A DNA stretch of 64,000 bases from Acidimicrobiia bacterium (GCA_009835395.1 VXXM01000079.1:1-64000), one strand, 5' to 3'; shown: positions 1-64,000, counted from the stretch's first letter. Made by a program: numbers and translations. Notes: a model not told the origin generated them from the letters alone.

Positions 1-3000
1 GGGCAGCGGGGTGGCGGGGTCGGCGGTGCGGGCACTGGCCTGGAAGTTCCAGATGGCGCCGGACCCCTCGGCGGGCACCACCTCGGGGAGGGCCTGCGAG
101 AGGGCGCCGAGACAGAGATCGGTCACGAAGTGGCCGATCACGTGGCGCACGGCGATGGGAGCCGGCTCGGTGGCGTTGAGGATGACGCCCGGCGGCGCGC
201 TCACCGTGAACGGGAACAGCGAGGCATGGTTGTTGGGCAGTTCCGGCGCCAGTGCCACCAGCATCCCGTAGGTGAAGTAGGCCTGGGCGTAGGTGATGGG
301 CACGTTGATGCCCATCGGGCTGATGGGCGAGGTGCCGGCGAAGTCGGCGTGCATGCCCTCGGAGTTGACGGTGAGTGTCACGGCGAGATTGACGGGGTCG
401 CCGTAGCCGTCCACCCGCATCTCGTTGCGGTAGGTGCCCGGGGGCACCGCCGCCATTGCTTCCAGGGTGGCCTGGCGCGTGCGGTCGAACACGAAGCCGG
501 CCACCTCGGAGAGATCGGCGATGCCGAACTCCTCGAACATGGCGAGCAGGCGCCGGCGCCCGATCTCGTTGCAGGCGGCAAGGCCGTGGAGGTCGCCGAT
601 CACGTAGTCGGCGGCGCGCACGTTGTGGCGCACGATGTTGACGAGGTCGCGGTTCAGCCGCCCCCGGTCGGCCCATCGCATGATGGGGATCCGCAGCCCC
701 TCCTCGTAGACCTCGCGGGCGTCGGGGCCCCAACCCCTGCCTCCGACATCGACCACGTGGGCGGTGGAGGCGAAGAAGCCGACGAGGTCGTCGCCGACGA
801 AGACGGGCGTCGTGACGGTGAAGTCGTGCAGATGGCCGGTGCCCTTCCAGGGGTCGTTGGTGATGTAGACGTCGCCCGGCGCGATGGTCTCGGAGCCGAT
901 GTCGGCGATGAAGTGCCCGACGGCGGCGGCCATTGTGTTGACGTGGCCGGGTGTCCCGGTGACGGCCTGGGTGATCATGCGGCCCTGGCGGTCGAACACT
1001 CCCGCCGAGAGGTCGCCCGCCTCGCGGACCGACGTGGCGAAGGCGGTTCGCACCAGGGTGCGGGCCTGTTCCTCCACGATCGAGATGAGGCGGTTCCACA
1101 TGACCTGCAACTGCACTTCGCCAGGGTCGGCGCCGCTTCCGGCGGCTGCCGCCTCACCGGCGCCGGTCCGGGCTCCCGACGTCGTCCCCGAGCGGATCAC
1201 GAGCGTGCCGTCGGCGGTCACGGCAGCGCTGTGATGGGGCCCCAGCACGGTGGTGGTCTGCTCCTCCACGATCAAGGCAGGTCCCTGCACCCGCTCGCCC
1301 GCCACGAGCGCGGCCCGTTCCACGATGCCGGCCTCCAGGGATCCGCCGGTGGCCGGATCGTGAACCGCCCGGTGGGCCCCCGCCGTCACGGCGGCGCCCT
1401 CGGTCACGGGAGAGACGAGCCTCCGGGGCGCCTGCTGCGATGACACCCGCACCGACCAGCTCACCGCCTCGATGGTGAGGTCTTCGATGGCGCGCCCGAA
1501 GTGCGCCTCGTAGGCGGCTGTGAAGGCGTTTCCGAGTGCCTGCGCGGTGACGCGGCCCGGCGGCAGTTCCACCGGGATCTCCCAGCCCTGACCCCGGTAG
1601 CGCATCGAGGCCTGGCGTTGGGTGATGAGCGGCGCGTCGGTGCCCCGCCGCACGAACGCCTCCGCCTCGGCGGTGAGCTCGGCGAGTGTGTCGTTGACCC
1701 CCTCGTCGTCGAAGTCCTCGACGGTGGTGTAGAGGCTGCGCGACGCCTCGTAGGAGAACGGCGCCAGCAGGAATCCGATGGCCGAGCCGACACCGGCGCC
1801 GGTGGGCACCAGAACCTCGGTGAGACCGAGCTTGTCCATGAGCCGGGTGGCGTGCACCGGCGCGCCGCCGCCGAAGGCCACCATGGAGAAGCCGCTGAGG
1901 TCCTTGCCGTGCTCGACGGCGTGGACGCGGGCCGCGTTCGCCATGTTCTCGTCCACGACCTCGGTGACACCGACCGCGCCCGTGACGGTGTCCAACCCCA
2001 GGGGCGTTGCGATGGCCTGCATGGCCCCCTCGGCAAGGTCCGGCGACAGCGAGATGTCCTTGGCCCCGAACGTGTCGGGATGCAGGCGGCCCAGGCAGAC
2101 ATCGGCGTCGGTCACGGTGGGGTCGTCCCCGCCGAGGTCGTAGGCCGCGGGTCCGGGTTCCGAGCCGGCGCTGCGGGGCCCCACGCGGATCTGCCCGAGG
2201 GCGTCCACCGAGGCGATGGAGCCACCCCCCGCGCCGATCTCCAGCATCTCGATCACCGGGATCGAGATGGGCATGCCGCTGCCCTTCTTGAATCTGGCCT
2301 CCCGCGCCACCTCGAAGCTGGAGGCGGTGCGCGGCACGTGATCCTCGATGAGGGCGATCTTGGCCGTCGTGCCACCCATGTCGAACGAGCAGATGCGGTC
2401 GCGGCCGTGGCGGGCAGCCAGATCGGCGGCGAACACGGCCCCGCCGGCGGGGCCCGACTCGACCAGGCGCACCGGGAACGCCGCGGCCACCTCCACGCTC
2501 AACAGGCCGCCGCCGGAGTGGATGAGGTGCAGCGGGCAGGTGGCGCCGAGCCGGTGGAGTTCGGCCTCCAGGCGACGCAGGTACGAGGCCATCAGCGGCT
2601 GCACGTAGGCGTTGGCACAGGTGGTGTTGAAGCGCTCGTACTCGCGCATCCGCGGCGAGACCTCGCTGCTGAGTGAGACCGCGACATCGGGCGCGGCCTC
2701 GAGCAGCAGCTCGCGGAAGCGGCGCTCGTGGTCGCCGTTGCGGTAGCTGTGCATGAATCCGACGGCCACGGACTCGTAGCCGGCGTCGGTCAACTCCGCC
2801 ACGACGGCTCGGGCGCCGCTCTCGTCGAACGGCACCAGCACCTCGCCCCGGGCGTTTAGGCGCTCGGCGACGACGTAGCGGTCCTTGCGCTCGATCAGTG
2901 GTGCCGGCAGCACGATGTTGAGGTCGTATTGCTCGAAGCGGCTCTCGGTACGGGTCTCGATCACGTCGCGGAACCCTGCTGTTGTGACGAGCGCGGTGCT

Positions 3001-3234
3001 GGCGCCGGTCCGCTGGATGAGGGCGTTGGTGGCCAGCGTGGTGCCGTGGATGATCTGGGTCACCTCGGCGAGGTCGACGTCGTTGCCGGCTGCCAGTTCG
3101 GTCACTGCTGCCAGCACGCCTTCCTCGGGGCGGCCGGTCGTCAGCACCTTGGTCGAGACGAACCGGCCGTCATCCCGTTCCAGCACCACGTCGGTGAAGG
3201 TGCCTCCCACGTCGGCCCCGATGCGCAGCGGCAC
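1..3234 (-). CDS. Fused N-methylhydantoinase A / hydantoinase B (5-oxoprolinase-like) protein, C-terminus off left edge
   Basis: Minus-strand frame from GTG at 3234 reads VTVPLRIGADVGGTFTDVVLERDDGRFVSTKVLTT... (HyuA) and continues in the same frame through ...GTLVIRSGTTSGARTGAGEAAAAGSGADPGEVQLQVMWNRLISIVEEQARTLVRTAF... (HyuB). No stop seen, so it is absent from the closed-ORF track. Confidence 0.85.
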   Translation of the reverse strand, partial: MPLRIGADVGGTFTDVVLERDDGRFVSTKVLTTGRPEEGVLAAVTELAAGNDVDLAEVTQIIHGTTLATNALIQRTGASTALVTTAGFRDVIETRTESRFEQYDLNIVLPAPLIERKDRYVVAERLNARGEVLVPFDESGARAVVAELTDAGYESVAVGFMHSYRNGDHERRFRELLLEAAPDVAVSLSSEVSPRMREYERFNTTCANAYVQPLMASYLRRLEAELHRLGATCPLHLIHSGGGLLSVEVAAAFPVRLVESGPAGGAVFAADLAARHGRDRICSFDMGGTTAKIALIEDHVPRTASSFEVAREARFKKGSGMPISIPVIEMLEIGAGGGSIASVDALGQIRVGPRSAGSEPGPAAYDLGGDDPTVTDADVCLGRLHPDTFGAKDISLSPDLAEGAMQAIATPLGLDTVTGAVGVTEVVDENMANAARVHAVEHGKDLSGFSMVAFGGGAPVHATRLMDKLGLTEVLVPTGAGVGSAIGFLLAPFSYEASRSLYTTVEDFDDEGVNDTLAELTAEAEAFVRRGTDAPLITQRQASMRYRGQGWEIPVELPPGRVTAQALGNAFTAAYEAHFGRAIEDLTIEAVSWSVRVSSQQAPRRLVSPVTEGAAVTAGAHRAVHDPATGGSLEAGIVERAALVAGERVQGPALIVEEQTTTVLGPHHSAAVTADGTLVIRSGTTSGARTGAGEAAAAGSGADPGEVQLQVMWNRLISIVEEQARTLVRTAFATSVREAGDLSAGVFDRQGRMITQAVTGTPGHVNTMAAAVGHFIADIGSETIAPGDVYITNDPWKGTGHLHDFTVTTPVFVGDDLVGFFASTAHVVDVGGRGWGPDAREVYEEGLRIPIMRWADRGRLNRDLVNIVRHNVRAADYVIGDLHGLAACNEIGRRRLLAMFEEFGIADLSEVAGFVFDRTRQATLEAMAAVPPGTYRNEMRVDGYGDPVNLAVTLTVNSEGMHADFAGTSPISPMGINVPITYAQAYFTYGMLVALAPELPNNHASLFPFTVSAPPGVILNATEPAPIAVRHVIGHFVTDLCLGALSQALPEVVPAEGSGAIWNFQASARTADPATPLP

Positions 3235-3236
3235 GG

Positions 3237-4040
3237 TCAGACCTCCTCGAGCGGGGGGAAGTTCTCCGGCGGCATGATGTCGACGGTCGCCGAGCGTTGC
3301 TGAGCGAGCATGCCGCCGTCCACGCGTAGCACGTCGCCGGTGATGTAGGCAGCATCGTCGGAGGCCAGGAAGAGGGCGGCGCCGGTCATGTCGTACGGCT
3401 CGCCCATGCGCCCCAGCGGCAGGTTGTCGCCGCGCAGTGCCCGTGCCTCGGCGCTCATTCCCTCCGTGTCGATCGTGCCCGGCACGAGGGCGTTGACCCG
3501 GATGTTGTAGGGACCGAGGTCCAGCGCCATGGCCCGGGTGAGTCCTTCCACGCCGCCCTTGGCGGCGTCGTAGGCGGTGAAGCAGCGGTGTGCCCGTGTT
3601 GCCCCGCCCGAGCTCATGTTGATGATGCTGCCGCCGCCCTGGCGAGCCATGATGCGGGCCACGGGGTGCGCCACGAGGAAGTGCCCGGTGAGGTTCACGT
3701 CCACAATGCGCCGCCACCAGGCCTCGTCGCCCTCGAAGAAGTGCAGCATCGGCCCGGTCAGCCCGGCGTTGTTGACCAGCACGTCGATCCGGCCGTGAGC
3801 GACCATGACGGCGTCGATCATCGCCGCGACCGCGGCGCTGTCCGACACGTCCGCAGGGGCGCCCATGGCCGTGCCGCCGGCGCCGCAAATCGAAGCGACC
3901 ACCTCGTCGATGACCTCAACGTCGACGTCGTTGACCGCCACGCTCGATCCCACGTCCCCGAATCGTTCGGCGATGGCCCGACCGATGCCGCGCCCGGCAC
4001 CGGTCACGATCACCACCTTGCCCGCCAACGTCTCGTGCAT
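3237..4040 (-). CDS. SDR family NAD(P)-dependent oxidoreductase
   Basis: MHETLAGKVVIVTGAGRGIGRAIAERF; NNAG; YDAAKGG motif; stop lies just before the HyuAB GTG. Confidence 0.92.
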   Translation of the reverse strand: MHETLAGKVVIVTGAGRGIGRAIAERFGDVGSSVAVNDVDVEVIDEVVASICGAGGTAMGAPADVSDSAAVAAMIDAVMVAHGRIDVLVNNAGLTGPMLHFFEGDEAWWRRIVDVNLTGHFLVAHPVARIMARQGGGSIINMSSGGATRAHRCFTAYDAAKGGVEGLTRAMALDLGPYNIRVNALVPGTIDTEGMSAEARALRGDNLPLGRMGEPYDMTGAALFLASDDAAYITGDVLRVDGGMLAQQRSATVDIMPPENFPPLEEV

Positions 4041-4524
4041 GTGTGCCTCCCGGCTGTTCGGCCTGCGGTGACGGACGCTCCGGCTCTGCCGAGCGGGTCG
4101 TTCGCTCGCCGGCCGCAGACGTTGAGTAAGGCTATGGCGCTGTCGCCGAGCCCGGCAGGTGCAAGCGGGGCCACCTTTCGAACATGGAATGTAAGAAAGA
4201 TTCGCGGGGATTATCGGTGTGAAACGAGGCGCACACCGCTGCTGTAGTTGTAGTTTTCATCACATCGTCGTTTGCCTGCCATCGGTTCCGGATGCCGGAT
4301 TGAAATCGACGATTCCGGCAACGGCGCCGGGAAGGAGATGCAATGCCAAGGTTGCCGTTGCCCGTCTCCAAGCCCACCCGCTTGGTAGTGGCGGTCCGAA
4401 CCCCGCACATCACCTGCCGTCTCCCCGCTGCGGTCGACGGATCACGGCCGTTCCGAGCCGGTCGCGTTGACCGGGTCGCGGCCACCACGCCGCGCCGTGG
4501 TCGCCGCCGCGCTGGAGGTGTCGC

Positions 4525-5532
4525 GTGAACGCCTTAGCGGGCGAACCCCGCGACCAAGGTTCCGACGGGGGGATGCGCCGCGTCGGCAGCGAGTACGAGT
4601 TCGTGACCCACGACCTCGACCGGGTCATCCGCCGGAGACGCGACGACGTCCCGGCAGCGCACGAGGACGACCCCGCGCCGGGATGGCCGGTTCCCGGCGA
4701 CGCCTCGGCTCTCCATTGCGAGCAGTGGCACGGCTTCAGTGACCCTGACGAGTTGACCTACGGCGGCTACGTCACACGTCAGGACGAGGCCGGCACAATC
4801 GTGCACGGCGTTCTGGACTACTACGACAGGGCCGCCCACGACCTGATGCTGGGACCGGACTGGTTGGAGGCGCTCGGTGAGCTTTTCGCCCCGCTGCGGT
4901 ACCCGCTCTACGGGCTGCAGCGGGTGGAGTCCTATCTGGGTGTCGTGGCGCCAACCTCGAACGTGGTGAACGCAGCCGCGTTTGCGACCACCGACCTCGT
5001 GCGGGCGACCAGCGTTGTGGCTCTCCGGACGCGGCAGTTGCAGGTGCGTCACCCGACCCGCTCCTTTGCTGCCCGCGACCGAGCCGTGTGGCAGGACATG
5101 CCCGCCTGGCAGCCGGCTCGACGAGCGGTGGAGACGGCTCTGGAAGCCACGGACTTCGGTGAGGCTCTGACGGCGGTGAACCTGGTGCTGTGGCCGGCGC
5201 TTGAAGCGGTGCTGTTCCGATCCTTCGGGCAGGTCGCTCGCGCCAACGGGGACGGTCTCACCTGGCTGCTGCTGGCCACTCTGGCGAACGACGCCGAGCG
5301 GAACCGACGCTGGAGCACGGCGCTGGCTCGCTACGCCGTGCAGCAGCGGCCGGCGAACGAGGCGGTATTCGGTCGGTGGGCCGGTCGCTGGGCGCCGCGC
5401 GCCGCCGCGGCCGTCGAGTCGCTCGCGGCGGCAATCGCCGACCTGCCCCGCGCCATGTCGGCCAGCGACATCACCGAGGCGGCGGACGAGGCCGTCGGTG
5501 AGACCCTGGCCTCGACGAGGGTTGGCGCGTAG
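4525..5532 (+). CDS. Toluene/phenol/propane monooxygenase hydroxylase beta-like subunit (orphan)
   Basis: ELTYGGYVTRQDEAGTIVHGVLDYYDRAAHDLMLGPDWLEALGELFAPLRYPLYGLQRVESYLGVVAPTSNVVNAAAFATTDLVRATSVVALRTRQL resembles TmoE/PrmC-type beta subunits. Confidence 0.75.
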   Translation: MNALAGEPRDQGSDGGMRRVGSEYEFVTHDLDRVIRRRRDDVPAAHEDDPAPGWPVPGDASALHCEQWHGFSDPDELTYGGYVTRQDEAGTIVHGVLDYYDRAAHDLMLGPDWLEALGELFAPLRYPLYGLQRVESYLGVVAPTSNVVNAAAFATTDLVRATSVVALRTRQLQVRHPTRSFAARDRAVWQDMPAWQPARRAVETALEATDFGEALTAVNLVLWPALEAVLFRSFGQVARANGDGLTWLLLATLANDAERNRRWSTALARYAVQQRPANEAVFGRWAGRWAPRAAAAVESLAAAIADLPRAMSASDITEAADEAVGETLASTRVGA

Positions 5533-5583
5533 GAGCGCGCTCGCGGCAATGGCCGAATCGGACCCGAGGCCGGGCCGCTCGAG

Positions 5584-6390
5584 TCACGGCGCGATCCGCC
5601 GCCGGTATTCCCGGCGGTTCCGCTCGCTCATCCGGCGGAACAGCGCGAGGCTCTTGGGGATCATTCCGGGGTTCCACAGCACGGCCCGTGCGATCACGCC
5701 GTCCCAATAGGGGACGTAGATCTCGAGCTTCGGTTTGTCCAGAGCGCGCTCGTAGGCGTCGGCAACCTCGTCGACGGTCCGCACACGATTGAGATATTCG
5801 AGGTCGCCGTCACCCGACAGTGCCTCCCGAAGCATGGGCGTGTCGATGGCGGTGGGGTAGATGCCGCTGACGTGGACTCTTGTGCCCGCCAGTTCGGCGT
5901 TGAGCGCAGCGAGAAAGGCTCGGAGCCCCGCCTTGGCGGCCGAGTAGGCGGCCGTTGTCGGCATCGGGCAGATCCCGCTGAGAGACACGGTGGCCATGAT
6001 GTGGCCCCGTTCGCGCTCCTTGAACACCGGGACGGCGGCGCGGATGACCTGCATGGGGCTGCGCAGCATGACGTCGAGTTGCCGGTCCAGGTCGTCCGCG
6101 CTCGAATCGGTGACCTGCCGCAGCACGACGGTTCCGGCGTTGCAGATGAGGATCTCCAACTCCTGCCAGTCGCCGGCGATGCGCTCGCAGAGCCGGGCGG
6201 TGCCGGCCTCGGCGGCCAGGTCGCAGCCGACGGCGAGCGAGCCGGCTCCGATGTCCGCAGCGGCCCTCGCAGCCAGCTCGTCGGTGCGGTCCACGACGAT
6301 CACCCGGTGGCCCCGCCGGACGAGGCGGCGTGCAACCTCGGCGCCGATCCCCGAGGCCGCTCCGGTGACGAGAGCAGTGCAGGGCTTCAT
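5584..6390 (-). CDS. SDR family oxidoreductase
   Basis: MKPCTALVTGAASGIGAEVARRLVRRGHRVIVVDRTDE; NAG; YSAAKAG; start chosen at internal ATG 6390. Confidence 0.9.
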   Translation of the reverse strand: MKPCTALVTGAASGIGAEVARRLVRRGHRVIVVDRTDELAARAAADIGAGSLAVGCDLAAEAGTARLCERIAGDWQELEILICNAGTVVLRQVTDSSADDLDRQLDVMLRSPMQVIRAAVPVFKERERGHIMATVSLSGICPMPTTAAYSAAKAGLRAFLAALNAELAGTRVHVSGIYPTAIDTPMLREALSGDGDLEYLNRVRTVDEVADAYERALDKPKLEIYVPYWDGVIARAVLWNPGMIPKSLALFRRMSERNRREYRRRIAP

Positions 6391-6611
6391 GGCTGACTCC
6401 TCCCCGAGGTGCGGTGTCTCTTGGCTGCCTCGGCGAACGCCACGTCGAGCACCGGTGGGTCGGTCATGAGCACCTCCGCGTGGGTCTCGGCGTGATGGCG
6501 CGTCAAGAATCGCACAAGAAGTTGTCCGCCGGCGCATCTGACCGCGACGGTTCGACGGCATGATGTTCCGGCAATCTGCCGTCGGTGATCGAGTTGATCG
6601 CGGGGCCGGTG

Positions 6612-8774
6612 ATGTCTCGACTCCTCTACCGCATGGGCCGCTGGTCGGCGGCGCACGGGAAACCGGTGCTGGTGGCGTGGGTCGTCGTCGTCGTGCTGCT
6701 CGGCGTCCTGTCGCGGGCCGTCGGGGGCCACGTCACCGATCAGTTCGAGTTGCCGGGGGCCGAGTCGCAGGTTGCCGCCGACCTGCTCGAGGAACGATTC
6801 CCGGCGGTCGGCCGTTCGTCCACCATGGTCGTGGTGGCCGCGGACGATCTGCGTGCCCACGCCGGGGAGGTCTCGGCACTGGCGGCCGGCCTCGACGGGG
6901 TGGCGGGGGTCGTGTCCGTCGGCGATCCACGCCGGGGGATGGCGCCGTCGGGAACCGTGCTCCAGTTCCCGGTTCGCTTCGACAAGCCGGCCGAGCAGGT
7001 CGAGGTCGAGACCTGGGACCGGGTCCTGGCCGTGGTGGACGCGGCGCGCAGCCCCGCTCTGCAGGTCGAGCTCGGCGGCGAGGTGGCCAACGAGATGGCC
7101 CGGACGGGACCGGCGGGAACGTCGGAGTTGATCGGCGTGGCCGTCGCGGTCGTCGTGCTGATCCTCGTCTTCGGCTCGTTTCTGGCGATGGGTTTGACCC
7201 TGCTGACAGCGCTCATCGGCGTCGGCGTCTCACTGGCGACGATCCTGCTGGTGGCCGCCGCCATCAACGTGCCGACGACCGCGGAGATCCTCGCCCTGAT
7301 GCTCGGCATCGCCGTCGGCATCGACTACGCCCTTTTCATCATGTCGCGGCACCGGGAGAACCTCGTCGCGGGCATGGACGTTCCGGAGTCGATCGGACGC
7401 TCTCTCGCCACCGCCGGCGGGGCGGTCGTGTTCGCGGGCTCGACGGTGGTCATCGCCATGCTAGGCCTGATCGTGGTCGGCACGCCCTCCATCACGACGA
7501 TGGCATTGGCCGTGGCATTCGCGGTCATCGTCGCAGTCGTGGTCGCCCTCACGCTGCTGCCGGCGCTGCTGGGCCTGGCCGGCCGTCGCCTGGCGGCGCC
7601 GACACTGCCCGGTCTGCGGAACCGCCGTCCCCGTGCGCGGGATGAGAATCTCGGCACTCGCTGGACGACGTGGGTGGCCCGCCGGCCGTGGCTCAGTTTC
7701 GGGATGGCGCTCGTGGCGATGCTGGTGATGGCGGTGCCGCTGCTGGACCTCGAGACGGCGTTCCCGTCGGCCGGCAGCGCCCCGGAGGAGACGACGCATC
7801 GCCGGGCCCATGATCTGATCACCGAAGGTTTCGGCCCCGGGTTCAACGGTCCGCTACTGATGGTGGTGGACCATTCGGGGTTACCCGCAGCCGACGCGTC
7901 GGCGGCGGTGTCTGACATCGGATCGGTGGTGCGCGCCGATCCGAACGTCGGGTTCATCGTGCCCGGCGCCTCCAACCCTGCGGGCAACACGACGCTCATG
8001 CAGGCGATTCCCCTCACCGGCCCGGCGGACGCCGCGACCAAGGACCTACTCGAGCGGATGCGGGGCGAGATCCTCCCCGCCGTCGAGTCCAGCTACGGCA
8101 TCGAGGTCTACGTGACGGGCCCGACCGCGCTCGACATCGACGTCACCAAGCAGCTCACGGACCGCCTGCCCTGGGTGATGACCGTCGTGATCGGCCTGAT
8201 CTTCGTCGTCTTGATGCTTGCCTTCCGGTCGTTGCTGGTGCCGCTGAAGGCGGCCGTAGGCATCCTGCTGTCGATCGGTGCCGCGCTGGGCATCGTCGTG
8301 GCCGTGTTCCAGTGGGGCTGGGGGGCAAGTTTGCTGGGGGTGGACGGCACGATGCCGATCATCAGCTTCCTTCCGGTGATGAGCTTCGCCATCCTGTTCG
8401 GACTGTCGATGGACTACGAGGTGTTCATCCTCTCCCGGGTGCGCGAGGAGTGGCTGCGCACCGGCGACGCCCGCGACAGCGTCATCAAGGGCGTCGGGGC
8501 CACGGCCCGGGTCATCACCGCCGCGGCGGCGATCATGACGGCGGTGTTCGCCGGTTTCCTGCTCGGCGATCAGCCGGTCGTGAAGATGATCGGCCTGGCG
8601 CTCGCCGTCGCGGTACTACTCGACGCCACCGTGATCCGCCTGATCCTCGTCCCGTCCACCATGGTCATGTTCAACCGGGCCAACTGGTGGCTCCCCGCCT
8701 GGCTCGACCGGATCCTCCCCAACGTCGACATCGAGGGCGAGCAACTCCTCGATGAGTCCGAGGCGACCGGCTAG
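6612..8774 (+). CDS. MMPL family (RND superfamily) membrane transporter
   Basis: MSRLLYRMGRWSAAHGKPVLVAWVVVVVLLGVL..; two multi-TM blocks; GIDYALFIMSRHREN and GLSMDYEVFILSRVREEW motifs. Confidence 0.92.
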   Translation: MSRLLYRMGRWSAAHGKPVLVAWVVVVVLLGVLSRAVGGHVTDQFELPGAESQVAADLLEERFPAVGRSSTMVVVAADDLRAHAGEVSALAAGLDGVAGVVSVGDPRRGMAPSGTVLQFPVRFDKPAEQVEVETWDRVLAVVDAARSPALQVELGGEVANEMARTGPAGTSELIGVAVAVVVLILVFGSFLAMGLTLLTALIGVGVSLATILLVAAAINVPTTAEILALMLGIAVGIDYALFIMSRHRENLVAGMDVPESIGRSLATAGGAVVFAGSTVVIAMLGLIVVGTPSITTMALAVAFAVIVAVVVALTLLPALLGLAGRRLAAPTLPGLRNRRPRARDENLGTRWTTWVARRPWLSFGMALVAMLVMAVPLLDLETAFPSAGSAPEETTHRRAHDLITEGFGPGFNGPLLMVVDHSGLPAADASAAVSDIGSVVRADPNVGFIVPGASNPAGNTTLMQAIPLTGPADAATKDLLERMRGEILPAVESSYGIEVYVTGPTALDIDVTKQLTDRLPWVMTVVIGLIFVVLMLAFRSLLVPLKAAVGILLSIGAALGIVVAVFQWGWGASLLGVDGTMPIISFLPVMSFAILFGLSMDYEVFILSRVREEWLRTGDARDSVIKGVGATARVITAAAAIMTAVFAGFLLGDQPVVKMIGLALAVAVLLDATVIRLILVPSTMVMFNRANWWLPAWLDRILPNVDIEGEQLLDESEATG

Positions 8775-9193
8775 CCACCCGCCTGGGAGGTGGCCGTTCG
8801 CAGCAGGTAGCGCCCGACGGTGACGCTCACGATGACGAACAGCACGTCGATGGCGTACCAGAGCAGCAGGCGGATCTCCCAGGGCGGTGTCTCCTCGGAG
8901 TCGTAGACCTCCCAGCCCAGCCAGAGCCGGAAGAAGAGCAGGAAGAGGCAGGCAGCGGCGATCAACATCGTCGTCGCCCGCCAGTCCGGCAACTTCCCGA
9001 CCTCCCTGATCCGCACGAGGCTGATGACGAGCGCGGTCGCCGTGCCGACGGCCATGGCGAAGCTGATGGCGTCCCAGACGTCACTGCTTGTCGCCACGTC
9101 GTAGGTCGGGGACGCCACGAACTGCCCCGCCACCGCCAGGCCGAGAAGGACGTGCGCGTAGCCGAATAGTCGCTTCAGTGCCCTGATGTACAT
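8771..9193 (-). CDS. Small four-TM hypothetical membrane protein
   Basis: MYIRALKRLFGYAHVLLGLAVAGQF.. with several hydrophobic segments; convergent with the MMPL gene. Confidence 0.65.
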   Translation of the reverse strand: MYIRALKRLFGYAHVLLGLAVAGQFVASPTYDVATSSDVWDAISFAMAVGTATALVISLVRIREVGKLPDWRATTMLIAAACLFLLFFRLWLGWEVYDSEETPPWEIRLLLWYAIDVLFVIVSVTVGRYLLRTATSQAGG

Positions 9194-9383
9194 GTGATGC
9201 TCGTCTCGCTCGAGCGAACTCCCCCGTGGGCTCGCGCCACCGACGCGATCGAAACTCAAGGACGGAGACTAGTTGTCGGGGGCGGTGAACTCCTATTCCC
9301 GCGCCGCATGTGGGTTGCCGGAGTCGGGCTGTACTGCTGTCGAAGAGGCTCGCGCTTTCGGGATGTGAGCGAGTTCCGCGCCT

Positions 9384-9803
9384 CTAGGCAACGATCTCGA
9401 CGTTGCGATTCTCGGCGCGCAGCGCTTCCTCCAGCCGGGGCGCGGGTGCTGACAGGTAGACGTCTGCCTGGAGATGGATCGCGGCGGCGAGTACTTCGAT
9501 GCCCAGCGCGTTGAGTCGATGGCGGCGGCTCAGCTGGCCGATCAGTGGCCCCAGGGTCCGCAAGTTCGTCAGCCCGATCTCATCGGGAAGCTCCAGCAGT
9601 GCGCGCAGCGCCTGGGTGTGCAGCGCCTCGGACAGGGCGGCAAACGAACTTGACAGCACGCCGGTGGGTCCGGCGGAACTCAGGACGGCCCGGCACAATC
9701 GCACGTACCAGTAGCCGGTAGTCCAGACGGCCTCGGCGCGTTGTGGCGGATCGCCGCCACCGAGCAGGGTGACCAACAGCCGGTCGTCGACCAGTTGGGT
9801 CAC
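9384..9803 (-). CDS. PIN-like domain protein, putative toxin of an AbrB-linked TA pair
   Basis: VTQLVDDRLLVTLLGGG...RLNALGIEVLAAAIHLQADVYLSAPAPRLEEALRAENRNVEIVA; GTGA overlap with upstream AbrB-like ORF. Confidence 0.65.
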   Translation of the reverse strand: MTQLVDDRLLVTLLGGGDPPQRAEAVWTTGYWYVRLCRAVLSSAGPTGVLSSSFAALSEALHTQALRALLELPDEIGLTNLRTLGPLIGQLSRRHRLNALGIEVLAAAIHLQADVYLSAPAPRLEEALRAENRNVEIVA

Positions 9804-10042
9804 TCGTTGGCCAGTTCGGGATCCCCGAACCCGTCCCGAGCCACCTCCCAATCCTCCCCAGAGACGGAGCTCAGGAGTTCGCGGCGGAGCCTCCCGACGC
9901 CACCGGGGACGAGCAGCACCGCCTCACCGATGTCGAGGTAGCCCACGCTGCCGCCTTCCTCGAGCCCCCAGCGCCGCCGCGTTGCCGCCGGCAGGCTCAT
10001 CTGCCCCCGCCCCGACACTCGCAAGTCACCCGCGCTCGACAT
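9800..10042 (-). CDS. AbrB/MazE/SpoVT-type antitoxin
   Basis: MSSAGDLRVSGRGQMSLPAATRRRWGLEEGGSVGYLDIGEAVLLVPGG swapped-hairpin pattern. Confidence 0.75.
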   Translation of the reverse strand: MSSAGDLRVSGRGQMSLPAATRRRWGLEEGGSVGYLDIGEAVLLVPGGVGRLRRELLSSVSGEDWEVARDGFGDPELANE

Positions 10043-10085
10043 GCCACGAGCTTACAAGGTGAAGCAAGCACTTGCCTTGTGGCAT
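10041..10085. promoter_or_regulatory. Inverted repeat at the AbrB-like antitoxin start, candidate autoregulatory operator
   Basis: ATGCCAC(10041-10047)...GTGGCAT(10079-10085) with nested ACAAGG...CCTTGT. Confidence 0.4.
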
Positions 10086-10170
10086 GGATCGGCCGAGGGG
10101 CATCGGCGCTCGCGCCGCTCGGAGCCCGGAGGCGCCGCCGTGCGCTCCGTCAGCCGGTAGCGTCGGCCGC

Positions 10171-11109
10171 ATGAACGAGTCGACGACTTCTGAAATCGAC
10201 GGTGTGGAGGACGTCGGCGCTGGCACGGCGTCTGGGATCGTGTCCGTGGAGACCCGACCCGCCAAGACCTTGCCGGGGATCCTCGGGGTGCTCTTGGCGC
10301 TAGTGGGGTTGGGGCTGGTCGTCGGCGGCGGATTCGGCGTCACCGAGGTGGGGGGTCTGGCCGCGCTCATTCCGATCGGGGTGCTCCTGTTCATTCTGTC
10401 GTTGCCGGGGCAGTACGTGGTGCAGCCCAACCAGGCGCTGGTGCTCATCATGTTCGGCCGCTACCGGGGGACGGTCACCGAGGCCGGCTGGTACCTGGCG
10501 AACCCGTTCACGCGCGCCGAAACGCGCAAGGTGTCCCTGCGGGTGCACAACTTCACGACCAGCGTGTCGAAGGTGAACGACGCCGAGGGCAACCCCATCG
10601 AGATCTCCGCGGTGGTCGTGTGGCGGGTGGTGGACACGGCCCGGGCCATCTTCGATGTGGATGACTTCGAGGACTTCGTGTACGTGCAGAGCGAGACCGC
10701 CATTCGCCACCTGGGCACGCAGTATCCCTACGACGACTTCGACGGCGACAGGGTGTCCCTGCGCGCCGATCCCGACACCGTCGCCGCGACGCTGCACGAA
10801 GAGGTACAGGCCCGGCTGGACCGCGCCGGTGTGGAGGTCATCGAGACCCGCCTCAATCACCTGGCCTACGCCACCGAGATCGCCGAGGCGATGCTGCGCC
10901 GCCAGCAGGCCGCGGCGGTTGTGGCCGCCCGGCGCACGATTGTCGAGGGCGCCGTGGGGATGGTGGAGGACGCCCTGGAGTTACTGGCGGAGCGTTCGGT
11001 GGTGGAGTTGGATCAGGACGCCAAGGCGTCGCTGGTGGCGAACCTGCTGGTGGTGCTGACCAGCGAGCAGCAGACCACACCGGTTGTGAACACCGGCGTG
11101 ACAGGCTGA
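10171..11109 (+). CDS. SPFH/Band 7 domain membrane protein
   Basis: N-terminal TMs then QYVVQPNQALVLIMFGRYRGTVTEAGWYLANPF...AEAMLRRQQAAAVVAARRTIVEGAVGMVEDAL. Confidence 0.9.
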   Translation: MNESTTSEIDGVEDVGAGTASGIVSVETRPAKTLPGILGVLLALVGLGLVVGGGFGVTEVGGLAALIPIGVLLFILSLPGQYVVQPNQALVLIMFGRYRGTVTEAGWYLANPFTRAETRKVSLRVHNFTTSVSKVNDAEGNPIEISAVVVWRVVDTARAIFDVDDFEDFVYVQSETAIRHLGTQYPYDDFDGDRVSLRADPDTVAATLHEEVQARLDRAGVEVIETRLNHLAYATEIAEAMLRRQQAAAVVAARRTIVEGAVGMVEDALELLAERSVVELDQDAKASLVANLLVVLTSEQQTTPVVNTGVTG

Positions 11110-11117
11110 AGCCGTCC

Positions 11118-12410
11118 ATGGCGGATCGGGATTGGGGGTTTCGGACGCGGGCGCTGCATGCCGGCGGGCGCCCGGATCCGGGGACCGGGGCGCGGACCAC
11201 GCCGATCTACTACACCAGCGCCTTCGTGTTCGAGGACACCGCCGATGCGGCCGACCTCTTCGCTCTCCAGAAGTACGGCTCCATCTACACGCGGATCTCG
11301 AACCCCACCGTCAACGTGTTCGAGGAGCGGATGGCGAACCTGGAGGGCGGAATCGGGGCTGTGGCCACCTCCAGCGGCCAGTCGGCCCAGTTCCTCGCCC
11401 TCACGTCGCTGGCCGGCGCCGGCGATCACATCGTCTCGGCCGCCGGGCTGTACGGCGGCACGTATATGCAGTTCGACGTGACGCTGCGCCGCCTTGGCAT
11501 CGAGACCACTTTCGTCGGCGGCACCGACCCCGACGACTTCGCCGCCGCCATCGGCGACAGCACGAAGCTGCTCTTCACCGAGATCATCGCCAATCCGGCG
11601 GGCCAGATCGCCGACCTGAGCGGCCTCGCCGAGGTTGCCCGGGCGCACGGCCTGCCGCTGGTCGTGGACTCGACGTTCGCCACCCCGTACCTCTGCCGAC
11701 CGTTGGAGTTCGGCGCCGACATCGTCGTGCACTCGGCCACGAAGTTCCTGTGCGGGCACGGCACCACCATCGCCGGGGTGGTCGCCGAGGCCGGTCGCTT
11801 CGACTGGGGGTCGGGGCGGTTCCCGAGCTTCACCGAGCCGGTGGCGAGCTACAACGGGCTGCGCTGGTGGGACAACTTCGGCGAGTACGCCTTCTGCACC
11901 AGGCTGCGGGCCGAGCAGATGCGCGACGTGGGCGCCTGCCTGTCACCCTTCGACGCCTTCTTCCTGCTGGGTGGCCTTGAGACGCTGCCACTGCGCATGG
12001 ACGCCCACGTGGCCAACGCCCGCGCCGTCGCCGAATGGCTCGACGCCGACGACCGGGTGGCCTGGGTGCGCTGGGCCGGCCTGCCCGACCATCCCCACCA
12101 CGAGCGGGCCCAGCGGTACCTGCCCAAGGGACCCGGCTCCATCTTCACCTTCGGCGTCGAGGGCGGCCGGGAGGCCGGGGCCAGGTTCATCGAGGCGCTG
12201 CGGCTCGTGTCCCACCTGGCCAACGTCGGCGACGCCAAGACACTCGTCATCCACCCGGCCTCCACCACCCACCAGCAGCTCTCCGAGGCCGACCTGGCTG
12301 CCACAGGCGTGTCGGCCGACATGGTGCGGCTCTCCGTCGGCCTCGAGGACACAGACGACATCATCTGGGACCTCGACCAGGCCCTCGCCGCCGCTGTGGG
12401 CCGTGCCTGA
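11118..12410 (+). CDS. metY: O-acetylhomoserine sulfhydrylase / Cys-Met metabolism PLP-dependent enzyme
   Basis: FRTRALHAGGRPDPGTGARTTPIYYTSAFVFEDT...YTRISNPTVNVFEERMANLEGG...VHSATKFLCGHGTTIAGVV. Confidence 0.92.
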   Translation: MADRDWGFRTRALHAGGRPDPGTGARTTPIYYTSAFVFEDTADAADLFALQKYGSIYTRISNPTVNVFEERMANLEGGIGAVATSSGQSAQFLALTSLAGAGDHIVSAAGLYGGTYMQFDVTLRRLGIETTFVGGTDPDDFAAAIGDSTKLLFTEIIANPAGQIADLSGLAEVARAHGLPLVVDSTFATPYLCRPLEFGADIVVHSATKFLCGHGTTIAGVVAEAGRFDWGSGRFPSFTEPVASYNGLRWWDNFGEYAFCTRLRAEQMRDVGACLSPFDAFFLLGGLETLPLRMDAHVANARAVAEWLDADDRVAWVRWAGLPDHPHHERAQRYLPKGPGSIFTFGVEGGREAGARFIEALRLVSHLANVGDAKTLVIHPASTTHQQLSEADLAATGVSADMVRLSVGLEDTDDIIWDLDQALAAAVGRA

Positions 12411-12900
12411 GTATCCCCCCGTCGAGGGCTGGACGCCGCCCGACGCCGGCCAGCGTTGGGACATCATCCGCCGGTCGCGGACCGTCGCGGTCGTGGGTGC
12501 CTCGGGCGACCGGGCGCGGGCCAGCAACTTCGTTGTCACCTACCTGCTGTCGTCGTCGGTGGACTTCGACGTGTACCTCGTCAATCCCCGCGAGCGGGAG
12601 ATCCTCGGCCGGACGGTCTACCCCTCGCTGGAGGCCCTGCCGGTGGTGCCGGACATCGTCGACGTGTTCCGACGCTCCGAGGGCCTGCCCGACGTGGCCG
12701 CCGAGGCCATCGCCGTCGGCGCCGGGGTCTTCTGGGCGCAACTAGGTCTGTGGAGCCCCGAAGCCGCCCGGCTCTGCCTGGCCGCCGGTCTCGACGTGGT
12801 CATGAACCGCTGCCTGAAGATCGAGCACGCCAGATTCTCCGGCGGTCTGACCCGCGCCGGGTTCGACACGGGCGTCATCTCGTCCCGACGCCACCTGTGA
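12403..12900 (+). CDS. CoA-binding (YccU-like) domain protein
   Basis: GTG start overlapping metY end; TVAVVGASGDRARASNFVVTYLL...VYLVNPREREILGRTVYPSLEALP...NRCLKIEHARF. Confidence 0.88.
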   Translation: MPEYPPVEGWTPPDAGQRWDIIRRSRTVAVVGASGDRARASNFVVTYLLSSSVDFDVYLVNPREREILGRTVYPSLEALPVVPDIVDVFRRSEGLPDVAAEAIAVGAGVFWAQLGLWSPEAARLCLAAGLDVVMNRCLKIEHARFSGGLTRAGFDTGVISSRRHL

Positions 12901-12935
12901 GGGCCGGCGTTCGACGACGGATCGGAGGGCGAACC

Positions 12936-13718
12936 ATGCCCAATGAGCGGTCCATAGAACTGGAGATCGAGGTTCCCGGGCGGCCCGAGGAGGTGTGGCA
13001 AGCGGTGGCCACCGGTCCGGGGATCTCCTCGTGGTATGTGCCGCACACCGTCGAGGAGCGCGCCGGGGGAGCGGGCACGGCGTCGTTCGGGCCAGAGCCG
13101 GAGATGCAGATCACCGGACGGGTGGCGGTCTGGGAGCCACCGCGCCGCGTGGTCTTCGACGGCGGCGAGGGCGTCGACGGACTGGCCTTCGAGTGGACTG
13201 TGGAGCCGCGGGGTGACGACAGCTGTCTGGTGCGGCTGGTCAACTCGGGGTTCGGCACCGGTCCAGAGCACGACGCCCAACGCGAGGGCATGACCGAGGG
13301 CTGGCGGCTGTTCATGCTCAACCTGCGGCTGCACCTGGAGCACTTCGCCGGCCGGACTGCCACCGCGGTGCTTCCGATGGCGCTGTGGGCCGGGCCCAGG
13401 GAGGCAGCCTGGCGAGCGCTGAGCAGCGGTCTGAGCATCCCGGCGGCTCCGGCCGTCGGTGACCGCATCGAGGTCACGGCGGCCGACGCCCCCGAGTTAG
13501 CGGGCACCGTCGTCGACGTGGACCCGCGCTGGGTAGCCATGATCGTGGATCGACCCGCCCTCGGCACCGCCTTCCTGGCCGTCGAGGGCGACGGCGACCA
13601 CGTCACCGTGTCGATCTGGTCATACCTCTATGGCCCCGACGGCGCCGCTGTAGCCACGCGCGACGACCCCCGCTGGCGTCAATGGCTCGCCGAGCGCGCC
13701 GCAACCCCCGGCTGCTGA
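12936..13718 (+). CDS. SRPBCC/AHSA1-like domain protein
   Basis: MPNERSIELEIEVPGRPEEVWQAVATGPGISSWYVPHTVEERAGG...EGMTEGWRLFMLNLRLHLEHF. Confidence 0.85.
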   Translation: MPNERSIELEIEVPGRPEEVWQAVATGPGISSWYVPHTVEERAGGAGTASFGPEPEMQITGRVAVWEPPRRVVFDGGEGVDGLAFEWTVEPRGDDSCLVRLVNSGFGTGPEHDAQREGMTEGWRLFMLNLRLHLEHFAGRTATAVLPMALWAGPREAAWRALSSGLSIPAAPAVGDRIEVTAADAPELAGTVVDVDPRWVAMIVDRPALGTAFLAVEGDGDHVTVSIWSYLYGPDGAAVATRDDPRWRQWLAERAATPGC

Positions 13719-13720
13719 GT

Positions 13721-14137
13721 TCAGAGCGAGCCTCGCGGGGCAACCCACTCACAACGTTGGCCAGTGACTTCGGCGATGCGGTCGTAGTCGGCGTCGTAGT
13801 GGAGGACCGCGAGGCCGTTGAGTTCGGCCGTCGCGGCGATCAGGAGGTCGGGTAGCGGCAGGCGGTGGCGGCCTTCTTGGGCCAGCCGACGCTGGACGTC
13901 CACGGCCCGGTCCGTCACTTCGGGAGTCAGCGGAAACGACGGCAGCGCCCGGCGCTCGGCCAGAACGTCCTCGTAGTCGGCCGGCGAGCGGGCGCTGTAG
14001 AGGACCGCTAGGTCGACGATCGGCGTCGTGGCCACCAGCCCGTCGACGAGCAGCGGCCCCATCCGACGGGCCACGGTCGGGTGATGGAGCCGGGCGAGGG
14101 CGCTCTTGTCGGCCAGGTACAGCGGCGCTACCGCCAT
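13721..14137 (-). CDS. vapC: PIN domain toxin (VapC family)
   Basis: LYLADKSALARLHHP...LPLPDLLIAATAELNGLAVLHYDADYDRIAEVTGQRCEWV. Confidence 0.88.
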   Translation of the reverse strand: MAVAPLYLADKSALARLHHPTVARRMGPLLVDGLVATTPIVDLAVLYSARSPADYEDVLAERRALPSFPLTPEVTDRAVDVQRRLAQEGRHRLPLPDLLIAATAELNGLAVLHYDADYDRIAEVTGQRCEWVAPRGSL

Positions 14138-14334
14138 GCGCTCCGCATGACTTGCTCGTCAGCCAGGTCGGTTCCCTCACCGGCTTCGAGTCGCCGCAGG
14201 TGCCGGCGGCGCAACTCGCCGTCGATCACCTGCTGCAACGCGGCGTTGACGGCCTCCTTCATGGTCGCAGCCCCCGTCAGCACCCGCGCCTCAGCCAGCA
14301 GATCGTCGTCGATGTCGACCAGCCGTTTTGTCAC
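14128..14334 (-). CDS. vapB: VapB-type antitoxin
   Basis: MTKRLVDIDDDLLAEARVLTGAATMKEAVNAALQQVIDGELRRRHLRRLEAGEG; overlaps vapC start. Confidence 0.88.
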   Translation of the reverse strand: MTKRLVDIDDDLLAEARVLTGAATMKEAVNAALQQVIDGELRRRHLRRLEAGEGTDLADEQVMRSAWR

Positions 14335-14342
14335 ACAGGCAG

Positions 14343-14371
14343 TATATCCGAATCGATTATCAGAGGATATA
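14343..14371. promoter_or_regulatory. AT-rich inverted repeat upstream of vapBC, candidate operator
   Basis: TATATCC-N15-GGATATA with internal AATCGATT palindrome, just upstream of vapB. Confidence 0.5.
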
Positions 14372-14421
14372 TCAGGTTCGGGAGGCTCTCAGGACGACTC
14401 GGCTACGTGGACGCCGTGCCG

Positions 14422-15555
14422 CTACGCCCGGCTCACGCGGACGCCGAGGGTCGTGGGCTCGGTGGGCCGGTCGTGCCGCGAGCCGTCCAGGCGCTCGCGC
14501 AGCCTTTCGAGAAGGTCGGCCGGATCGAGGCCGGGCGCCGACCAGTCGACATACGGGATGAGATCCTCGAACCGATCGTTGAATTCCTCCAGCTGATCGT
14601 CGAGGTCCTCGAGCCACTTGTCGAGATACTCGTGCAGATCCTCGATCGAGAGGTCCGGCAGACCCTCGAACGAGAGGTCCGGCAGATCCTCGAACGGATT
14701 CTCGAACGTGAGGCCGGTTGAGGAGGTCCTCTTGGTGATGACGGTCACGAGTTCCTCGCCGGTCCCGGGATGCTCGAAGACGACGGTGACCGAGCCGTCG
14801 TCGTTCTGCGTGAGGTGGACTCCGTCGGGAACGGGACCACCCTCGAACGCCTCAGGCTCTAACTCGTAGACGGGAGCATCGGCGACGAGGTCCCACAGGG
14901 TCATGCCGCCCGGGGGTTCGTCGAATCGGAGTTCGTAGCCGTCCTTGGCGATCCGGCCCTTGAAGAAGTGTTCGAAAGGCGCTTCGGGGCACGGGCACTT
15001 GCACTTGGTGTCCGTGAGAGCGAGCGTCTCGCAGCCGGCTGGCTCCGTCTCCGGATCATGCGCTTGCTCCGCCGGCCCTTCGGTGGTTCTGGAGGCCGGC
15101 TCGGGATCGACGAGCCCGGCATCGGATGCGGCGTCATCGGAGCGCTCCGGCGCGGCGGGCTGTGGATCTGCGGGCGTCGACTCGACGGGCGCTGGGTCTT
15201 CAGGTGGCACCGCGGAGGGTTGCGGATCTGCTGCACGGGAATTGCCGGACTCGGGTGTCGCCGGTGCCGCTGCACTGGTCGCCGGTGCCGTGGCGACGCG
15301 GACGCTTCCTCCGTCGTTGCCGAGCGTGTTCCAGGCCACGAGGCTGCCTGCCAGCAGGGCCGCGGCCGCGGCGACGCCCACCAGCGTGTACCGGAGCCGC
15401 CGGGCGCTCGCCGCCGTGGCGGCCCGCTCGACGACGCCCGCCACCGGGGGAATCCGGTCCAGAGACTCCGACCGCCTGCCGATCGCCGCGCCCAGGTCGG
15501 CGCCGAGGGTCCGGTCGTGCTCGGCCGGTTGGCCAGTGTCGCGGTTCCCGTTCAT
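14422..15555 (-). CDS. Single-TM membrane protein co-encoded with ECF sigma, putative anti-sigma/sensor (cassette 1)
   Basis: Short cytoplasmic N-term, TM (YTLVGVAAAAALLAGSLVAWNTLG), Pro/Ala linker, KDGYELRFDEPPGGMTLWDLVADAPVYE domain, acidic tail; overlaps sigma stop by 4 nt. Confidence 0.7.
   Translation of the reverse strand: MNGNRDTGQPAEHDRTLGADLGAAIGRRSESLDRIPPVAGVVERAATAASARRLRYTLVGVAAAAALLAGSLVAWNTLGNDGGSVRVATAPATSAAAPATPESGNSRAADPQPSAVPPEDPAPVESTPADPQPAAPERSDDAASDAGLVDPEPASRTTEGPAEQAHDPETEPAGCETLALTDTKCKCPCPEAPFEHFFKGRIAKDGYELRFDEPPGGMTLWDLVADAPVYELEPEAFEGGPVPDGVHLTQNDDGSVTVVFEHPGTGEELVTVITKRTSSTGLTFENPFEDLPDLSFEGLPDLSIEDLHEYLDKWLEDLDDQLEEFNDRFEDLIPYVDWSAPGLDPADLLERLRERLDGSRHDRPTEPTTLGVRVSRA
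14641..14688. repeat. Two tandem ~24-bp units encoding an acidic 8-aa repeat
   Basis: ctcgatcgagaggtccggcagacc / ctcgaacgagaggtccggcagatc; translates to FEDLPDLS-FEGLPDLS-IEDL on minus strand. Confidence 0.65.
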
Positions 15556-16064
15556 CTGTCGATCACCTCCCGCAGTTGCGCGAGCCCTCCGGCGAGAAGG
15601 CTCTTGACGGTGCCGGGGCGGATGCCCATCGTCTCGGCGATCTCCTTCTCGGACAGATCGCCGTAGTAGCGCAGCACCAGGGCCGTCTTTCTCCTGGTGG
15701 GCAACCGCTCGAGGGCATCCAGCAGGTAGTCCTGCTGCGCCGGGGCCTGTTGCGGCTGCCCCGGCAGGATGCGGCGCCGCACTTCCCGCTTGCGCAACTC
15801 GCTGCGGGCGCCGTTCACGACCGCCGTGCGCAGGTAACCGCCGGGATTCCGGAGCCGGCCCCAGCGCTCGAACACCTTGGCGAAGGCGTCCTGGGCGATC
15901 TCCTCAGCCGCCTCGGGGGTGTCCAGGAGCCCGTAGGCGAGCCGCACCATGGCGAGGTACTCGGTCCGGTAGAACTCGTCGAAGGCCTCGGCGATCACGT
16001 GTTTATCCAATACCTCCGCCGGCGCCTCCGGTTCGCTGTACGTGGCGGCGGTGAGCGTTCCCAT
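15552..16064 (-). CDS. ECF-type RNA polymerase sigma factor (cassette 1)
   Basis: FDEFYRTEYLAMVRLAYGLLDTPEAAEEIAQDAFAKVFERWGRLRNPGGYLRTAVVNGARSELRKREVRRR...RRKTALVLRYYGDLSEKEIAETMGIRPGTVKS. Confidence 0.92.
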   Translation of the reverse strand: MGTLTAATYSEPEAPAEVLDKHVIAEAFDEFYRTEYLAMVRLAYGLLDTPEAAEEIAQDAFAKVFERWGRLRNPGGYLRTAVVNGARSELRKREVRRRILPGQPQQAPAQQDYLLDALERLPTRRKTALVLRYYGDLSEKEIAETMGIRPGTVKSLLAGGLAQLREVIDR

Positions 16065-16073
16065 CACCCCTAC

Positions 16074-16099
16074 CGACGCACGACCGGAGTGATCGGTTC
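16074..16099 (-). promoter_or_regulatory. Candidate ECF sigma promoter GAACC-N16-CGTC upstream of cassette-1 sigma gene
   Basis: Minus strand GAACC gatcactccggtcgtg CGTCG, nine nt before ATG; same geometry at 18858-18884. Confidence 0.6.
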
Positions 16100-16162
16100 A
16101 TCGGGCTCGCAGAAGTTCTGCGTAGTCGTCAGCACGCGGGATGTGCGATGTGCCGGCACGCG

Positions 16163-16192
16163 AGCGGGCCCCGCCGTCCGGCGGGGCCCGCT
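16163..16192. terminator. Perfect 14-bp GC inverted repeat, candidate terminator of cassette 2
   Basis: AGCGGGCCCCGCCG-TC-CGGCGGGGCCCGCT. Confidence 0.55.
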
Positions 16193-16218
16193 GGGGCATG
16201 GGGGAGATGTCTGGTGGC

Positions 16219-18339
16219 CTACGGCACTGGGGCGATAAACCAGCGGGCGGTGGGGCTCCGAGTCCCGGACCGCTGCGAGTCGCTGCCGTCTGTCGAGACC
16301 GACTGTGAGACCGTCTCGCCGTCGGTCGCGAGGAAGACCTGTGCGAGCACAAAATCGTTGCCGACGGCGAGTTCGACCCGGGGGTACGTGCCGCCGACGT
16401 CGATCCCGAAGGCATCGGCGGCGTTCTGCCAACCCCAGGCGGTGCCGCCGGCCGACCAGCCGATCCAGGTCGGAGGCGGCTCGAACGCGCCGAGGCCGTC
16501 GGTGAACTGCGCAGCGTTGCGTTCCAGGTCAGCGGCCGTGAAGGCCACGAGGTCGTCGCCCGTGTCGGGATCCTCGAAGACCAGGGTCTGGGAGCCGTCG
16601 TCCTCGGCGACGATGCGGAGGCCGTCCGGCGCCGCTGCCCTGAACATGATCTCGGGGGCGGCGAACTCGTAGACGGCGACGTCCGCGGCGAGGTCCCAGA
16701 GGGCCAGGTCGCCCCAGGCTTGGTCGAGGCGCAGTTCGTAGCCGTCCTTGACGATGCGGACCTCGAGGCGGGAGCCGGCGCCGGCTATCGGCTCCGCCGT
16801 GGTCACCACGCCGGCCGGGCCCGCGGTGAGGATCGGGCCGGGTCGCAGGCCCTCGAACTCGGCGGCCGTTCCCGGACCGCGGCCGACATCGAGGCGCTCG
16901 ATGCGGTAGGAGTCGTAGCTCCGGGCGCTGCGCCACGCGGCGCCGTCAGGGCCGCGCGTCATGGGGACATAGCCCTGCTCGCTGACGTCGTGCTCGGTCC
17001 ACGCGCGACCGTCCGGTGAGGTGAGCAGCAGGTCGCCCTCGCCGGTGCGCAGCGTGATGAAGAACCCTTCGACGGTGCTGATCGCCGAGGTGTTGGCCCC
17101 GTCGTAGCGACCTACCGGCTCGGTGCCGGCGCCGTCGCTCGTGAAGAGGTGGACGCGTTGGTCGTGCTGGCCCTCGGATCCCGCGCAGGGCGCCGACTGG
17201 CCGGGCGCAAGGCCCAACTCGTCAAAGGGGATCTCGACGCTCTCGGCGTCGGCCTCCTCACCCAGATAGACGACGAGAGCGCTGTCGGTGTAACGCCAGT
17301 GCAGTATCGAGTCCCGGTCCGGGGTGTGGCCGAACGCCACGAGCAACTCCTGGAGGTCGAGGTCGCTGTGGGTCTCGACGACGGCCACCATCCGGTCACC
17401 GGAGGCCAGTGCCGCAGTCACCCTTGCGCGCCTGACGCAGTACGGCGGCAGCGAGCCCGCTCCGGATCCGACGTCGATGCTCAGTTCGGTCCAGGTCGCG
17501 CCCTGGTCGTCGGAGAAGAACACCCGTCCGCGATGCTGCGGATCGGCTGTGTCCGGCCCGCCGACCACCCAGCGGTCGCCGCCGATGGCGGGGAGGTCGG
17601 GATAGATGCCGTCGGGCATGTCGATGGCGGTCCACGTCGTACCGTCGGTCGTGACCACAACCTGGTTGCCGGCATCACCCCAGGCGAGGGCGACGATGCG
17701 GCCGTCGCCGACGGACTCCATGCGGTAGACGTCGATGAGTCCCGTGCTCGTATCGAAGTCCACTTCGATCCACGTCAGGGTGGGTCCGGTGGACAACTCT
17801 TCGGGTGCGAGGAGGCTCGAATCGATCACCGTCGATCCGGGATCGGCTTGCTCCGCTCCGTCGACCGGCTCGGCTGTGGTCGGATCGGCGAGCTGCCGGT
17901 CGGCCGCCGAGGACTCGTCTCCGGCGGGTGCGGCTGCGGAATCGGCGGCCGGCTCGTCGCCGAGGTCGGCCGGGTCGGCTCCAGCGGCGGCCGGACCGGA
18001 TTCGCCCGTCGCGTGCTCGGCTGGTTCGGCCTCCGGCGCGGTCGGATCGGGGACGGCCGGCTGGGTGGCCACCTGGATGTTGCCGTCGCCGGTGTCGCTT
18101 CCCAGCGTGTTCCAGGCCGCCAGGCCGCCGGCGATCAGGGCCGCCGCGGCGGCGATGCTCACCACACCGTGCCGGACCCGCCTGGCCTTCGCCAGTGCGG
18201 CGGCCCGCTCGGCGATGTCGGTGACCGGGGGAGTCACGATCGGCGAATCGGTCTCCCTGCCGACGGCCTCTCCGAGGGCGTCGCCCAGAGCGTCGCCATC
18301 ACCGTCCTCGCGGGGATCGCGCCGCCGGTTCTCGTTCAT
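16219..18339 (-). CDS. Single-TM membrane protein with BNR/Asp-box-like repeats, co-encoded with ECF sigma (cassette 2)
   Basis: HGVVSIAAAAALIAGGLAAWNTLGSDTG TM; DGTTWTAID, DDQGATWTELS, SPDGRAWTEHD Asp-box-like motifs; RIVKDGYELRLDQAWGDLALWDLAADVAVYE domain shared with cassette 1. Confidence 0.72.
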   Translation of the reverse strand: MNENRRRDPREDGDGDALGDALGEAVGRETDSPIVTPPVTDIAERAAALAKARRVRHGVVSIAAAAALIAGGLAAWNTLGSDTGDGNIQVATQPAVPDPTAPEAEPAEHATGESGPAAAGADPADLGDEPAADSAAAPAGDESSAADRQLADPTTAEPVDGAEQADPGSTVIDSSLLAPEELSTGPTLTWIEVDFDTSTGLIDVYRMESVGDGRIVALAWGDAGNQVVVTTDGTTWTAIDMPDGIYPDLPAIGGDRWVVGGPDTADPQHRGRVFFSDDQGATWTELSIDVGSGAGSLPPYCVRRARVTAALASGDRMVAVVETHSDLDLQELLVAFGHTPDRDSILHWRYTDSALVVYLGEEADAESVEIPFDELGLAPGQSAPCAGSEGQHDQRVHLFTSDGAGTEPVGRYDGANTSAISTVEGFFITLRTGEGDLLLTSPDGRAWTEHDVSEQGYVPMTRGPDGAAWRSARSYDSYRIERLDVGRGPGTAAEFEGLRPGPILTAGPAGVVTTAEPIAGAGSRLEVRIVKDGYELRLDQAWGDLALWDLAADVAVYEFAAPEIMFRAAAPDGLRIVAEDDGSQTLVFEDPDTGDDLVAFTAADLERNAAQFTDGLGAFEPPPTWIGWSAGGTAWGWQNAADAFGIDVGGTYPRVELAVGNDFVLAQVFLATDGETVSQSVSTDGSDSQRSGTRSPTARWFIAPVP

Positions 18340-18848
18340 TTCTCGATCACCTCCCGGAGTTCCGCCAGCCCTCGCGACACCATGCTCTTGACCGTTCCGG
18401 GACGGACGCCCATGGTCTCGGCGATCTCCCGTTCGGACAGGCCGGCGTAGTAGCGGAGCACGAGGGCCGTCTTCCTCTTGGCCGGGAGCCGGTCGAGGGC
18501 GTCGACCAGGTAGTCCCGTTCAGCGGCCGGCTGCGGAGGCCGATCCAGGCCCACCCGCCGCCGCACCTCCCGCTTGCGCAACTCGCTGCGGGCGCCGTTG
18601 ACCACCGCGGTTCGCAGGTAGCCGCCCGGTGAATCCAGCCGATCCCAGCGTTCGAACACTTGGGCGAAGGCGTCCTGGGCGATCTCCTCGGCGCACTCGG
18701 AGGTATCGACCAGCCCGCGGGCCAACCGCACCATGGGTGCATACTCGGCCCGGTAGAACTCGTCGAACTCGGCGGCGATCACGCGACCATCCAACACTCT
18801 CGGCGGGACAATCGTGTGGCTTTCACTGACGGCGAGGAATGTCCCCAT
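18336..18848 (-). CDS. ECF-type RNA polymerase sigma factor (cassette 2)
   Basis: MGTFLAVSESHT..FDEFYRAEYAPMVRLARGLVDTSECAEEIAQDAFAQVFERWDRLDSPGGYLRTAVVNGARSELRKREVRRR...GLSEREIAETMGVRPGTVKSMVSRGLAELREVIEK. Confidence 0.92.
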   Translation of the reverse strand: MGTFLAVSESHTIVPPRVLDGRVIAAEFDEFYRAEYAPMVRLARGLVDTSECAEEIAQDAFAQVFERWDRLDSPGGYLRTAVVNGARSELRKREVRRRVGLDRPPQPAAERDYLVDALDRLPAKRKTALVLRYYAGLSEREIAETMGVRPGTVKSMVSRGLAELREVIEK

Positions 18849-18857
18849 CAACCGCAA

Positions 18858-18884
18858 CGACGCCCGAGTCCCCCGATCGGTTCC
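18858..18884 (-). promoter_or_regulatory. Candidate ECF sigma promoter GGAACC-N16-CGTC upstream of cassette-2 sigma gene
   Basis: Minus strand GGAACC gatcgggggactcggg CGTCG, nine nt before ATG. Confidence 0.6.
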
Positions 18885-19101
18885 AGAAGTCTGTGGCGAT
18901 GCCGCGGACCGAGTCCGGCGGCGGCAATGTCGCTCGTCGCCCAGCGACACGTTCTGATCGCCGGGAGCCTCGACTCGCGGCCTGTCGGCGACTGCGCGCA
19001 GCGGCTGCCGCAAGGACTTTGCGCACCACCGGTGCCGACCCCGCGGAAGTGCGCGAATCGGGCAGAATGATGCCGTACCGCACGCTCAACGAGGAGCCGT
19101 G

Positions 19102-20268
19102 ATGTCTGTACTGGTCACCCCCAATCCCCTGCGTGAGGATCGAGACTGGCCCTCGGCGCCGCCGGAGATCGCGGGATTCCACCGCCGCATGCCGGCCTAC
19201 TCGCCGACACTCCTGCTGGATGCCCCTGACCTGGCCGAACGCCTCGGTGTGGGGCGCCTGCTCGTCAAGGCTGAGACCCGCCGCATGGGCCTGCCATCTT
19301 TCAAGATCCTCGGCGCATCCTGGGCCACCTACCAGGCCATCTGCGAGCACGTCGGCGCACCGCCGGCCCGCTGGGGCAACATCAACGAGCTGGCGGCCCG
19401 GCTGGCCTATCTGCGGCCGTTGCAGTTGTGCACCGCCACCGACGGCAACCACGGCCGGGCGGTGGCCTTCATGGCCCGGCTGCTGGGGTTCGACGCCCAG
19501 ATCTTCGTGCCGGCCGGCATGGCGGCGGCCCGCATCGAGGCCATGGAGTGGGAGGGCGCCAAGGTCACGATGGTGGCAGGCGACTACGACGACGCCGTCG
19601 CCCGGTCGGCCCAGGAGGCCGGGGATCGCTGCATCGTCGTTTCCGATACGTCCTGGCCGGGCTACGAGACCATCCCCGCTCAGGTGATCGAGGGCTACAC
19701 CACGATCTTCGCCGAGGTGGACGAGGCGATCGCCGCCAGCGGCCTCGAGCAACCCGAGCTGGTTGTCGTGCCGATGGGGGTGGGGGCCTTCATGTCGGCC
19801 GCGGTGACGCACTACCGATCCGGTAGCCATCGGCCGGTGCTGGTGGGCGTGGAGCCGAGCGACGCCAACTGCGTGCAGGCCTCGGCGCTGGCCGGCGGGC
19901 TCACGCACGTGCCCGGCCCGCACCGCTCGATCATGGTGGGCCTGAATTGCGGGCAGCCGTCGCCGGTGGCCTGGCCCCGACTGGCCGCCGGTGTGGACTG
20001 GTTCACCTCCGTGGACGACGACGCGGCCCGCCAGGCAATGCGTGACCTGGCCGACGCCGCCGTCGTGGCCGGCGAGACCGGTGCCGCCTCCCTGGCCGGC
20101 CTGGTGGCCCTGCTGGCCGACCCGGCCGCCCGGGAGGCGCTCGGCGACCTGTCGGGCAGTTGCGTCATGGTGACCGTCACCGAGGGCGCCACCGACCCCG
20201 ACGCCTACGAGCGGATCGTCGGCCGCAGTCACGACACCGTCGGCCGCGTCCTCACCGCCATGCGCTGA
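19102..20268 (+). CDS. dpaL: Diaminopropionate ammonia-lyase-like PLP enzyme
   Basis: LLVKAETRRMGLPSFKILGASWATYQ...CTATDGNHGRAVAFMARLLGFDAQIFVPAGMAAARIEAMEWEGAKV...YETIPAQVIEGYTTIFAEVDE. Confidence 0.85.
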   Translation: MSVLVTPNPLREDRDWPSAPPEIAGFHRRMPAYSPTLLLDAPDLAERLGVGRLLVKAETRRMGLPSFKILGASWATYQAICEHVGAPPARWGNINELAARLAYLRPLQLCTATDGNHGRAVAFMARLLGFDAQIFVPAGMAAARIEAMEWEGAKVTMVAGDYDDAVARSAQEAGDRCIVVSDTSWPGYETIPAQVIEGYTTIFAEVDEAIAASGLEQPELVVVPMGVGAFMSAAVTHYRSGSHRPVLVGVEPSDANCVQASALAGGLTHVPGPHRSIMVGLNCGQPSPVAWPRLAAGVDWFTSVDDDAARQAMRDLADAAVVAGETGAASLAGLVALLADPAAREALGDLSGSCVMVTVTEGATDPDAYERIVGRSHDTVGRVLTAMR

Positions 20269-20349
20269 CCCTCGGACGGATTGGGCTCCTACGCGCCGGT
20301 AGCGTGACCGGTGGCGGCTCGGAGCGAACGGGCCGGGACAGGAGCAGCA

Positions 20350-21282
20350 ATGACACGCCCATTCCGGTTCGGCCTCACGTTGGAGAGGAGCAGCAATCAG
20401 GACCAGATAGCCGAGCAGGCGCGCCAGGCCGAGGAACTGGGCTACTCGTGCATGGTCATGACCGATCATCTAGACGCTCGGAACGGGCCTCTCGTGACGA
20501 TCACGGCCGTGGCGCTCGCCACGTCGACGCTGCGGGTCGGCACCCTGGTCCTCTGCAACGACTACCGCCATCCCGTCGTGCTGGCCAAGGAGCTTGCCAC
20601 GCTCGACCGCATCTCCGGCGGCCGGCTGGAGATCGGCATCGGCGCCGGCTGGATGACCACCGACTACGAGCAGGCCGGCCTGCCGAAGGACCGGCCGGGC
20701 GTGCGCATCGCACGCCTGGCGGAGGCCGTGTCGGTCATGGACGGCTGCTTCGGGGACGGGCCGTTCGACTTCGCCGGGGAGTACTACACCGTCCAGGGGC
20801 TCGACGCCGGGCCCCAGCCCGTCCAGCGCCCGCGCCCGCCGCTGCTGATGGCCGGCGGCGGCCCGAGGATGCTGACGCTGGCGGCGCAGCGAGCCGACAT
20901 CGTGGCGGTCAACGTCAACCTGCGCAGCGGCGTGATGAGCGAGAGCGTGGCGGCCAACGCCACAGCCGAGGCGACCGACGAGAAAGTGGCGCTCGTGCGC
21001 GAGGTCGCCGGCGCCCGCTTCGCCGACATCGAACTCAGCGTCGGCGTGTTCATAGCCAGCATCGTCGACGACCGCCACGGCTTCGCCGCCGATCTGGCTC
21101 CCGCCTTCGGGATCACCGTCGAGCAGGCCCTCGGATCGCCCCACGCCCTATTCGGCACGGTCGAGGAGTGCATCGCCGCCCTCGAGGAACGCCGCGATCG
21201 CTGGGGCCTCTCCTACGTCACCATCCCCGCCGAGACCGCCGTGGAGTTCGCCCCCGTCATCGAACGCCTCACCGGCCGCTAG
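20350..21282 (+). CDS. LLM class F420-dependent oxidoreductase
   Basis: MTRPFRFGLTLERSSNQDQIAEQARQAEELGYSCMVMTDHLD...RISGGRLEIGIGAGWMTTDYEQAGLP. Confidence 0.9.
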   Translation: MTRPFRFGLTLERSSNQDQIAEQARQAEELGYSCMVMTDHLDARNGPLVTITAVALATSTLRVGTLVLCNDYRHPVVLAKELATLDRISGGRLEIGIGAGWMTTDYEQAGLPKDRPGVRIARLAEAVSVMDGCFGDGPFDFAGEYYTVQGLDAGPQPVQRPRPPLLMAGGGPRMLTLAAQRADIVAVNVNLRSGVMSESVAANATAEATDEKVALVREVAGARFADIELSVGVFIASIVDDRHGFAADLAPAFGITVEQALGSPHALFGTVEECIAALEERRDRWGLSYVTIPAETAVEFAPVIERLTGR

Positions 21283-21284
21283 GA

Positions 21285-21314
21285 CCGGAACTCCCGCGGC
21301 GCAGCGGAGTCCGG
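21285..21314. terminator. Stem-loop after LLM oxidoreductase gene
   Basis: CCGGAACTCC cgcggcgcagc GGAGTCCGG (one bulge). Confidence 0.4.
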
Positions 21315-21386
21315 TACTGTCAAACTGTCAGCAGGCGGCGTGACGTCTGCTGAGCGGAGTCAACTGCAGCCAGTGGGGATGGGCGA

Positions 21387-22379
21387 ATGGCGAGGGCTCA
21401 GGGATACGTGCCGGACGGCATGCCGATGGAGCCGCCAAGGTTCCTGACTAGGCCCTCGGAGTCGCTGGGGAACGTCACCAAGCTCACGAAGCTGATGCTG
21501 TGGCCCTACGGGCTGTTCTACATCGGGCTTTCGGTGGTGATCTGGAACTACTTCACGCCGGCGTTGGCGCGTATGGAACGCTTCGAGATCGGTTGGGTGG
21601 CCGAGATCTACGTGCGCAACCTCGTCATGGTGGCGGTGTGGGTGAGCGCCATCCACTTCTGGCTCTACGTGCGACGGGCGCAGGGGATGCGGTTCAAGTA
21701 CGACGGGCAGTGGCTCAGCACCAGAGCCCGCCGCTTCCTGTGGCGCAACCAGGCGTGGGACAACGCCTTCTGGAGCCTCGCCAGCGCACCCGTCTTCTGG
21801 ACCTTCTGGGAGGCACTTCTCTACTGGTGCTACGCCAACGAGTACATCCCGCACGTCCGCTGGAGCGACGGGGCGGGTTGGGTCGTCTACCTGGTGGTGA
21901 TGACGGTCTTCTCGTTCTGGCTGGTGGCCGGCTACTTCTACGTGACCCACCGGTTCCTGCACACCCGGCCCATGTACCGGTGGGCCCACTACCTCCACCA
22001 CAAGAACGTCAACACCGGGCCGTGGTCGGGCCTGTCGATGCACCCGGTCGAGCACCTGCTCTACTTCTCGACGCCGGTGTTCTTCCTGTTCATCCCCGCC
22101 AACCCGTTCATCATCATCGTCACGCAGATCTTCACCGGTCTGGCCCCGTCGCTGGGCCACTCCAACTTCGACCGGATCGTGGTCGCCGGCGACCGCACCC
22201 TCCCGGCCGGCGACTACTTCCACGACCTGCACCACAAGTACTTCGAGTGCAACTACGGCACCCCGGTCGTCCCCGTCGACGCCTGGGTCGGCACCTGGCA
22301 CGACGGCTCCGCCGAGGCCCACGAACGGATGCGAGCCCGCCGGGAGGCCGCCGGCCACCTCGCCCGCAAAGGCGACTGA
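21387..22379 (+). CDS. Sterol desaturase / fatty acid hydroxylase family membrane protein
   Basis: THRFLHTRPMYRWAHYLHHKNVNTGPWSGLSMHPVEHLLYFST...HDLHHKYFECNYGTPVVPVDAWVGTWHDG histidine boxes. Confidence 0.92.
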   Translation: MARAQGYVPDGMPMEPPRFLTRPSESLGNVTKLTKLMLWPYGLFYIGLSVVIWNYFTPALARMERFEIGWVAEIYVRNLVMVAVWVSAIHFWLYVRRAQGMRFKYDGQWLSTRARRFLWRNQAWDNAFWSLASAPVFWTFWEALLYWCYANEYIPHVRWSDGAGWVVYLVVMTVFSFWLVAGYFYVTHRFLHTRPMYRWAHYLHHKNVNTGPWSGLSMHPVEHLLYFSTPVFFLFIPANPFIIIVTQIFTGLAPSLGHSNFDRIVVAGDRTLPAGDYFHDLHHKYFECNYGTPVVPVDAWVGTWHDGSAEAHERMRARREAAGHLARKGD

Positions 22380-22512
22380 CCACACCGGGCCGGTGCCGGT
22401 GTTGGGCCGCCCGGTCCGGTGCACCCGTGGCCGCCACTCGGGCAGCTTCTACGCTCGGGGATGTGACCCACCCGATCGCATCGCTGCCGTTGCCGGCCGG
22501 CGGGAGGGCGGC

Positions 22513-23853
22513 GTGGCCATAGATCTACCCCTGCTGGATGTCTTCGGCGAGGCGCGGTTCGTGGAGGCTTTCGCCGCGGATCGGACCATCGGGGCCTGGC
22601 TCGATGTCGAGGTGGCGCTGGCGCGGGCGCAGGCCGAAGCCGGCGTGATTCCCGACTCAGCGGCCGAGACGATCCGGGTGGAGCTCGAATCGGTCGAGAT
22701 CGATCACGAGCAACTGGAGGAGGGCGCCCGGCTCGTGGGGTACCCGATCCTGCCGCTGTTGCAGCAGCTCGGCCGATCGCATCCCGATGTGGCGTCGTGG
22801 CTGCACTTCGGTGCCACCACGCAGGACATCATGGACACGGCGCTGGTGATCCTGCTGCGCGACGCCTGCAGGGGCATCGCCCACGTCGGCGTCGAGTTGG
22901 GCGACACCCTGGCTGCGCTCGCCGAGTCCCACAGGGCTACGCCGATGGCCGGCCGGACGCACGGCCAGCAGGCCGTGCCGATCACCTTCGGCATGAAGGT
23001 CGCCGGCTGGCTGGAGGAGATCGCCCGCTCGCTGGCGCGCCTCGGCGAGGCGCGGGCGGCCGCCGAGGTGGTCCAGCTGTACGGTGCGGCAGGCACGTCG
23101 GCGGCCTATGGGCCCCTCAGCGCCGCCACGCGCCGGCGCACGGCGGAGATCCTGGGTCTGGGTTGCGACGACGTGCCGTGGCACAGCGTCCGAGACCGCC
23201 TTGCGCAGGTAGCCGCCGGCCTGGGCGTGCTGGCCGCGGCGACGAGCCGGATCGCCCTGGAGGTCATCGACCTGGCTCGCAGCGAGATCGCCGAGGTACG
23301 CGAGGGCGGTGGCCGGCTGGCCGGGGCGTCCTCCACGATGCCCCAGAAGGCGAATCCCATCCTCTCCGAGACCATCGTGGGGCTCAGCGGGATGGCCGGC
23401 GCGCTTGCCGCCGTGCCGCTACGCGCCATGACCGGTCGCCACGAGCGGTCGGCGGGGGAGTGGCAGATGGAGTGGGACTCGTTGCCGCTGCTCGTTGCCT
23501 ATACCGGCAGCTCGCTGGCCCGCTGCGGCGATCTGGTCGCCGGGCTGTATGTGGACCGTGCCAGGATGGCGGCCAACCTGGACATCGATGGGGGCCTGAT
23601 CATGGCCGAGGCGCTCATGATCCGCCTCGCCCCGCTGCTGGGGCGTCAAGAGGCCCACGACGTTGTCTACGACCTGTCGGCGGCGGCTCGGGACTCCGGC
23701 GTGCCGCTGGCAGAGGCTGCCAGGTCGTTCCTCGCAGACCGGGGTTTGGCGGAGCAGGCGGACCTCGAACCGGCGAGCTACCTCGGCGAGGCCGAGGCGA
23801 TCGTCGACACCGCCGTCGAGCGCTGGCGCAGCGCGCGCCGGCCAGAGGTGTGA
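22513..23853 (+). CDS. Adenylosuccinate lyase / 3-carboxy-cis,cis-muconate cycloisomerase superfamily lyase
   Basis: WLHFGATTQDIMDTALVILLRD; MAGRTHGQQAVPITFGMKVAGW; GASSTMPQKANPILSE signature. Confidence 0.9.
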   Translation: MAIDLPLLDVFGEARFVEAFAADRTIGAWLDVEVALARAQAEAGVIPDSAAETIRVELESVEIDHEQLEEGARLVGYPILPLLQQLGRSHPDVASWLHFGATTQDIMDTALVILLRDACRGIAHVGVELGDTLAALAESHRATPMAGRTHGQQAVPITFGMKVAGWLEEIARSLARLGEARAAAEVVQLYGAAGTSAAYGPLSAATRRRTAEILGLGCDDVPWHSVRDRLAQVAAGLGVLAAATSRIALEVIDLARSEIAEVREGGGRLAGASSTMPQKANPILSETIVGLSGMAGALAAVPLRAMTGRHERSAGEWQMEWDSLPLLVAYTGSSLARCGDLVAGLYVDRARMAANLDIDGGLIMAEALMIRLAPLLGRQEAHDVVYDLSAAARDSGVPLAEAARSFLADRGLAEQADLEPASYLGEAEAIVDTAVERWRSARRPEV

Positions 23854-23878
23854 CCGGCGCCGACCGCGCTCGATCGGG

Positions 23879-24226
23879 TCACTCGATGGCGGCCTCCACG
23901 GCGGCATCCGCCAGAGCCCCCAGCAGGTCGATCACTGCGAAGGCCTTGCCTTCGGAGATCGCGTCGAGCGGCCTCATGCCTTCGAGTTCGGGCTGGGGCG
24001 ACCGCAGCCAGCTTCGCGCCTCGCGGTCGGGCATCGCCTTGCGGGCGAGATCCACGACGGCGCGCAACTCGAGGAGCCGCTCTTCCACGTCGCGACGGAC
24101 GGTGGCCCCTCGATAGCGCCAGCGGACGACGTTGCGCTTGCTGGTCCGGGTGACCTGTGCGAGGTCTCCCACGGTCAGCACCCCCCCGGCGCACACGTTG
24201 TCCAGCAGCGATCTGATCGTCGTCAT
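23879..24226 (-). CDS. Xre/MbcA/ParS-like antitoxin with DUF2384-like C-terminus (orphan)
   Basis: LTVGDLAQVTRTSKRNVVRWRYRGATVRRDVEERLLELRAVVDLARKAMPDREARSWLRSPQPELEGMRPLDAISEGKAFAVIDLLGAL. Confidence 0.75.
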   Translation of the reverse strand: MTTIRSLLDNVCAGGVLTVGDLAQVTRTSKRNVVRWRYRGATVRRDVEERLLELRAVVDLARKAMPDREARSWLRSPQPELEGMRPLDAISEGKAFAVIDLLGALADAAVEAAIE

Positions 24227-24347
24227 CGTTGCGGTCCTCCTTCTGCGCAGCGGACCCTGGCGGGACACATACGTTGGCACAATTCAGGCGGGCGAGGGGC
24301 GGCTGGTACGATCGGCAAGCCGCGGATCGGCTAGGGGGACGTTGGCC

Positions 24348-25325
24348 ATGGAGCGGATCGCGGGATACGAGCCGGCAGACGCCATCCCGATGCTTCCGCC
24401 CACGCTGCGGGGTGGACCACGGAAGGCGCTGCGCACCGTCTGGGACCTCGTTTGGATGACGATGTGGCCCTACGGGTTCGTCTACGCCGGCCTGGCGGCG
24501 TTGGTGTGGAACGTCTTCACGCCCGCCATGGAGCGCATGGAGCGGTTCGCGGTCGGCTGGATCGCCGAGATCTACCTGCGCAACGTGGTGCTGCTGCTGG
24601 TCTCGGCGGGTGGTCTCCATCTCTGGCTCTACGTGCGCCGGGCGCAGGGCAAGGACTACAAGTACGACTACCGGTGGCCGCGCAAGAGGAGTCGCCGCTT
24701 CCTCTGGCGCAGCCAGACCCGGGACAACATGTTCTGGGCGCTCACCAGCGGTGCCTTCTTCTGGACGGCCTACGAGGCCTTGCTTCTTTGGGCGTACGCC
24801 AACGACCACATCGCGCGGGTGGATTGGGGTGACGGCCCGGGTTGGGTCGTCTACCTGCTTGCGATGACGGTCGTGCCGTTCTTCCTGGTCACGGCGTGGT
24901 TCTATGTGACCCACCGGCTGCTGCACACCCGTCCCCTCTACCGCTGGGCGCACTACCTGCATCACAAGAACGTGAACACCGGACCGTGGTCGGGGCTCTC
25001 GATGCACCCCGTCGAGCACCTGCTCTACTTCTCCACGGTGCTGTTCTTCATGGTCATCCCGGTGAGCCCGTTCGTCGTCATTCTCACGAACCTCTTCACC
25101 GCCATGGATCCGGCTCGAGGTCACTGCGGCTTCGATCGCTTCGAGATCGGCTACGGCCGCACGATGCCCGCGGGCACCTACTACCACGACCTGCACCACA
25201 AGTACTTCGAGTGCAACTACGGCTTGCAAGTGATCCCCATAGACGCCTGGATGGGCACCTGGCACGACGGCTCGCCCGAGGCGCACGAACGCATGCGGGC
25301 CCGCCTGGAGGCCACTCGGCGCTGA
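24348..25325 (+). CDS. Sterol desaturase / fatty acid hydroxylase family membrane protein (paralog of 21387-22379)
   Basis: THRLLHTRPLYRWAHYLHHKNVNTGPWSGLSMHPVEHLLYFST...HDLHHKYFECNYGLQVIPIDAWMGTWHDG. Confidence 0.92.
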   Translation: MERIAGYEPADAIPMLPPTLRGGPRKALRTVWDLVWMTMWPYGFVYAGLAALVWNVFTPAMERMERFAVGWIAEIYLRNVVLLLVSAGGLHLWLYVRRAQGKDYKYDYRWPRKRSRRFLWRSQTRDNMFWALTSGAFFWTAYEALLLWAYANDHIARVDWGDGPGWVVYLLAMTVVPFFLVTAWFYVTHRLLHTRPLYRWAHYLHHKNVNTGPWSGLSMHPVEHLLYFSTVLFFMVIPVSPFVVILTNLFTAMDPARGHCGFDRFEIGYGRTMPAGTYYHDLHHKYFECNYGLQVIPIDAWMGTWHDGSPEAHERMRARLEATRR

Positions 25326-25338
25326 GCGTGGCGGCGGG

Positions 25339-26805
25339 CTAACCCGGCGGCCGCCCCTCGGCGGCACGGACCAACCGCTTGGCCAGCAGCCGGAAGATCA
25401 CCGAGTGGACCGGGTACAGCGCCCACCAGTACAGGCGTCCCAACACCCCGCGGGGGTACATGCGAGCCAGTTGGTGCAAGGTCTGCCGGCCGTTCTCGGT
25501 GGCGATGTGCCACTCCAGGAAGGCCACGCCCGGCAGGCGCATCTCGGCGCGCAGCCGGAGTAGCCGCGCGGGATCGACGGCCTCGACGCGGAAGTAGTCC
25601 AGAGCGTCGCCCACACGCAGGTCGTCCGGATGGCGGCGGCCCCGTCGCATCCCGACCCCTCCGACGAGCGAGTCGAGCGCGCCACGCAACGCCCACAGGG
25701 GTTGGGCGACGTACCAGCCGCGGTCGCCCCCCACGCCCGAGATGGTGGCGAACAGCGCCTCGGTCGACGCGCCGGTGTGGAGCGCTCGCTCGTCACTGAG
25801 CACGGTCCCACCGGCCCAGGAGGGGTCCTGGGGCATGGGCTCTGCAACGCTCCGCTCGGGTGAGCTGCCCGTCCAACTGGTCTGCACGTCGAGGTCCTGC
25901 ACCCGCTGCAGCGCCCGGGTCAGTGCCTCGTCGAGTCCCACTGGCTCGTGGTCGACGAATTGCCGGATGTCCCGCTCGGGGCTCACGACCACATCGTTGA
26001 TGAGGCTGTCCACCAGCGGTCGGGCCAGGCCGTAGGGCAGGGGCGTGACCAGCCGTACCCAGTGCGAGGACAGGCGCGGCGTCAGCACCGGGACCGGAAG
26101 GATGACCCGGGGTCGCAGCCCGGCTGCGCGGGCGTAGCGATCCATCATCTTCCGGTAGGTGACCACATCCCGTCCGCCCACCTCCACGACGCGTCCCGCC
26201 AGCGCCTCGACCTGCGGAGCGGCAACCAGATAGTGCAGCACGTCACCGATGGCGATCGGCTGGCAGCTGGTCAGGGTCACCCAGCGGGGACAGGTCATGG
26301 CCGGCAGCCGGTCGACGAGGTGGCGCAGCATCTCGAAGGAGGCGCTGCCCGAGCCGATGATGACCGCGGCCCGCAATTCGGTGACCGGCACTGCGCCGCC
26401 GGCCAGCACGCGCCCGACCTCGTGCCGGCTTGCCAGGTGGGGCGAGAGAGCGGCGGGATCGTCGGCGCCCAGCCCGCCGAGGTACACGATCCGTCTCACA
26501 CCGGCGGCCTGCGCGGCCGCAGCGGTGTTGGCCGCGCCCAGCCGGTCGGTCTCGGCGAAGCGGTCGCTGTGACCCATGGCGTGCACCAGGTAGTACACCG
26601 CGTCGATGCCGGCGAAGCCCTGCTCGAGAGAGTCCCGGTCCCCGACATCGCCCCGCACCACCTCCACCTGCTCCCCCCAGCCGAAACCGCCGGCGCGCTC
26701 AGGGCGGCGCACGATGCAGCGCACGTCACCGCCGGCGTCCAGCAACTGCGGCACCAGCCGTCCGCCGACGTACCCCGTGGCGCCCAGAACGGCGACGCGG
26801 ATCAT
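25339..26805 (-). CDS. NAD(P)H-binding (NmrA/SDR-like) protein with DUF2867 C-terminal domain
   Basis: MIRVAVLGATGYVGGRLVPQLLDAGGDVRCIVRRPER...YYLVHAMGHSDRFAETDRLGAANTAAAA...DYFRVEAVDPARLLRLRAEMRLPGVAFLEWHI. Confidence 0.9.
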   Translation of the reverse strand: MIRVAVLGATGYVGGRLVPQLLDAGGDVRCIVRRPERAGGFGWGEQVEVVRGDVGDRDSLEQGFAGIDAVYYLVHAMGHSDRFAETDRLGAANTAAAAQAAGVRRIVYLGGLGADDPAALSPHLASRHEVGRVLAGGAVPVTELRAAVIIGSGSASFEMLRHLVDRLPAMTCPRWVTLTSCQPIAIGDVLHYLVAAPQVEALAGRVVEVGGRDVVTYRKMMDRYARAAGLRPRVILPVPVLTPRLSSHWVRLVTPLPYGLARPLVDSLINDVVVSPERDIRQFVDHEPVGLDEALTRALQRVQDLDVQTSWTGSSPERSVAEPMPQDPSWAGGTVLSDERALHTGASTEALFATISGVGGDRGWYVAQPLWALRGALDSLVGGVGMRRGRRHPDDLRVGDALDYFRVEAVDPARLLRLRAEMRLPGVAFLEWHIATENGRQTLHQLARMYPRGVLGRLYWWALYPVHSVIFRLLAKRLVRAAEGRPPG

Positions 26806-26854
26806 GGGCGGCGACGGTGGCCGGGGCGGTGGGCGGTCACACGTCCCGAGCGAT

Positions 26855-28033
26855 TCACTCCGAGGTGCCGGTGGTGATGCTGAAACCGGGTGGGATCAGG
26901 ATGTCGTGAGGGGTGAGATCGGCGATCGAGTCGCGGCCGAGTCCCAGCAGCGCCGAGTCGATGCCGGCTCGGAGCACGTCCAGCACGTTCTCCACGCCGG
27001 CCCGGCCGTTTGCGGCCAGGCCCCACAGGCAGGCCCGACCGATGAGTACCGCCCGGGCCCCCAGGGCGACGGCCTTGACCACGTCTCCGCCCCGGCGGAT
27101 ACCCCCGTCGAGTAGGACCTCGACATCGTTGCCCACGGCGGCGGCGATCGGCTGGAGCAGGCGAATGGTTGCCGGCGTCGTGTCGAGATTGTTGCCGCCG
27201 TGATTCGACACGGAGATAGCGGTGGCGCCGATGTCGGTGGCCCGCCGGGCGTCGTCGACGCGCACGATGCCCTTGATCATGCAGGGCCCGTCCCACTGCT
27301 GACGCAGCCACGCCAGGTCGTCCCAGGAGGGGGGCGGGGTCTGCATCCACTCGCCGTAGGCGTCGAAGAAACCCGGCGACGCCTCGCCGGGGATCGCCAT
27401 GTTCGGCACCGTCAGGTCCGGCAGCCGCCCAGCGCGCAGCCAGCGGCACAGCCAGCGGGGACGGCGGAGCACCTCGGGTGCCAGCCGCCGCATCGCCTCC
27501 AGGTTGATCCGCTGGGGGATGAACGGGCTTCCCCAGTCCCGGCTGTGCACGAAAGACCAGTCCAGCGTGACGATCAGCCCGACGGCGCCCGCCGAGCGGG
27601 CGCGTTCGAGTCGCTGCAGGATCCGGTCCCGTGACCCGCACCAGTAGATCTGGAACAGCGTCCGGGGGTTGGCGGCGACGACCTCTTCGATGGGCTTGCT
27701 GCCGAAGGCGCTGAGGCACATGACGGTTCCTCGGGCGGCGGCGGCACCGGCGACGGCCACCTCGGCCTCGGGGTGGACGGCCTGCACGCCGGTCGGCGAG
27801 ATCAGCACCGGCATCGAGACCGGCTGGCCCATGACGCTGGTGGACAGGTCGCGCCCGCCGGGCTTGCCGGCAACGGTCGGAGCGAACCCCAGCTCGCTGA
27901 ACGCAGCCTCGTTGTCGCGCAGCGTGACGCCCGCCTCGGCGCCGGCCCGCAGCGCCGCGGCGACCGAGGCCGGCAGGGTGCGCTCGGCGCGCCGGCGGGC
28001 CACCGCCACCGACTCGAACCAGCCGCCGGCCAT
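26855..28033 (-). CDS. mftD: Pre-mycofactocin synthase MftD (FMN-dependent alpha-hydroxy-acid oxidase family)
   Basis: WFESVAVARRRAERTLPASVAAALRAGAEAGVTLRDNEAAFSELGFAPTVAG...ISVSNHGGNNLDTTPATIRLL..VEVLLDGGIRRGGDVVKAVALGARAVLIGRACLWGLAANG. Confidence 0.93.
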   Translation of the reverse strand: MAGGWFESVAVARRRAERTLPASVAAALRAGAEAGVTLRDNEAAFSELGFAPTVAGKPGGRDLSTSVMGQPVSMPVLISPTGVQAVHPEAEVAVAGAAAARGTVMCLSAFGSKPIEEVVAANPRTLFQIYWCGSRDRILQRLERARSAGAVGLIVTLDWSFVHSRDWGSPFIPQRINLEAMRRLAPEVLRRPRWLCRWLRAGRLPDLTVPNMAIPGEASPGFFDAYGEWMQTPPPSWDDLAWLRQQWDGPCMIKGIVRVDDARRATDIGATAISVSNHGGNNLDTTPATIRLLQPIAAAVGNDVEVLLDGGIRRGGDVVKAVALGARAVLIGRACLWGLAANGRAGVENVLDVLRAGIDSALLGLGRDSIADLTPHDILIPPGFSITTGTSE

Positions 28034-29211
28034 CAGGCGCTCACGGTCGTGGCGAGGTCGGAGGGTGCCAGCGGGCTTTCGTCACAGGCCCGAGCGGGAC
28101 GGCGCGGCAGGAGCCTCACCCGGGAGTGATCGGCTGAGGGTCGCGGTGCCGAGCCGGGCTCGACGGCTGCCAGCGCCACCGCGCCGTGGCCCTTGACACA
28201 CTCGGGGTCGGGTCCGGCGAGCGGGAGGCCGGTGAAGAACTTCGCCGCCATGCAGCCGCCGCGGCAGGCGTCATATGCCGAGCACGTGCCGCAGGCGCCG
28301 GCGTCGGCAGGTTCGCGCAGCGAGCGGAACAGGTCCGCCTCGCGCCACAGCCGCCCGAATCCGCCGGGGTCGCGCACGTTGCCGGCCAGGAAGGATTCGT
28401 GGATGGCGAACGGGCAGGCGTAGACGTCGCCGACGGGGTCGATGAGGCACACCACGCGCCCGGCGCCGCAGAGGTTCAGCCCGGGCAGCGGCTCGCCATA
28501 GCCGGCCAGGTGGAAGAACGAGTCACCGGTCAGGACCTCCTCCCCGTGCGCCAGCAGCCACCGATAGAGCATCTGCTGCTGCTCGCCGGTGGGGTGCAGT
28601 TCGCCCCAGACGTCCGCGCCGCGCCCCGACGGTCGCAGGCGGGTGAGCCGGAGTTGGGCGCCGTAGCGGTCGGCGAGCGCCTTCAGGTCGTCGACCTGGG
28701 GCAGGTTGTGGCGGGTGCAGACGACCGACAGCTTGAAGCCCCGCACACCGGCGGTGGCCAGATGCTCCATGGCGGCGAGCGCGGTGGCGAAGGTGCCCTC
28801 GCCGCGCACGGTGTCGTTGACCTCGGGGGTTGCGCCGTCGAGGGAGATCTGCACGTCCAGGTAGTCGCTGCCGGCGATGCGCCGGGCGGACTCAGGGGTG
28901 ATTCGCGAGCCGTTGGTGGAGAACTTGACCCCGACGTGGTGGGCGACGGCGTAGTCGACGATCTCCCAGAAGTCGCTGCGGATCGTCGGTTCGCCCCCGC
29001 CGATGTTGACGTAGAACACCTGCATCGCCTCGAACTCGTCGATGAGCGCCTTGGCCTCGGCGGTGGACAGCTCGCGGGGGTCGCGCCGCCCCGAACTAGA
29101 AAGACAGTGCCGGCAGTCCAGGTTGCAGGCGTAGGTCAGCTCCCAGGTGAGGCAGATCGGCGCCTCCAGCCCGGCGGCGAAGTGCTCGACCAGCGGGGCC
29201 GCCACGCTCAC
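28033..29211 (-). CDS. mftC: Mycofactocin radical SAM maturase MftC
   Basis: CLTWELTYACNLDCRHCLSSSGRRDPRELSTAEAKALIDEFEAMQVFYVNIGGGEPTIRSDFWEIVDYAV; C-terminal SPASM-like cysteines. Confidence 0.93.
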   Translation of the reverse strand: MSVAAPLVEHFAAGLEAPICLTWELTYACNLDCRHCLSSSGRRDPRELSTAEAKALIDEFEAMQVFYVNIGGGEPTIRSDFWEIVDYAVAHHVGVKFSTNGSRITPESARRIAGSDYLDVQISLDGATPEVNDTVRGEGTFATALAAMEHLATAGVRGFKLSVVCTRHNLPQVDDLKALADRYGAQLRLTRLRPSGRGADVWGELHPTGEQQQMLYRWLLAHGEEVLTGDSFFHLAGYGEPLPGLNLCGAGRVVCLIDPVGDVYACPFAIHESFLAGNVRDPGGFGRLWREADLFRSLREPADAGACGTCSAYDACRGGCMAAKFFTGLPLAGPDPECVKGHGAVALAAVEPGSAPRPSADHSRVRLLPRRPARACDESPLAPSDLATTVSA

Positions 29212-29480
29212 GGGCGGCGCTCCTGCAGCATGTCCGTCTCCACCAGCCTCGCAAGCGCCCGCTCGAAGGCAGGAAGTGCCTCTTCGGCGACGCCCGCCTC
29301 GTCGCAGGCGGCCCGCGCCGTGGCCGAACCGTCGAGCCGCTCGAGGACCTCCAGGAGCCGCCGATCCTTGAGGAACGACAGGCGCCGTGTGCCGAAGTGG
29401 TACAGCAGGGCGCCGAAACGCTCGGGCCGCACCGACACCTGCGGCGCGACGCCGAGCCGGCGATCCAGCACGGAGGTCAT
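29208..29480 (-). CDS. mftB: Mycofactocin biosynthesis chaperone MftB
   Basis: MTSVLDRRLGVAPQVSVRPERFGALLYHFGTRRLSFLKDRRLLEVLERLDG; 4-nt overlap with mftC. Confidence 0.9.
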   Translation of the reverse strand: MTSVLDRRLGVAPQVSVRPERFGALLYHFGTRRLSFLKDRRLLEVLERLDGSATARAACDEAGVAEEALPAFERALARLVETDMLQERRP

Positions 29481-29639
29481 GGTGCCAACTCCTGTCACAG
29501 TTACCGGGAGGTGCCGCTGATGGTACCCCTCACCGCCCGGAGGTCTCCGCAAGCCGGTCGGCCGGGGTCAGAGATTGTTCGTGGTGGATGTCCGGGAGGG
29601 TCGATCAGTCGTTGCTCCGTCGGGTGTAAACCTGCAGCT

Positions 29640-32495
29640 GTGGATCCCTTCCCGCGCAAGCTGATCGAGGTGGCCTTGCCGCTGGAGGCGGTGAACGCAG
29701 CCGGGCGAGCCGAGAAGGCGGTGCCGAAGAAGGGACATCCGGCCACGATGCACCTGTGGTGGTCTCGCAAGCCGTTGGGGGTGACTCGTGCCGCGCTGTT
29801 CGCCTCACTCGTTGACGATCCCTCGGCGCGGCCCGACCTGTATCCCACCGAGGCCGCGCAGCAGGAGGAGCGCCGGCGGTTGCTGGCACTGATCGAGCAA
29901 CTCTGCCGCTGGGAGCGAAGCGCTGATCCGGCCCTGCTGGCCGAAGCGCAGCGCTGCATCGCGGCGTCGGCCGGCGACAGGCCGCCGCGGATCATCGACC
30001 CGTTCTGCGGCGGCGGGGCCATCTCCACCGAGGCGATCCGGCTGGGGCTGGACACACTCGCCATCGACCTGAACCCTGTGGCGGCGCTGGTCAGTTCGGC
30101 CACCCTGTCCGTCGCGCAGCGGTTCGCCGGGCAGCCTGCCATCAGTCCTGGCGACTCCGGCGGCGACGGCACGTCGGGGATCGCCGCCGACGTCGCCCAT
30201 TACGGCGAAGCCGTGGAGGACGAGTGCCGGCGGCGCCTCGCCGGAGTGTTCCCGGCGCCATCCGGCCATTCGCCGTCCGGCTATCACGGCGTGGCCGTCT
30301 CGTACCTGTGGGCGCGGACCATCACCTGCGCCGACCCCGCCTGCGGGCGCACCACGCCGTTGCTGTCCACGTGGTGGCTCTCGAAGAAGCCGACCAACCG
30401 CTGGCACGCCCGCCCCGTCGTGGAGGGCGACCGATTCGGGTTCGTCGCCGAGCGCGGGCCACCTCCCGCCGACCTGGCGGATCTCAAGGTCGGCCGGGGC
30501 GCCAACTACAGGTGCCTGCACTGCGGCACCGTGAACGATGCCGACGTGGTGCGCCGCTGCGGGCGCGGAGCGGGGTTCGGGCTGCGGCTGGTGGCCGTGC
30601 AGGGGTTGGCCGACCCGCGCCGCCCCCGGGCGGGCCGCGTCTGGTTCAGCCCCGACGAGCCCGGCGAGAGAGCGGGCCTGGCCGGTGCCCCGGTCGGCTT
30701 CCCGGATGCTGTCGAGGCGGCGTTGCGCCACGATCTGCCCGAGGAATGCGGCAACGTCACCGCATTCGGTCTACGCACCTTCGCCGATGTGCTGTCGCCC
30801 CGCCAGCGCCGCACGATGGCGACCTTCGCCGAAGTGATCAGCGACATGACCCCGGTTGTGCACCGGGATGCCCTCTCGGCGGGACTCGCCGACGACGGGG
30901 TTGGCGTCGAGCAGGACGGAAGCGGCGCCCGCGCCTACGCCGAGGCCGTCATCACCTACCTGGCCGTGGCGCTCTCGCGCATGGCGAACCGCACGACGAC
31001 GATGACGACGCACAACCGGGCGAACGGATCGGTGGAGCAGTCCTTCATCCGGCCGGCCTACGGCTTCTACGGGGAGTTCGCCGAGGCGAACCCGTTCTCC
31101 GGATCCACCGGATCATGGGCCGGTGGCTTGGGGTATGTGGTGCGGGCGATGGCGGCCCTTCCTGCCTCGGGTGGTCCCCCTGCGGACTCGGCCCTGCGGG
31201 ACAGCGCAACCCGGCCCGGCGCTCAACCCCCCGAAGCGGTGCGCGTGGCTCGAGCGGATGTGCGCTGCGGCTCGATGCTCGGCGCTCTCGACGGCGCGGC
31301 GGGTGTGGTCTGCACCGACCCGCCCTACTACGACATGTTCGACTACGCCGCCCTCTCGAACTTGTTCCTGGTGTGGCTGCGGGCCGCACTCGGCGACGTG
31401 TGGCCTGAGACGCTGGGTCCGCCGGCGGCGCCGGCGGCCGAGCAGATCGTCGCGAACGCGGCCCGCAGTGGCGGCGATCGGGCGGCGGCGCACGAGCGAT
31501 TCGAGAAGCTGCTGCGCCTGGCATTCGAGCGCATGCGCGCCGTGCACGACAGGCGCTACCCGCTCACGGTGTTCTACGGCTACCGGCAATCCGAGACGAC
31601 ATCGTCGCCGGGGACCCGCGGATCTCCCGGCACGGCGTGGGAGGCGCTGCTGGAGAGCCTGATCGCGGCGGGCTATCGCGTCACCGCAAGCTGGCCGCTG
31701 CGGACCGAGCGACCCGAGGGTGTCAAGAAAGGCACCAAGTCGCTGGCGTCGTCGGTTCTGCTGGTCTGCCGTCCCGTGGCAGGACCGGATTCGGTTCGGC
31801 CGGCGGCCACGGTGGGCGATCTTCGATCGGCGCTGCGGGCCGAACTGCCCGGTGCCGTGCGGATGATGCAGCAGGCCGACGTCGCCCCGTTGGACCTCGT
31901 GCAGGCCGTCATCGGTCCGGGGATGGCCGTCTTCACCCGCTTCGACAGCGTCCTGACAGCCGACGGTTCGCCCCTCGGGGTCCGCGCGGTGCTCGCCATG
32001 ATCAACGAGGTGTTGGACGAGACACTCACCGGTGCCGGGGCCGAACTCGACGCAACCACCCGCTGGGCGCTCGCGTGGTTCGATGAGCACGGCTTTGCCG
32101 AGGGATCGCTCGGTCGGGCCGAGCAGCTCTCAAAGGAGCGGGACATCTCGCTGGCCGGTCCGGTCGCAGCCGGCATCGTCGTCACCGACGGGGAGCGGGT
32201 GCGCCTGCGCCGGAGCGGCGAGCTGGACACCGGCCAGGATCGGATCCGCGGTGGGATCCCGACCGTCTGGGAAGCCACCCAACAGCTCCTGCGCCACGTC
32301 TCTGACGGGGGTGAGCAGGCGGCGGCGGTGCTGTTGAGCCGCCTCGATGCCGACACCGCGGACGCGGCCCGCGAACTCGCCTACCGGCTGTTCCAGATCT
32401 GCACGCGGCGCAACCTGTCCGCAGAGGCCGCAGCCTGCAACGGTCTGGTCAACTCTTGGCCGGAACTGTGCCGTCTCGCCGCCGGCCGGGGGTAG
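29640..32495 (+). CDS. DUF1156 domain-containing DNA (adenine) methyltransferase
   Basis: VDPFPRKLIEVALPLEAVNAAGRAEKAVPKKGHPATMHLWWSRKPLGVTRAALFASLVDDP; IIDPFCGGGAISTEAIRLG; CTDPPYYDMFDYAALSNLF. Confidence 0.88.
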   Translation: MDPFPRKLIEVALPLEAVNAAGRAEKAVPKKGHPATMHLWWSRKPLGVTRAALFASLVDDPSARPDLYPTEAAQQEERRRLLALIEQLCRWERSADPALLAEAQRCIAASAGDRPPRIIDPFCGGGAISTEAIRLGLDTLAIDLNPVAALVSSATLSVAQRFAGQPAISPGDSGGDGTSGIAADVAHYGEAVEDECRRRLAGVFPAPSGHSPSGYHGVAVSYLWARTITCADPACGRTTPLLSTWWLSKKPTNRWHARPVVEGDRFGFVAERGPPPADLADLKVGRGANYRCLHCGTVNDADVVRRCGRGAGFGLRLVAVQGLADPRRPRAGRVWFSPDEPGERAGLAGAPVGFPDAVEAALRHDLPEECGNVTAFGLRTFADVLSPRQRRTMATFAEVISDMTPVVHRDALSAGLADDGVGVEQDGSGARAYAEAVITYLAVALSRMANRTTTMTTHNRANGSVEQSFIRPAYGFYGEFAEANPFSGSTGSWAGGLGYVVRAMAALPASGGPPADSALRDSATRPGAQPPEAVRVARADVRCGSMLGALDGAAGVVCTDPPYYDMFDYAALSNLFLVWLRAALGDVWPETLGPPAAPAAEQIVANAARSGGDRAAAHERFEKLLRLAFERMRAVHDRRYPLTVFYGYRQSETTSSPGTRGSPGTAWEALLESLIAAGYRVTASWPLRTERPEGVKKGTKSLASSVLLVCRPVAGPDSVRPAATVGDLRSALRAELPGAVRMMQQADVAPLDLVQAVIGPGMAVFTRFDSVLTADGSPLGVRAVLAMINEVLDETLTGAGAELDATTRWALAWFDEHGFAEGSLGRAEQLSKERDISLAGPVAAGIVVTDGERVRLRRSGELDTGQDRIRGGIPTVWEATQQLLRHVSDGGEQAAAVLLSRLDADTADAARELAYRLFQICTRRNLSAEAAACNGLVNSWPELCRLAAGRG

Positions 32496-33839
32496 GACCA
32501 GCGGCAGATCTCGGGGTGACATCGCAGAACTCCGGGCTGTGCGTAACTCTCGGGCTCAGAACGGGAGTTTTTCCACAGATGATGCTCTCCGGCGGCGAGT
32601 TTCAGCCCAGCGCCTGCTGGACTTCGTCGCTGTAGGGGCTAAGGCCTACGAGTTCGCGCTGCTCCACTAGGAGCTGTTGCGACCGATGCTCGACAATCAG
32701 GGCCGTGGCGTCCGGTCCGGCGCGGCGCAGCGGCTGAGGCCGGTGTCACGGCTGACCTGCCTCTCGAGCGGGAGTCGATCGAGCAGTACGGCGACATCAC
32801 CTGGGGACATTCCGAAATGGCGCAGCACGCCGCTGAACTGCACCAGGTGCGGCACTGTGCTCGGATCGCCGGGTGTGGCGCCCCGACCGACTCGTGCCGT
32901 CGCAGCGTCATCACCGAGGGGCTCGACAGAGTGATCATCTGCGCCGTCGAGCGCTTCGCCTGTACCGGCGGCGATCACGTGAAAACACTTCCTCGGCAGG
33001 GCAAGACGCTCGCCCTCGTCGCTCTGCACCACCTCACCGGCGCCAAGAGGGTCGCCCACCTGGCCGGGCGGAAAGACCTGTTGAACGACCGGCAGCTGCG
33101 GGTTCCCGGTGCCCGAGCGTCCCGAGCGGCGCTGTTGGGCCCCCCACTGGCGCCGGGACACACTTCCTGCAATCCCGACGGCACCGTAGTTCGCGCTATT
33201 TCAGGTGAAACTGCATGATAGATCGGTAAATCTTCTGCATAGTCCCTGCCGAATGACACTGATCGGTCGGGCGCCGGTCCCAAGCCGCCCCCGGTGTGCT
33301 GCTGCGGTCCTGCGCCCTGCCTGATCCTCATCGACGAGTGGGCGGCCGACGCCCGCGGCACGACGGGCCGTCGGATCTGCCGGCTGGAACGTCCGACTCC
33401 CGATTTCGGGGGTCGGTCGACACGGTTGCCGCCACGCCGCGAGCGGCGCCGGTTTCCACCATCCCCGCCCCGCAGATCGAGGTCGGCGGTGACGGTGGCA
33501 GGTCGCGCATACGCGCCCGGGGGAACATTCTCGTTGCCGCGGAGGACGACTGGCGCCCCGCGTTGGCCGGGGAGAGTTCCGAGATCGTCCGGTGCCGGCT
33601 GTTCGAGCCCTCGAGCGCGAGCGCCGCCCGCCGATGGGGAGCGGTGGTGAGAGCCTTCGGTGAGCCCCTTACAGGGTCGACAGCAGCGAGCTACCGCCGG
33701 AGTGCCGGAGGGGCTCCACCGCGCCGGATGCGGCGGCGTACCCGGTTCAACAGGAGCTTTTCGATCGGCTGTTCGGCGATCTGGTCCAACCTGGAGTGCT
33801 TTCGGCGCACCCGAGTCCCGCAGCGCCTGATGGCCGAAG

Positions 33840-33860
33840 TTATCCACAGTCTGTGGATGA
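33840..33860. other. Inverted pair of DnaA-box-like 9-mers
   Basis: TTATCCACAGTCTGTGGATGA; ATCCACAG-T-CTGTGGAT perfect palindrome. Confidence 0.45.
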
Positions 33861-33944
33861 ACGACGACGCGAATTTGCTGCTCAGGGCCGGCGCAGCGGA
33901 CCACCGAGGGCGGGGGTGACGCCTAGGCTGGGCTCGTTCCCGCC

Positions 33945-34274
33945 ATGACCTCAGGTACCGCATCCACCCGGGCCGCCTCGCGACAGGCCGCTGAGCGTCG
34001 CTTCAGCCAGTCCATGGTCGTCTCGGGCACCCGTTGCCTCCTGGCCTACATCGTGTTCCCGTACGTGTTCCCGCTGCTCGGGGTGACCGACGTCGTCGGA
34101 CCGGCGGTCGGCGTGGCCATCGGCGTCGTTGCGGTGGTGTTCAACGTGGTGAGCATCCGGCGGTTCTGGCGCGTGAACCACCGCCTCAAGTGGGCGTTGA
34201 GCACGGTCAACGTGGCCGTGATCGGGCTGATGTTCTACCTTGCAGCCGGCGACATCGCCGAGTTCGCCGCTTGA
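33945..34274 (+). CDS. Small hypothetical membrane protein
   Basis: 109 aa with hydrophobic segments VAIGVVAVVFNVVSI and WALSTVNVAVIGLMFYLAAGDI. Confidence 0.7.
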   Translation: MTSGTASTRAASRQAAERRFSQSMVVSGTRCLLAYIVFPYVFPLLGVTDVVGPAVGVAIGVVAVVFNVVSIRRFWRVNHRLKWALSTVNVAVIGLMFYLAAGDIAEFAA

Positions 34275-34291
34275 GCCGAGGGGTACCGGGC

Positions 34292-34783
34292 ATGGCGGGG
34301 CGGACTGAGCCGGCCGGCGACTCCGACGTGCCGGTCTCCGGGAATCCCGCTCCGGCGGATAGTCCCGTCATCGTGCGCAGCCGGTTGATCCGGGGCATCT
34401 GGATCGCCGCGGGTCTTGTGCTCGTCGGTATCGGCGCCGTCGGCATCGTGGTCCCGGGCCTCCCGTCCACGATCTTCTTCATCCTGGCGGCAGGGGCCTT
34501 CTCCCGGTCGAGCGCCAAGCTGGAGCGCTGGCTGCTGAACCTTCCCGCGGTTGGGAAGATGGTGGGCGACTACCGGGCCGGGCTGGGCATGCGCCGCCGG
34601 GCCAAGATCGCCGCCGTGTCCATGATCGTGATCGCCGTGGGCATCAGCACGGGTCTGGCCATCAAGAGTTGGACGCCGCGGACGATCGTCCTGGCTGCGG
34701 GTGCCGTCGGTGTGGCCTACGTCAGCTGGCGGGTGCCGACCCGCGAGGTTCTGGATCGAGCGGCAGCCGAGAGCGCCGGCTAG
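34292..34783 (+). CDS. DUF454/YbaN-like membrane protein
   Basis: RGIWIAAGLVLVGIGAVGIVVPGLPSTIFFILAAGAFSRSSAKLERWLLNLPAVGKMVGDYRAGLGM. Confidence 0.82.
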   Translation: MAGRTEPAGDSDVPVSGNPAPADSPVIVRSRLIRGIWIAAGLVLVGIGAVGIVVPGLPSTIFFILAAGAFSRSSAKLERWLLNLPAVGKMVGDYRAGLGMRRRAKIAAVSMIVIAVGISTGLAIKSWTPRTIVLAAGAVGVAYVSWRVPTREVLDRAAAESAG

Positions 34784-34793
34784 CCCTCGCCGC

Positions 34794-35321
34794 GTGACCC
34801 TTACCCCGATCGTCGGCACGCTCGGCTACCTGTGGGACCGGGACGGCGACCGGGTGCTGATGGTGCAGCGGGACGCACGTCCCGACGACGACCACTTCGG
34901 CAAGGTCAACGGCCTCGGCGGCAAGCTTGAGGCCGGCGAGCACGTGGTCGAGTGCATGCGGCGCGAGCTGCGCGAGGAGGCCGGCCTGGAGGTCACCTCG
35001 CTGCGGCTGCGCGGCACGATCTCCTGGACCGACTTCGGTCCCCGGGATGAGGACTGGCTCGGATTCGTCTTCCTGGCCGACGCCTGGCGCGGCGAGCCCC
35101 CGGCTCAGAACGACGAGGGCGGCCTGATCTGGGTGCCGCGCACCCGCCTGCTCGCCGCCTGCGACCCCGACCCCGCTGTCCGGCAGGCCGCCGGCCTGGT
35201 GCTCTGGGACGGCGACCGCCACTTCCTTCCGCTGGTCTTTGACGACGACCGGCGCCCCTTCCACGGCACCATGCCCTACGCCGGCGACCGGGCGGTCGGC
35301 TGGACCTTCGAACGTCTCTAG
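34794..35321 (+). CDS. NUDIX hydrolase (8-oxo-dGTP diphosphatase-like)
   Basis: Nudix box GGKLEAGEHVVECMRRELREEAGLEV. Confidence 0.9.
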   Translation: MTLTPIVGTLGYLWDRDGDRVLMVQRDARPDDDHFGKVNGLGGKLEAGEHVVECMRRELREEAGLEVTSLRLRGTISWTDFGPRDEDWLGFVFLADAWRGEPPAQNDEGGLIWVPRTRLLAACDPDPAVRQAAGLVLWDGDRHFLPLVFDDDRRPFHGTMPYAGDRAVGWTFERL

Positions 35322-35322
35322 C

Positions 35323-36498
35323 TCAGCCTCCCGTCGAGGCGGCGGTGTTCTCGGCCTCGGCGGTCAGCAAGGCGGCTTTGATCTCGGTGCCCCATCGGTA
35401 GCCGCCGAGCGCTCCGTCGCTGCGGAGCACCCGATGGCAGGGCACCAGCAGCGCCACCGGATTCGCCGCGCACGCTCCACCGACGGCCCGGGCCGCGTCC
35501 GGTCGTCCAATCTGGGCGGCTACCTCGGCGTAGCTGCGCACCGAGCCCGCCGCGATGGTGCGCAGCGCCTCCCACACCTCCACCTGGAACGCGGAGCCGC
35601 GCAGATCGAGGCCGATGTCGGCCGCCGAACGACCTGCGGCGGGGGAGGACCGCCCCGACGCCAGGGCGCGGACGACGGCAGTGACCGGCGCAAGTCCGTC
35701 GTCGTCGCAGGTGATGTGGGCTCGGGGGAACTCGGCAACCAGTTCGGCCAGCAGGTCCTCCTCGCAAGCGCCGATGCGAACGGCGCACACCCCCGAGGCG
35801 GTCGCCGCGACCAGGATGTTCCCCAGGGCCGTGTCCATCACGCTGTAGCGCACGTGCACGCCGGGAGAGCCCTGACGGTACGACGACGGCGAGGTGCCCA
35901 GACGGGGTGCGCCGTGCTCGTAGAAGGCCCGGGTCGACCCGTAGCCGGCGTCGAAGACGGCGTCGGTGACCGGAGCGCCGGACCGTAGGGCCGCCCGCGC
36001 CCGGTCCGCCTGCTGCGCCCGCGCGTAGGCCGAGGGCGTGACGCCGGTCAGGGCTCTGAACAGACGGCGGAAGTGACGAGGCGACCAGCCCATGGCGCGC
36101 GCCAGATCGGCCAGGTTCACAGACCCATCGCAGGCCTCGAGCCGGCGGCAGGCGGCGATCACCGCCGCAGCGGCCGGATCGGCGTCGCGGCCCTGGTGGG
36201 GTCGGCAACGTCGGCACGCCCGGAATCCCGCGGCTGCCGCCTCGGTCGCGGTGGCGAAGAAGACCACGTTCCGCCGCTGGGGGCGCCGCGCCGGGCAAGC
36301 CGGGCGGCAGTAGATGCCCGTGGAACGCACGCCGTAGATGAACAGGCCGTCCGCCGCTGCCGAGCGACCTGCAACCGCCTCCCAGCGAGCATCGTCGAGA
36401 GCAGCGCCGTGCGTGAAGTCGGCGGCGGGCGAGGATCCGCCGCCGCCCGGCGAGCCGGCACGCCCGCCGGCGGCACTCGAGTTGTTCGATTCCTGCAT
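35323..36498 (-). CDS. ada: Bifunctional Ada: methylphosphotriester/O6-methylguanine-DNA methyltransferase and AraC-type regulator
   Basis: DGLFIYGVRSTGIYCRPACPARRPQRRNVVFFATATEAAAAGFRACRRCRP; PCHRVLRSDGALGGYRWG active site. Confidence 0.93.
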   Translation of the reverse strand: MQESNNSSAAGGRAGSPGGGGSSPAADFTHGAALDDARWEAVAGRSAAADGLFIYGVRSTGIYCRPACPARRPQRRNVVFFATATEAAAAGFRACRRCRPHQGRDADPAAAAVIAACRRLEACDGSVNLADLARAMGWSPRHFRRLFRALTGVTPSAYARAQQADRARAALRSGAPVTDAVFDAGYGSTRAFYEHGAPRLGTSPSSYRQGSPGVHVRYSVMDTALGNILVAATASGVCAVRIGACEEDLLAELVAEFPRAHITCDDDGLAPVTAVVRALASGRSSPAAGRSAADIGLDLRGSAFQVEVWEALRTIAAGSVRSYAEVAAQIGRPDAARAVGGACAANPVALLVPCHRVLRSDGALGGYRWGTEIKAALLTAEAENTAASTGG

Positions 36499-36752
36499 CG
36501 TCCCGACCCTATGCAGCGCATCCCCGATCGGCTATCCGCTACCGGACACGGAACTCACTCGGCCATTCGGCGGCACTCCGGCGACGCCCCGGGGTGCCAG
36601 TGGCGGTCGCACGGGCCCGTTGTGGCGCGTCGCGAGCGGCGTGGTGGATCGCGGGCCGGGCTCTCCGTCGCTTCGGAGGTCATGACGCGCGAGAGTTGTG
36701 CGGTGGCACGACTCGACAGTCGGGTCGAGCGGCAGCCGGAAGGGGGACGAGC

Positions 36753-37697
36753 ATGGGAACGAAGCACGATCCGGGGCGCATGAGCGTCGCCGACTTCGAC
36801 GCCCTGTTCGCCGAACTCGACAACTCTGGCCGGTGGGGCGGCGAGGACGCTCTCGGCACCCTCAACCTGCTGAGGGCCGCGCACGTCGTGGCCGCAGCCG
36901 GCACCGTGCGGTCGGGTCGCACGGTCACGCTGTCGCTGCCGGTCAACACGGTCGCGGGACCGGACAACCCCGTGCCGGCCATCCACTACATGTCCATCGG
37001 CCACGACGATGTGATCGGCGAGGGTGACGGCCGCTTCGCCACGGACTTCCTGGGCATCGACTTCCACGGGGAGTCCCAGAGCCACATCGACGCCCTGAAC
37101 CACGTCTCCTACCGGGGCCTGCTGTACAACCGCCGGCCCATCGACCTGGTGAAGACCAGCGGCGCGGACGTGCACACCGTCGACGACTACCGCCACGGCA
37201 TTGTCGGGCGCGGGGTGCTTGTCGACGTCGCCCGCCACCGGGGTGTCCCCTGGCTGCTGCCGGGCGAGTACGTGACCGCCGAAGAGTTGGAGGAGGCGAG
37301 CGAGGCGCAGGGCGTCGAGGTGGGCGAGGGCGACATCCTGGTGTTCCGCACCGGCCAGCACCGGCGGCGCCTCGAGGAGGGGCCCTGGGACAACAACGTC
37401 GAGGGCCGGGCCGGATTCCACCCCACCGCGCTGCGTTTCCTTGCAGAGCGCAACGTCGCCGCCTTCGCCGCCGACGGCGACGGCGAGACCGTGCCCAGCC
37501 CGGTGGACGGCATCAGCTATCCCATCCACCCCCTGATGATCGCCGCGATGGGCATGGCCGCATTCGACAACCTCCAGTTCGAGGACCTGCGGAAGGTCTG
37601 CGACGAGGAGGGCCGCCAGGAGTTCCTCTTCACTGCCGGCCCGCTCCGCCTGCTCCGAGGCACCGGCTCCCCGGTCAATCCGACCGCCGTGTTCTGA
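36753..37697 (+). CDS. Cyclase family protein (kynurenine formamidase-like)
   Basis: DFLGIDFHGESQSHIDALNHVSYRGLLYN...VEVGEGDILVFRTGQHRRR. Confidence 0.88.
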   Translation: MGTKHDPGRMSVADFDALFAELDNSGRWGGEDALGTLNLLRAAHVVAAAGTVRSGRTVTLSLPVNTVAGPDNPVPAIHYMSIGHDDVIGEGDGRFATDFLGIDFHGESQSHIDALNHVSYRGLLYNRRPIDLVKTSGADVHTVDDYRHGIVGRGVLVDVARHRGVPWLLPGEYVTAEELEEASEAQGVEVGEGDILVFRTGQHRRRLEEGPWDNNVEGRAGFHPTALRFLAERNVAAFAADGDGETVPSPVDGISYPIHPLMIAAMGMAAFDNLQFEDLRKVCDEEGRQEFLFTAGPLRLLRGTGSPVNPTAVF

Positions 37698-37742
37698 GTC
37701 GTCGATCGCTCGATCGCGTCGGCATTGAGGATTGGCGGGGCG

Positions 37743-37848
37743 GTCACCTTCGCGGAGCTGGAGGTGGCCGGCGAGGTGCAGGGAGTCGAGGTCGGCGAGG
37801 GTGATGTCCTGGTGTTCTGCACCGGCCAGCACCGCTACCGACGCCGTC
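37743..37848 (+). pseudogene. Fragment of a second cyclase-family gene
   Basis: VTFAELEVAGEVQGVEVGEGDVLVFCTGQHRYRR vs intact VTAEELEEASEAQGVEVGEGDILVFRTGQHRRR about 0.47 kb upstream. Confidence 0.75.
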
Positions 37849-37889
37849 GTCATCTATCTGGACCTCGATCCTCGCCCACTGCAAGAGCT

Positions 37890-38864
37890 TCATGATGCTG
37901 CCCTGATGGCCGCCTCGACGATGGCGTCGGTGCCGGGGACGACGGCGCTCTCGAGTGGGGGGCTGAAGGGGATGGGCGCCCGTGCGGCGCCGACGCGGAC
38001 CACCGGTGCCCGCAGGTCGGCGAACAGTTCCTCGCTGATGCGGGCGGAGAGTTCGGCGCCGTAGCCGCCGGTCAGCCAGGCCTCGTGGGCAATGACCGCC
38101 CGGCCGGTCCTGGTTATCGACGAGGCCACGGTCTCGAAGTCCAATGGCCACAGGCTGCGGAGGTCGATCAATTCGGCTGAGATGCCGTGCTCGTCGGCCA
38201 GGGTGGCTGCCGCGTCCGTGCCCCGCAGGGTCATCGCCGAGTAGGTGAGCAGGGTCACGTCGGTGCCTTCCCTGACCACCGAGGCCGAGCCCAGTGGCAC
38301 CCGGTGGTCACCTTCGGGAACCGGCCCGCGCTTGGCGGTGATCGACTTGTTCTCGAGGTAGACGACGGGGTCGTCGTCGTCCATGGCCGAGCGCAGCAGA
38401 CCCTTGGCGTCGGCGGGGTTGGAGGGCGCCACCACCTTCAGGCCGGCGACGTGGGTGAACAACGCTTCCAGGCTGCCGGAGTGCTGGGCCGCCGACGATC
38501 GCAGGATGCCGTCGGAGGCTCGCAGGACCAGCGGCACGCTGACCTGGCCGCCGGACATGTAGCGCATCTTGGCGGCCTGGTTGACGATCTCGTCCATGGC
38601 GCCGAGGGTGAACTCCAGGAAGCTCATCGACGCCACCGGGCGCAGGCCGGTCATCGCGGCGCCGACGGCTGCCGACATGATCAGTGCCTCCGAGATGGGC
38701 ATGTCGATGATCCGGTCGGGGCCGAACTCCTCCAGCAGGCCCCGGAACTGGCCGAAGTTGCCACCCCAGCTGATGTCCTCGCCCAGCACGATCACCCGCT
38801 CGTCCTCCCGCATGGCGAGGCGGGTGGCGTCCACGGTCGCCTGGCCGAACGACATGCGCTTCAC
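37890..38864 (-). CDS. 2-oxo acid / acetoin dehydrogenase E1 component, beta subunit
   Basis: MSFGQATVDATRLAMREDERVIVLGEDISWGGNFGQFRGLLEEFGPDRIIDMPISEALIMSAAVGAAMTGLRPV. Confidence 0.92.
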   Translation of the reverse strand: MKRMSFGQATVDATRLAMREDERVIVLGEDISWGGNFGQFRGLLEEFGPDRIIDMPISEALIMSAAVGAAMTGLRPVASMSFLEFTLGAMDEIVNQAAKMRYMSGGQVSVPLVLRASDGILRSSAAQHSGSLEALFTHVAGLKVVAPSNPADAKGLLRSAMDDDDPVVYLENKSITAKRGPVPEGDHRVPLGSASVVREGTDVTLLTYSAMTLRGTDAAATLADEHGISAELIDLRSLWPLDFETVASSITRTGRAVIAHEAWLTGGYGAELSARISEELFADLRAPVVRVGAARAPIPFSPPLESAVVPGTDAIVEAAIRAAS

Positions 38865-39871
38865 GGGGCGACCTCGCCGGCGGGGGTGTACACGTAGTCC
38901 AGGGCCGTGGCGGGGTCCGGGTCCACTGAGGTGACGGCGAACTCCTCGGCCGCGGCGGTCTCGGCCCGGGCGGCCTCCCAGGTGGCCTCGAGGTCCGCGG
39001 CGTCCACCCACCCGGCCGCGACGAGCGCCAACTCCAGCCGGCCGATCGGGTCGGCGGCCCGCCACTGCTCCACCTCGGCGGCGTCGCGGTAGACCTCGGC
39101 GTCGCCCACGTAGTGGCCGCTGTGGCGGTAGGTGACGCAGTTCAGCAGGGCCGGCCCCTCGCCGCTGCGGGCCGCCTCCACGGCTGTGCCCACCGCGGCG
39201 TACACGGCGCCGGCGTCGTTGCCGTCGAGGGTCATCCCGGGCATGTCGTAGCCGGTTGCACGAACCGCCAGATCCTCCACGGCCGAGGTGCGACCGATGG
39301 CGGTGAACTGGGCGTACTGGTTGTTCTCGCAGACGAACACCACCGGCAATGCCTTGACGGACGCGAAGTTCAGCGCTTCGTGGAACGGGCCCTTGTTGAT
39401 GCCGCCGTCGCCGAAGAAGCACACTGCCACCTGCCCCGAGCTCCGCCGCCGGGCCGACAACCCCGCCCCGGCGGCGATCCCGAACCCGCCGCCGACGATG
39501 CCGTTGGCGCCCAGCATGCCGAGCGAGAAATCCGCCACGTGCATGGAACCACCCCGGCCGCGATTGGCGCCGGTCTCCCTGCCGAACAGCTCGGCCATCA
39601 GCCGGTTCGTCGGCATCCCCTTGGCAACGGCGTGGCCGTGGCCCCGATGGGTGGAGGTGATGTAGTCGTCGTCGCGGAGGTGTCGGCAGGTGGCCGCGGC
39701 GATCGCCTCCTGGCCGAGGTAGGTGTGCACGAAGCCGGGCAGCTTCCCCGCCGCGAACAGCTCCGTCACCCTTGTCTCGAAGACGCGGATGCGCACCATC
39801 GTGGCGTGGATCGGCAGGGCCACCTCCGGGCTGAGGCCGGCGAGGGTGGCGGGACCTGTCGGCGGCCGCAT
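38861..39871 (-). CDS. 2-oxo acid / acetoin dehydrogenase E1 component, alpha subunit
   Basis: TSTHRGHGHAVAKGM...GRGGSMHVADFSLGMLGANGIVGGG...CFFGDGGINKGPFHEALNFASVKALPVVFVCENNQYA TPP motif. Confidence 0.93.
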   Translation of the reverse strand: MRPPTGPATLAGLSPEVALPIHATMVRIRVFETRVTELFAAGKLPGFVHTYLGQEAIAAATCRHLRDDDYITSTHRGHGHAVAKGMPTNRLMAELFGRETGANRGRGGSMHVADFSLGMLGANGIVGGGFGIAAGAGLSARRRSSGQVAVCFFGDGGINKGPFHEALNFASVKALPVVFVCENNQYAQFTAIGRTSAVEDLAVRATGYDMPGMTLDGNDAGAVYAAVGTAVEAARSGEGPALLNCVTYRHSGHYVGDAEVYRDAAEVEQWRAADPIGRLELALVAAGWVDAADLEATWEAARAETAAAEEFAVTSVDPDPATALDYVYTPAGEVAP

Positions 39872-39919
39872 CGTTCTATCGCCGGGTTCCGAGCCGCCGG
39901 GAGGGGTGTTTCGACGGCG

Positions 39920-40681
39920 TCACTGGGCCAGGTAGCCGCCGTCGACGGCCAGGATGTGCCCGGTCACCATGGCGGCCGCGTCGGAGGCCAGGAAGATCGC
40001 CGGTCCGACGATCTCCTCCGGCTGACCGATCCTCCCGAGGGGGGTGCGCGACTCCCAGTCCGCTCGCATGTCCGGCTCGCGCTCCCACTGGGCCAGCACG
40101 ATGGCCGACTCGAACTGCGAGGGGGCGATTGCGTTGACTCGCACACCCTGGGGTGCCCACTCGATGGCGAGCGTCCGGGTCAGTGCCACCACCCCACCCT
40201 TGGAGGCCTGGTAGCCGAGGCTGCCCGGGAAGCCCGCCAGGCCGCCGACGGAGGCGATGTTGATGATCGAGCCCGACCCCGCGGGAACCATGTGGCGCCC
40301 GGCCGCCCGGCAGGCCAGGTAGGTGCCGCGCAGGTTGATCTCCATCACCGAGTCCCAGAGTTCCTCGGGGTAGTCCACCGCGGGGGAGCGTCCCCCGACG
40401 CCGGCGCTGTTCACGAGCACGTTGATGCGGCCGGCATCGACGACCAACCCGTCGACGGCCGCAGCGACCGCGTCGGCATCGGTCACGTCCGCGGTGAAGG
40501 CATCCGCAGCCTCGCCGATCGACAGGGCCGCCTCCTCGTTGCCGGCAGCGTCGCGATCGACGCAGCGCACCCGGGCGCCCGCCTCGGCGAACCCTGTGGC
40601 GATGGCCCGGCCCAGCCCGCTGGCGGCGCCGGTGACGAGGGCGACCTGGCCGTCGAGCGAGAAGTGAGCCAGGGCGGTCAC
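39920..40681 (-). CDS. SDR family oxidoreductase
   Basis: LDGQVALVTGAASGLGRAIATGFAEAGARVRCVDRD; NSAG; YQASKGG. Confidence 0.92.
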   Translation of the reverse strand: MTALAHFSLDGQVALVTGAASGLGRAIATGFAEAGARVRCVDRDAAGNEEAALSIGEAADAFTADVTDADAVAAAVDGLVVDAGRINVLVNSAGVGGRSPAVDYPEELWDSVMEINLRGTYLACRAAGRHMVPAGSGSIINIASVGGLAGFPGSLGYQASKGGVVALTRTLAIEWAPQGVRVNAIAPSQFESAIVLAQWEREPDMRADWESRTPLGRIGQPEEIVGPAIFLASDAAAMVTGHILAVDGGYLAQ

Positions 40682-40926
40682 GCCACTATGTGGCCGATGG
40701 TCGCCCCGACGTCGACCTCCACGTCGCCGGAGGGGTCGGCATCGACCGCGATCTCGAGAGTGCCGGTGGCGGGCGCCTCGATGGCCGTCTCGGCCTTCTC
40801 GGACTCGACGATTACCAACTCCTCACCCTCCTCGACGCGCGTACCGGACTCGCGCAGCCATTCCACGATGAGCACGCTCTCCACGACGCCGGAGTGCGGG
40901 ACGACGATGGCCATCCGGGCGGCCAT
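40678..40926 (-). CDS. Freestanding lipoyl/biotinyl-domain protein
   Basis: 82 aa; GEELVIVESEKAETAIEAPATGTLEIAVDADPSGDVEVDVGATIGHI with lipoyl-type SEKAE site. Confidence 0.85.
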   Translation of the reverse strand: MAARMAIVVPHSGVVESVLIVEWLRESGTRVEEGEELVIVESEKAETAIEAPATGTLEIAVDADPSGDVEVDVGATIGHIVA

Positions 40927-41597
40927 CAGATGTAGCCGTGCTTCTCGAGCCCCTCGGCGGGGGAGAGGCCGCGGCGCATGTCCTCCCGCACCAGGTCCTC
41001 GCCTGCCATCACGGTCTCGGAGTCCGCCAGCACTTGCTCCGCCTCGCCTGCGGGGATCACGAGGATGCCGTCGAAGTCGGCGTGGATCACGTCGCCGGGG
41101 TGGATCTCCACGTCGCCGATGGTCACGGGCACCTGCGTGGCCGCCATCTCCCAGCGGCCGATGGCGTTCAGCGGCGACATGTCGCGGTAGAAGACCTGCA
41201 GCCCGATGTCGCGCAGCCCGTCGGTGTCGCGCAGGTTGCCGTCGAGGATGACGCCCACGCAGCCGTGCACCTGCGCGGCGTTGCCGGTGAGTTCGCCGAA
41301 GTGGCCGACGGGGCTGTCGCGGTTGACCGACACCAACACATCATCGGGCTGGATGCCGTCGAACATCCGCAGGTATGACTGGATGCGCCCGACGCCCTCG
41401 TCCCACGGCAGGTGCTCGGCGATGGGGACGCCCAGAACCGTGCGGGCGATGCCGACGATCCGCTGGGTGGGGAACAGCGGCCTGAGGTACGACGGCAGGA
41501 CGCGCTCTTCGCGGCCGCCCCGGTAGATGGCGTCGCAAACCGCCGTCATGGGTATGCGCCGGAAGCGCTCGCACAGCTCCGCCCGAGGTATCGCCAT
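40926..41597 (-). CDS. RraA-like / HMG aldolase family protein
   Basis: DVLVSVNRDSPVGHFGELTGNAAQVHGCVGVILDGNLRDTDGL. Confidence 0.88.
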   Translation of the reverse strand: MAIPRAELCERFRRIPMTAVCDAIYRGGREERVLPSYLRPLFPTQRIVGIARTVLGVPIAEHLPWDEGVGRIQSYLRMFDGIQPDDVLVSVNRDSPVGHFGELTGNAAQVHGCVGVILDGNLRDTDGLRDIGLQVFYRDMSPLNAIGRWEMAATQVPVTIGDVEIHPGDVIHADFDGILVIPAGEAEQVLADSETVMAGEDLVREDMRRGLSPAEGLEKHGYI

Positions 41598-41689
41598 GGC
41601 GCCGAACGTACTCCAACGTGGGTATCGGCGGGACGGGCACGCCGCGTCTACAGTCTCCGAACCGACCGCGAACAGCCTCGGGAGGGCCC

Positions 41690-42109
41690 ATGAAGCGCGT
41701 CTACGAGGTCCCGGACGGACCGCCGGGCCATCCGTTCCTGTCGCCGGTGATCAGGGCGGGGGATTTCGTCTTCGTGTCGGGCAACGCCGGGCTCTTGCCG
41801 CGCAGTTCGGCGACCGCCGGGGACGGCAGTTGGCAGCCGGGCGCCCTCGTGGAGGGGGGCATCGAGGCCGAGACCCGCCAGACATTGGAAAACATCAAGA
41901 CGGCCCTCGAGGCCGCCGGCGCACAGCTGTCCGACGTGGTCAAGGTCAACACGTTCCTGCGCGACGTCGACCGCCACTTCGGTGCCTACAACAAGGTCTA
42001 CCTGGAGTACTTCCCGACCGAGCCACCCACCCGCACAACCGTCGGAGCGAAGATCTACGGAAACATCCTCGTCGAGATCGAGTGCGTGGCCTACGCACCG
42101 GAGTCCTGA
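41690..42109 (+). CDS. RidA family protein
   Basis: FVFVSGNAGLLP...QTLENIKTALEAAGAQLSDVVKVNTFLRDVDRHFGAYNKVYLEYFPTEPPTRTTVGAK. Confidence 0.9.
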   Translation: MKRVYEVPDGPPGHPFLSPVIRAGDFVFVSGNAGLLPRSSATAGDGSWQPGALVEGGIEAETRQTLENIKTALEAAGAQLSDVVKVNTFLRDVDRHFGAYNKVYLEYFPTEPPTRTTVGAKIYGNILVEIECVAYAPES

Positions 42110-42112
42110 GCC

Positions 42113-43414
42113 ATGAGCAGCCGAACAGCCGGCTGGAGCCGGCACTACGACCTAGCCAACGCCGATCTCGGCTGGCAGTACAAGGGTTGGCTGCTGTCAC
42201 CGGGCGCCGCCGACCTCGATTCAGTCGCCTCGGCGGGGCTGAACCTGTTCGCCGACGACTTCATGTTCCCGGTGATGGTGATCTCCCACAGCGATCTGAT
42301 GCACAACATCGATGTCGTCGCCCGGTTCTGCGCTGACAGTGGCGTGTCGCTGGCCCCGCACGGCAAGACGACCATGTCGCCCGAGTTGTCACACCTGCAG
42401 CTCGAGGCGGGCGCCTGGGCCATCACCGCCTCGACGGGTAGCCAGGCGCGCATCTTCCGGGCCTTCGACATCGGTCGGATCCTCATCGCGCACCAGGTCG
42501 TGGATCCGGCAGCGGTCACCTGGATGGCCGACGAGCTCGACGCCCATCCGGACGTGGACTTGCTGTGCCTGATCGACTCCGTCGAATGCGTCGACCTGAT
42601 GGAGGCGGCACTGGCCGGACGACCCGCAGGGCGGCCCATCGACGGGCTCGTGGAGCTGGGCATGATGGCAGGCCGAACCGGCTGCCGCACGATCGACGGT
42701 GCGGTGCAGGTGGCCGAGCGGATCGCCGCCTCCGACCGGATCCGCCTGGTCGGGGTGGAGGGCTACGAGGGCATCCTGCACTTCCACGGCGACGACTTCA
42801 GCGAGGTCGACGAGTTCCTCCACCGCATGCGGGAGCTCACCGAGCGACTCGCCGCAGCCGGGCACTTCGACCATCTCGAGGAGGTGATCGTCACCGCCGG
42901 CGGCAGCATGTTCCCCGACCGGGTGGTGGAGATCCTGGGCAGCGGCTGGGACATCGGCCGGCCGGTGCGGCCGGTGATCCGCCCCGGTGGCTACGCCACG
43001 CACGACTCGAAGATGTACACCGACTCGGGCCCGTTCGGCGTGCGGGCGCCGATGGACACCTACCCGGCCCTGCGCCCCGCGCTGACGTTGTGGTCCTACG
43101 TGGTCTCCCGGCCGGAACCCGATCTGGCCCTGCTCGGCTTCGGCAAGCGCGACGGCTCCTACGACGTTGACCTGCCCATGCCCGAGGTGCTCCGCCGCGG
43201 CGGCGAGATGTACGACATCGCCGGCCGACTCAAGGTGTTCGAACTCAACGACCAGCACGCCTTCGTGCGCATCGCCCCAGGATTCGACCTCAGAGTCGGC
43301 GACCAGGTGGGATGCGGGATCAGCCACCCCTGCACCTCGTTCGAACGCTGGCGGGCCATCCCCGTCACCGACGACGACCACGACATCGTCGGCTCCGTGC
43401 GTACGTTCTTCTAG
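42113..43414 (+). CDS. PLP-dependent alanine racemase-fold enzyme (D-threonine aldolase / D-serine dehydratase-like)
   Basis: FMFPVMVISHSDLMHNIDVVARFCADSGVSLAPHGKTTMSPEL...ITASTGSQARIFRAF; C-terminal D-Ser dehydratase-like region ending GCGISHPCTSFERWRAIPVTD. Confidence 0.87.
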   Translation: MSSRTAGWSRHYDLANADLGWQYKGWLLSPGAADLDSVASAGLNLFADDFMFPVMVISHSDLMHNIDVVARFCADSGVSLAPHGKTTMSPELSHLQLEAGAWAITASTGSQARIFRAFDIGRILIAHQVVDPAAVTWMADELDAHPDVDLLCLIDSVECVDLMEAALAGRPAGRPIDGLVELGMMAGRTGCRTIDGAVQVAERIAASDRIRLVGVEGYEGILHFHGDDFSEVDEFLHRMRELTERLAAAGHFDHLEEVIVTAGGSMFPDRVVEILGSGWDIGRPVRPVIRPGGYATHDSKMYTDSGPFGVRAPMDTYPALRPALTLWSYVVSRPEPDLALLGFGKRDGSYDVDLPMPEVLRRGGEMYDIAGRLKVFELNDQHAFVRIAPGFDLRVGDQVGCGISHPCTSFERWRAIPVTDDDHDIVGSVRTFF

Positions 43415-43426
43415 GCCGCCTCGGAT

Positions 43427-44920
43427 TCAGGCGAAGACAGTCGGCCGCAGGCCGGCGATGTCGTCGTCGAGGGGGAAGAACGGACGCTGCATCCGCTCGA
43501 ACGGCAGTGATCGCACCGAGGCGGGCGTGGGTCCGGGGGAGTCGATGACGATCACGGGGGCGTCCGGGTACACCATCCGGTAGTTCATCGGGTTCTTGGC
43601 CACGGCGAACTTCGGGGTGAGTGCGTCCACGCCCACCGAGGTGTACTGCTCGCCGGTCCACTCGTAGGTGGGATGGGTGGCGATGACGATCAGCAACCCG
43701 CCGGACCGCAAGACCGCCGTCGGGCCCATCTCGCCGATCACACCCTCCCAGATGCCGCCCTCGTAGACGAAATCGCCGTCGGTGAGCGCCTCCACGATGC
43801 CGGTCACGGTGATCGCTTCGCCCCAGCGCGGATCCAGTTGGTGGCCCAGCCGGACCGTCACCGCCGCGTCGATACCTGCGGCGTGGCATTGCGCGGCCGC
43901 CGCGGGGTCCACCACCGGGGCGACGGACACCGCATCCGGCGCGTGCCGCAGCAACGCTGCGATGCAGGCCACGCTGTCGCCGGCTGCGCCGCCCCCGCAG
44001 GCGTCGGCGGTCTCCATCAGCACGATCGGCTGGTCGTCGATCGCCAGGCCTTGCCGGACGGCCTCGGCGGGGCTCGACATGGCCGGCTCGAACTCGTGGC
44101 GCCGCTGCCAGTACTCCTCGGCGAGCGCGACCGCTGCCTGCCGGGCACCGGCGGCGTCGCCGTCGGTGATGACGAGCCCGCCGCTGCCCATGCCGGGGCG
44201 GTCGATGAACGGATGGACCAGGAACATGCTGGTGGAGAGCACGTCGGGGCGTTCCTCCAGCGCCTTGGCCTTGCGCATCATGTCGGCGAACGGGCCGTCG
44301 CCCTCGGTGGAGCCGTTGACAGCGCCCGTCAACACCGGCACCTTGGCCATCACCATCGTCGGGTGTGCCGCGCCGACGGCGGTATCGACGATCAGCGAGG
44401 CACCGCGCCGGCCGGTGGTGTAGGCGTCACGGTGGGGGTAGGTCTCCCAGGCGACCAGCCCGTCGGCGTTGGTGACCATGTCCTCGGTGACGTGTGCGTG
44501 GAGGTCGAGAGTGGCAACGATCGGGACCTCGGGACCGACGAGGGCGCGGGCGCGCGCCAGCAGGTCGCCCTCGATGTCGTGCACCGTCTCGGACACGGCG
44601 GCGCCGTGCAGTGCCAGCAGCACTGCGTCGACCGGCACAACCGCCTCGAGAGCCGCCAGAAGATGGCGGCGGAGCGTCTCGTAACACTCGGTGGTGAGTG
44701 GCCCGCCGGGGCTCGTCGAGGCGAACAGCAGGGGTACGGGTTGCGCTCCCCGCTCGGCCAGCACCTCCAGCATCCCGCCCATCACACCCCCGGCGACCTC
44801 CAGAACGTCGTCGCCGTAGCGGAGTTCGAATCGCTCGAAGGCGGCGACGTCGATCGGCTGCCCGCCGAAGTCGTTGCACTCGGTCAGGATCCCGCCGACC
44901 GCCACGCGTGGTGAGGGCAT
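43427..44920 (-). CDS. M81 family metallopeptidase (MlrC-like)
   Basis: RVAVGGILTECNDFGGQPIDVAAFERF...LLALHGAAVSETVHDIEGDLLARARALVGPEVPIVATLDLHAHVTEDMV. Confidence 0.9.
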   Translation of the reverse strand: MPSPRVAVGGILTECNDFGGQPIDVAAFERFELRYGDDVLEVAGGVMGGMLEVLAERGAQPVPLLFASTSPGGPLTTECYETLRRHLLAALEAVVPVDAVLLALHGAAVSETVHDIEGDLLARARALVGPEVPIVATLDLHAHVTEDMVTNADGLVAWETYPHRDAYTTGRRGASLIVDTAVGAAHPTMVMAKVPVLTGAVNGSTEGDGPFADMMRKAKALEERPDVLSTSMFLVHPFIDRPGMGSGGLVITDGDAAGARQAAVALAEEYWQRRHEFEPAMSSPAEAVRQGLAIDDQPIVLMETADACGGGAAGDSVACIAALLRHAPDAVSVAPVVDPAAAAQCHAAGIDAAVTVRLGHQLDPRWGEAITVTGIVEALTDGDFVYEGGIWEGVIGEMGPTAVLRSGGLLIVIATHPTYEWTGEQYTSVGVDALTPKFAVAKNPMNYRMVYPDAPVIVIDSPGPTPASVRSLPFERMQRPFFPLDDDIAGLRPTVFA

Positions 44921-44953
44921 GTTCCGGCCTCCTCTCCTCTGGCTCGCCGGTCG

Positions 44954-45820
44954 TCAGTCCAGGCCGTAGGCCCGGCAGGCGGATCGCCATTGCAGGTCCT
45001 CGGTGGCCTCGGCGTCCAGCGGAGCGATGAGCGCCTCGAAGGCCTCGACCTGGCGCGGGTAGCCGCCGCCGACGTTGCACACCGGCCAGTCGCTGCCGAA
45101 CATCAGGCGCCCGGAACCGAAGGACTCGAGGGCCACCTCGAAGGCGCCGCGCAGGTCGTCGGGCGTCCAGTCGGCGTGCGGCGTGACGTTGTGAAGCCCC
45201 GAGACCTTGGCGAACACGTTCGGGAAGCTCGCCACCGCGCCCATCAACTCCACCCAGCGCGGGAAGTCGTCGGTGCCGATGGGTGGCTTGTTCAGGTGGT
45301 CGATCACGATGTGGAGGTCGCCGACCGCACTCGCCAGGGTGGGCACGTGCTCGAGGTGGCGCAACTGCACCCCCACGAAGTCGTAGGCCATCCCGTGCTC
45401 CGCCAGCACGCTCAGGCTCTCGCCGACCTCCGGTCGCAGCACCCAGTCGGGGTCGGGCTCGTCGTGGATCAGGTGACGGATCCCCACGACCGGCCCGGCG
45501 GCCTGCAGGGCGTCCAGTGCCGCGGGTGCGCTCTCGGGGTCGAGCAGGTCGAACCAGCCGACGACGGCGGTGACCCGGTTGCCGGCAGCCGTCACGGCGA
45601 GCATGGCCTCGGTGTCGGCGAGGCTGTTCTCGGCCTGGACGAGAATCGCTTCGGTCACACCTGCGGCCTCGATGTGCTCCCGTGCCTCGTCAACGCGGAA
45701 CGTCCTACGGAGTTGGTGGAACGCCGGCGGCAGGTCGGCGTCCAGCCAGGCGTATTCGCACTGGTCGAGGTCCCACTGGTGGAGGTGGGTGTCGATGAGC
45801 CGGGTGGCGGTTTCAGACAT
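44954..45820 (-). CDS. Amidohydrolase family protein (L-fuconolactonase-like)
   Basis: LIDTHLHQWDLDQCEYAWL...VIDHLNKPPIG...RLMFGSDWPVCNVGGGY. Confidence 0.88.
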   Translation of the reverse strand: MSETATRLIDTHLHQWDLDQCEYAWLDADLPPAFHQLRRTFRVDEAREHIEAAGVTEAILVQAENSLADTEAMLAVTAAGNRVTAVVGWFDLLDPESAPAALDALQAAGPVVGIRHLIHDEPDPDWVLRPEVGESLSVLAEHGMAYDFVGVQLRHLEHVPTLASAVGDLHIVIDHLNKPPIGTDDFPRWVELMGAVASFPNVFAKVSGLHNVTPHADWTPDDLRGAFEVALESFGSGRLMFGSDWPVCNVGGGYPRQVEAFEALIAPLDAEATEDLQWRSACRAYGLD

Positions 45821-45926
45821 GGTCTCGGCCTCCGGATGATGTTCGGGCAGGATGGCGTTCACGGGCTCGAGCGACGCGACGGCGCCGCTTGCTGCCGGCA
45901 GGCGATGGGCTGTGCACGGCCACCCC

Positions 45927-46733
45927 TCACTTGGTGGCGCCCGCGGTGAGGCCGCGGACGAAGTACCTCTGCAGCAGCAGGTAGAACACCAGCACCGGGA
46001 TCGACACGAAGAGCATGTAGCTGAAGAGCTGCCCGTAGTTCACGTCGAACTGCCCGACCGACCGGAACAACCCGACGGTGACCGTGTTGCCCTGCAGCGG
46101 ACCCAGCAGCACCAGCGGGGGCAGGAACTCGTTCCACACCCAAACCCCGCAGATCACCAGCACGCTCGCCGTGGCCGGCCGCAGCAGCGGCAGGATCACC
46201 GACCAGTAGATGGATGCCAGGGAGGCGCCGTCTATCGAGGCCGCTTCGGCCAGCTCCCTCGGGATCGACCGCATGAAGCCGCGATACACGAGCACGGCGA
46301 ACGGGGCGTAGTAGGCGCACAGGAACAGGATGAGTCCCGGGAAGCTGTTCTCCAGCCCGACGTACTTCAGCACCCGGAACACCGGGATCAGGATCACCGG
46401 AGTCGGCAGGATCAGGCCGAAGAGAATGACGGTGCCGACGGTGTTGCTGATCCAGCTGTTGGACATGTGGAGGGCGAACGCCAGCATCGAGGACACGACC
46501 ATGATCAGGGCGATCGTCGAACCCGTGATGAGCAGCGAGTTCACCAGCCCGCCGGTCACGTCCCCGACGCTGAGCACCCCCGACATGCCGTCCAGGGTCG
46601 GACCGATGGGCGGCTTGGCCGGCGATCGCAGGATCTCGGGGTCGGTCTTGAAGGCGTTGGCGATCACCAGGTACAGGGGGAACAGGAAGAAGGCCGAGAC
46701 GACGATCGCCAGCAGTGCCCGGAGCTGGCGCAT
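45927..46733 (-). CDS. Carbohydrate ABC transporter permease (MalG type)
   Basis: FFLFPLYLVIANAFKTDPEI...GFMRSIPRELAEAASIDGASLASIYWSVILPLLRP EAA motif. Confidence 0.92.
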   Translation of the reverse strand: MRQLRALLAIVVSAFFLFPLYLVIANAFKTDPEILRSPAKPPIGPTLDGMSGVLSVGDVTGGLVNSLLITGSTIALIMVVSSMLAFALHMSNSWISNTVGTVILFGLILPTPVILIPVFRVLKYVGLENSFPGLILFLCAYYAPFAVLVYRGFMRSIPRELAEAASIDGASLASIYWSVILPLLRPATASVLVICGVWVWNEFLPPLVLLGPLQGNTVTVGLFRSVGQFDVNYGQLFSYMLFVSIPVLVFYLLLQRYFVRGLTAGATK

Positions 46734-47695
46734 CACAACTCCACCTCGCGGCGCCGCAGCACCCGGAGCGAGATGACCGTTGTCGCCGCGGTGATCACCA
46801 GCAACAACACCGCCATCGACGAGGCCAGGCCGGCGCGATTCTGGGTGAACCCGGCGCGGATGATCGCCAGCCCGACGGTCTCCGACGAACGTCCCGGTCC
46901 ACCCCCCGTCAACGCCACGACGTGGTCGTAGAGCTTCAGGGCGGAGATGAGCGAGATCAGGGTCGTGATGGTCACCGCGGGCGCCACCAGCGGCCAGGTG
47001 ATGAGGCGGAACCGCAGGTATCCCGAGGCACCGTCGATGGAGGCCGCCTCGTAGAGGTCGGTCGGGATGGCCCGGAGCGAGGCCACGTAGATGACGGTGG
47101 CGAACGCGATGAGCTGCCACGCCAGTGCCAAGCCGACCGACACGACGGCCAGATTGGGGGAGGCGATCCACTCCGGTCCGGGGATCCCCAGCGCCTCGAG
47201 CGCGTTGTTCAGCGAGCCGTCGTTGGCCAGCGTCCAGCGGAACGTCAGGCCCACGACGAGGGGACTGAGGACGAACGGCGCGAACAGGATGATGCGCAAC
47301 GTCGTGTAGAGCCGCGACCCTGCGTCCAGCAGCACCGCGAAGAGCAACCCCAGAGCGTTGGGGATGACAACCGAGGCGGCGGCGATCAGGAGGGTGACGT
47401 AGAGGGCGTGGCGGAAGTCGCCGCTCTCCCAGAGCTTGGCGTAGTTGCTGAAGCCCACCCACGAGATCTCGTCCCGCAGGAAGTTCACGTCGTTGAGGCT
47501 GTAGTGGACGGTGATGCCGATGGGCGCCACCACCAGCGCTGCGAACAGCGCCGTGGTGGGCGCGCCCATCGCCATCAGCCCGAAGCTGCGCCGCCCCGCG
47601 CCGGGCGGCCGGCTGCGCCCTCCGGCTCGACGGCCGGAGGGGCGCTCGGCGCGACTCCGCCCCGGCAGGAGGGTGCTCCTGGCGGCGGAGGTCAA
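46733..47695 (-). CDS. Sugar ABC transporter permease (MalF/UgpA type), start uncertain
   Basis: VVAPIGITVHYSLNDVNFLRDEISWVGFSNYAKLW...LRAIPTDLYEAASIDGASGYLRFRLITWPLVAP EAA motif. Confidence 0.9.
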   Translation of the reverse strand: MTSAARSTLLPGRSRAERPSGRRAGGRSRPPGAGRRSFGLMAMGAPTTALFAALVVAPIGITVHYSLNDVNFLRDEISWVGFSNYAKLWESGDFRHALYVTLLIAAASVVIPNALGLLFAVLLDAGSRLYTTLRIILFAPFVLSPLVVGLTFRWTLANDGSLNNALEALGIPGPEWIASPNLAVVSVGLALAWQLIAFATVIYVASLRAIPTDLYEAASIDGASGYLRFRLITWPLVAPAVTITTLISLISALKLYDHVVALTGGGPGRSSETVGLAIIRAGFTQNRAGLASSMAVLLLVITAATTVISLRVLRRREVEL

Positions 47696-47705
47696 GTTGG
47701 TTGGT

Positions 47706-49496
47706 TTAGCCGGAGAGGTCTTCGAGGGCGTCCTGGAGGGCCTGCGCGGCCTCCTCCGCCGACCTGCCCGCAAGCATCTCCTGGGCCTGGATCCAGATTT
47801 CGTTCTGGAGGCCCGCCACCAGGGCGTCGTCGCCCACCTCGAAGGTGTAGAAGGCGACCTGCTGCGCGTCCGGATCAGCGAGGATCTCGATGACCTCGGT
47901 GATCAGCGGGTGCAACTCGACGTCGTCGGGCAGCACGAACAGCTTGTTGTTGGCGATGTGCGCGTCACGGATCAGGTCGTCGAGGTTCGTCTCGACGTTC
48001 GTGGCGAACTCCACCGAGAACAGCCGCGCCGCCTCCGGATCAGGGGTAGCGGCCGAGATGGCCGGGCCACCCGACGTGTACGTCGCCAGGCGCTTGGTTC
48101 CGTCGAGGGTGGGCATCGGGAAGATGCCGATCTCGAACGGATGGTCCATGGGCACCGCCCCTGCGAAGAAGCTGCCCATCGGGTACATCGCCGCGGCGCC
48201 GTCGAGGAACGTCTGCTGCAGATCCGCGTAGCCGAGGTTCAACTCCTCGCCGGTGAGCCAGCCGGCCGCGACCAGCTGCTCGTACGGCCGCAGGGCCTCC
48301 ACGAAGATCGGGTCGGTGAAGCTGGCCTCACCGGTGCGCAGCCTCTGGTTGAACGTGGGATCCGCGCCCGTCACGTTGAGCGAGGCCAGGTTCATGATCG
48401 GCCAGCCTGCGGCCCAGGCATCGCCCCCGGCGCCGCCGATGACGAACGGGGTCTCACCCGATGCGGCGATCGCCAGGGCCGCGTTGATGAACTCTTCCCA
48501 GGTCTCCGGCTCGGACGTGATGCCGGCCGCGTCGAACATGTCCTTGTTGTAGAACACGCCCGACTCGTAGACCGTCAGCATCGGCAGCGCGTACTGCTTG
48601 CCGTCGGTGTAGCCGAGGCCCACCGGGTCGATGAACCGCTCCAGGTCCTCCGGCTCAAACGGCAGGAGCAGGCCCTCGGCGATGAACTCCGCGGTGGAGA
48701 AGTTGCTCATCATGATGTCGGGGAGTTGGTCGGTTGCGGCCAGCTGCTTGAGGAAGTCGCCGATGTTGAGGTCGGGAGCCACGATCTTGTTGATCTTGAA
48801 CTGCGGGAAGTCCGCCACCGTGCGGGCGATGGCGTCGTCCCAGAACTCCGCCGGCAGGTTCGGCGTCTCGAAGACCAGGAAGTCCAACTCGATCAGCTCG
48901 GCAGCGGGTGCGGCTGCTGCCGCTTCGGCCTCGGCCGCGGCCGCTGCTGCCGCCTCGGCCTCGGCCCGAGCCTCGTCGGCTTCGGCCTGCGCGGCCTCTG
49001 CCTCGGCCTGCGCGGCGGCTGCGGCCTCCCGAGCCTCGTCGGCTTCGGCCTGCGCGGCCTCTGCCTCGGCCTGCGCGGCCGCGGCCTCCGACAGCGCTGC
49101 GTCGGCGGCGGCCTGCGCGTCGGCGAGCGCTGCTTCGGCCGCGGCCACCGCTGCCTCATTGCCCTCGGCGGTGGCCTGTGCAAGATCGGCGGCGGCCTGC
49201 GCCGCCTCAGCTGCAGCCTGAGCCGCCTCTGACGCGGCGAGCCCCGCGTCAGCTGCGGCCTCTGCGGCGGCGGCGTCGGCGATCCCGGTGGCGGCGTCGG
49301 CCTGTGCACTCCGAACCCCCGCCGCCGTCGCCTCAACCTCGGTCATCGCCTCGGCCGCTGCGGCGGCAGCGCTCCGGGCCTCGGCCATTGCCGCGTCAGC
49401 GGCCTCCGAGCCTGAGTCGTCTGCCGCGCACGCCGCTGCCAGAAGCGTCAACACGAGCAGCGCCGCAAGAACTCCGCTCTTCCTCAGGTGTCTCAT
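47706..49496 (-). CDS. Extracellular solute-binding lipoprotein (SBP family 1) with long Ala-rich coiled-coil stalk
   Basis: MRHLRKSGVLAALLVLTLLAAAC lipobox; ~175-aa Ala/Glu/Gln-rich segment; SBP domain LIELDFLVFETPNLPAEFWDDAIARTVADFPQFKINKIVAPDLNIGDFLKQLAATDQLPDIMM. Confidence 0.9.
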   Translation of the reverse strand: MRHLRKSGVLAALLVLTLLAAACAADDSGSEAADAAMAEARSAAAAAAEAMTEVEATAAGVRSAQADAATGIADAAAAEAAADAGLAASEAAQAAAEAAQAAADLAQATAEGNEAAVAAAEAALADAQAAADAALSEAAAAQAEAEAAQAEADEAREAAAAAQAEAEAAQAEADEARAEAEAAAAAAAEAEAAAAAPAAELIELDFLVFETPNLPAEFWDDAIARTVADFPQFKINKIVAPDLNIGDFLKQLAATDQLPDIMMSNFSTAEFIAEGLLLPFEPEDLERFIDPVGLGYTDGKQYALPMLTVYESGVFYNKDMFDAAGITSEPETWEEFINAALAIAASGETPFVIGGAGGDAWAAGWPIMNLASLNVTGADPTFNQRLRTGEASFTDPIFVEALRPYEQLVAAGWLTGEELNLGYADLQQTFLDGAAAMYPMGSFFAGAVPMDHPFEIGIFPMPTLDGTKRLATYTSGGPAISAATPDPEAARLFSVEFATNVETNLDDLIRDAHIANNKLFVLPDDVELHPLITEVIEILADPDAQQVAFYTFEVGDDALVAGLQNEIWIQAQEMLAGRSAEEAAQALQDALEDLSG

Positions 49497-49751
49497 GGGT
49501 CCTCCAGTCGCGGAATTCTTGCCCGATGCCGCCCTGCCCGCGAACAAGACTTGTCGGCGGCAACGAGAAACTGCCGGGGGCACAGTAACCGGTGCTCCGC
49601 TGTGTGGGAAATGAGTAGCTCGTTGCTCGCGGCAACCTCCGACGGCTACGCATGAGCGGGAAAAACAGGGCTGTACTACAGTGCCGATCGCCGGCGCCAC
49701 TGGGGGGAGGCGCCCCTCCTTCCGTTACGGCGTTGGCGGAAGGAGATCACT

Positions 49752-51779
49752 ATGGAACCGCGACACAGCCGCCGTTGGAGGCGGTTGATCGTGCTCGCTG
49801 CTGTGACGATGCTCATCGCCGCCTCGTGCGCGGCCGATGACTCTGCATCGGATGCCGCTGATGCCGCAGCAGCGGCCGCCAATGCCGCAATGGCGGAGGC
49901 GAGCAGCGCAGCCGCCGATGCGGCAGACGCCATGGCCGAAGCTCGAGCCACGGCGGCGGACGCCGCCACCGGCATCGCCGACGCGGCAGCCGCGGATGCC
50001 GCAGCTGCGGCGGCGCTCGCCGCGGCCGAGGCGGCGCAGGCCGCCGCCGACCTGGCGCAGGCCACCGCCGAGGGCAACGTGGAGGCCATGGCCGCTGCCG
50101 AAGCCGCGCTTGCCGACGCGCAAGCCGCCGCGGAGGCGGCGCTCTCGGAGGCCGCAGCCGCACAGGCCGAAGCCGACGAGGCGCGGGCCGCGGCCGACGC
50201 GGCACGCGAGGAGGCCGCCGCAGCGCAGGCCGAAGCCGATGCGGCGCGCGCCGAAGCCGAAGCAGCAGCTGCGGGTGCAGCCGCGGCGCCGGGCGGCCCG
50301 CAGCGCGGTGGGACGCTCACCTTCGCCCGGTTCTTCGAGACGCAGAACCTCGACCCGGCGGGGGTGGCCGACAACGGATCCATCTTCGTGCGGGTGCAGA
50401 TCTACAACACCCTCGTGGAAGCCGACCCCGACACCATCCCGAACGTCGGCCCGGGGATCGCCGACGAATGGAGTTCCAGCCCCGACGGCATGACCTGGAC
50501 GTTCCACATCCGCGACAACGCACGGTTCTCCAACGGCGAGCCGGTCACGGCCGAGGACGTGCAGTTCTCGCTGGAGCGCTTCGCGGACCCGACGATCAGC
50601 GTGAACATCCCGAGCCTCGGCGTCGGGGTCGAGAGCGTGGACATCATCGATGATCAGACGGTGCAGGTGAACCTGGACCGCCCGGTCGGGGCGTTCCTCG
50701 AGAACATCTCGGTGTTCCCCGCATCGATCATCAACAAGGCCGCCGTGGAGGCCGAAGGCGACGACCACTGGTTGAACCCGCTCGGCACCGGCCCGTTCAA
50801 GGTGAAGGAATGGGTACCCGGCTCGCACATCACCCTCGAGCGCAACGAGTACTACTGGGAGGAGGGCAAGCCGTATCTCGACGAGATCCGGTTCGACTAC
50901 ATCCCCGACGACAACGCCCGCATGCTGCGCATGCAAGGTGGCGACGCCCACATCCTGGAGGGCGTGCCCTGGACGCAGATCCCCGACCTGCAGGACAGCG
51001 AGGGGTTCAGCATCCACGTGGCTGACATCGTCCGCTACGAGGGCGTGTTCCTGAACCACACCATCCCGCCGCTCGACGAGATCGGCGTGCGCCAGGCTCT
51101 GAACTACGCCACCAACAAGGCGGCGATCAACGAGGCGGTCTACGGGGGCGTCGGCGAGATCGCCAACAGCATGATCCCCAAGGCGCTGTACCACTCCGAC
51201 TACGACACGCTGCCGGCGTACTTCTACGACCTCGAGAGGGCCCAGGAACTGATGGCGGCGTCGTCGATGCCCGACGGCTTCGATCTCGCCTATATCTACC
51301 CGTCGGGATCCACTGCCCACGAGCAACTCGGGACCATCCTCCAGGCGGACTGGGCGAAGATCGGCGTGAACCTCACCATCGAGGAGGTGGACACCGGCAC
51401 GCTGTTCGGCGACCGCTTCTTCACGATGGAGTACGAGTCGGGCGTGCCGCTGCCCAAGTTCACGTCCGACGTGGTCGTGCCCGACGAGGTGGCGTTGCTG
51501 TTCTACGACAAGGCCCCGGAGAACATCCTGGCCGGGTTCTTCACCGGCTGGGACATCCCCGACGAACTCGAGCGCCTCACCGAGGAGGCGGCGTTCACGA
51601 ACGATGAGGCCATACGGGCCGAACTCTGGCCGGAGGTGCAGCGCATCGCCATGGAGGAGGCCCCGTGGGTGACACTGTTCTTCCTGCCCACCGTGCACGC
51701 GGTGGCCGACGGTGTCGAGGGATTCCGTGTCGTGCCCAACGGCTGGTGGGACATGGAGGATGTCTGGCTCAGCGGCTGA
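49752..51779 (+). CDS. ABC transporter substrate-binding lipoprotein (SBP family 5, Dpp/Opp type) with the same Ala-rich stalk
   Basis: VLAAVTMLIAASC lipobox; Ala-rich stalk; GGTLTFARFFETQNLDP...VGPGIADEWSSSPDGMTWTFHIRDNARFSNGEPVTAEDVQFSLERF. Confidence 0.92.
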   Translation: MEPRHSRRWRRLIVLAAVTMLIAASCAADDSASDAADAAAAAANAAMAEASSAAADAADAMAEARATAADAATGIADAAAADAAAAAALAAAEAAQAAADLAQATAEGNVEAMAAAEAALADAQAAAEAALSEAAAAQAEADEARAAADAAREEAAAAQAEADAARAEAEAAAAGAAAAPGGPQRGGTLTFARFFETQNLDPAGVADNGSIFVRVQIYNTLVEADPDTIPNVGPGIADEWSSSPDGMTWTFHIRDNARFSNGEPVTAEDVQFSLERFADPTISVNIPSLGVGVESVDIIDDQTVQVNLDRPVGAFLENISVFPASIINKAAVEAEGDDHWLNPLGTGPFKVKEWVPGSHITLERNEYYWEEGKPYLDEIRFDYIPDDNARMLRMQGGDAHILEGVPWTQIPDLQDSEGFSIHVADIVRYEGVFLNHTIPPLDEIGVRQALNYATNKAAINEAVYGGVGEIANSMIPKALYHSDYDTLPAYFYDLERAQELMAASSMPDGFDLAYIYPSGSTAHEQLGTILQADWAKIGVNLTIEEVDTGTLFGDRFFTMEYESGVPLPKFTSDVVVPDEVALLFYDKAPENILAGFFTGWDIPDELERLTEEAAFTNDEAIRAELWPEVQRIAMEEAPWVTLFFLPTVHAVADGVEGFRVVPNGWWDMEDVWLSG

Positions 51780-51819
51780 TCGACTGACCTCGGCGACGTA
51801 GTCGCCACAGCGCGAAACT

Positions 51820-51850
51820 GGTCGGGTCCCCGCATCGCGGGGGCCCGACC
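51820..51850. promoter_or_regulatory. Intercistronic stem-loop between SBP and permease genes
   Basis: GGTCGGGTCCCCGC-ATC-GCGGGGGCCCGACC, 14-bp stem with one G-U. Confidence 0.6.
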
Positions 51851-51874
51851 CACGCCGGGAGGTCGTAGGCGCGT

Positions 51875-52822
51875 ATGTGGGGGTTCCTAGGGCGACGGGT
51901 GCTGCACAGCATCTGGGTGCTGGCCGCCATCATCATCGTGTCGTTCCTGGTCATCCGGCTCATACCGGGCGACCCGGTCGTGCAGATGCTGGGACTCCAG
52001 GCGACACCGGAGAACATCGCGGCTGTCAACGAGGACCTCGGGTTGGACCTCCCGATGGGTCAGCAGATCACCTCGTTCGTGCAGCGCGCCTTCCAGGGCG
52101 ACCTGGGCACGTCCATCATCAAGCGGGCGCCCGTGAACGACATCGTGTTCGACAGGCTCCTGCCCTCGGTTTACCTGCTCCTGTATGCCACGGTCCTGGC
52201 GCTGATCATCTCGGTACCGCTCGGCGCCCTCTCGGCCATCTACCGCAATCGCGTGCCTGACCAGATCGTCCGGCTGACAAGCATGGTGTCCTTCGCCATG
52301 CCGCAGTTCTGGCTGGGCCTGATGCTGATCCTGCTGTTCGCCATCCAGCTCGACGTGTTGCCCAGCGGGGGTTACGGGGAGGGGTTCGGCGGGATCCTCC
52401 TGCACCTCACGCTGCCGGCGCTCACGATCGGCCTCTACCTCGCCCCGCAGCTCATGCGCACGCTGCGGTCGAGCCTCATCGAGGCGATCGACAGCGACTA
52501 CGTGGAGGCTGCCCGCTCCCGGGGCTACCGGGAGAGCCGGGTGGTGGGCAAGCTGGCCATGCGCAACGCCCTGGTGCCGCTGATCAGCGTTCTCTCCATC
52601 AACATCGGCTTCCTCATCAGCGGCACGGTGATCGTGGAGGTGGTCTTCCAGGTGCCGGGCCTCGGGGCCCTGCTCGTGCAGTCGGTGCTCAACAGGGACT
52701 ACCCGGTGATCCAGGGGCTGATCCTCGTCTTCGGGGCGATGGTCATTCTCGTCAACATCCTCGCTGACGCCGCCTACGCCGTGGTCGACCCGAGGGTGCG
52801 AGCAGGGATGGCCGCCGAATGA
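51875..52822 (+). CDS. ABC transporter permease, DppB type
   Basis: MWGFLGRRVLHSIWVLAAIIIVSFLVIRLIPGDPV...AARSRGYRESRVVGKLAMRNALVPLISV. Confidence 0.93.
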   Translation: MWGFLGRRVLHSIWVLAAIIIVSFLVIRLIPGDPVVQMLGLQATPENIAAVNEDLGLDLPMGQQITSFVQRAFQGDLGTSIIKRAPVNDIVFDRLLPSVYLLLYATVLALIISVPLGALSAIYRNRVPDQIVRLTSMVSFAMPQFWLGLMLILLFAIQLDVLPSGGYGEGFGGILLHLTLPALTIGLYLAPQLMRTLRSSLIEAIDSDYVEAARSRGYRESRVVGKLAMRNALVPLISVLSINIGFLISGTVIVEVVFQVPGLGALLVQSVLNRDYPVIQGLILVFGAMVILVNILADAAYAVVDPRVRAGMAAE

Positions 52823-53721
52823 GGACCCTCGCCTGGGCGGGCCGCCGTGCCGTGGGCCTCAGAGGGGAGGCGGCCGACCTGCTGCGCCAGGCCCAGACGG
52901 AGCGGCGCTGGTCGAACGTCACCCTGGGCGTCGGGATCGCCATCGTGGGCGCGCTCGCGGTCGCGGGCTTCTTCGCATCCGTGATCGCTCCCGCCGACCC
53001 CAATGCCGTCGACCTGACCCAGCGGCTGCTGAGTCCCTCCGGGAAGCACTGGATGGGAACCGATCCGTTCGGTCGGGACATCTTCACCCGCACGCTCTAC
53101 GCCATCCGGCTCGACCTCATCGTCGTTCTCATCATCACTTACGTTCCGATGGTCTTCGGGATGATCGTGGGGGCGCTCGCCGGCTACTTCCGGGGGTGGG
53201 TGGACGCCGTCACGATCCGTGTGATCGACGCCTTCATCGCCTTCCCGTTCATCGTGCTGGTGATCGCCGTGGTGGCGATCCTGGGGCCGGGACTGCAGGG
53301 GGTGTACATCGGGGTTCTCGCCGTGGGTTGGACCTTGTACGCCCGCCTCACCAGGGGCGACATGCTGGTGCTGCGCGAGCAGCAGTTCATCCTGGCGGCG
53401 CGCACGCTGGGCTACTCGCCGCGGCGGGTCATCCTCCGCCACGCCATCCCAAACCTGATCAGGTCGAACCTGGTGTTCTCGATGGCCGACATCGTGCTGA
53501 ACCTGCTGCTGCTGGCGGGGCTGTCGTACCTGGGGTTGGGTGTGCAGGCGCCGACGGCGGAGCTGGGTGCGATGGTTGCCGACGGCCAGTCGTTCCTGCT
53601 CCAGGCGTGGTGGGTGACGACGCTGCCGGGCGTGGTGATCGTGGTCCTCGGCGCGGGCTTCAGCATGATCGGTGATTCGCTGGCCGACCGCCTCGGCCAG
53701 AAGTTCGGAGTGGTCGGATGA
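52819..53721 (+). CDS. ABC transporter permease, DppC type
   Basis: RLLSPSGKHWMGTDPFGRDIFTRTLYAIRLDL...AARTLGYSPRRVILRHAIPNLI. Confidence 0.93.
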   Translation: MRTLAWAGRRAVGLRGEAADLLRQAQTERRWSNVTLGVGIAIVGALAVAGFFASVIAPADPNAVDLTQRLLSPSGKHWMGTDPFGRDIFTRTLYAIRLDLIVVLIITYVPMVFGMIVGALAGYFRGWVDAVTIRVIDAFIAFPFIVLVIAVVAILGPGLQGVYIGVLAVGWTLYARLTRGDMLVLREQQFILAARTLGYSPRRVILRHAIPNLIRSNLVFSMADIVLNLLLLAGLSYLGLGVQAPTAELGAMVADGQSFLLQAWWVTTLPGVVIVVLGAGFSMIGDSLADRLGQKFGVVG

Positions 53722-54740
53722 CGTCCCTCGACGCGGCGCCCCGAACCGACCGGCCGGAGGCGAGCGCAACTCCGCTCCTCACCATCGAAGGTCTCCGCAT
53801 CGGCTTCCCGTCGCTGGAGGGCCTCGTCCTCGCCGCCAACGACGCTCATCTGACCGTCGGTGAGGGTGAGGTCCTGGGGCTGGTCGGGGAGTCGGGGTCG
53901 GGCAAGAGCGTGACGTGCCGTGCCATCGTGGGGATGGTTCCCCATCCGGGGGCGGTACTCGGGGGGCGTATCGACTTCGCCGGGCGCAACGTCCTGGAAT
54001 TCAGCAAGGCTGAGATGCGCGAGCTACGGGCCCGCCAGATCGCCATGATCTTCCAGGATCCTGCCAGCGCCCTCAACCCGGTCTTCACGATCGGCCACCA
54101 GATCTCCGAGGTCCTGCGGCTGAACGCCGGACTCAGCCGAGCCGAGGCCCGGAACAGGAGCATCGAGTTGCTGGAGCGGGTGGGGATCCCGGCGCCGGAC
54201 AGGCGCATGTCGGCATACCCGCACGAGATGAGCGGCGGTATGCGCCAGCGGGTCATGATCGCCATGGCGCTGGCAGGCGAGCCTCGCCTGTTGCTGGCCG
54301 ACGAGCCGACGACCGCCCTTGACGTCACGATCCAGGATCAGGTGTTGCGGCTTCTCGAGGACCTGCGGCGGGAGCGCAACATGTCGATGATCCTTGTCTC
54401 GCACGACATGGGGGTCATCGGCACGGCCGCCGACCGCGTGGCAGTCATGTACGCCGGGCGCATCGTGGAGGTTGCCCCGACCGATGTCCTGTTCTCGCGC
54501 CCCGACCATCCCTACACCCGGGCGCTAATCGATGCGATGCCGCAACTCACCCCGGAGGATCGGTCCGACCTTCGCACCATCCCGGGCCAGCCGCCCGACC
54601 TGCTGAAGCTGCCGGAGGGTTGCCCCTTCGCCCCTCGCTGCCCGCTTGCGCGCGACGAGTGCGCAGAGGTGTCGATGGAGTTGACCGCCGTCTCGCCGGC
54701 GCAGTCCTCGGCGTGCCCGTTCGCGCGGGACGGGTCATGA
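53718..54740 (+). CDS. ABC transporter ATP-binding protein, DppD type
   Basis: GLVGESGSGKSVTCRAIVGM; MSGGMRQRVMIAMALAGEPRLLLADEPTTALD; Cys-rich oligo_HPY tail. Confidence 0.94.
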   Translation: MTSLDAAPRTDRPEASATPLLTIEGLRIGFPSLEGLVLAANDAHLTVGEGEVLGLVGESGSGKSVTCRAIVGMVPHPGAVLGGRIDFAGRNVLEFSKAEMRELRARQIAMIFQDPASALNPVFTIGHQISEVLRLNAGLSRAEARNRSIELLERVGIPAPDRRMSAYPHEMSGGMRQRVMIAMALAGEPRLLLADEPTTALDVTIQDQVLRLLEDLRRERNMSMILVSHDMGVIGTAADRVAVMYAGRIVEVAPTDVLFSRPDHPYTRALIDAMPQLTPEDRSDLRTIPGQPPDLLKLPEGCPFAPRCPLARDECAEVSMELTAVSPAQSSACPFARDGS

Positions 54741-55759
54741 GTGCGCACGCGCCCACCGGTGCTCGCGACGGCGTGCCGATTCTCGTGGTGGCGGCGCTGG
54801 AGAAGTGGTTCGCCGTCGCACGCTCGCCTATCGACGTGATTCGCCGGAGGCCGCGAGAGCGCGTTCACGCCGTGGACGGTGTCTCGCTGCAACTGCTGCC
54901 GAACGAGGTGCTCGGGATCGTCGGCGAATCAGGGAGCGGCAAGAGCACCCTGGCCCGCTGTCTGGTCGCCCTGTACCGGCCCGATCAGGGGACCATCAAC
55001 TTCGACGGGGTCGACGTCACCGAGGCCACGGGACAGGTGCGCCGCGATCTCCACGGCCGGATGCAGATGATCTACCAGGATCCGTTCACCTCGCTCAACC
55101 CGCAGATGTCGATCGGCGCGGCCATCGAGGAGGCCGGCAAGGTGCACGGCCGCGAGGGCGACGACTTCGTGGGTGACCTCCTCGAAGTGGTCGGATTGCC
55201 GCGTTCGTTCGCTCGGCGCCGGCCCCGGGCGCTGAGCGGGGGGCAGCGGCAGCGGGCCGCCATCGCTCGAGCGCTGGCCGTGCAACCCGAGGTACTGATC
55301 GCGGATGAGGCCGTGAGCGCGCTCGACGTGTCCATCCAGGCTCAGATCCTGAACCTGTTCGCCCAGCTCAGCGACGATCTGGGCCTGGCGATGATCTTCA
55401 TCGCCCACGATCTGGCCGTCGTCTCCCACGTCGCCGACCGCGTCGCCATCATGTACCTCGGGCGGATCGTCGAGGAGGGTCCGGTCGAGTCCGTCTTCCG
55501 CACCCCCAGGCATCCGTACACGCGGGCGCTGCTCGACGCCCACCCCGATCCGTACGCGCTCGGCGCGGCCGAGGAGACCGCCGCGATCTCGGGAGACATC
55601 CCCTCGCCGCTCGACATCCCGTCGGGATGCCGTTTCCGGACCCGCTGCCCCTACGCCACGGACGTCTGCGAGACCGATGATCCGGCGCTCGCGCCCGACG
55701 ACCGGCCGCATCGAGTGGCCTGTCACGTGCTGCCGTTCGGACCCCCGGCGGAGGGTTAG
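54737..55759 (+). CDS. ABC transporter ATP-binding protein, DppF type
   Basis: GIVGESGSGKSTLARCLVALYRP; LSGGQRQRAAIARALAVQPEVLIADEAVSALD. Confidence 0.94.
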   Translation: MSAHAPTGARDGVPILVVAALEKWFAVARSPIDVIRRRPRERVHAVDGVSLQLLPNEVLGIVGESGSGKSTLARCLVALYRPDQGTINFDGVDVTEATGQVRRDLHGRMQMIYQDPFTSLNPQMSIGAAIEEAGKVHGREGDDFVGDLLEVVGLPRSFARRRPRALSGGQRQRAAIARALAVQPEVLIADEAVSALDVSIQAQILNLFAQLSDDLGLAMIFIAHDLAVVSHVADRVAIMYLGRIVEEGPVESVFRTPRHPYTRALLDAHPDPYALGAAEETAAISGDIPSPLDIPSGCRFRTRCPYATDVCETDDPALAPDDRPHRVACHVLPFGPPAEG

Positions 55760-55801
55760 CGGGCTCGGCTCCCGGCTGGCGGACGCAGTCGCGGTCGCGG
55801 G

Positions 55802-56224
55802 TCAGCCGAGGGCGGCTTGCAGTCCTGCGGCGTACTTCTTGCGCTGCGCTTTGACCATGAGGGGCACGAATGGCCGCAGCAGGATGAACGGCCCGGAGGG
55901 CTTCATCTCCAGGTCCATGGTGATGCGCGTGCCGCCCGCGGCCAGGTCGCTGAGGCGGTAGGTGCCACGCACCGGCCAGGTGGTCTCCTCGGCACACACC
56001 CAGGAGATGGCTGAGCCGTCCTCCACACCGGTGATGCGGAACTCCACCTCCTGGCCGCGGTTGGTCTGGCGGTAGACGGCGCCGACGGCTCCGGAGGTGC
56101 CCTCGGTCAACGCGCACGTCTCCACGTCGTGGCGCCAGGCGGGCTGGTTGGCGGCGTCGGCCAGGAATTCGAAGGTTCGCTGCTGGTCGGCGGCGACGTC
56201 GATCTCGACGGTGCAGATGCCCAT
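55802..56224 (-). CDS. SRPBCC family protein
   Basis: MGICTVEIDVAADQQRTFEFLADAANQPAWRHDVETCALTEGTSGAVGAVYRQTNRGQEVEFRITG. Confidence 0.88.
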   Translation of the reverse strand: MGICTVEIDVAADQQRTFEFLADAANQPAWRHDVETCALTEGTSGAVGAVYRQTNRGQEVEFRITGVEDGSAISWVCAEETTWPVRGTYRLSDLAAGGTRITMDLEMKPSGPFILLRPFVPLMVKAQRKKYAAGLQAALG

Positions 56225-56314
56225 GGGCGGCGATCCTACGGCGCGCCGAGCGTTTCAAGGCAATCCCTGCTCTCCTGGCACGGGGGTTCTGGAGCCGGGT
56301 GAAGTAGGGTCGCT

Positions 56315-56971
56315 GTGAGCCGGCGACGATCGGAGGTCACGGTGGCTGATCTGGTGGCGGCGGAGTTGCGTCGCAGCATCGTGGTGACGATGAAGCGCCT
56401 GTCGGCGTCGTCGCTCATGCCCGCGTCGCAGGGGAATCTGAGTGCGCGCGACGGCGACACGGGCAACGTGGTGATCACGCCGCACGCCTATCCCTACGAG
56501 GACATGACGCCCGACGATCTGGTGGTGCTCGCTTCTGACGGGATGCAGATCGGCGGTCGCCTCGACCCTTCCTACGACGCGCTCCTGCACCTCGGGGTCT
56601 ACGCGGCGCGTCCCGAGGTGTTCGCGGTGCTGCACACCGAGCCGCCGTACGTCAACGCCTTCGGCGCCCTCGGCCGGGACATCCTTCCGATCACCACGAC
56701 CGGCCTGAAGTCGGCCAACGGCAGCATCCCGATCATGCCGTTCCGCCACCAACGGGACGAGGCCTTCGTTGTCGAGATGCTGGAGGTCATGGGCGATCGG
56801 CACGGGGTGGTGTGGCAGAACCACGGTCTGCTGGTGGTGGCCGACACCGTGGAGAACGCCGCCGAGCGCACCATCGGAATCGAGTTCAACGCGCAGGTCA
56901 TGCATCTCGCCGTCCGGGTCGGCGAGCCTCAGACGCTCGAGCGCGTCGGCGCCGACATGATCGTGGCCTGA
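56315..56971 (+). CDS. Class II aldolase/adducin family protein
   Basis: MPASQGNLSARDGDTGNVVITPHAYPYEDMTPDDLVVL...HTEPPYVNAFGAL...VVWQNHGLLVVADTVENA; GTG start. Confidence 0.9.
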   Translation: MSRRRSEVTVADLVAAELRRSIVVTMKRLSASSLMPASQGNLSARDGDTGNVVITPHAYPYEDMTPDDLVVLASDGMQIGGRLDPSYDALLHLGVYAARPEVFAVLHTEPPYVNAFGALGRDILPITTTGLKSANGSIPIMPFRHQRDEAFVVEMLEVMGDRHGVVWQNHGLLVVADTVENAAERTIGIEFNAQVMHLAVRVGEPQTLERVGADMIVA

Positions 56972-57090
56972 GGGGATGAAAGGCCCGGTTCCAAAGGGCA
57001 CTCCCCGCAACGGATGACCCTTACCGGCGTCGCCGCGGGTTCGGGCGCCGGCGAGCCAACCGCCGTGACCCGTCGGAGGGCAGCGAGCCC

Positions 57091-58614
57091 GTGACACTCC
57101 TCGGCGTCGACGTCGGCACGACCGGGTGCAAGGCCGCCGTGGTCGGACTCGAGGGGTCGGTTCAGGCGACCGCGTACCGCGAGTACCCCCTGGCGACGCC
57201 ACGGCCGGGATGGGCCGAACTGGACCCCGACGGCGTCTGGGACGCGGTCTGCGCGGCCATCCGGGCGGTCACCACGGCCGTGGCCGAACCGCCGCGAGCT
57301 CTCGCGTTCGCCACCCTCGGTGAGGCGGTGACGCCCATCGACGCGTCCGGCGCCGCGCTGGCTCCCATGATCGTCTCCTTCGACGGCCGGGCCGGCGCCT
57401 GTTACGAGGAGATGGTCGCCGCCGTTGGCGTGGAGCGGCTCACGGCCGTGTGCGGCATGGCGCCCCAGCCGCACTACTCGGTCGCCAAATGGCGCTGGAT
57501 CGTCCGGGAGATGCCCGACACGTACCGCCGCGCCGCCCTCCTCGCCTGCTTCGGTGATCTCTGCGCCGTGCGCCTGGGGCTTCCGCCCGTGATCGACCAC
57601 ACGATGGCGACGCGGACCCTCGCCTTCGACGCCGCCGATCATTGCTGGTCCCCCGAGATCCTCGATGCCGCCGGCGTGGATGCCGGGAAGCTCCCGACCC
57701 CGGCGCCCACCGGGACAGTCGTCGACGCCGTCGCTGCACCGCAGGCCCGCGACCTGGGGCTCGCCGACGGCGCACTGCTCGTCACCGGAGGGCTCGACCA
57801 GGCCTGCGCCGCCCATGGCGTCGGCATCGCCGGCGATGGGAGCGCCATGCTGTCGCTCGGGACCGTCGCCGTCCTAGCGGCGGTGACCGGCACCGACTCT
57901 CCGGGCGCGACCGCGGTGCCGACGGTGCCCTACGTCCAACCGATGAAGCGGCTCGCCATCGCCGGGACTCCCGCCGGGGGCGCCGTCCTTCGCTGGTGGC
58001 GCGATCAGTTCGCCGCCGCCGAGGTGCCGGCGCCGGGCGGCGCCGGTGCGGAGGGCGAGTTCTACGACCGGATCGTCGCCGCCGCTGCCGATGTCGAAAC
58101 CGATCTGATCGCCCTGCCCCACTTCGCGGGCTCGCGCACGGCCTTCGCCGATCCGGAGGCGAGAGCCGCAGTCGTCGGCCTGACGTTCGCCACCGAGCGG
58201 CGCCACATCGTCCGTGCCCTGCTGGAGGGCGTGGCGCTGGAGACCGCAGTGATGGCCGAGCGGCTCGCGGCGGCGGGCGCCCCGGTGACGTCGCTCCGCG
58301 CCGCCGGTGGCGGATCGCGCTCAGCGGTCTGGATGCAGATCTTCGCCGACGTGCTGGGAATCCCCGTGGACTCGACGGCCAGCGCGGACGCGGCAGCGGT
58401 TGGGGCGGCGATGATCGCCGGTGCCGCCACGGGAATGGTCGCCGACGATCACCGAAGCCTTCCTGTGGTCATGCGGTGTGAGCCGGAGGACTCCCTCCGC
58501 GGGCGGTACCGTTCGACGCTCGAGCGGTACCGGGCTCTTCATGGCGCGCTGGTATCGGGCAGGGACTCGGACTTGCCACGCCGCGCCCGCGGCGAGGGGA
58601 GCGAGGCCACATGA
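57091..58614 (+). CDS. FGGY family carbohydrate kinase (xylulokinase-like)
   Basis: VTLLGVDVGTTGCKAAVVGLEG...GWAELDPDGVWDAV...LRAAGGGSRSAVWMQIFADVLGIPV. Confidence 0.92.
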   Translation: MTLLGVDVGTTGCKAAVVGLEGSVQATAYREYPLATPRPGWAELDPDGVWDAVCAAIRAVTTAVAEPPRALAFATLGEAVTPIDASGAALAPMIVSFDGRAGACYEEMVAAVGVERLTAVCGMAPQPHYSVAKWRWIVREMPDTYRRAALLACFGDLCAVRLGLPPVIDHTMATRTLAFDAADHCWSPEILDAAGVDAGKLPTPAPTGTVVDAVAAPQARDLGLADGALLVTGGLDQACAAHGVGIAGDGSAMLSLGTVAVLAAVTGTDSPGATAVPTVPYVQPMKRLAIAGTPAGGAVLRWWRDQFAAAEVPAPGGAGAEGEFYDRIVAAAADVETDLIALPHFAGSRTAFADPEARAAVVGLTFATERRHIVRALLEGVALETAVMAERLAAAGAPVTSLRAAGGGSRSAVWMQIFADVLGIPVDSTASADAAAVGAAMIAGAATGMVADDHRSLPVVMRCEPEDSLRGRYRSTLERYRALHGALVSGRDSDLPRRARGEGSEAT

Positions 58615-59708
58615 GCAGGCTGCGACTGGGGCTGATCGGAGCCGGCGCCTGGAGCGTGGCGTCGCATCTGCCGCGGCTCCAGCTTCACCGGGATCTCGTG
58701 GAGTTCGTGGCCGTCAACCGGCGCGATCCGGAGATGGCAGAGAGCGTGCGCTCGCGCTTCGGGTTCGCCTCGGCGCACACGCACTACGAGGGTGTCCTGA
58801 AGGCGGATCCCGACATCGTCGTGATCGCCAGCCCGGTGCGCTGGCACCACGAGCAGGCCAAGGCCGCGCTGGAGGCCGGAGCGCACGTCCTCGTGGAGAA
58901 GCCGTTCACGCTGCATCCCGACGAGGCCCGCGATCTGGTCGCCACCGCAGCGGCGATGGACCGCCATCTACTGATCGCACTCGGTTGGCACTACAAGGAC
59001 ATCGTGATCAAGGCCAAGGACTTGATGGTGCGGGACGGGGGAGTCGGTGAGATCGAGCACGTCTCGATCGTGATGTCCTCCACGACCCGCGAGGCGCTCG
59101 TGGGCCGGCAGCCCTCGTTCGCGGCCGACCAGACCGCCGGAGAGATCGTCAGCAGCGAGCAGGTCCCCGAGCTGACGCCGCGTCCGGAGACGTTGACCGA
59201 CCCGGCGATCTCCGGCGGCGGCTACGCGCAGGCTCAACTCAGCCATGCACTCGGTTTGGCACTCTGGCTCACAGGGTTGGGCGGCGCCGAGGTGTTCGCC
59301 ATGATGTCGTCACCGCAGGGCACGGCGGTGGAGTTCCATGACAGCCTGTCGGTTCGCTTCACGAGCGGCGCCATCGGCAGCGTCTCGGGCGCCTCGGCCC
59401 ATCTGGCCGTCAACGCCGGCAAGCACTACTTGGTGGTACAGGTCATCGGTTCCGATGGCCAGCTCACGGTTGATCTGCAACGTGAACTGCTGACCCGCTA
59501 CCGCGTCGACCAGGGCGAGGTGACGGTTCCGCTTGCCGCCGATGCCGGGGCGTACGACTGTGCCGGCCCGATCGACGCCCTTGTCGCCCTGGCGCGTGGC
59601 GACACGGTGGCGAACAACTCGCCCGGAGACCTCGGCGTACGGACGGTGGAGATCATCGAAGCCGCCTATCGGAGCGCTCGCAGCGGGCGCGCCGAGTCCG
59701 TGGCGTGA
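58611..59708 (+). CDS. Gfo/Idh/MocA family oxidoreductase
   Basis: LRLGLIGAGAWSVASHLPRLQLHRD...HEQAKAALEAGAHVLVEKPFTLHPDEARDLV. Confidence 0.92.
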   Translation: MSRLRLGLIGAGAWSVASHLPRLQLHRDLVEFVAVNRRDPEMAESVRSRFGFASAHTHYEGVLKADPDIVVIASPVRWHHEQAKAALEAGAHVLVEKPFTLHPDEARDLVATAAAMDRHLLIALGWHYKDIVIKAKDLMVRDGGVGEIEHVSIVMSSTTREALVGRQPSFAADQTAGEIVSSEQVPELTPRPETLTDPAISGGGYAQAQLSHALGLALWLTGLGGAEVFAMMSSPQGTAVEFHDSLSVRFTSGAIGSVSGASAHLAVNAGKHYLVVQVIGSDGQLTVDLQRELLTRYRVDQGEVTVPLAADAGAYDCAGPIDALVALARGDTVANNSPGDLGVRTVEIIEAAYRSARSGRAESVA

Positions 59709-59861
59709 GGACCAACCTCTGAGGCGGCGCTCCGAAGCCCCCAGGCGCCTCCGGCCTGACACCTTCTTGTCACCACGGAGCGCCGACCCGGGCGACGCGA
59801 CTTCTATAGAGTGTGCGGGTCGCCCGAATCGGTCGGGCGCAGAGGATGGGGGGACTATCCG

Positions 59862-60107
59862 ATGGACGCACTGCTCAGCCCGATCTACGGATTGATCAAG
59901 GCTCTGATGACCCTGGTGGCGAGAGTCATCCTTCTCCCGGTCGGAATCCTGCACGCGCTCCCGTTGCCGAGTGTGATCTGGAAGCCGATCGACATGATCA
60001 TCGGCCTTCTGGTGACGATCGTCGAGGTCGTGCCGATGCCGGGGGCACTCAAGGAGCACATGGCCGAACTGCGTGCGGAGTTCGAGGCGGTCACCGGCGG
60101 TGGCTAG
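59862..60107 (+). CDS. Small hydrophobic protein of unknown function (81 aa)
   Basis: MDALLSPIYGLIKALMTLVARVILLPVGILHALPLPSVIWKPIDMIIGLLVTIVEVVPMPGALKEHMAELRAEFEAVTGGG. Confidence 0.6.
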   Translation: MDALLSPIYGLIKALMTLVARVILLPVGILHALPLPSVIWKPIDMIIGLLVTIVEVVPMPGALKEHMAELRAEFEAVTGGG

Positions 60108-60151
60108 GCGGCGCTAGCGCCGGTCTGTTCGAGTCCCTACAGTTGCCACAC

Positions 60152-60170
60152 CGCCCGGACGAGCCGGGCG
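60152..60170. terminator. Short GC stem-loop between the small protein and the sugar SBP gene
   Basis: CGCCCGG-ACGAG-CCGGGCG. Confidence 0.35.
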
Positions 60171-60192
60171 CCGAATCAATTGGGGGACACTC

Positions 60193-61167
60193 GTGAAGAG
60201 AATCTCAGGCCTTCTGGGCCTCATCCTGGCCGTCGTCCTCGTAGCCGCGGCCTGCGGCGGCGACGACGACGAGAAGACGGTTGGTTTCGCCAACATTCTG
60301 CGGACGGGTTGCGAGTTCTGCAATGACGTGGAGAACGGTGTCACAGCGGAGACGGCCGACGCCGGTTGGGAGTTGTACGCCCTCGACCACGACCTGGACG
60401 CCAACAAGATGCTCGCCAACGCCGACGCCATGATCACCCGCGAGGTGGACGTCTATCTGAACTTCGACGGCGGCATCACGAACTACGAAGCGACGCTGGA
60501 GAAGATGGCCGACGCGGAGATCCCGATGATCTTCATTGACGGCCCGATCCCCGAGCCGGCCGATGACGTGTACTGGTTCGGCGCGCACGGCCAGTCGGCA
60601 GGCCAGCAGATGGGCGAGTATGCCCTCGACTACATCAACAACAATTGGGGTGGCAACGTCGACGGCATCTTCGGTATCTACCAGAGCACCTGGCCCGATG
60701 AGACCAAGGCGCGCATGGTCGTGGCCATGGACGTCATCTCCCAGCAGTTCCCGGAGTGGACGATGGACACGATCACCCTCAACGACGTCGTGCTGGAGGG
60801 CTCGGAGACGCAGGCCGCGGCCGCGGCGTACCTGAACGCCAACCCGGACGCCAAGAACCTGCTGTTCATCGCCACGACCAACGACCTCGCCGGCGTGGCC
60901 GTGGTGGCGGCCATGGAGCAACTCGGTCGCCTCGACGCGGGCGTGGTGCTGTCCAACGGCGGCGCCTCGGACGCCCTGGCGGAGATCCGCGATCCGGACT
61001 CGCCGTTCATCATGTCGATCGGCTACTTCCCGGATCGCTACGGCGAGTTCCTGCGTCCGATCATCGCAACGATTCTCGACGGTGACACGCCCGCCCAGCG
61101 GGTGAACCACGTCACCCACGTCCCCATCGACGCCAGCAACATCGACGAGTGGTACCCCGAGGGCTGA
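60193..61167 (+). CDS. Sugar-type ABC transporter substrate-binding lipoprotein (periplasmic-binding/LacI-like), no stalk
   Basis: MKRISGLLGLILAVVLVAAACGGDDDEKTVGFANILRTGCEFCNDVENGVTAETADAGWELYALDHDLDANKMLANADAMI. Confidence 0.88.
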   Translation: MKRISGLLGLILAVVLVAAACGGDDDEKTVGFANILRTGCEFCNDVENGVTAETADAGWELYALDHDLDANKMLANADAMITREVDVYLNFDGGITNYEATLEKMADAEIPMIFIDGPIPEPADDVYWFGAHGQSAGQQMGEYALDYINNNWGGNVDGIFGIYQSTWPDETKARMVVAMDVISQQFPEWTMDTITLNDVVLEGSETQAAAAAYLNANPDAKNLLFIATTNDLAGVAVVAAMEQLGRLDAGVVLSNGGASDALAEIRDPDSPFIMSIGYFPDRYGEFLRPIIATILDGDTPAQRVNHVTHVPIDASNIDEWYPEG

Positions 61168-61380
61168 CCCTCCCCTGAGCAAGTAGGCCGGGTGCGTCCG
61201 CGGCAGCGCGCACGCAGGCGGACGCACCCAGAGCCTCCCAGCGAGCGCGCGACCCCGCCTCGGTTACTGTCGTCTCGAGACGGCGGGCGGGGCTTCGGGC
61301 ACCCGCCCGAAGGCGACGAGGTTGGTCCGCATGAATGGAACGACGCGGTGACGAGTCCCGGGCAGGCGCGCGGGCCCGCC

Positions 61381-62376
61381 ATGGGACTCATCGTCCGGAT
61401 GTTCACCGCAACAAGCGGTCGGCCGGACGAGAGCAAGCCGGAACACGCCGGGCCGGCTTGGATGAACCCCGTGTCCACCCGGGCCGAGTTCGAGGCCCGC
61501 CTCGACATCGCCACCGAGATCGGGGCGAGGGGCATCGAGGTCACCCAGGCGGGGCAGCCGTCGGGCGTTCGCCATCTGCTCGAGAGCGAGCGCAGCCGGG
61601 CGATGTTCACCGATGCGTTCGCTAGTCGCGGCTTGGAAATCTCCGCCCTCAACTGTGCGGGCATGCCCCTGCATCCGCTTCGAGGGCCCGAGCACCGCCG
61701 GCTCATCGAGGACACGTTCCGGCTCGCAGAACTCCTCGGCGTCGAGAAGATCGTGACGATGTCCGGCACGACCGGCGACGGCGGTGATGCATCCACCGTG
61801 AATTGGGTGTTCTATCCCTGGCCCGACGACAGTGTGGTGCTTCTGGAACGCCAGTGGTCCGAGGGAATCGCGCTGTGGACCGAGCTGGCGGAACTGGCCG
61901 AACGCTGTGGCGTGCGCCGCATCGCCTTCGAGCTGCATCCGATCCATCTCGTCTACAACGTGCCGACGCTGCTGCGCATGCGGGAGGCGGTCGGTCCCGT
62001 CGTCGGCGCCAATGTCGACCCCAGCCACCTGTTCTGGCAGCAGATGGACCCGGTCAGGGTCGTGGAGGCCCTCGGCGAGGCGGTCCATCACGTGCAACTC
62101 AAGGACACCGAGATGGTGCCCGAGCAACTCGCCCTCGCCGGCGTGCTGGACCAGCGGCCCTTCGGTGACCCTTCGGCGCGCGCCTGGCGCTACCGGACGA
62201 TCGGGCGGGCTCACGACGCCGCCTTCTGGGGGGCACTCGTGGACGCGCTCGCGGCGGCCGGCTACGACGACTACGTGAGCATCGAGAACGAGGATCCCTA
62301 CCAGACCTACGAGGAGGGCGTGCGCGAGGCAGGACGCTTCCTGGCTCCGCTGCTGACGGGCGACCCGGAGAATTGA
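61381..62376 (+). CDS. Sugar phosphate isomerase/epimerase (xylose isomerase-like TIM barrel)
   Basis: IATEIGARGIEVTQAG...ELHPIHLVYNVPTLLRMREAVGPVVGANVDPSHLFWQQMDPVRVVEALGEAVHHVQLKDTEM. Confidence 0.9.
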   Translation: MGLIVRMFTATSGRPDESKPEHAGPAWMNPVSTRAEFEARLDIATEIGARGIEVTQAGQPSGVRHLLESERSRAMFTDAFASRGLEISALNCAGMPLHPLRGPEHRRLIEDTFRLAELLGVEKIVTMSGTTGDGGDASTVNWVFYPWPDDSVVLLERQWSEGIALWTELAELAERCGVRRIAFELHPIHLVYNVPTLLRMREAVGPVVGANVDPSHLFWQQMDPVRVVEALGEAVHHVQLKDTEMVPEQLALAGVLDQRPFGDPSARAWRYRTIGRAHDAAFWGALVDALAAAGYDDYVSIENEDPYQTYEEGVREAGRFLAPLLTGDPEN

Positions 62377-62383
62377 GACGGCC

Positions 62384-63517
62384 ATGGCCCCGCAGATCGA
62401 CCTGAGTTCGGACATCCCCCCGGTGGATCTGGGCCCCGTCGCGGCCCTGGATCTCGTGCCGCCACCGTTGCGCCAGGAGATCCCCGGCGACCTGCGGATC
62501 GGTCTGGTGGGAGCCGGTCGCATCGTGCACAGCGGCGTCATGCCCGCCTACCGGGCGGCCGGCCTCCAACCCGTTGCCGCCTGCGACCCCGACCCTGTCG
62601 CCGCCACGGCGATCCGTGACACCTGGGGCGTGGCGCAGGTATTCGACGACTACCGGTCGATGATCGACGCCGTCGATCTGGACGTCCTCGACATCAACAT
62701 CCGCTGGGACGTCGGCCTCTCGCCGCTGCGCGTCGAAGTGGTGGCCGAGGCCGCCCGTCGCGGCATCCACGTCATCATCGCCAAGCCCGTCGCCGAGACG
62801 TGGCAGCAGTGCCAGGACATGGTGGGCCACGCCCGCGCCGGCGGTATCACGTTCGGCGTCGACTTCAACACCCGCTACGCCCCGGCCTTCTACGGCTGCC
62901 GCGCCCTCATCCTGGCCGGCTCGTTGGGGCCGCTCATCTCGGCGGGGATCAACTACCACTCGGGGATCGGGCGCCAGCACACCAACGCCTTCGACGCAGT
63001 GCACGACGTGTGCATCCACGCTGTGGACGTGCTCCAGTCGTGGTTCGGCGAGGCGCCCGAGGAGGTGTACGGCAACTGGTCGCGCCGCGTCGACGGTGTT
63101 GGCTCGGTGCTCTCGGGGGTCTTCAGCTTCGCCGGCGGCGCCAACGCCACGCTCCTGTACGACTTCGCCACCCGTCACCGCCGCCGTTTCGAGATGTTCG
63201 CCGTGGGCGAGCGGGCAGGCGTCGACGGGATCCAGGATCAGGAACTTCCCGGGCCGGCCCGGCTGGTGCGTGCCGAGTTGCGGTTCGGGCCGCACGAGCC
63301 ACGGGGCTCGGCACTCGAGTTGCCGCTGCAGTACACGCTGTCGCCGGAGTCGTACCTGGCGACGCGGGCCGATGTGCTGCAGTGCATCGCCACCGGTGGG
63401 GAGCCCTGGGCCAGCGGCACGGACATCCTGCGCAGCATGAGCACGCTGTTCGCGCTCAAGGAATCCATCCGCAGCGGTCGGCCCGTGCGGCCGTCCCTCG
63501 ATCCGGAGGAATCATGA
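62384..63517 (+). CDS. Gfo/Idh/MocA family oxidoreductase
   Basis: LRIGLVGAGRIVHSGVMPAYRAAGLQPVAACDPDPVAA...AARRGIHVIIAKPVAETWQQCQDMV. Confidence 0.92.
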   Translation: MAPQIDLSSDIPPVDLGPVAALDLVPPPLRQEIPGDLRIGLVGAGRIVHSGVMPAYRAAGLQPVAACDPDPVAATAIRDTWGVAQVFDDYRSMIDAVDLDVLDINIRWDVGLSPLRVEVVAEAARRGIHVIIAKPVAETWQQCQDMVGHARAGGITFGVDFNTRYAPAFYGCRALILAGSLGPLISAGINYHSGIGRQHTNAFDAVHDVCIHAVDVLQSWFGEAPEEVYGNWSRRVDGVGSVLSGVFSFAGGANATLLYDFATRHRRRFEMFAVGERAGVDGIQDQELPGPARLVRAELRFGPHEPRGSALELPLQYTLSPESYLATRADVLQCIATGGEPWASGTDILRSMSTLFALKESIRSGRPVRPSLDPEES

Positions 63518-64000
63518 GTACCGATCCCGTCGGTGTCCGCCGCCTGCCGGTGGAACGCCTCGACCGGACCGCTTTCGAGCCGTTCGGCGCCGTCATCGCC
63601 CCCGAGACCGCCGACTCGCCGAATCTCAACAGGGCAGCCAACAACCTGGGCTACCTCTGGGTCCAGAAGGAGCTGGAGTTCCCGGGCAGGGCGTACATGT
63701 GCTCGCTGCGCTACTACTACCGGGGCAACCGCTGCGAATTCGTGCAGAAGCATCCGGCGAGCACCATCACGCTCATCACCCTCGGCATGTATCCGGCCGC
63801 TTTCGTCGTCGTTCCCGACGTCGACGGCCGTCCCGATGTCGACGCGGCCCGTGCATTCCTGCTCACCGGGGGAACGGGCGTGGTGATCAATCGCGGCACC
63901 TGGGTGCGCTACGCCTACCCACTCGGCGCCTACGCGGACTTCGCCTACGTCACCCAGCGGGTCGACCCCGCGACCGCCAACACCACCGACGACGTCGTGC
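63514..64000 (+). CDS. Ureidoglycolate lyase-like (AllA) protein, truncated by right edge
   Basis: LDRTAFEPFGAVIAPETADSPNLNRAANNLGYLW...TLITLGMYPAAFVVVPDVDGRPDVDAARAFLLTGGTGVVINRGTWVRYAYPLG. Confidence 0.7.
   Translation, partial: MSTDPVGVRRLPVERLDRTAFEPFGAVIAPETADSPNLNRAANNLGYLWVQKELEFPGRAYMCSLRYYYRGNRCEFVQKHPASTITLITLGMYPAAFVVVPDVDGRPDVDAARAFLLTGGTGVVINRGTWVRYAYPLGAYADFAYVTQRVDPATANTTDDVV

Follow-up and report, generated by a model that had tools for sequence, protein, structure and literature searches.

An alanine-rich lipoprotein stalk in one actinobacterial genus, probably a mobile helical hairpin

Two neighbouring genes in a 64,000-nucleotide stretch from an Acidimicrobiia bacterium (VXXM01000079.1:1-64000, the whole of which we refer to as the window) encode lipoproteins with binding-protein (SBP) domains of different families, each with a long alanine-rich segment between the lipobox Cys and the domain. 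The question raised by this locus is whether the two segments, which we call stalks, are related or only look alike, and what such a stalk would do.

The locus and its two stalks

Gene A (47706-49496, minus strand, from the ATG at 49496 to a stop ending at 47706) encodes a stalked lipoprotein of 596 aa with an SBP_bac_1 domain (PF01547, E=2.7e-27), and gene B (49752-51779, plus strand) encodes one of 675 aa with an SBP_bac_5 domain of Dpp/Opp type (PF00496, E=1.2e-92). By their coordinates the genes are divergent, with an intergenic region of 255 bp (49497-49751). Both domain assignments are above the Pfam curated cut-off and both genes adjoin ABC permease genes. Downstream of A there are two of these (PF00528, in 45927-47773, minus strand, at 46733-47773 and about 45927-46730), and downstream of B there are permease genes and oligopeptide-type ATPase genes, two of each (51875-55759, plus strand; PF00528, PF00005 and PF08352). 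No RNA element was found within the window.

In A the signal peptide (49428-49496, minus strand, MRHLRKSGVLAALLVLTLLAAAC) ends in the lipobox Cys (codon 49428-49430). The N-arm of the stalk, counted from this Cys through the end of a putative turn, has 91 residues (49158-49430) and ends in the core turn motif LAQATAEGN (49158-49184); the C-arm has 83 residues (48909-49157) and is followed by the ligand-binding domain (47709-48908), all on the minus strand. The corresponding parts of B, on the plus strand, are the signal peptide (49752-49829, MEPRHSRRWRRLIVLAAVTMLIAASC, Cys codon 49827-49829), an N-arm of 84 residues (49827-50078) with the motif at 50052-50078, a C-arm of 70 residues (50079-50288) and the domain (50289-51776). 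The motifs were located by pattern match, and the chance expectation for LAQATAEGN in the window is 0.

The first-pass annotation had described both proteins as having a lipobox and then a long Ala/Glu/Gln stalk ahead of the binding domain, with different domains attached, and the arm lengths and Pfam assignments given above agree with this. The sequence blocks that it quoted (CAADDS, DAATGIADAAAA, EAAQAAADLAQATAEGN and AAAEAALADAQAAA) were found in both stalks, and the third SBP of the window (60193-61167, Peripla_BP_4) has the lipobox and no stalk, as it had said.

Stalk composition is 55% Ala, with a net charge of about -16 per 100 residues and almost no Lys, and this rules out a single alpha-helix (SAH) domain, which is rich in Glu, Lys and Arg with i,i+4 salt bridges. 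Similarity due to composition alone had been named as one of two grounds on which the proposal of a common stalk would fall, and it does not account for the data. The two stalks align with a score of 476, while stalks shuffled by composition, dipeptide or block gave mean scores of 236-263 (236±11 in one set) and maxima of 290-314, which puts the natural alignment at z 16-23. Copies with rotated repeats scored up to 467, so shared periodicity accounts for much of the score, and it is the natural register that gives the top score. All four gaps in the alignment are of exactly 7 residues, which is one heptad.

Anatomy and spread of the stalk

For description of the stalk we number residues from the end of the turn, with a at phase 3 and d at phase 6. 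The repeat of seven is very strong (chi2/df 337-370 for period 7 and at most 47 for other periods), with the small or hydrophobic a and d residues of a heptad coiled coil. Ala is present at a and d in 94 and 91% of cases in the N-arm and in 76 and 99% in the C-arm, and both arms thus have the Ala at a or d in every seventh residue that marks an Alacoil. The residues around the turn are also well conserved, and in family-weighted figures those on its N-arm side are Leu -9 (96%), Ala -8 (100%), Gln -7 (82%), Thr -5 (97%) and Ala -4 (100%), those of the corner are Glu -3 (79%), Gly -2 (100%) and Asn -1 (89%), and those of the C-arm are Val +3 (76%), Glu +7 (94%), Leu +10 (100%) and Gln +14 (90%), beyond which Ala continues at a and d through some six more heptads. 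The module ranges from 107 to 197 residues, and an N-arm of about 54-96 residues would be 8-14 nm long if fully helical. There is also a variant in three segments, of 54, 60 and about 60 residues, at G000:C80:83 kb.

Between orthologs the a and d positions have 0-2.6% amino-acid change as against 29-51% silent change, showing that the stalk is selected as a folded coiled coil. Surface positions have up to 34% amino-acid change, and the f position of the N-arm near the turn is also almost invariant. The second ground for setting the proposal aside, a stalk that is disordered and not conserved in orthologs, is thus contradicted by the conservation and by selection on the helix core, and a composition artefact is ruled out by the core selection and the shuffles together. 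One could still suppose that slippage in 21-bp repeats in GC-rich DNA has given look-alike Ala-rich tails by convergence, with no selected structure, and 21-bp indels are the expected product of such slippage. However the a and d positions are fixed in amino acid and free in codon, non-Ala signature residues are common across families and the two arms change together, and we consider such drift very improbable.

The stalk is present on many proteins. With stalk B as query there are 20 places in its own genome, and a profile search gives 24. We extracted 130 stalk proteins from the genus and its sister genus, and 122 of them have the lipobox Cys at the start; the remaining 8 are truncated at a contig end or frame-broken, and every uncut copy begins at the lipobox Cys. 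Grouping by domain similarity gives about 25 ortholog families in 8 genomes of one genus. The claim that two SBP families share a stalk was thus right as to the sharing, but understated the number. The Pfam domains found behind the stalk are SBP_bac_1/8, SBP_bac_5, OpuAC, NMT1, Peripla_BP_4, Peripla_BP_6, Bmp, Peptidase_M16 and vWF_A, and one stalked family has no Pfam assignment. Most of the stalked proteins are thus nutrient-binding. SBPs without the stalk are also present in this genome, and have no linker or Pro/Ala-rich linkers; most Peripla_BP_4 matches are in reading frames too short to hold a stalk.

With regard to other organisms, the DNA pattern for AQATAEGN is present in 8/8 genomes of the genus and in 0/53 further genomes from its family and order, and the stalk profile found none in the class (246 other genomes) and none in the phylum (397 genomes). 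The longer LAQATAEGN pattern matched 48 stretches across 85,462 species. Six MAGs that correspond to six of the genus genomes account for 42 of these, and four are chance matches (Crenothrix twice, a Planctomycetota PASTA-like repeat and Marinomonas RpoC). The other two come from an "Acidobacteria" bin of the same sample series, where the contigs carry the same SBP_5 family and are probably misbinned. The sister genus, represented by one genome, has two diverged copies, one on a domain like that of family F2 (Peripla_BP_4) and the other on a domain like that of family F7 (Peripla_BP_6), indicating that the module predates the genus and then expanded within it. Among the lineages searched the stalk is nearly genus-specific, these two diverged copies being the exception. 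The bin names IRC4, APA, COS4 and RHO2 agree with sponges sampled in PMC8163846, and on that basis members of the genus are apparently sponge symbionts.

It may be asked if the stalks arose independently on the different SBPs, as Ala-core heptads limit the residues that can be used. Against this, each signature position of the core motif is common to 76-100% of families, the motif is in no other lineage among the 85,462 species save for the chance matches and the probably misbinned contigs, and central stalk segments of unrelated SBPs have up to 91% DNA identity. We regard convergence as extremely improbable and favour a common origin.

Geometry of the stalk

An AlphaFold2 model of stalk B with 38 aligned stalks has helices at 2-80 and 85-153 with a break at A-E-G-N (50067-50078; pLDDT 90, pTM 0.75), and the model of full-length A has helices of the same length as each other at 6-87 and 92-172, although its SBP portion is unusable, the alignment being too shallow, and the position of the SBP relative to the hairpin cannot be read from it. 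The input was a single chain, which is a bias towards intramolecular hairpins. Foldseek with the stalk model has antiparallel hairpins among its matches, for example an SMC arm at TM 0.70, with the poor E-values expected for coiled coils. It also gives weak matches to extracytoplasmic hairpins, the RipA N-terminal domain (Mycobacterium) and the AcrA/MexA hairpin, which are likewise hairpin coiled coils outside the membrane but belong to other sequence families and are not N-terminal modules common to many lipoproteins.

The lengths of the arms point the same way. Nonzero differences in N-arm length between orthologs are multiples of 7 in 83/112 cases, and in 12/12 families with a change of N-arm length the C-arm follows it, longer or shorter (p=0.0005 with family as the unit). 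In family F0 one ortholog pair has an 84-bp difference in both arms, and in family F3 one pair has differences of 84 and 81 bp. The correlation of arm lengths is 0.83 for 99 proteins with composition-based ends and 0.77 for family medians, but it falls to 0.38 when the arms are defined strictly by heptad runs, and in some families the arms are unequal (105 and 74-76; 85 and 88). With a at 3 and d at 6, antiparallel a-d' layers need residue numbers that sum to -5, and the centre of a hairpin would thus lie between Glu -3 and Gly -2, which is where the models break.

The alternative is a straight parallel rod, an Lpp-like dimer or trimer that would lift the SBP by about 22-26 nm, with EGN as a kink or register marker. 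The heptad register continues unbroken through the turn, and in the C-arm there is Glu at g and Gln or Arg at e, a pattern that suits parallel helix packing. However Gly at 100% and Asn at 89% at the break, Leu -9 kept at 96% although a straight coil would expose it to solvent, the covariation of the arms and the AlphaFold2 hairpins for both A and B all argue against it, and the SBP would presumably sit far from its permease. We think a straight rod unlikely. The preferred reading, which we put at about two chances in three, is that the stalk is a mobile, genus-restricted, lipid-anchored antiparallel alpha-helical hairpin. The first-pass annotation had proposed a spacer that lifts the SBP off the membrane. 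A real, conserved and structured coiled coil is there, but with the EGN turn, the matched arms and the models it probably does not lift the SBP, since the modelled chain turns back towards the membrane.

Close known counterparts of the stalk are the antiparallel Alacoils or alanine zippers of Rop type (Gernert et al. 1995, cited in PMC3037368). The stalk is like these in its heptad Ala core, tight turn of the two-residue type and, in the model, antiparallel arms. It differs in its far longer arms (50-100 residues), in having Ala at a and d alike, and in being an extracytoplasmic, lipid-anchored and reusable fusion module.

Braun's lipoprotein (Lpp) also has an Ala-rich heptad coil straight after its acylated Cys. 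However Lpp is a short straight trimer, with no turn and no C-terminal domain, and none of 38 stalks had a match to Lpp, or to any other Pfam or NCBIfam family, at E 0.01. The PDB sequences likewise gave no family that matches the stalk, and a literature search found nothing relevant on stalked SBPs. The C-terminal domains and gene neighbourhood are those of lipoprotein SBPs of ABC importers. These usually have only a short linker following the Cys, whereas here a folded module of 107-197 residues stands ahead of the domain. The stalk would work like an Alacoil hairpin and resembles Lpp as an Ala-rich lipoprotein coil, while having no known sequence family.

Exchange between genes and possible role

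In 81/109 stalks that have an ortholog the nearest stalk is that of the ortholog. A stalk is thus for the most part passed on together with its gene, although some stalks clearly depart from this. The A stalk has 84-89% DNA identity to the stalk of an SBP_1 gene on contig C45 of this genome, while outside the stalk the domain and upstream DNA of the two genes have 46-51% identity and the domain proteins 26%. With its own orthologs, in contrast, A has 91% DNA identity in the domain and only 75-79% in the stalk. In a tree of stalk DNA the A stalk of this genome falls among the C45 family, while in most species the A and B stalks group together (100/99). A single clade of A stalks is rejected (p-AU 0.001), and a single clade of the C45 family is rejected more weakly (p-AU 0.028). 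The stalks of the head-to-head neighbours are thus closely related in most species, and the A stalk has been replaced in this genome. The suggestion of module shuffling is thus borne out by the identity of the A and C45 stalks as compared with their flanks and by the rejected clade, and the data support transfer of stalks from one gene to another through gene conversion or a process like it.

We suggest that the hairpin may work as follows. Beyond the short acidic linker that follows the lipobox Cys, an N-arm whose a/d core is all alanine would project outward to a corner at the conserved E-G-N, and a C-arm of roughly matching length would come back and release the attached domain (SBP, M16 or vWF_A) close to the membrane. 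Because the C-arm leads back towards the lipid anchor, an SBP would stay beside its permease, as docking requires. The hairpin itself would be an acidic bristle of helices, about 8-14 nm long, reaching into the wall zone, that may space or retain the lipoproteins. The almost invariant f face of the N-arm near the turn and the uniform register could permit side-by-side packing of different lipoproteins, and recombination (gene conversion) between the parts of unrelated genes that encode stalks would spread the copies. We infer a function as a bristle or spacer, or else as a clustering device.

The second of these roles agrees with the hairpin and differs as to its purpose: hairpins of different lipoproteins would pair into Rop-like four-helix bundles, giving mixed SBP arrays. 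Cores with Ala at every a and d are typical of antiparallel bundles that are tight and, as a rule, tetrameric (PMC3037368), the register and core are common to about 25 families, the almost invariant f position near the turn is a possible second face, and gene conversion would keep stalks compatible. However the high negative charge disfavours tight packing, and arm lengths vary between families inside one genome. We consider clustering possible but doubtful. More speculative, and rather doubtful, is a genus-wide common chassis in which the gene-conversion-maintained hairpin would pack more than 20 unrelated nutrient-binding lipoproteins, a peptidase and a vWF_A protein of an actinobacterial symbiont in mixed arrays or a defined layer.

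It is unusual to find one extracytoplasmic structural module shuffled onto some 25 lipoprotein families in a single bacterial genus. The stalks, probably all-alanine coiled-coil hairpins, are a natural graded-length series for testing the rules of coiled-coil design, and they make the arrangement of binding proteins outside the membrane of these uncultured, apparently sponge-associated Actinobacteria testable.

Stalk length, turns and linkers

In most cases a Pro-rich linker separates the short stalks (N-arm 62-64 residues; families F0, F7, F11, F12 and F14) from the domain; most long stalks join the domain directly, with no such linker. Variant forms are also found. The SBP_5 lipoprotein L007 (G000:C80:81000-85500, in the genome under study) has AAED at the position of AEGN, the end of the core turn motif. 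Its stalk falls into three segments, 54, 60 and about 60 residues long, which points to a three-helix version. In the family-9 SBP L127 (G003:C137) the AGN turn occurs twice at a spacing of 28 residues, an apparent duplication of the core.

Genes around A and frames with two Peripla_BP_4 matches

Adjoining the permease genes of A, the stalked SBP_bac_1 lipoprotein, are genes judged by eye to be amidohydrolase-, MlrC-type- and D-threonine-aldolase-like (window 42113-47773), and no ATPase gene adjoins A in that interval. Elsewhere in the genome two open frames (G000:C52:41815-43653 and G000:C22:53476-55167) each hold two Peripla_BP_4 matches, possibly tandem binding domains within one protein.

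Distribution of the stalk

The stalked SBP_5 family is also present on two contigs (L169 and L179) of the Acidobacteria bin COS4_bin_27, which are probably misbinned and derived from the Acidimicrobiia genus. A shortened stalk is present on a vWF_A-domain lipoprotein (L088, G004:C405), placed behind a Pro/Ala-rich linker. The stalk of the SBPs is also carried by an M16 (insulinase-like) peptidase lipoprotein (L040, G000:C54:5000-10500; L107, G002), and the module thus extends beyond SBPs.
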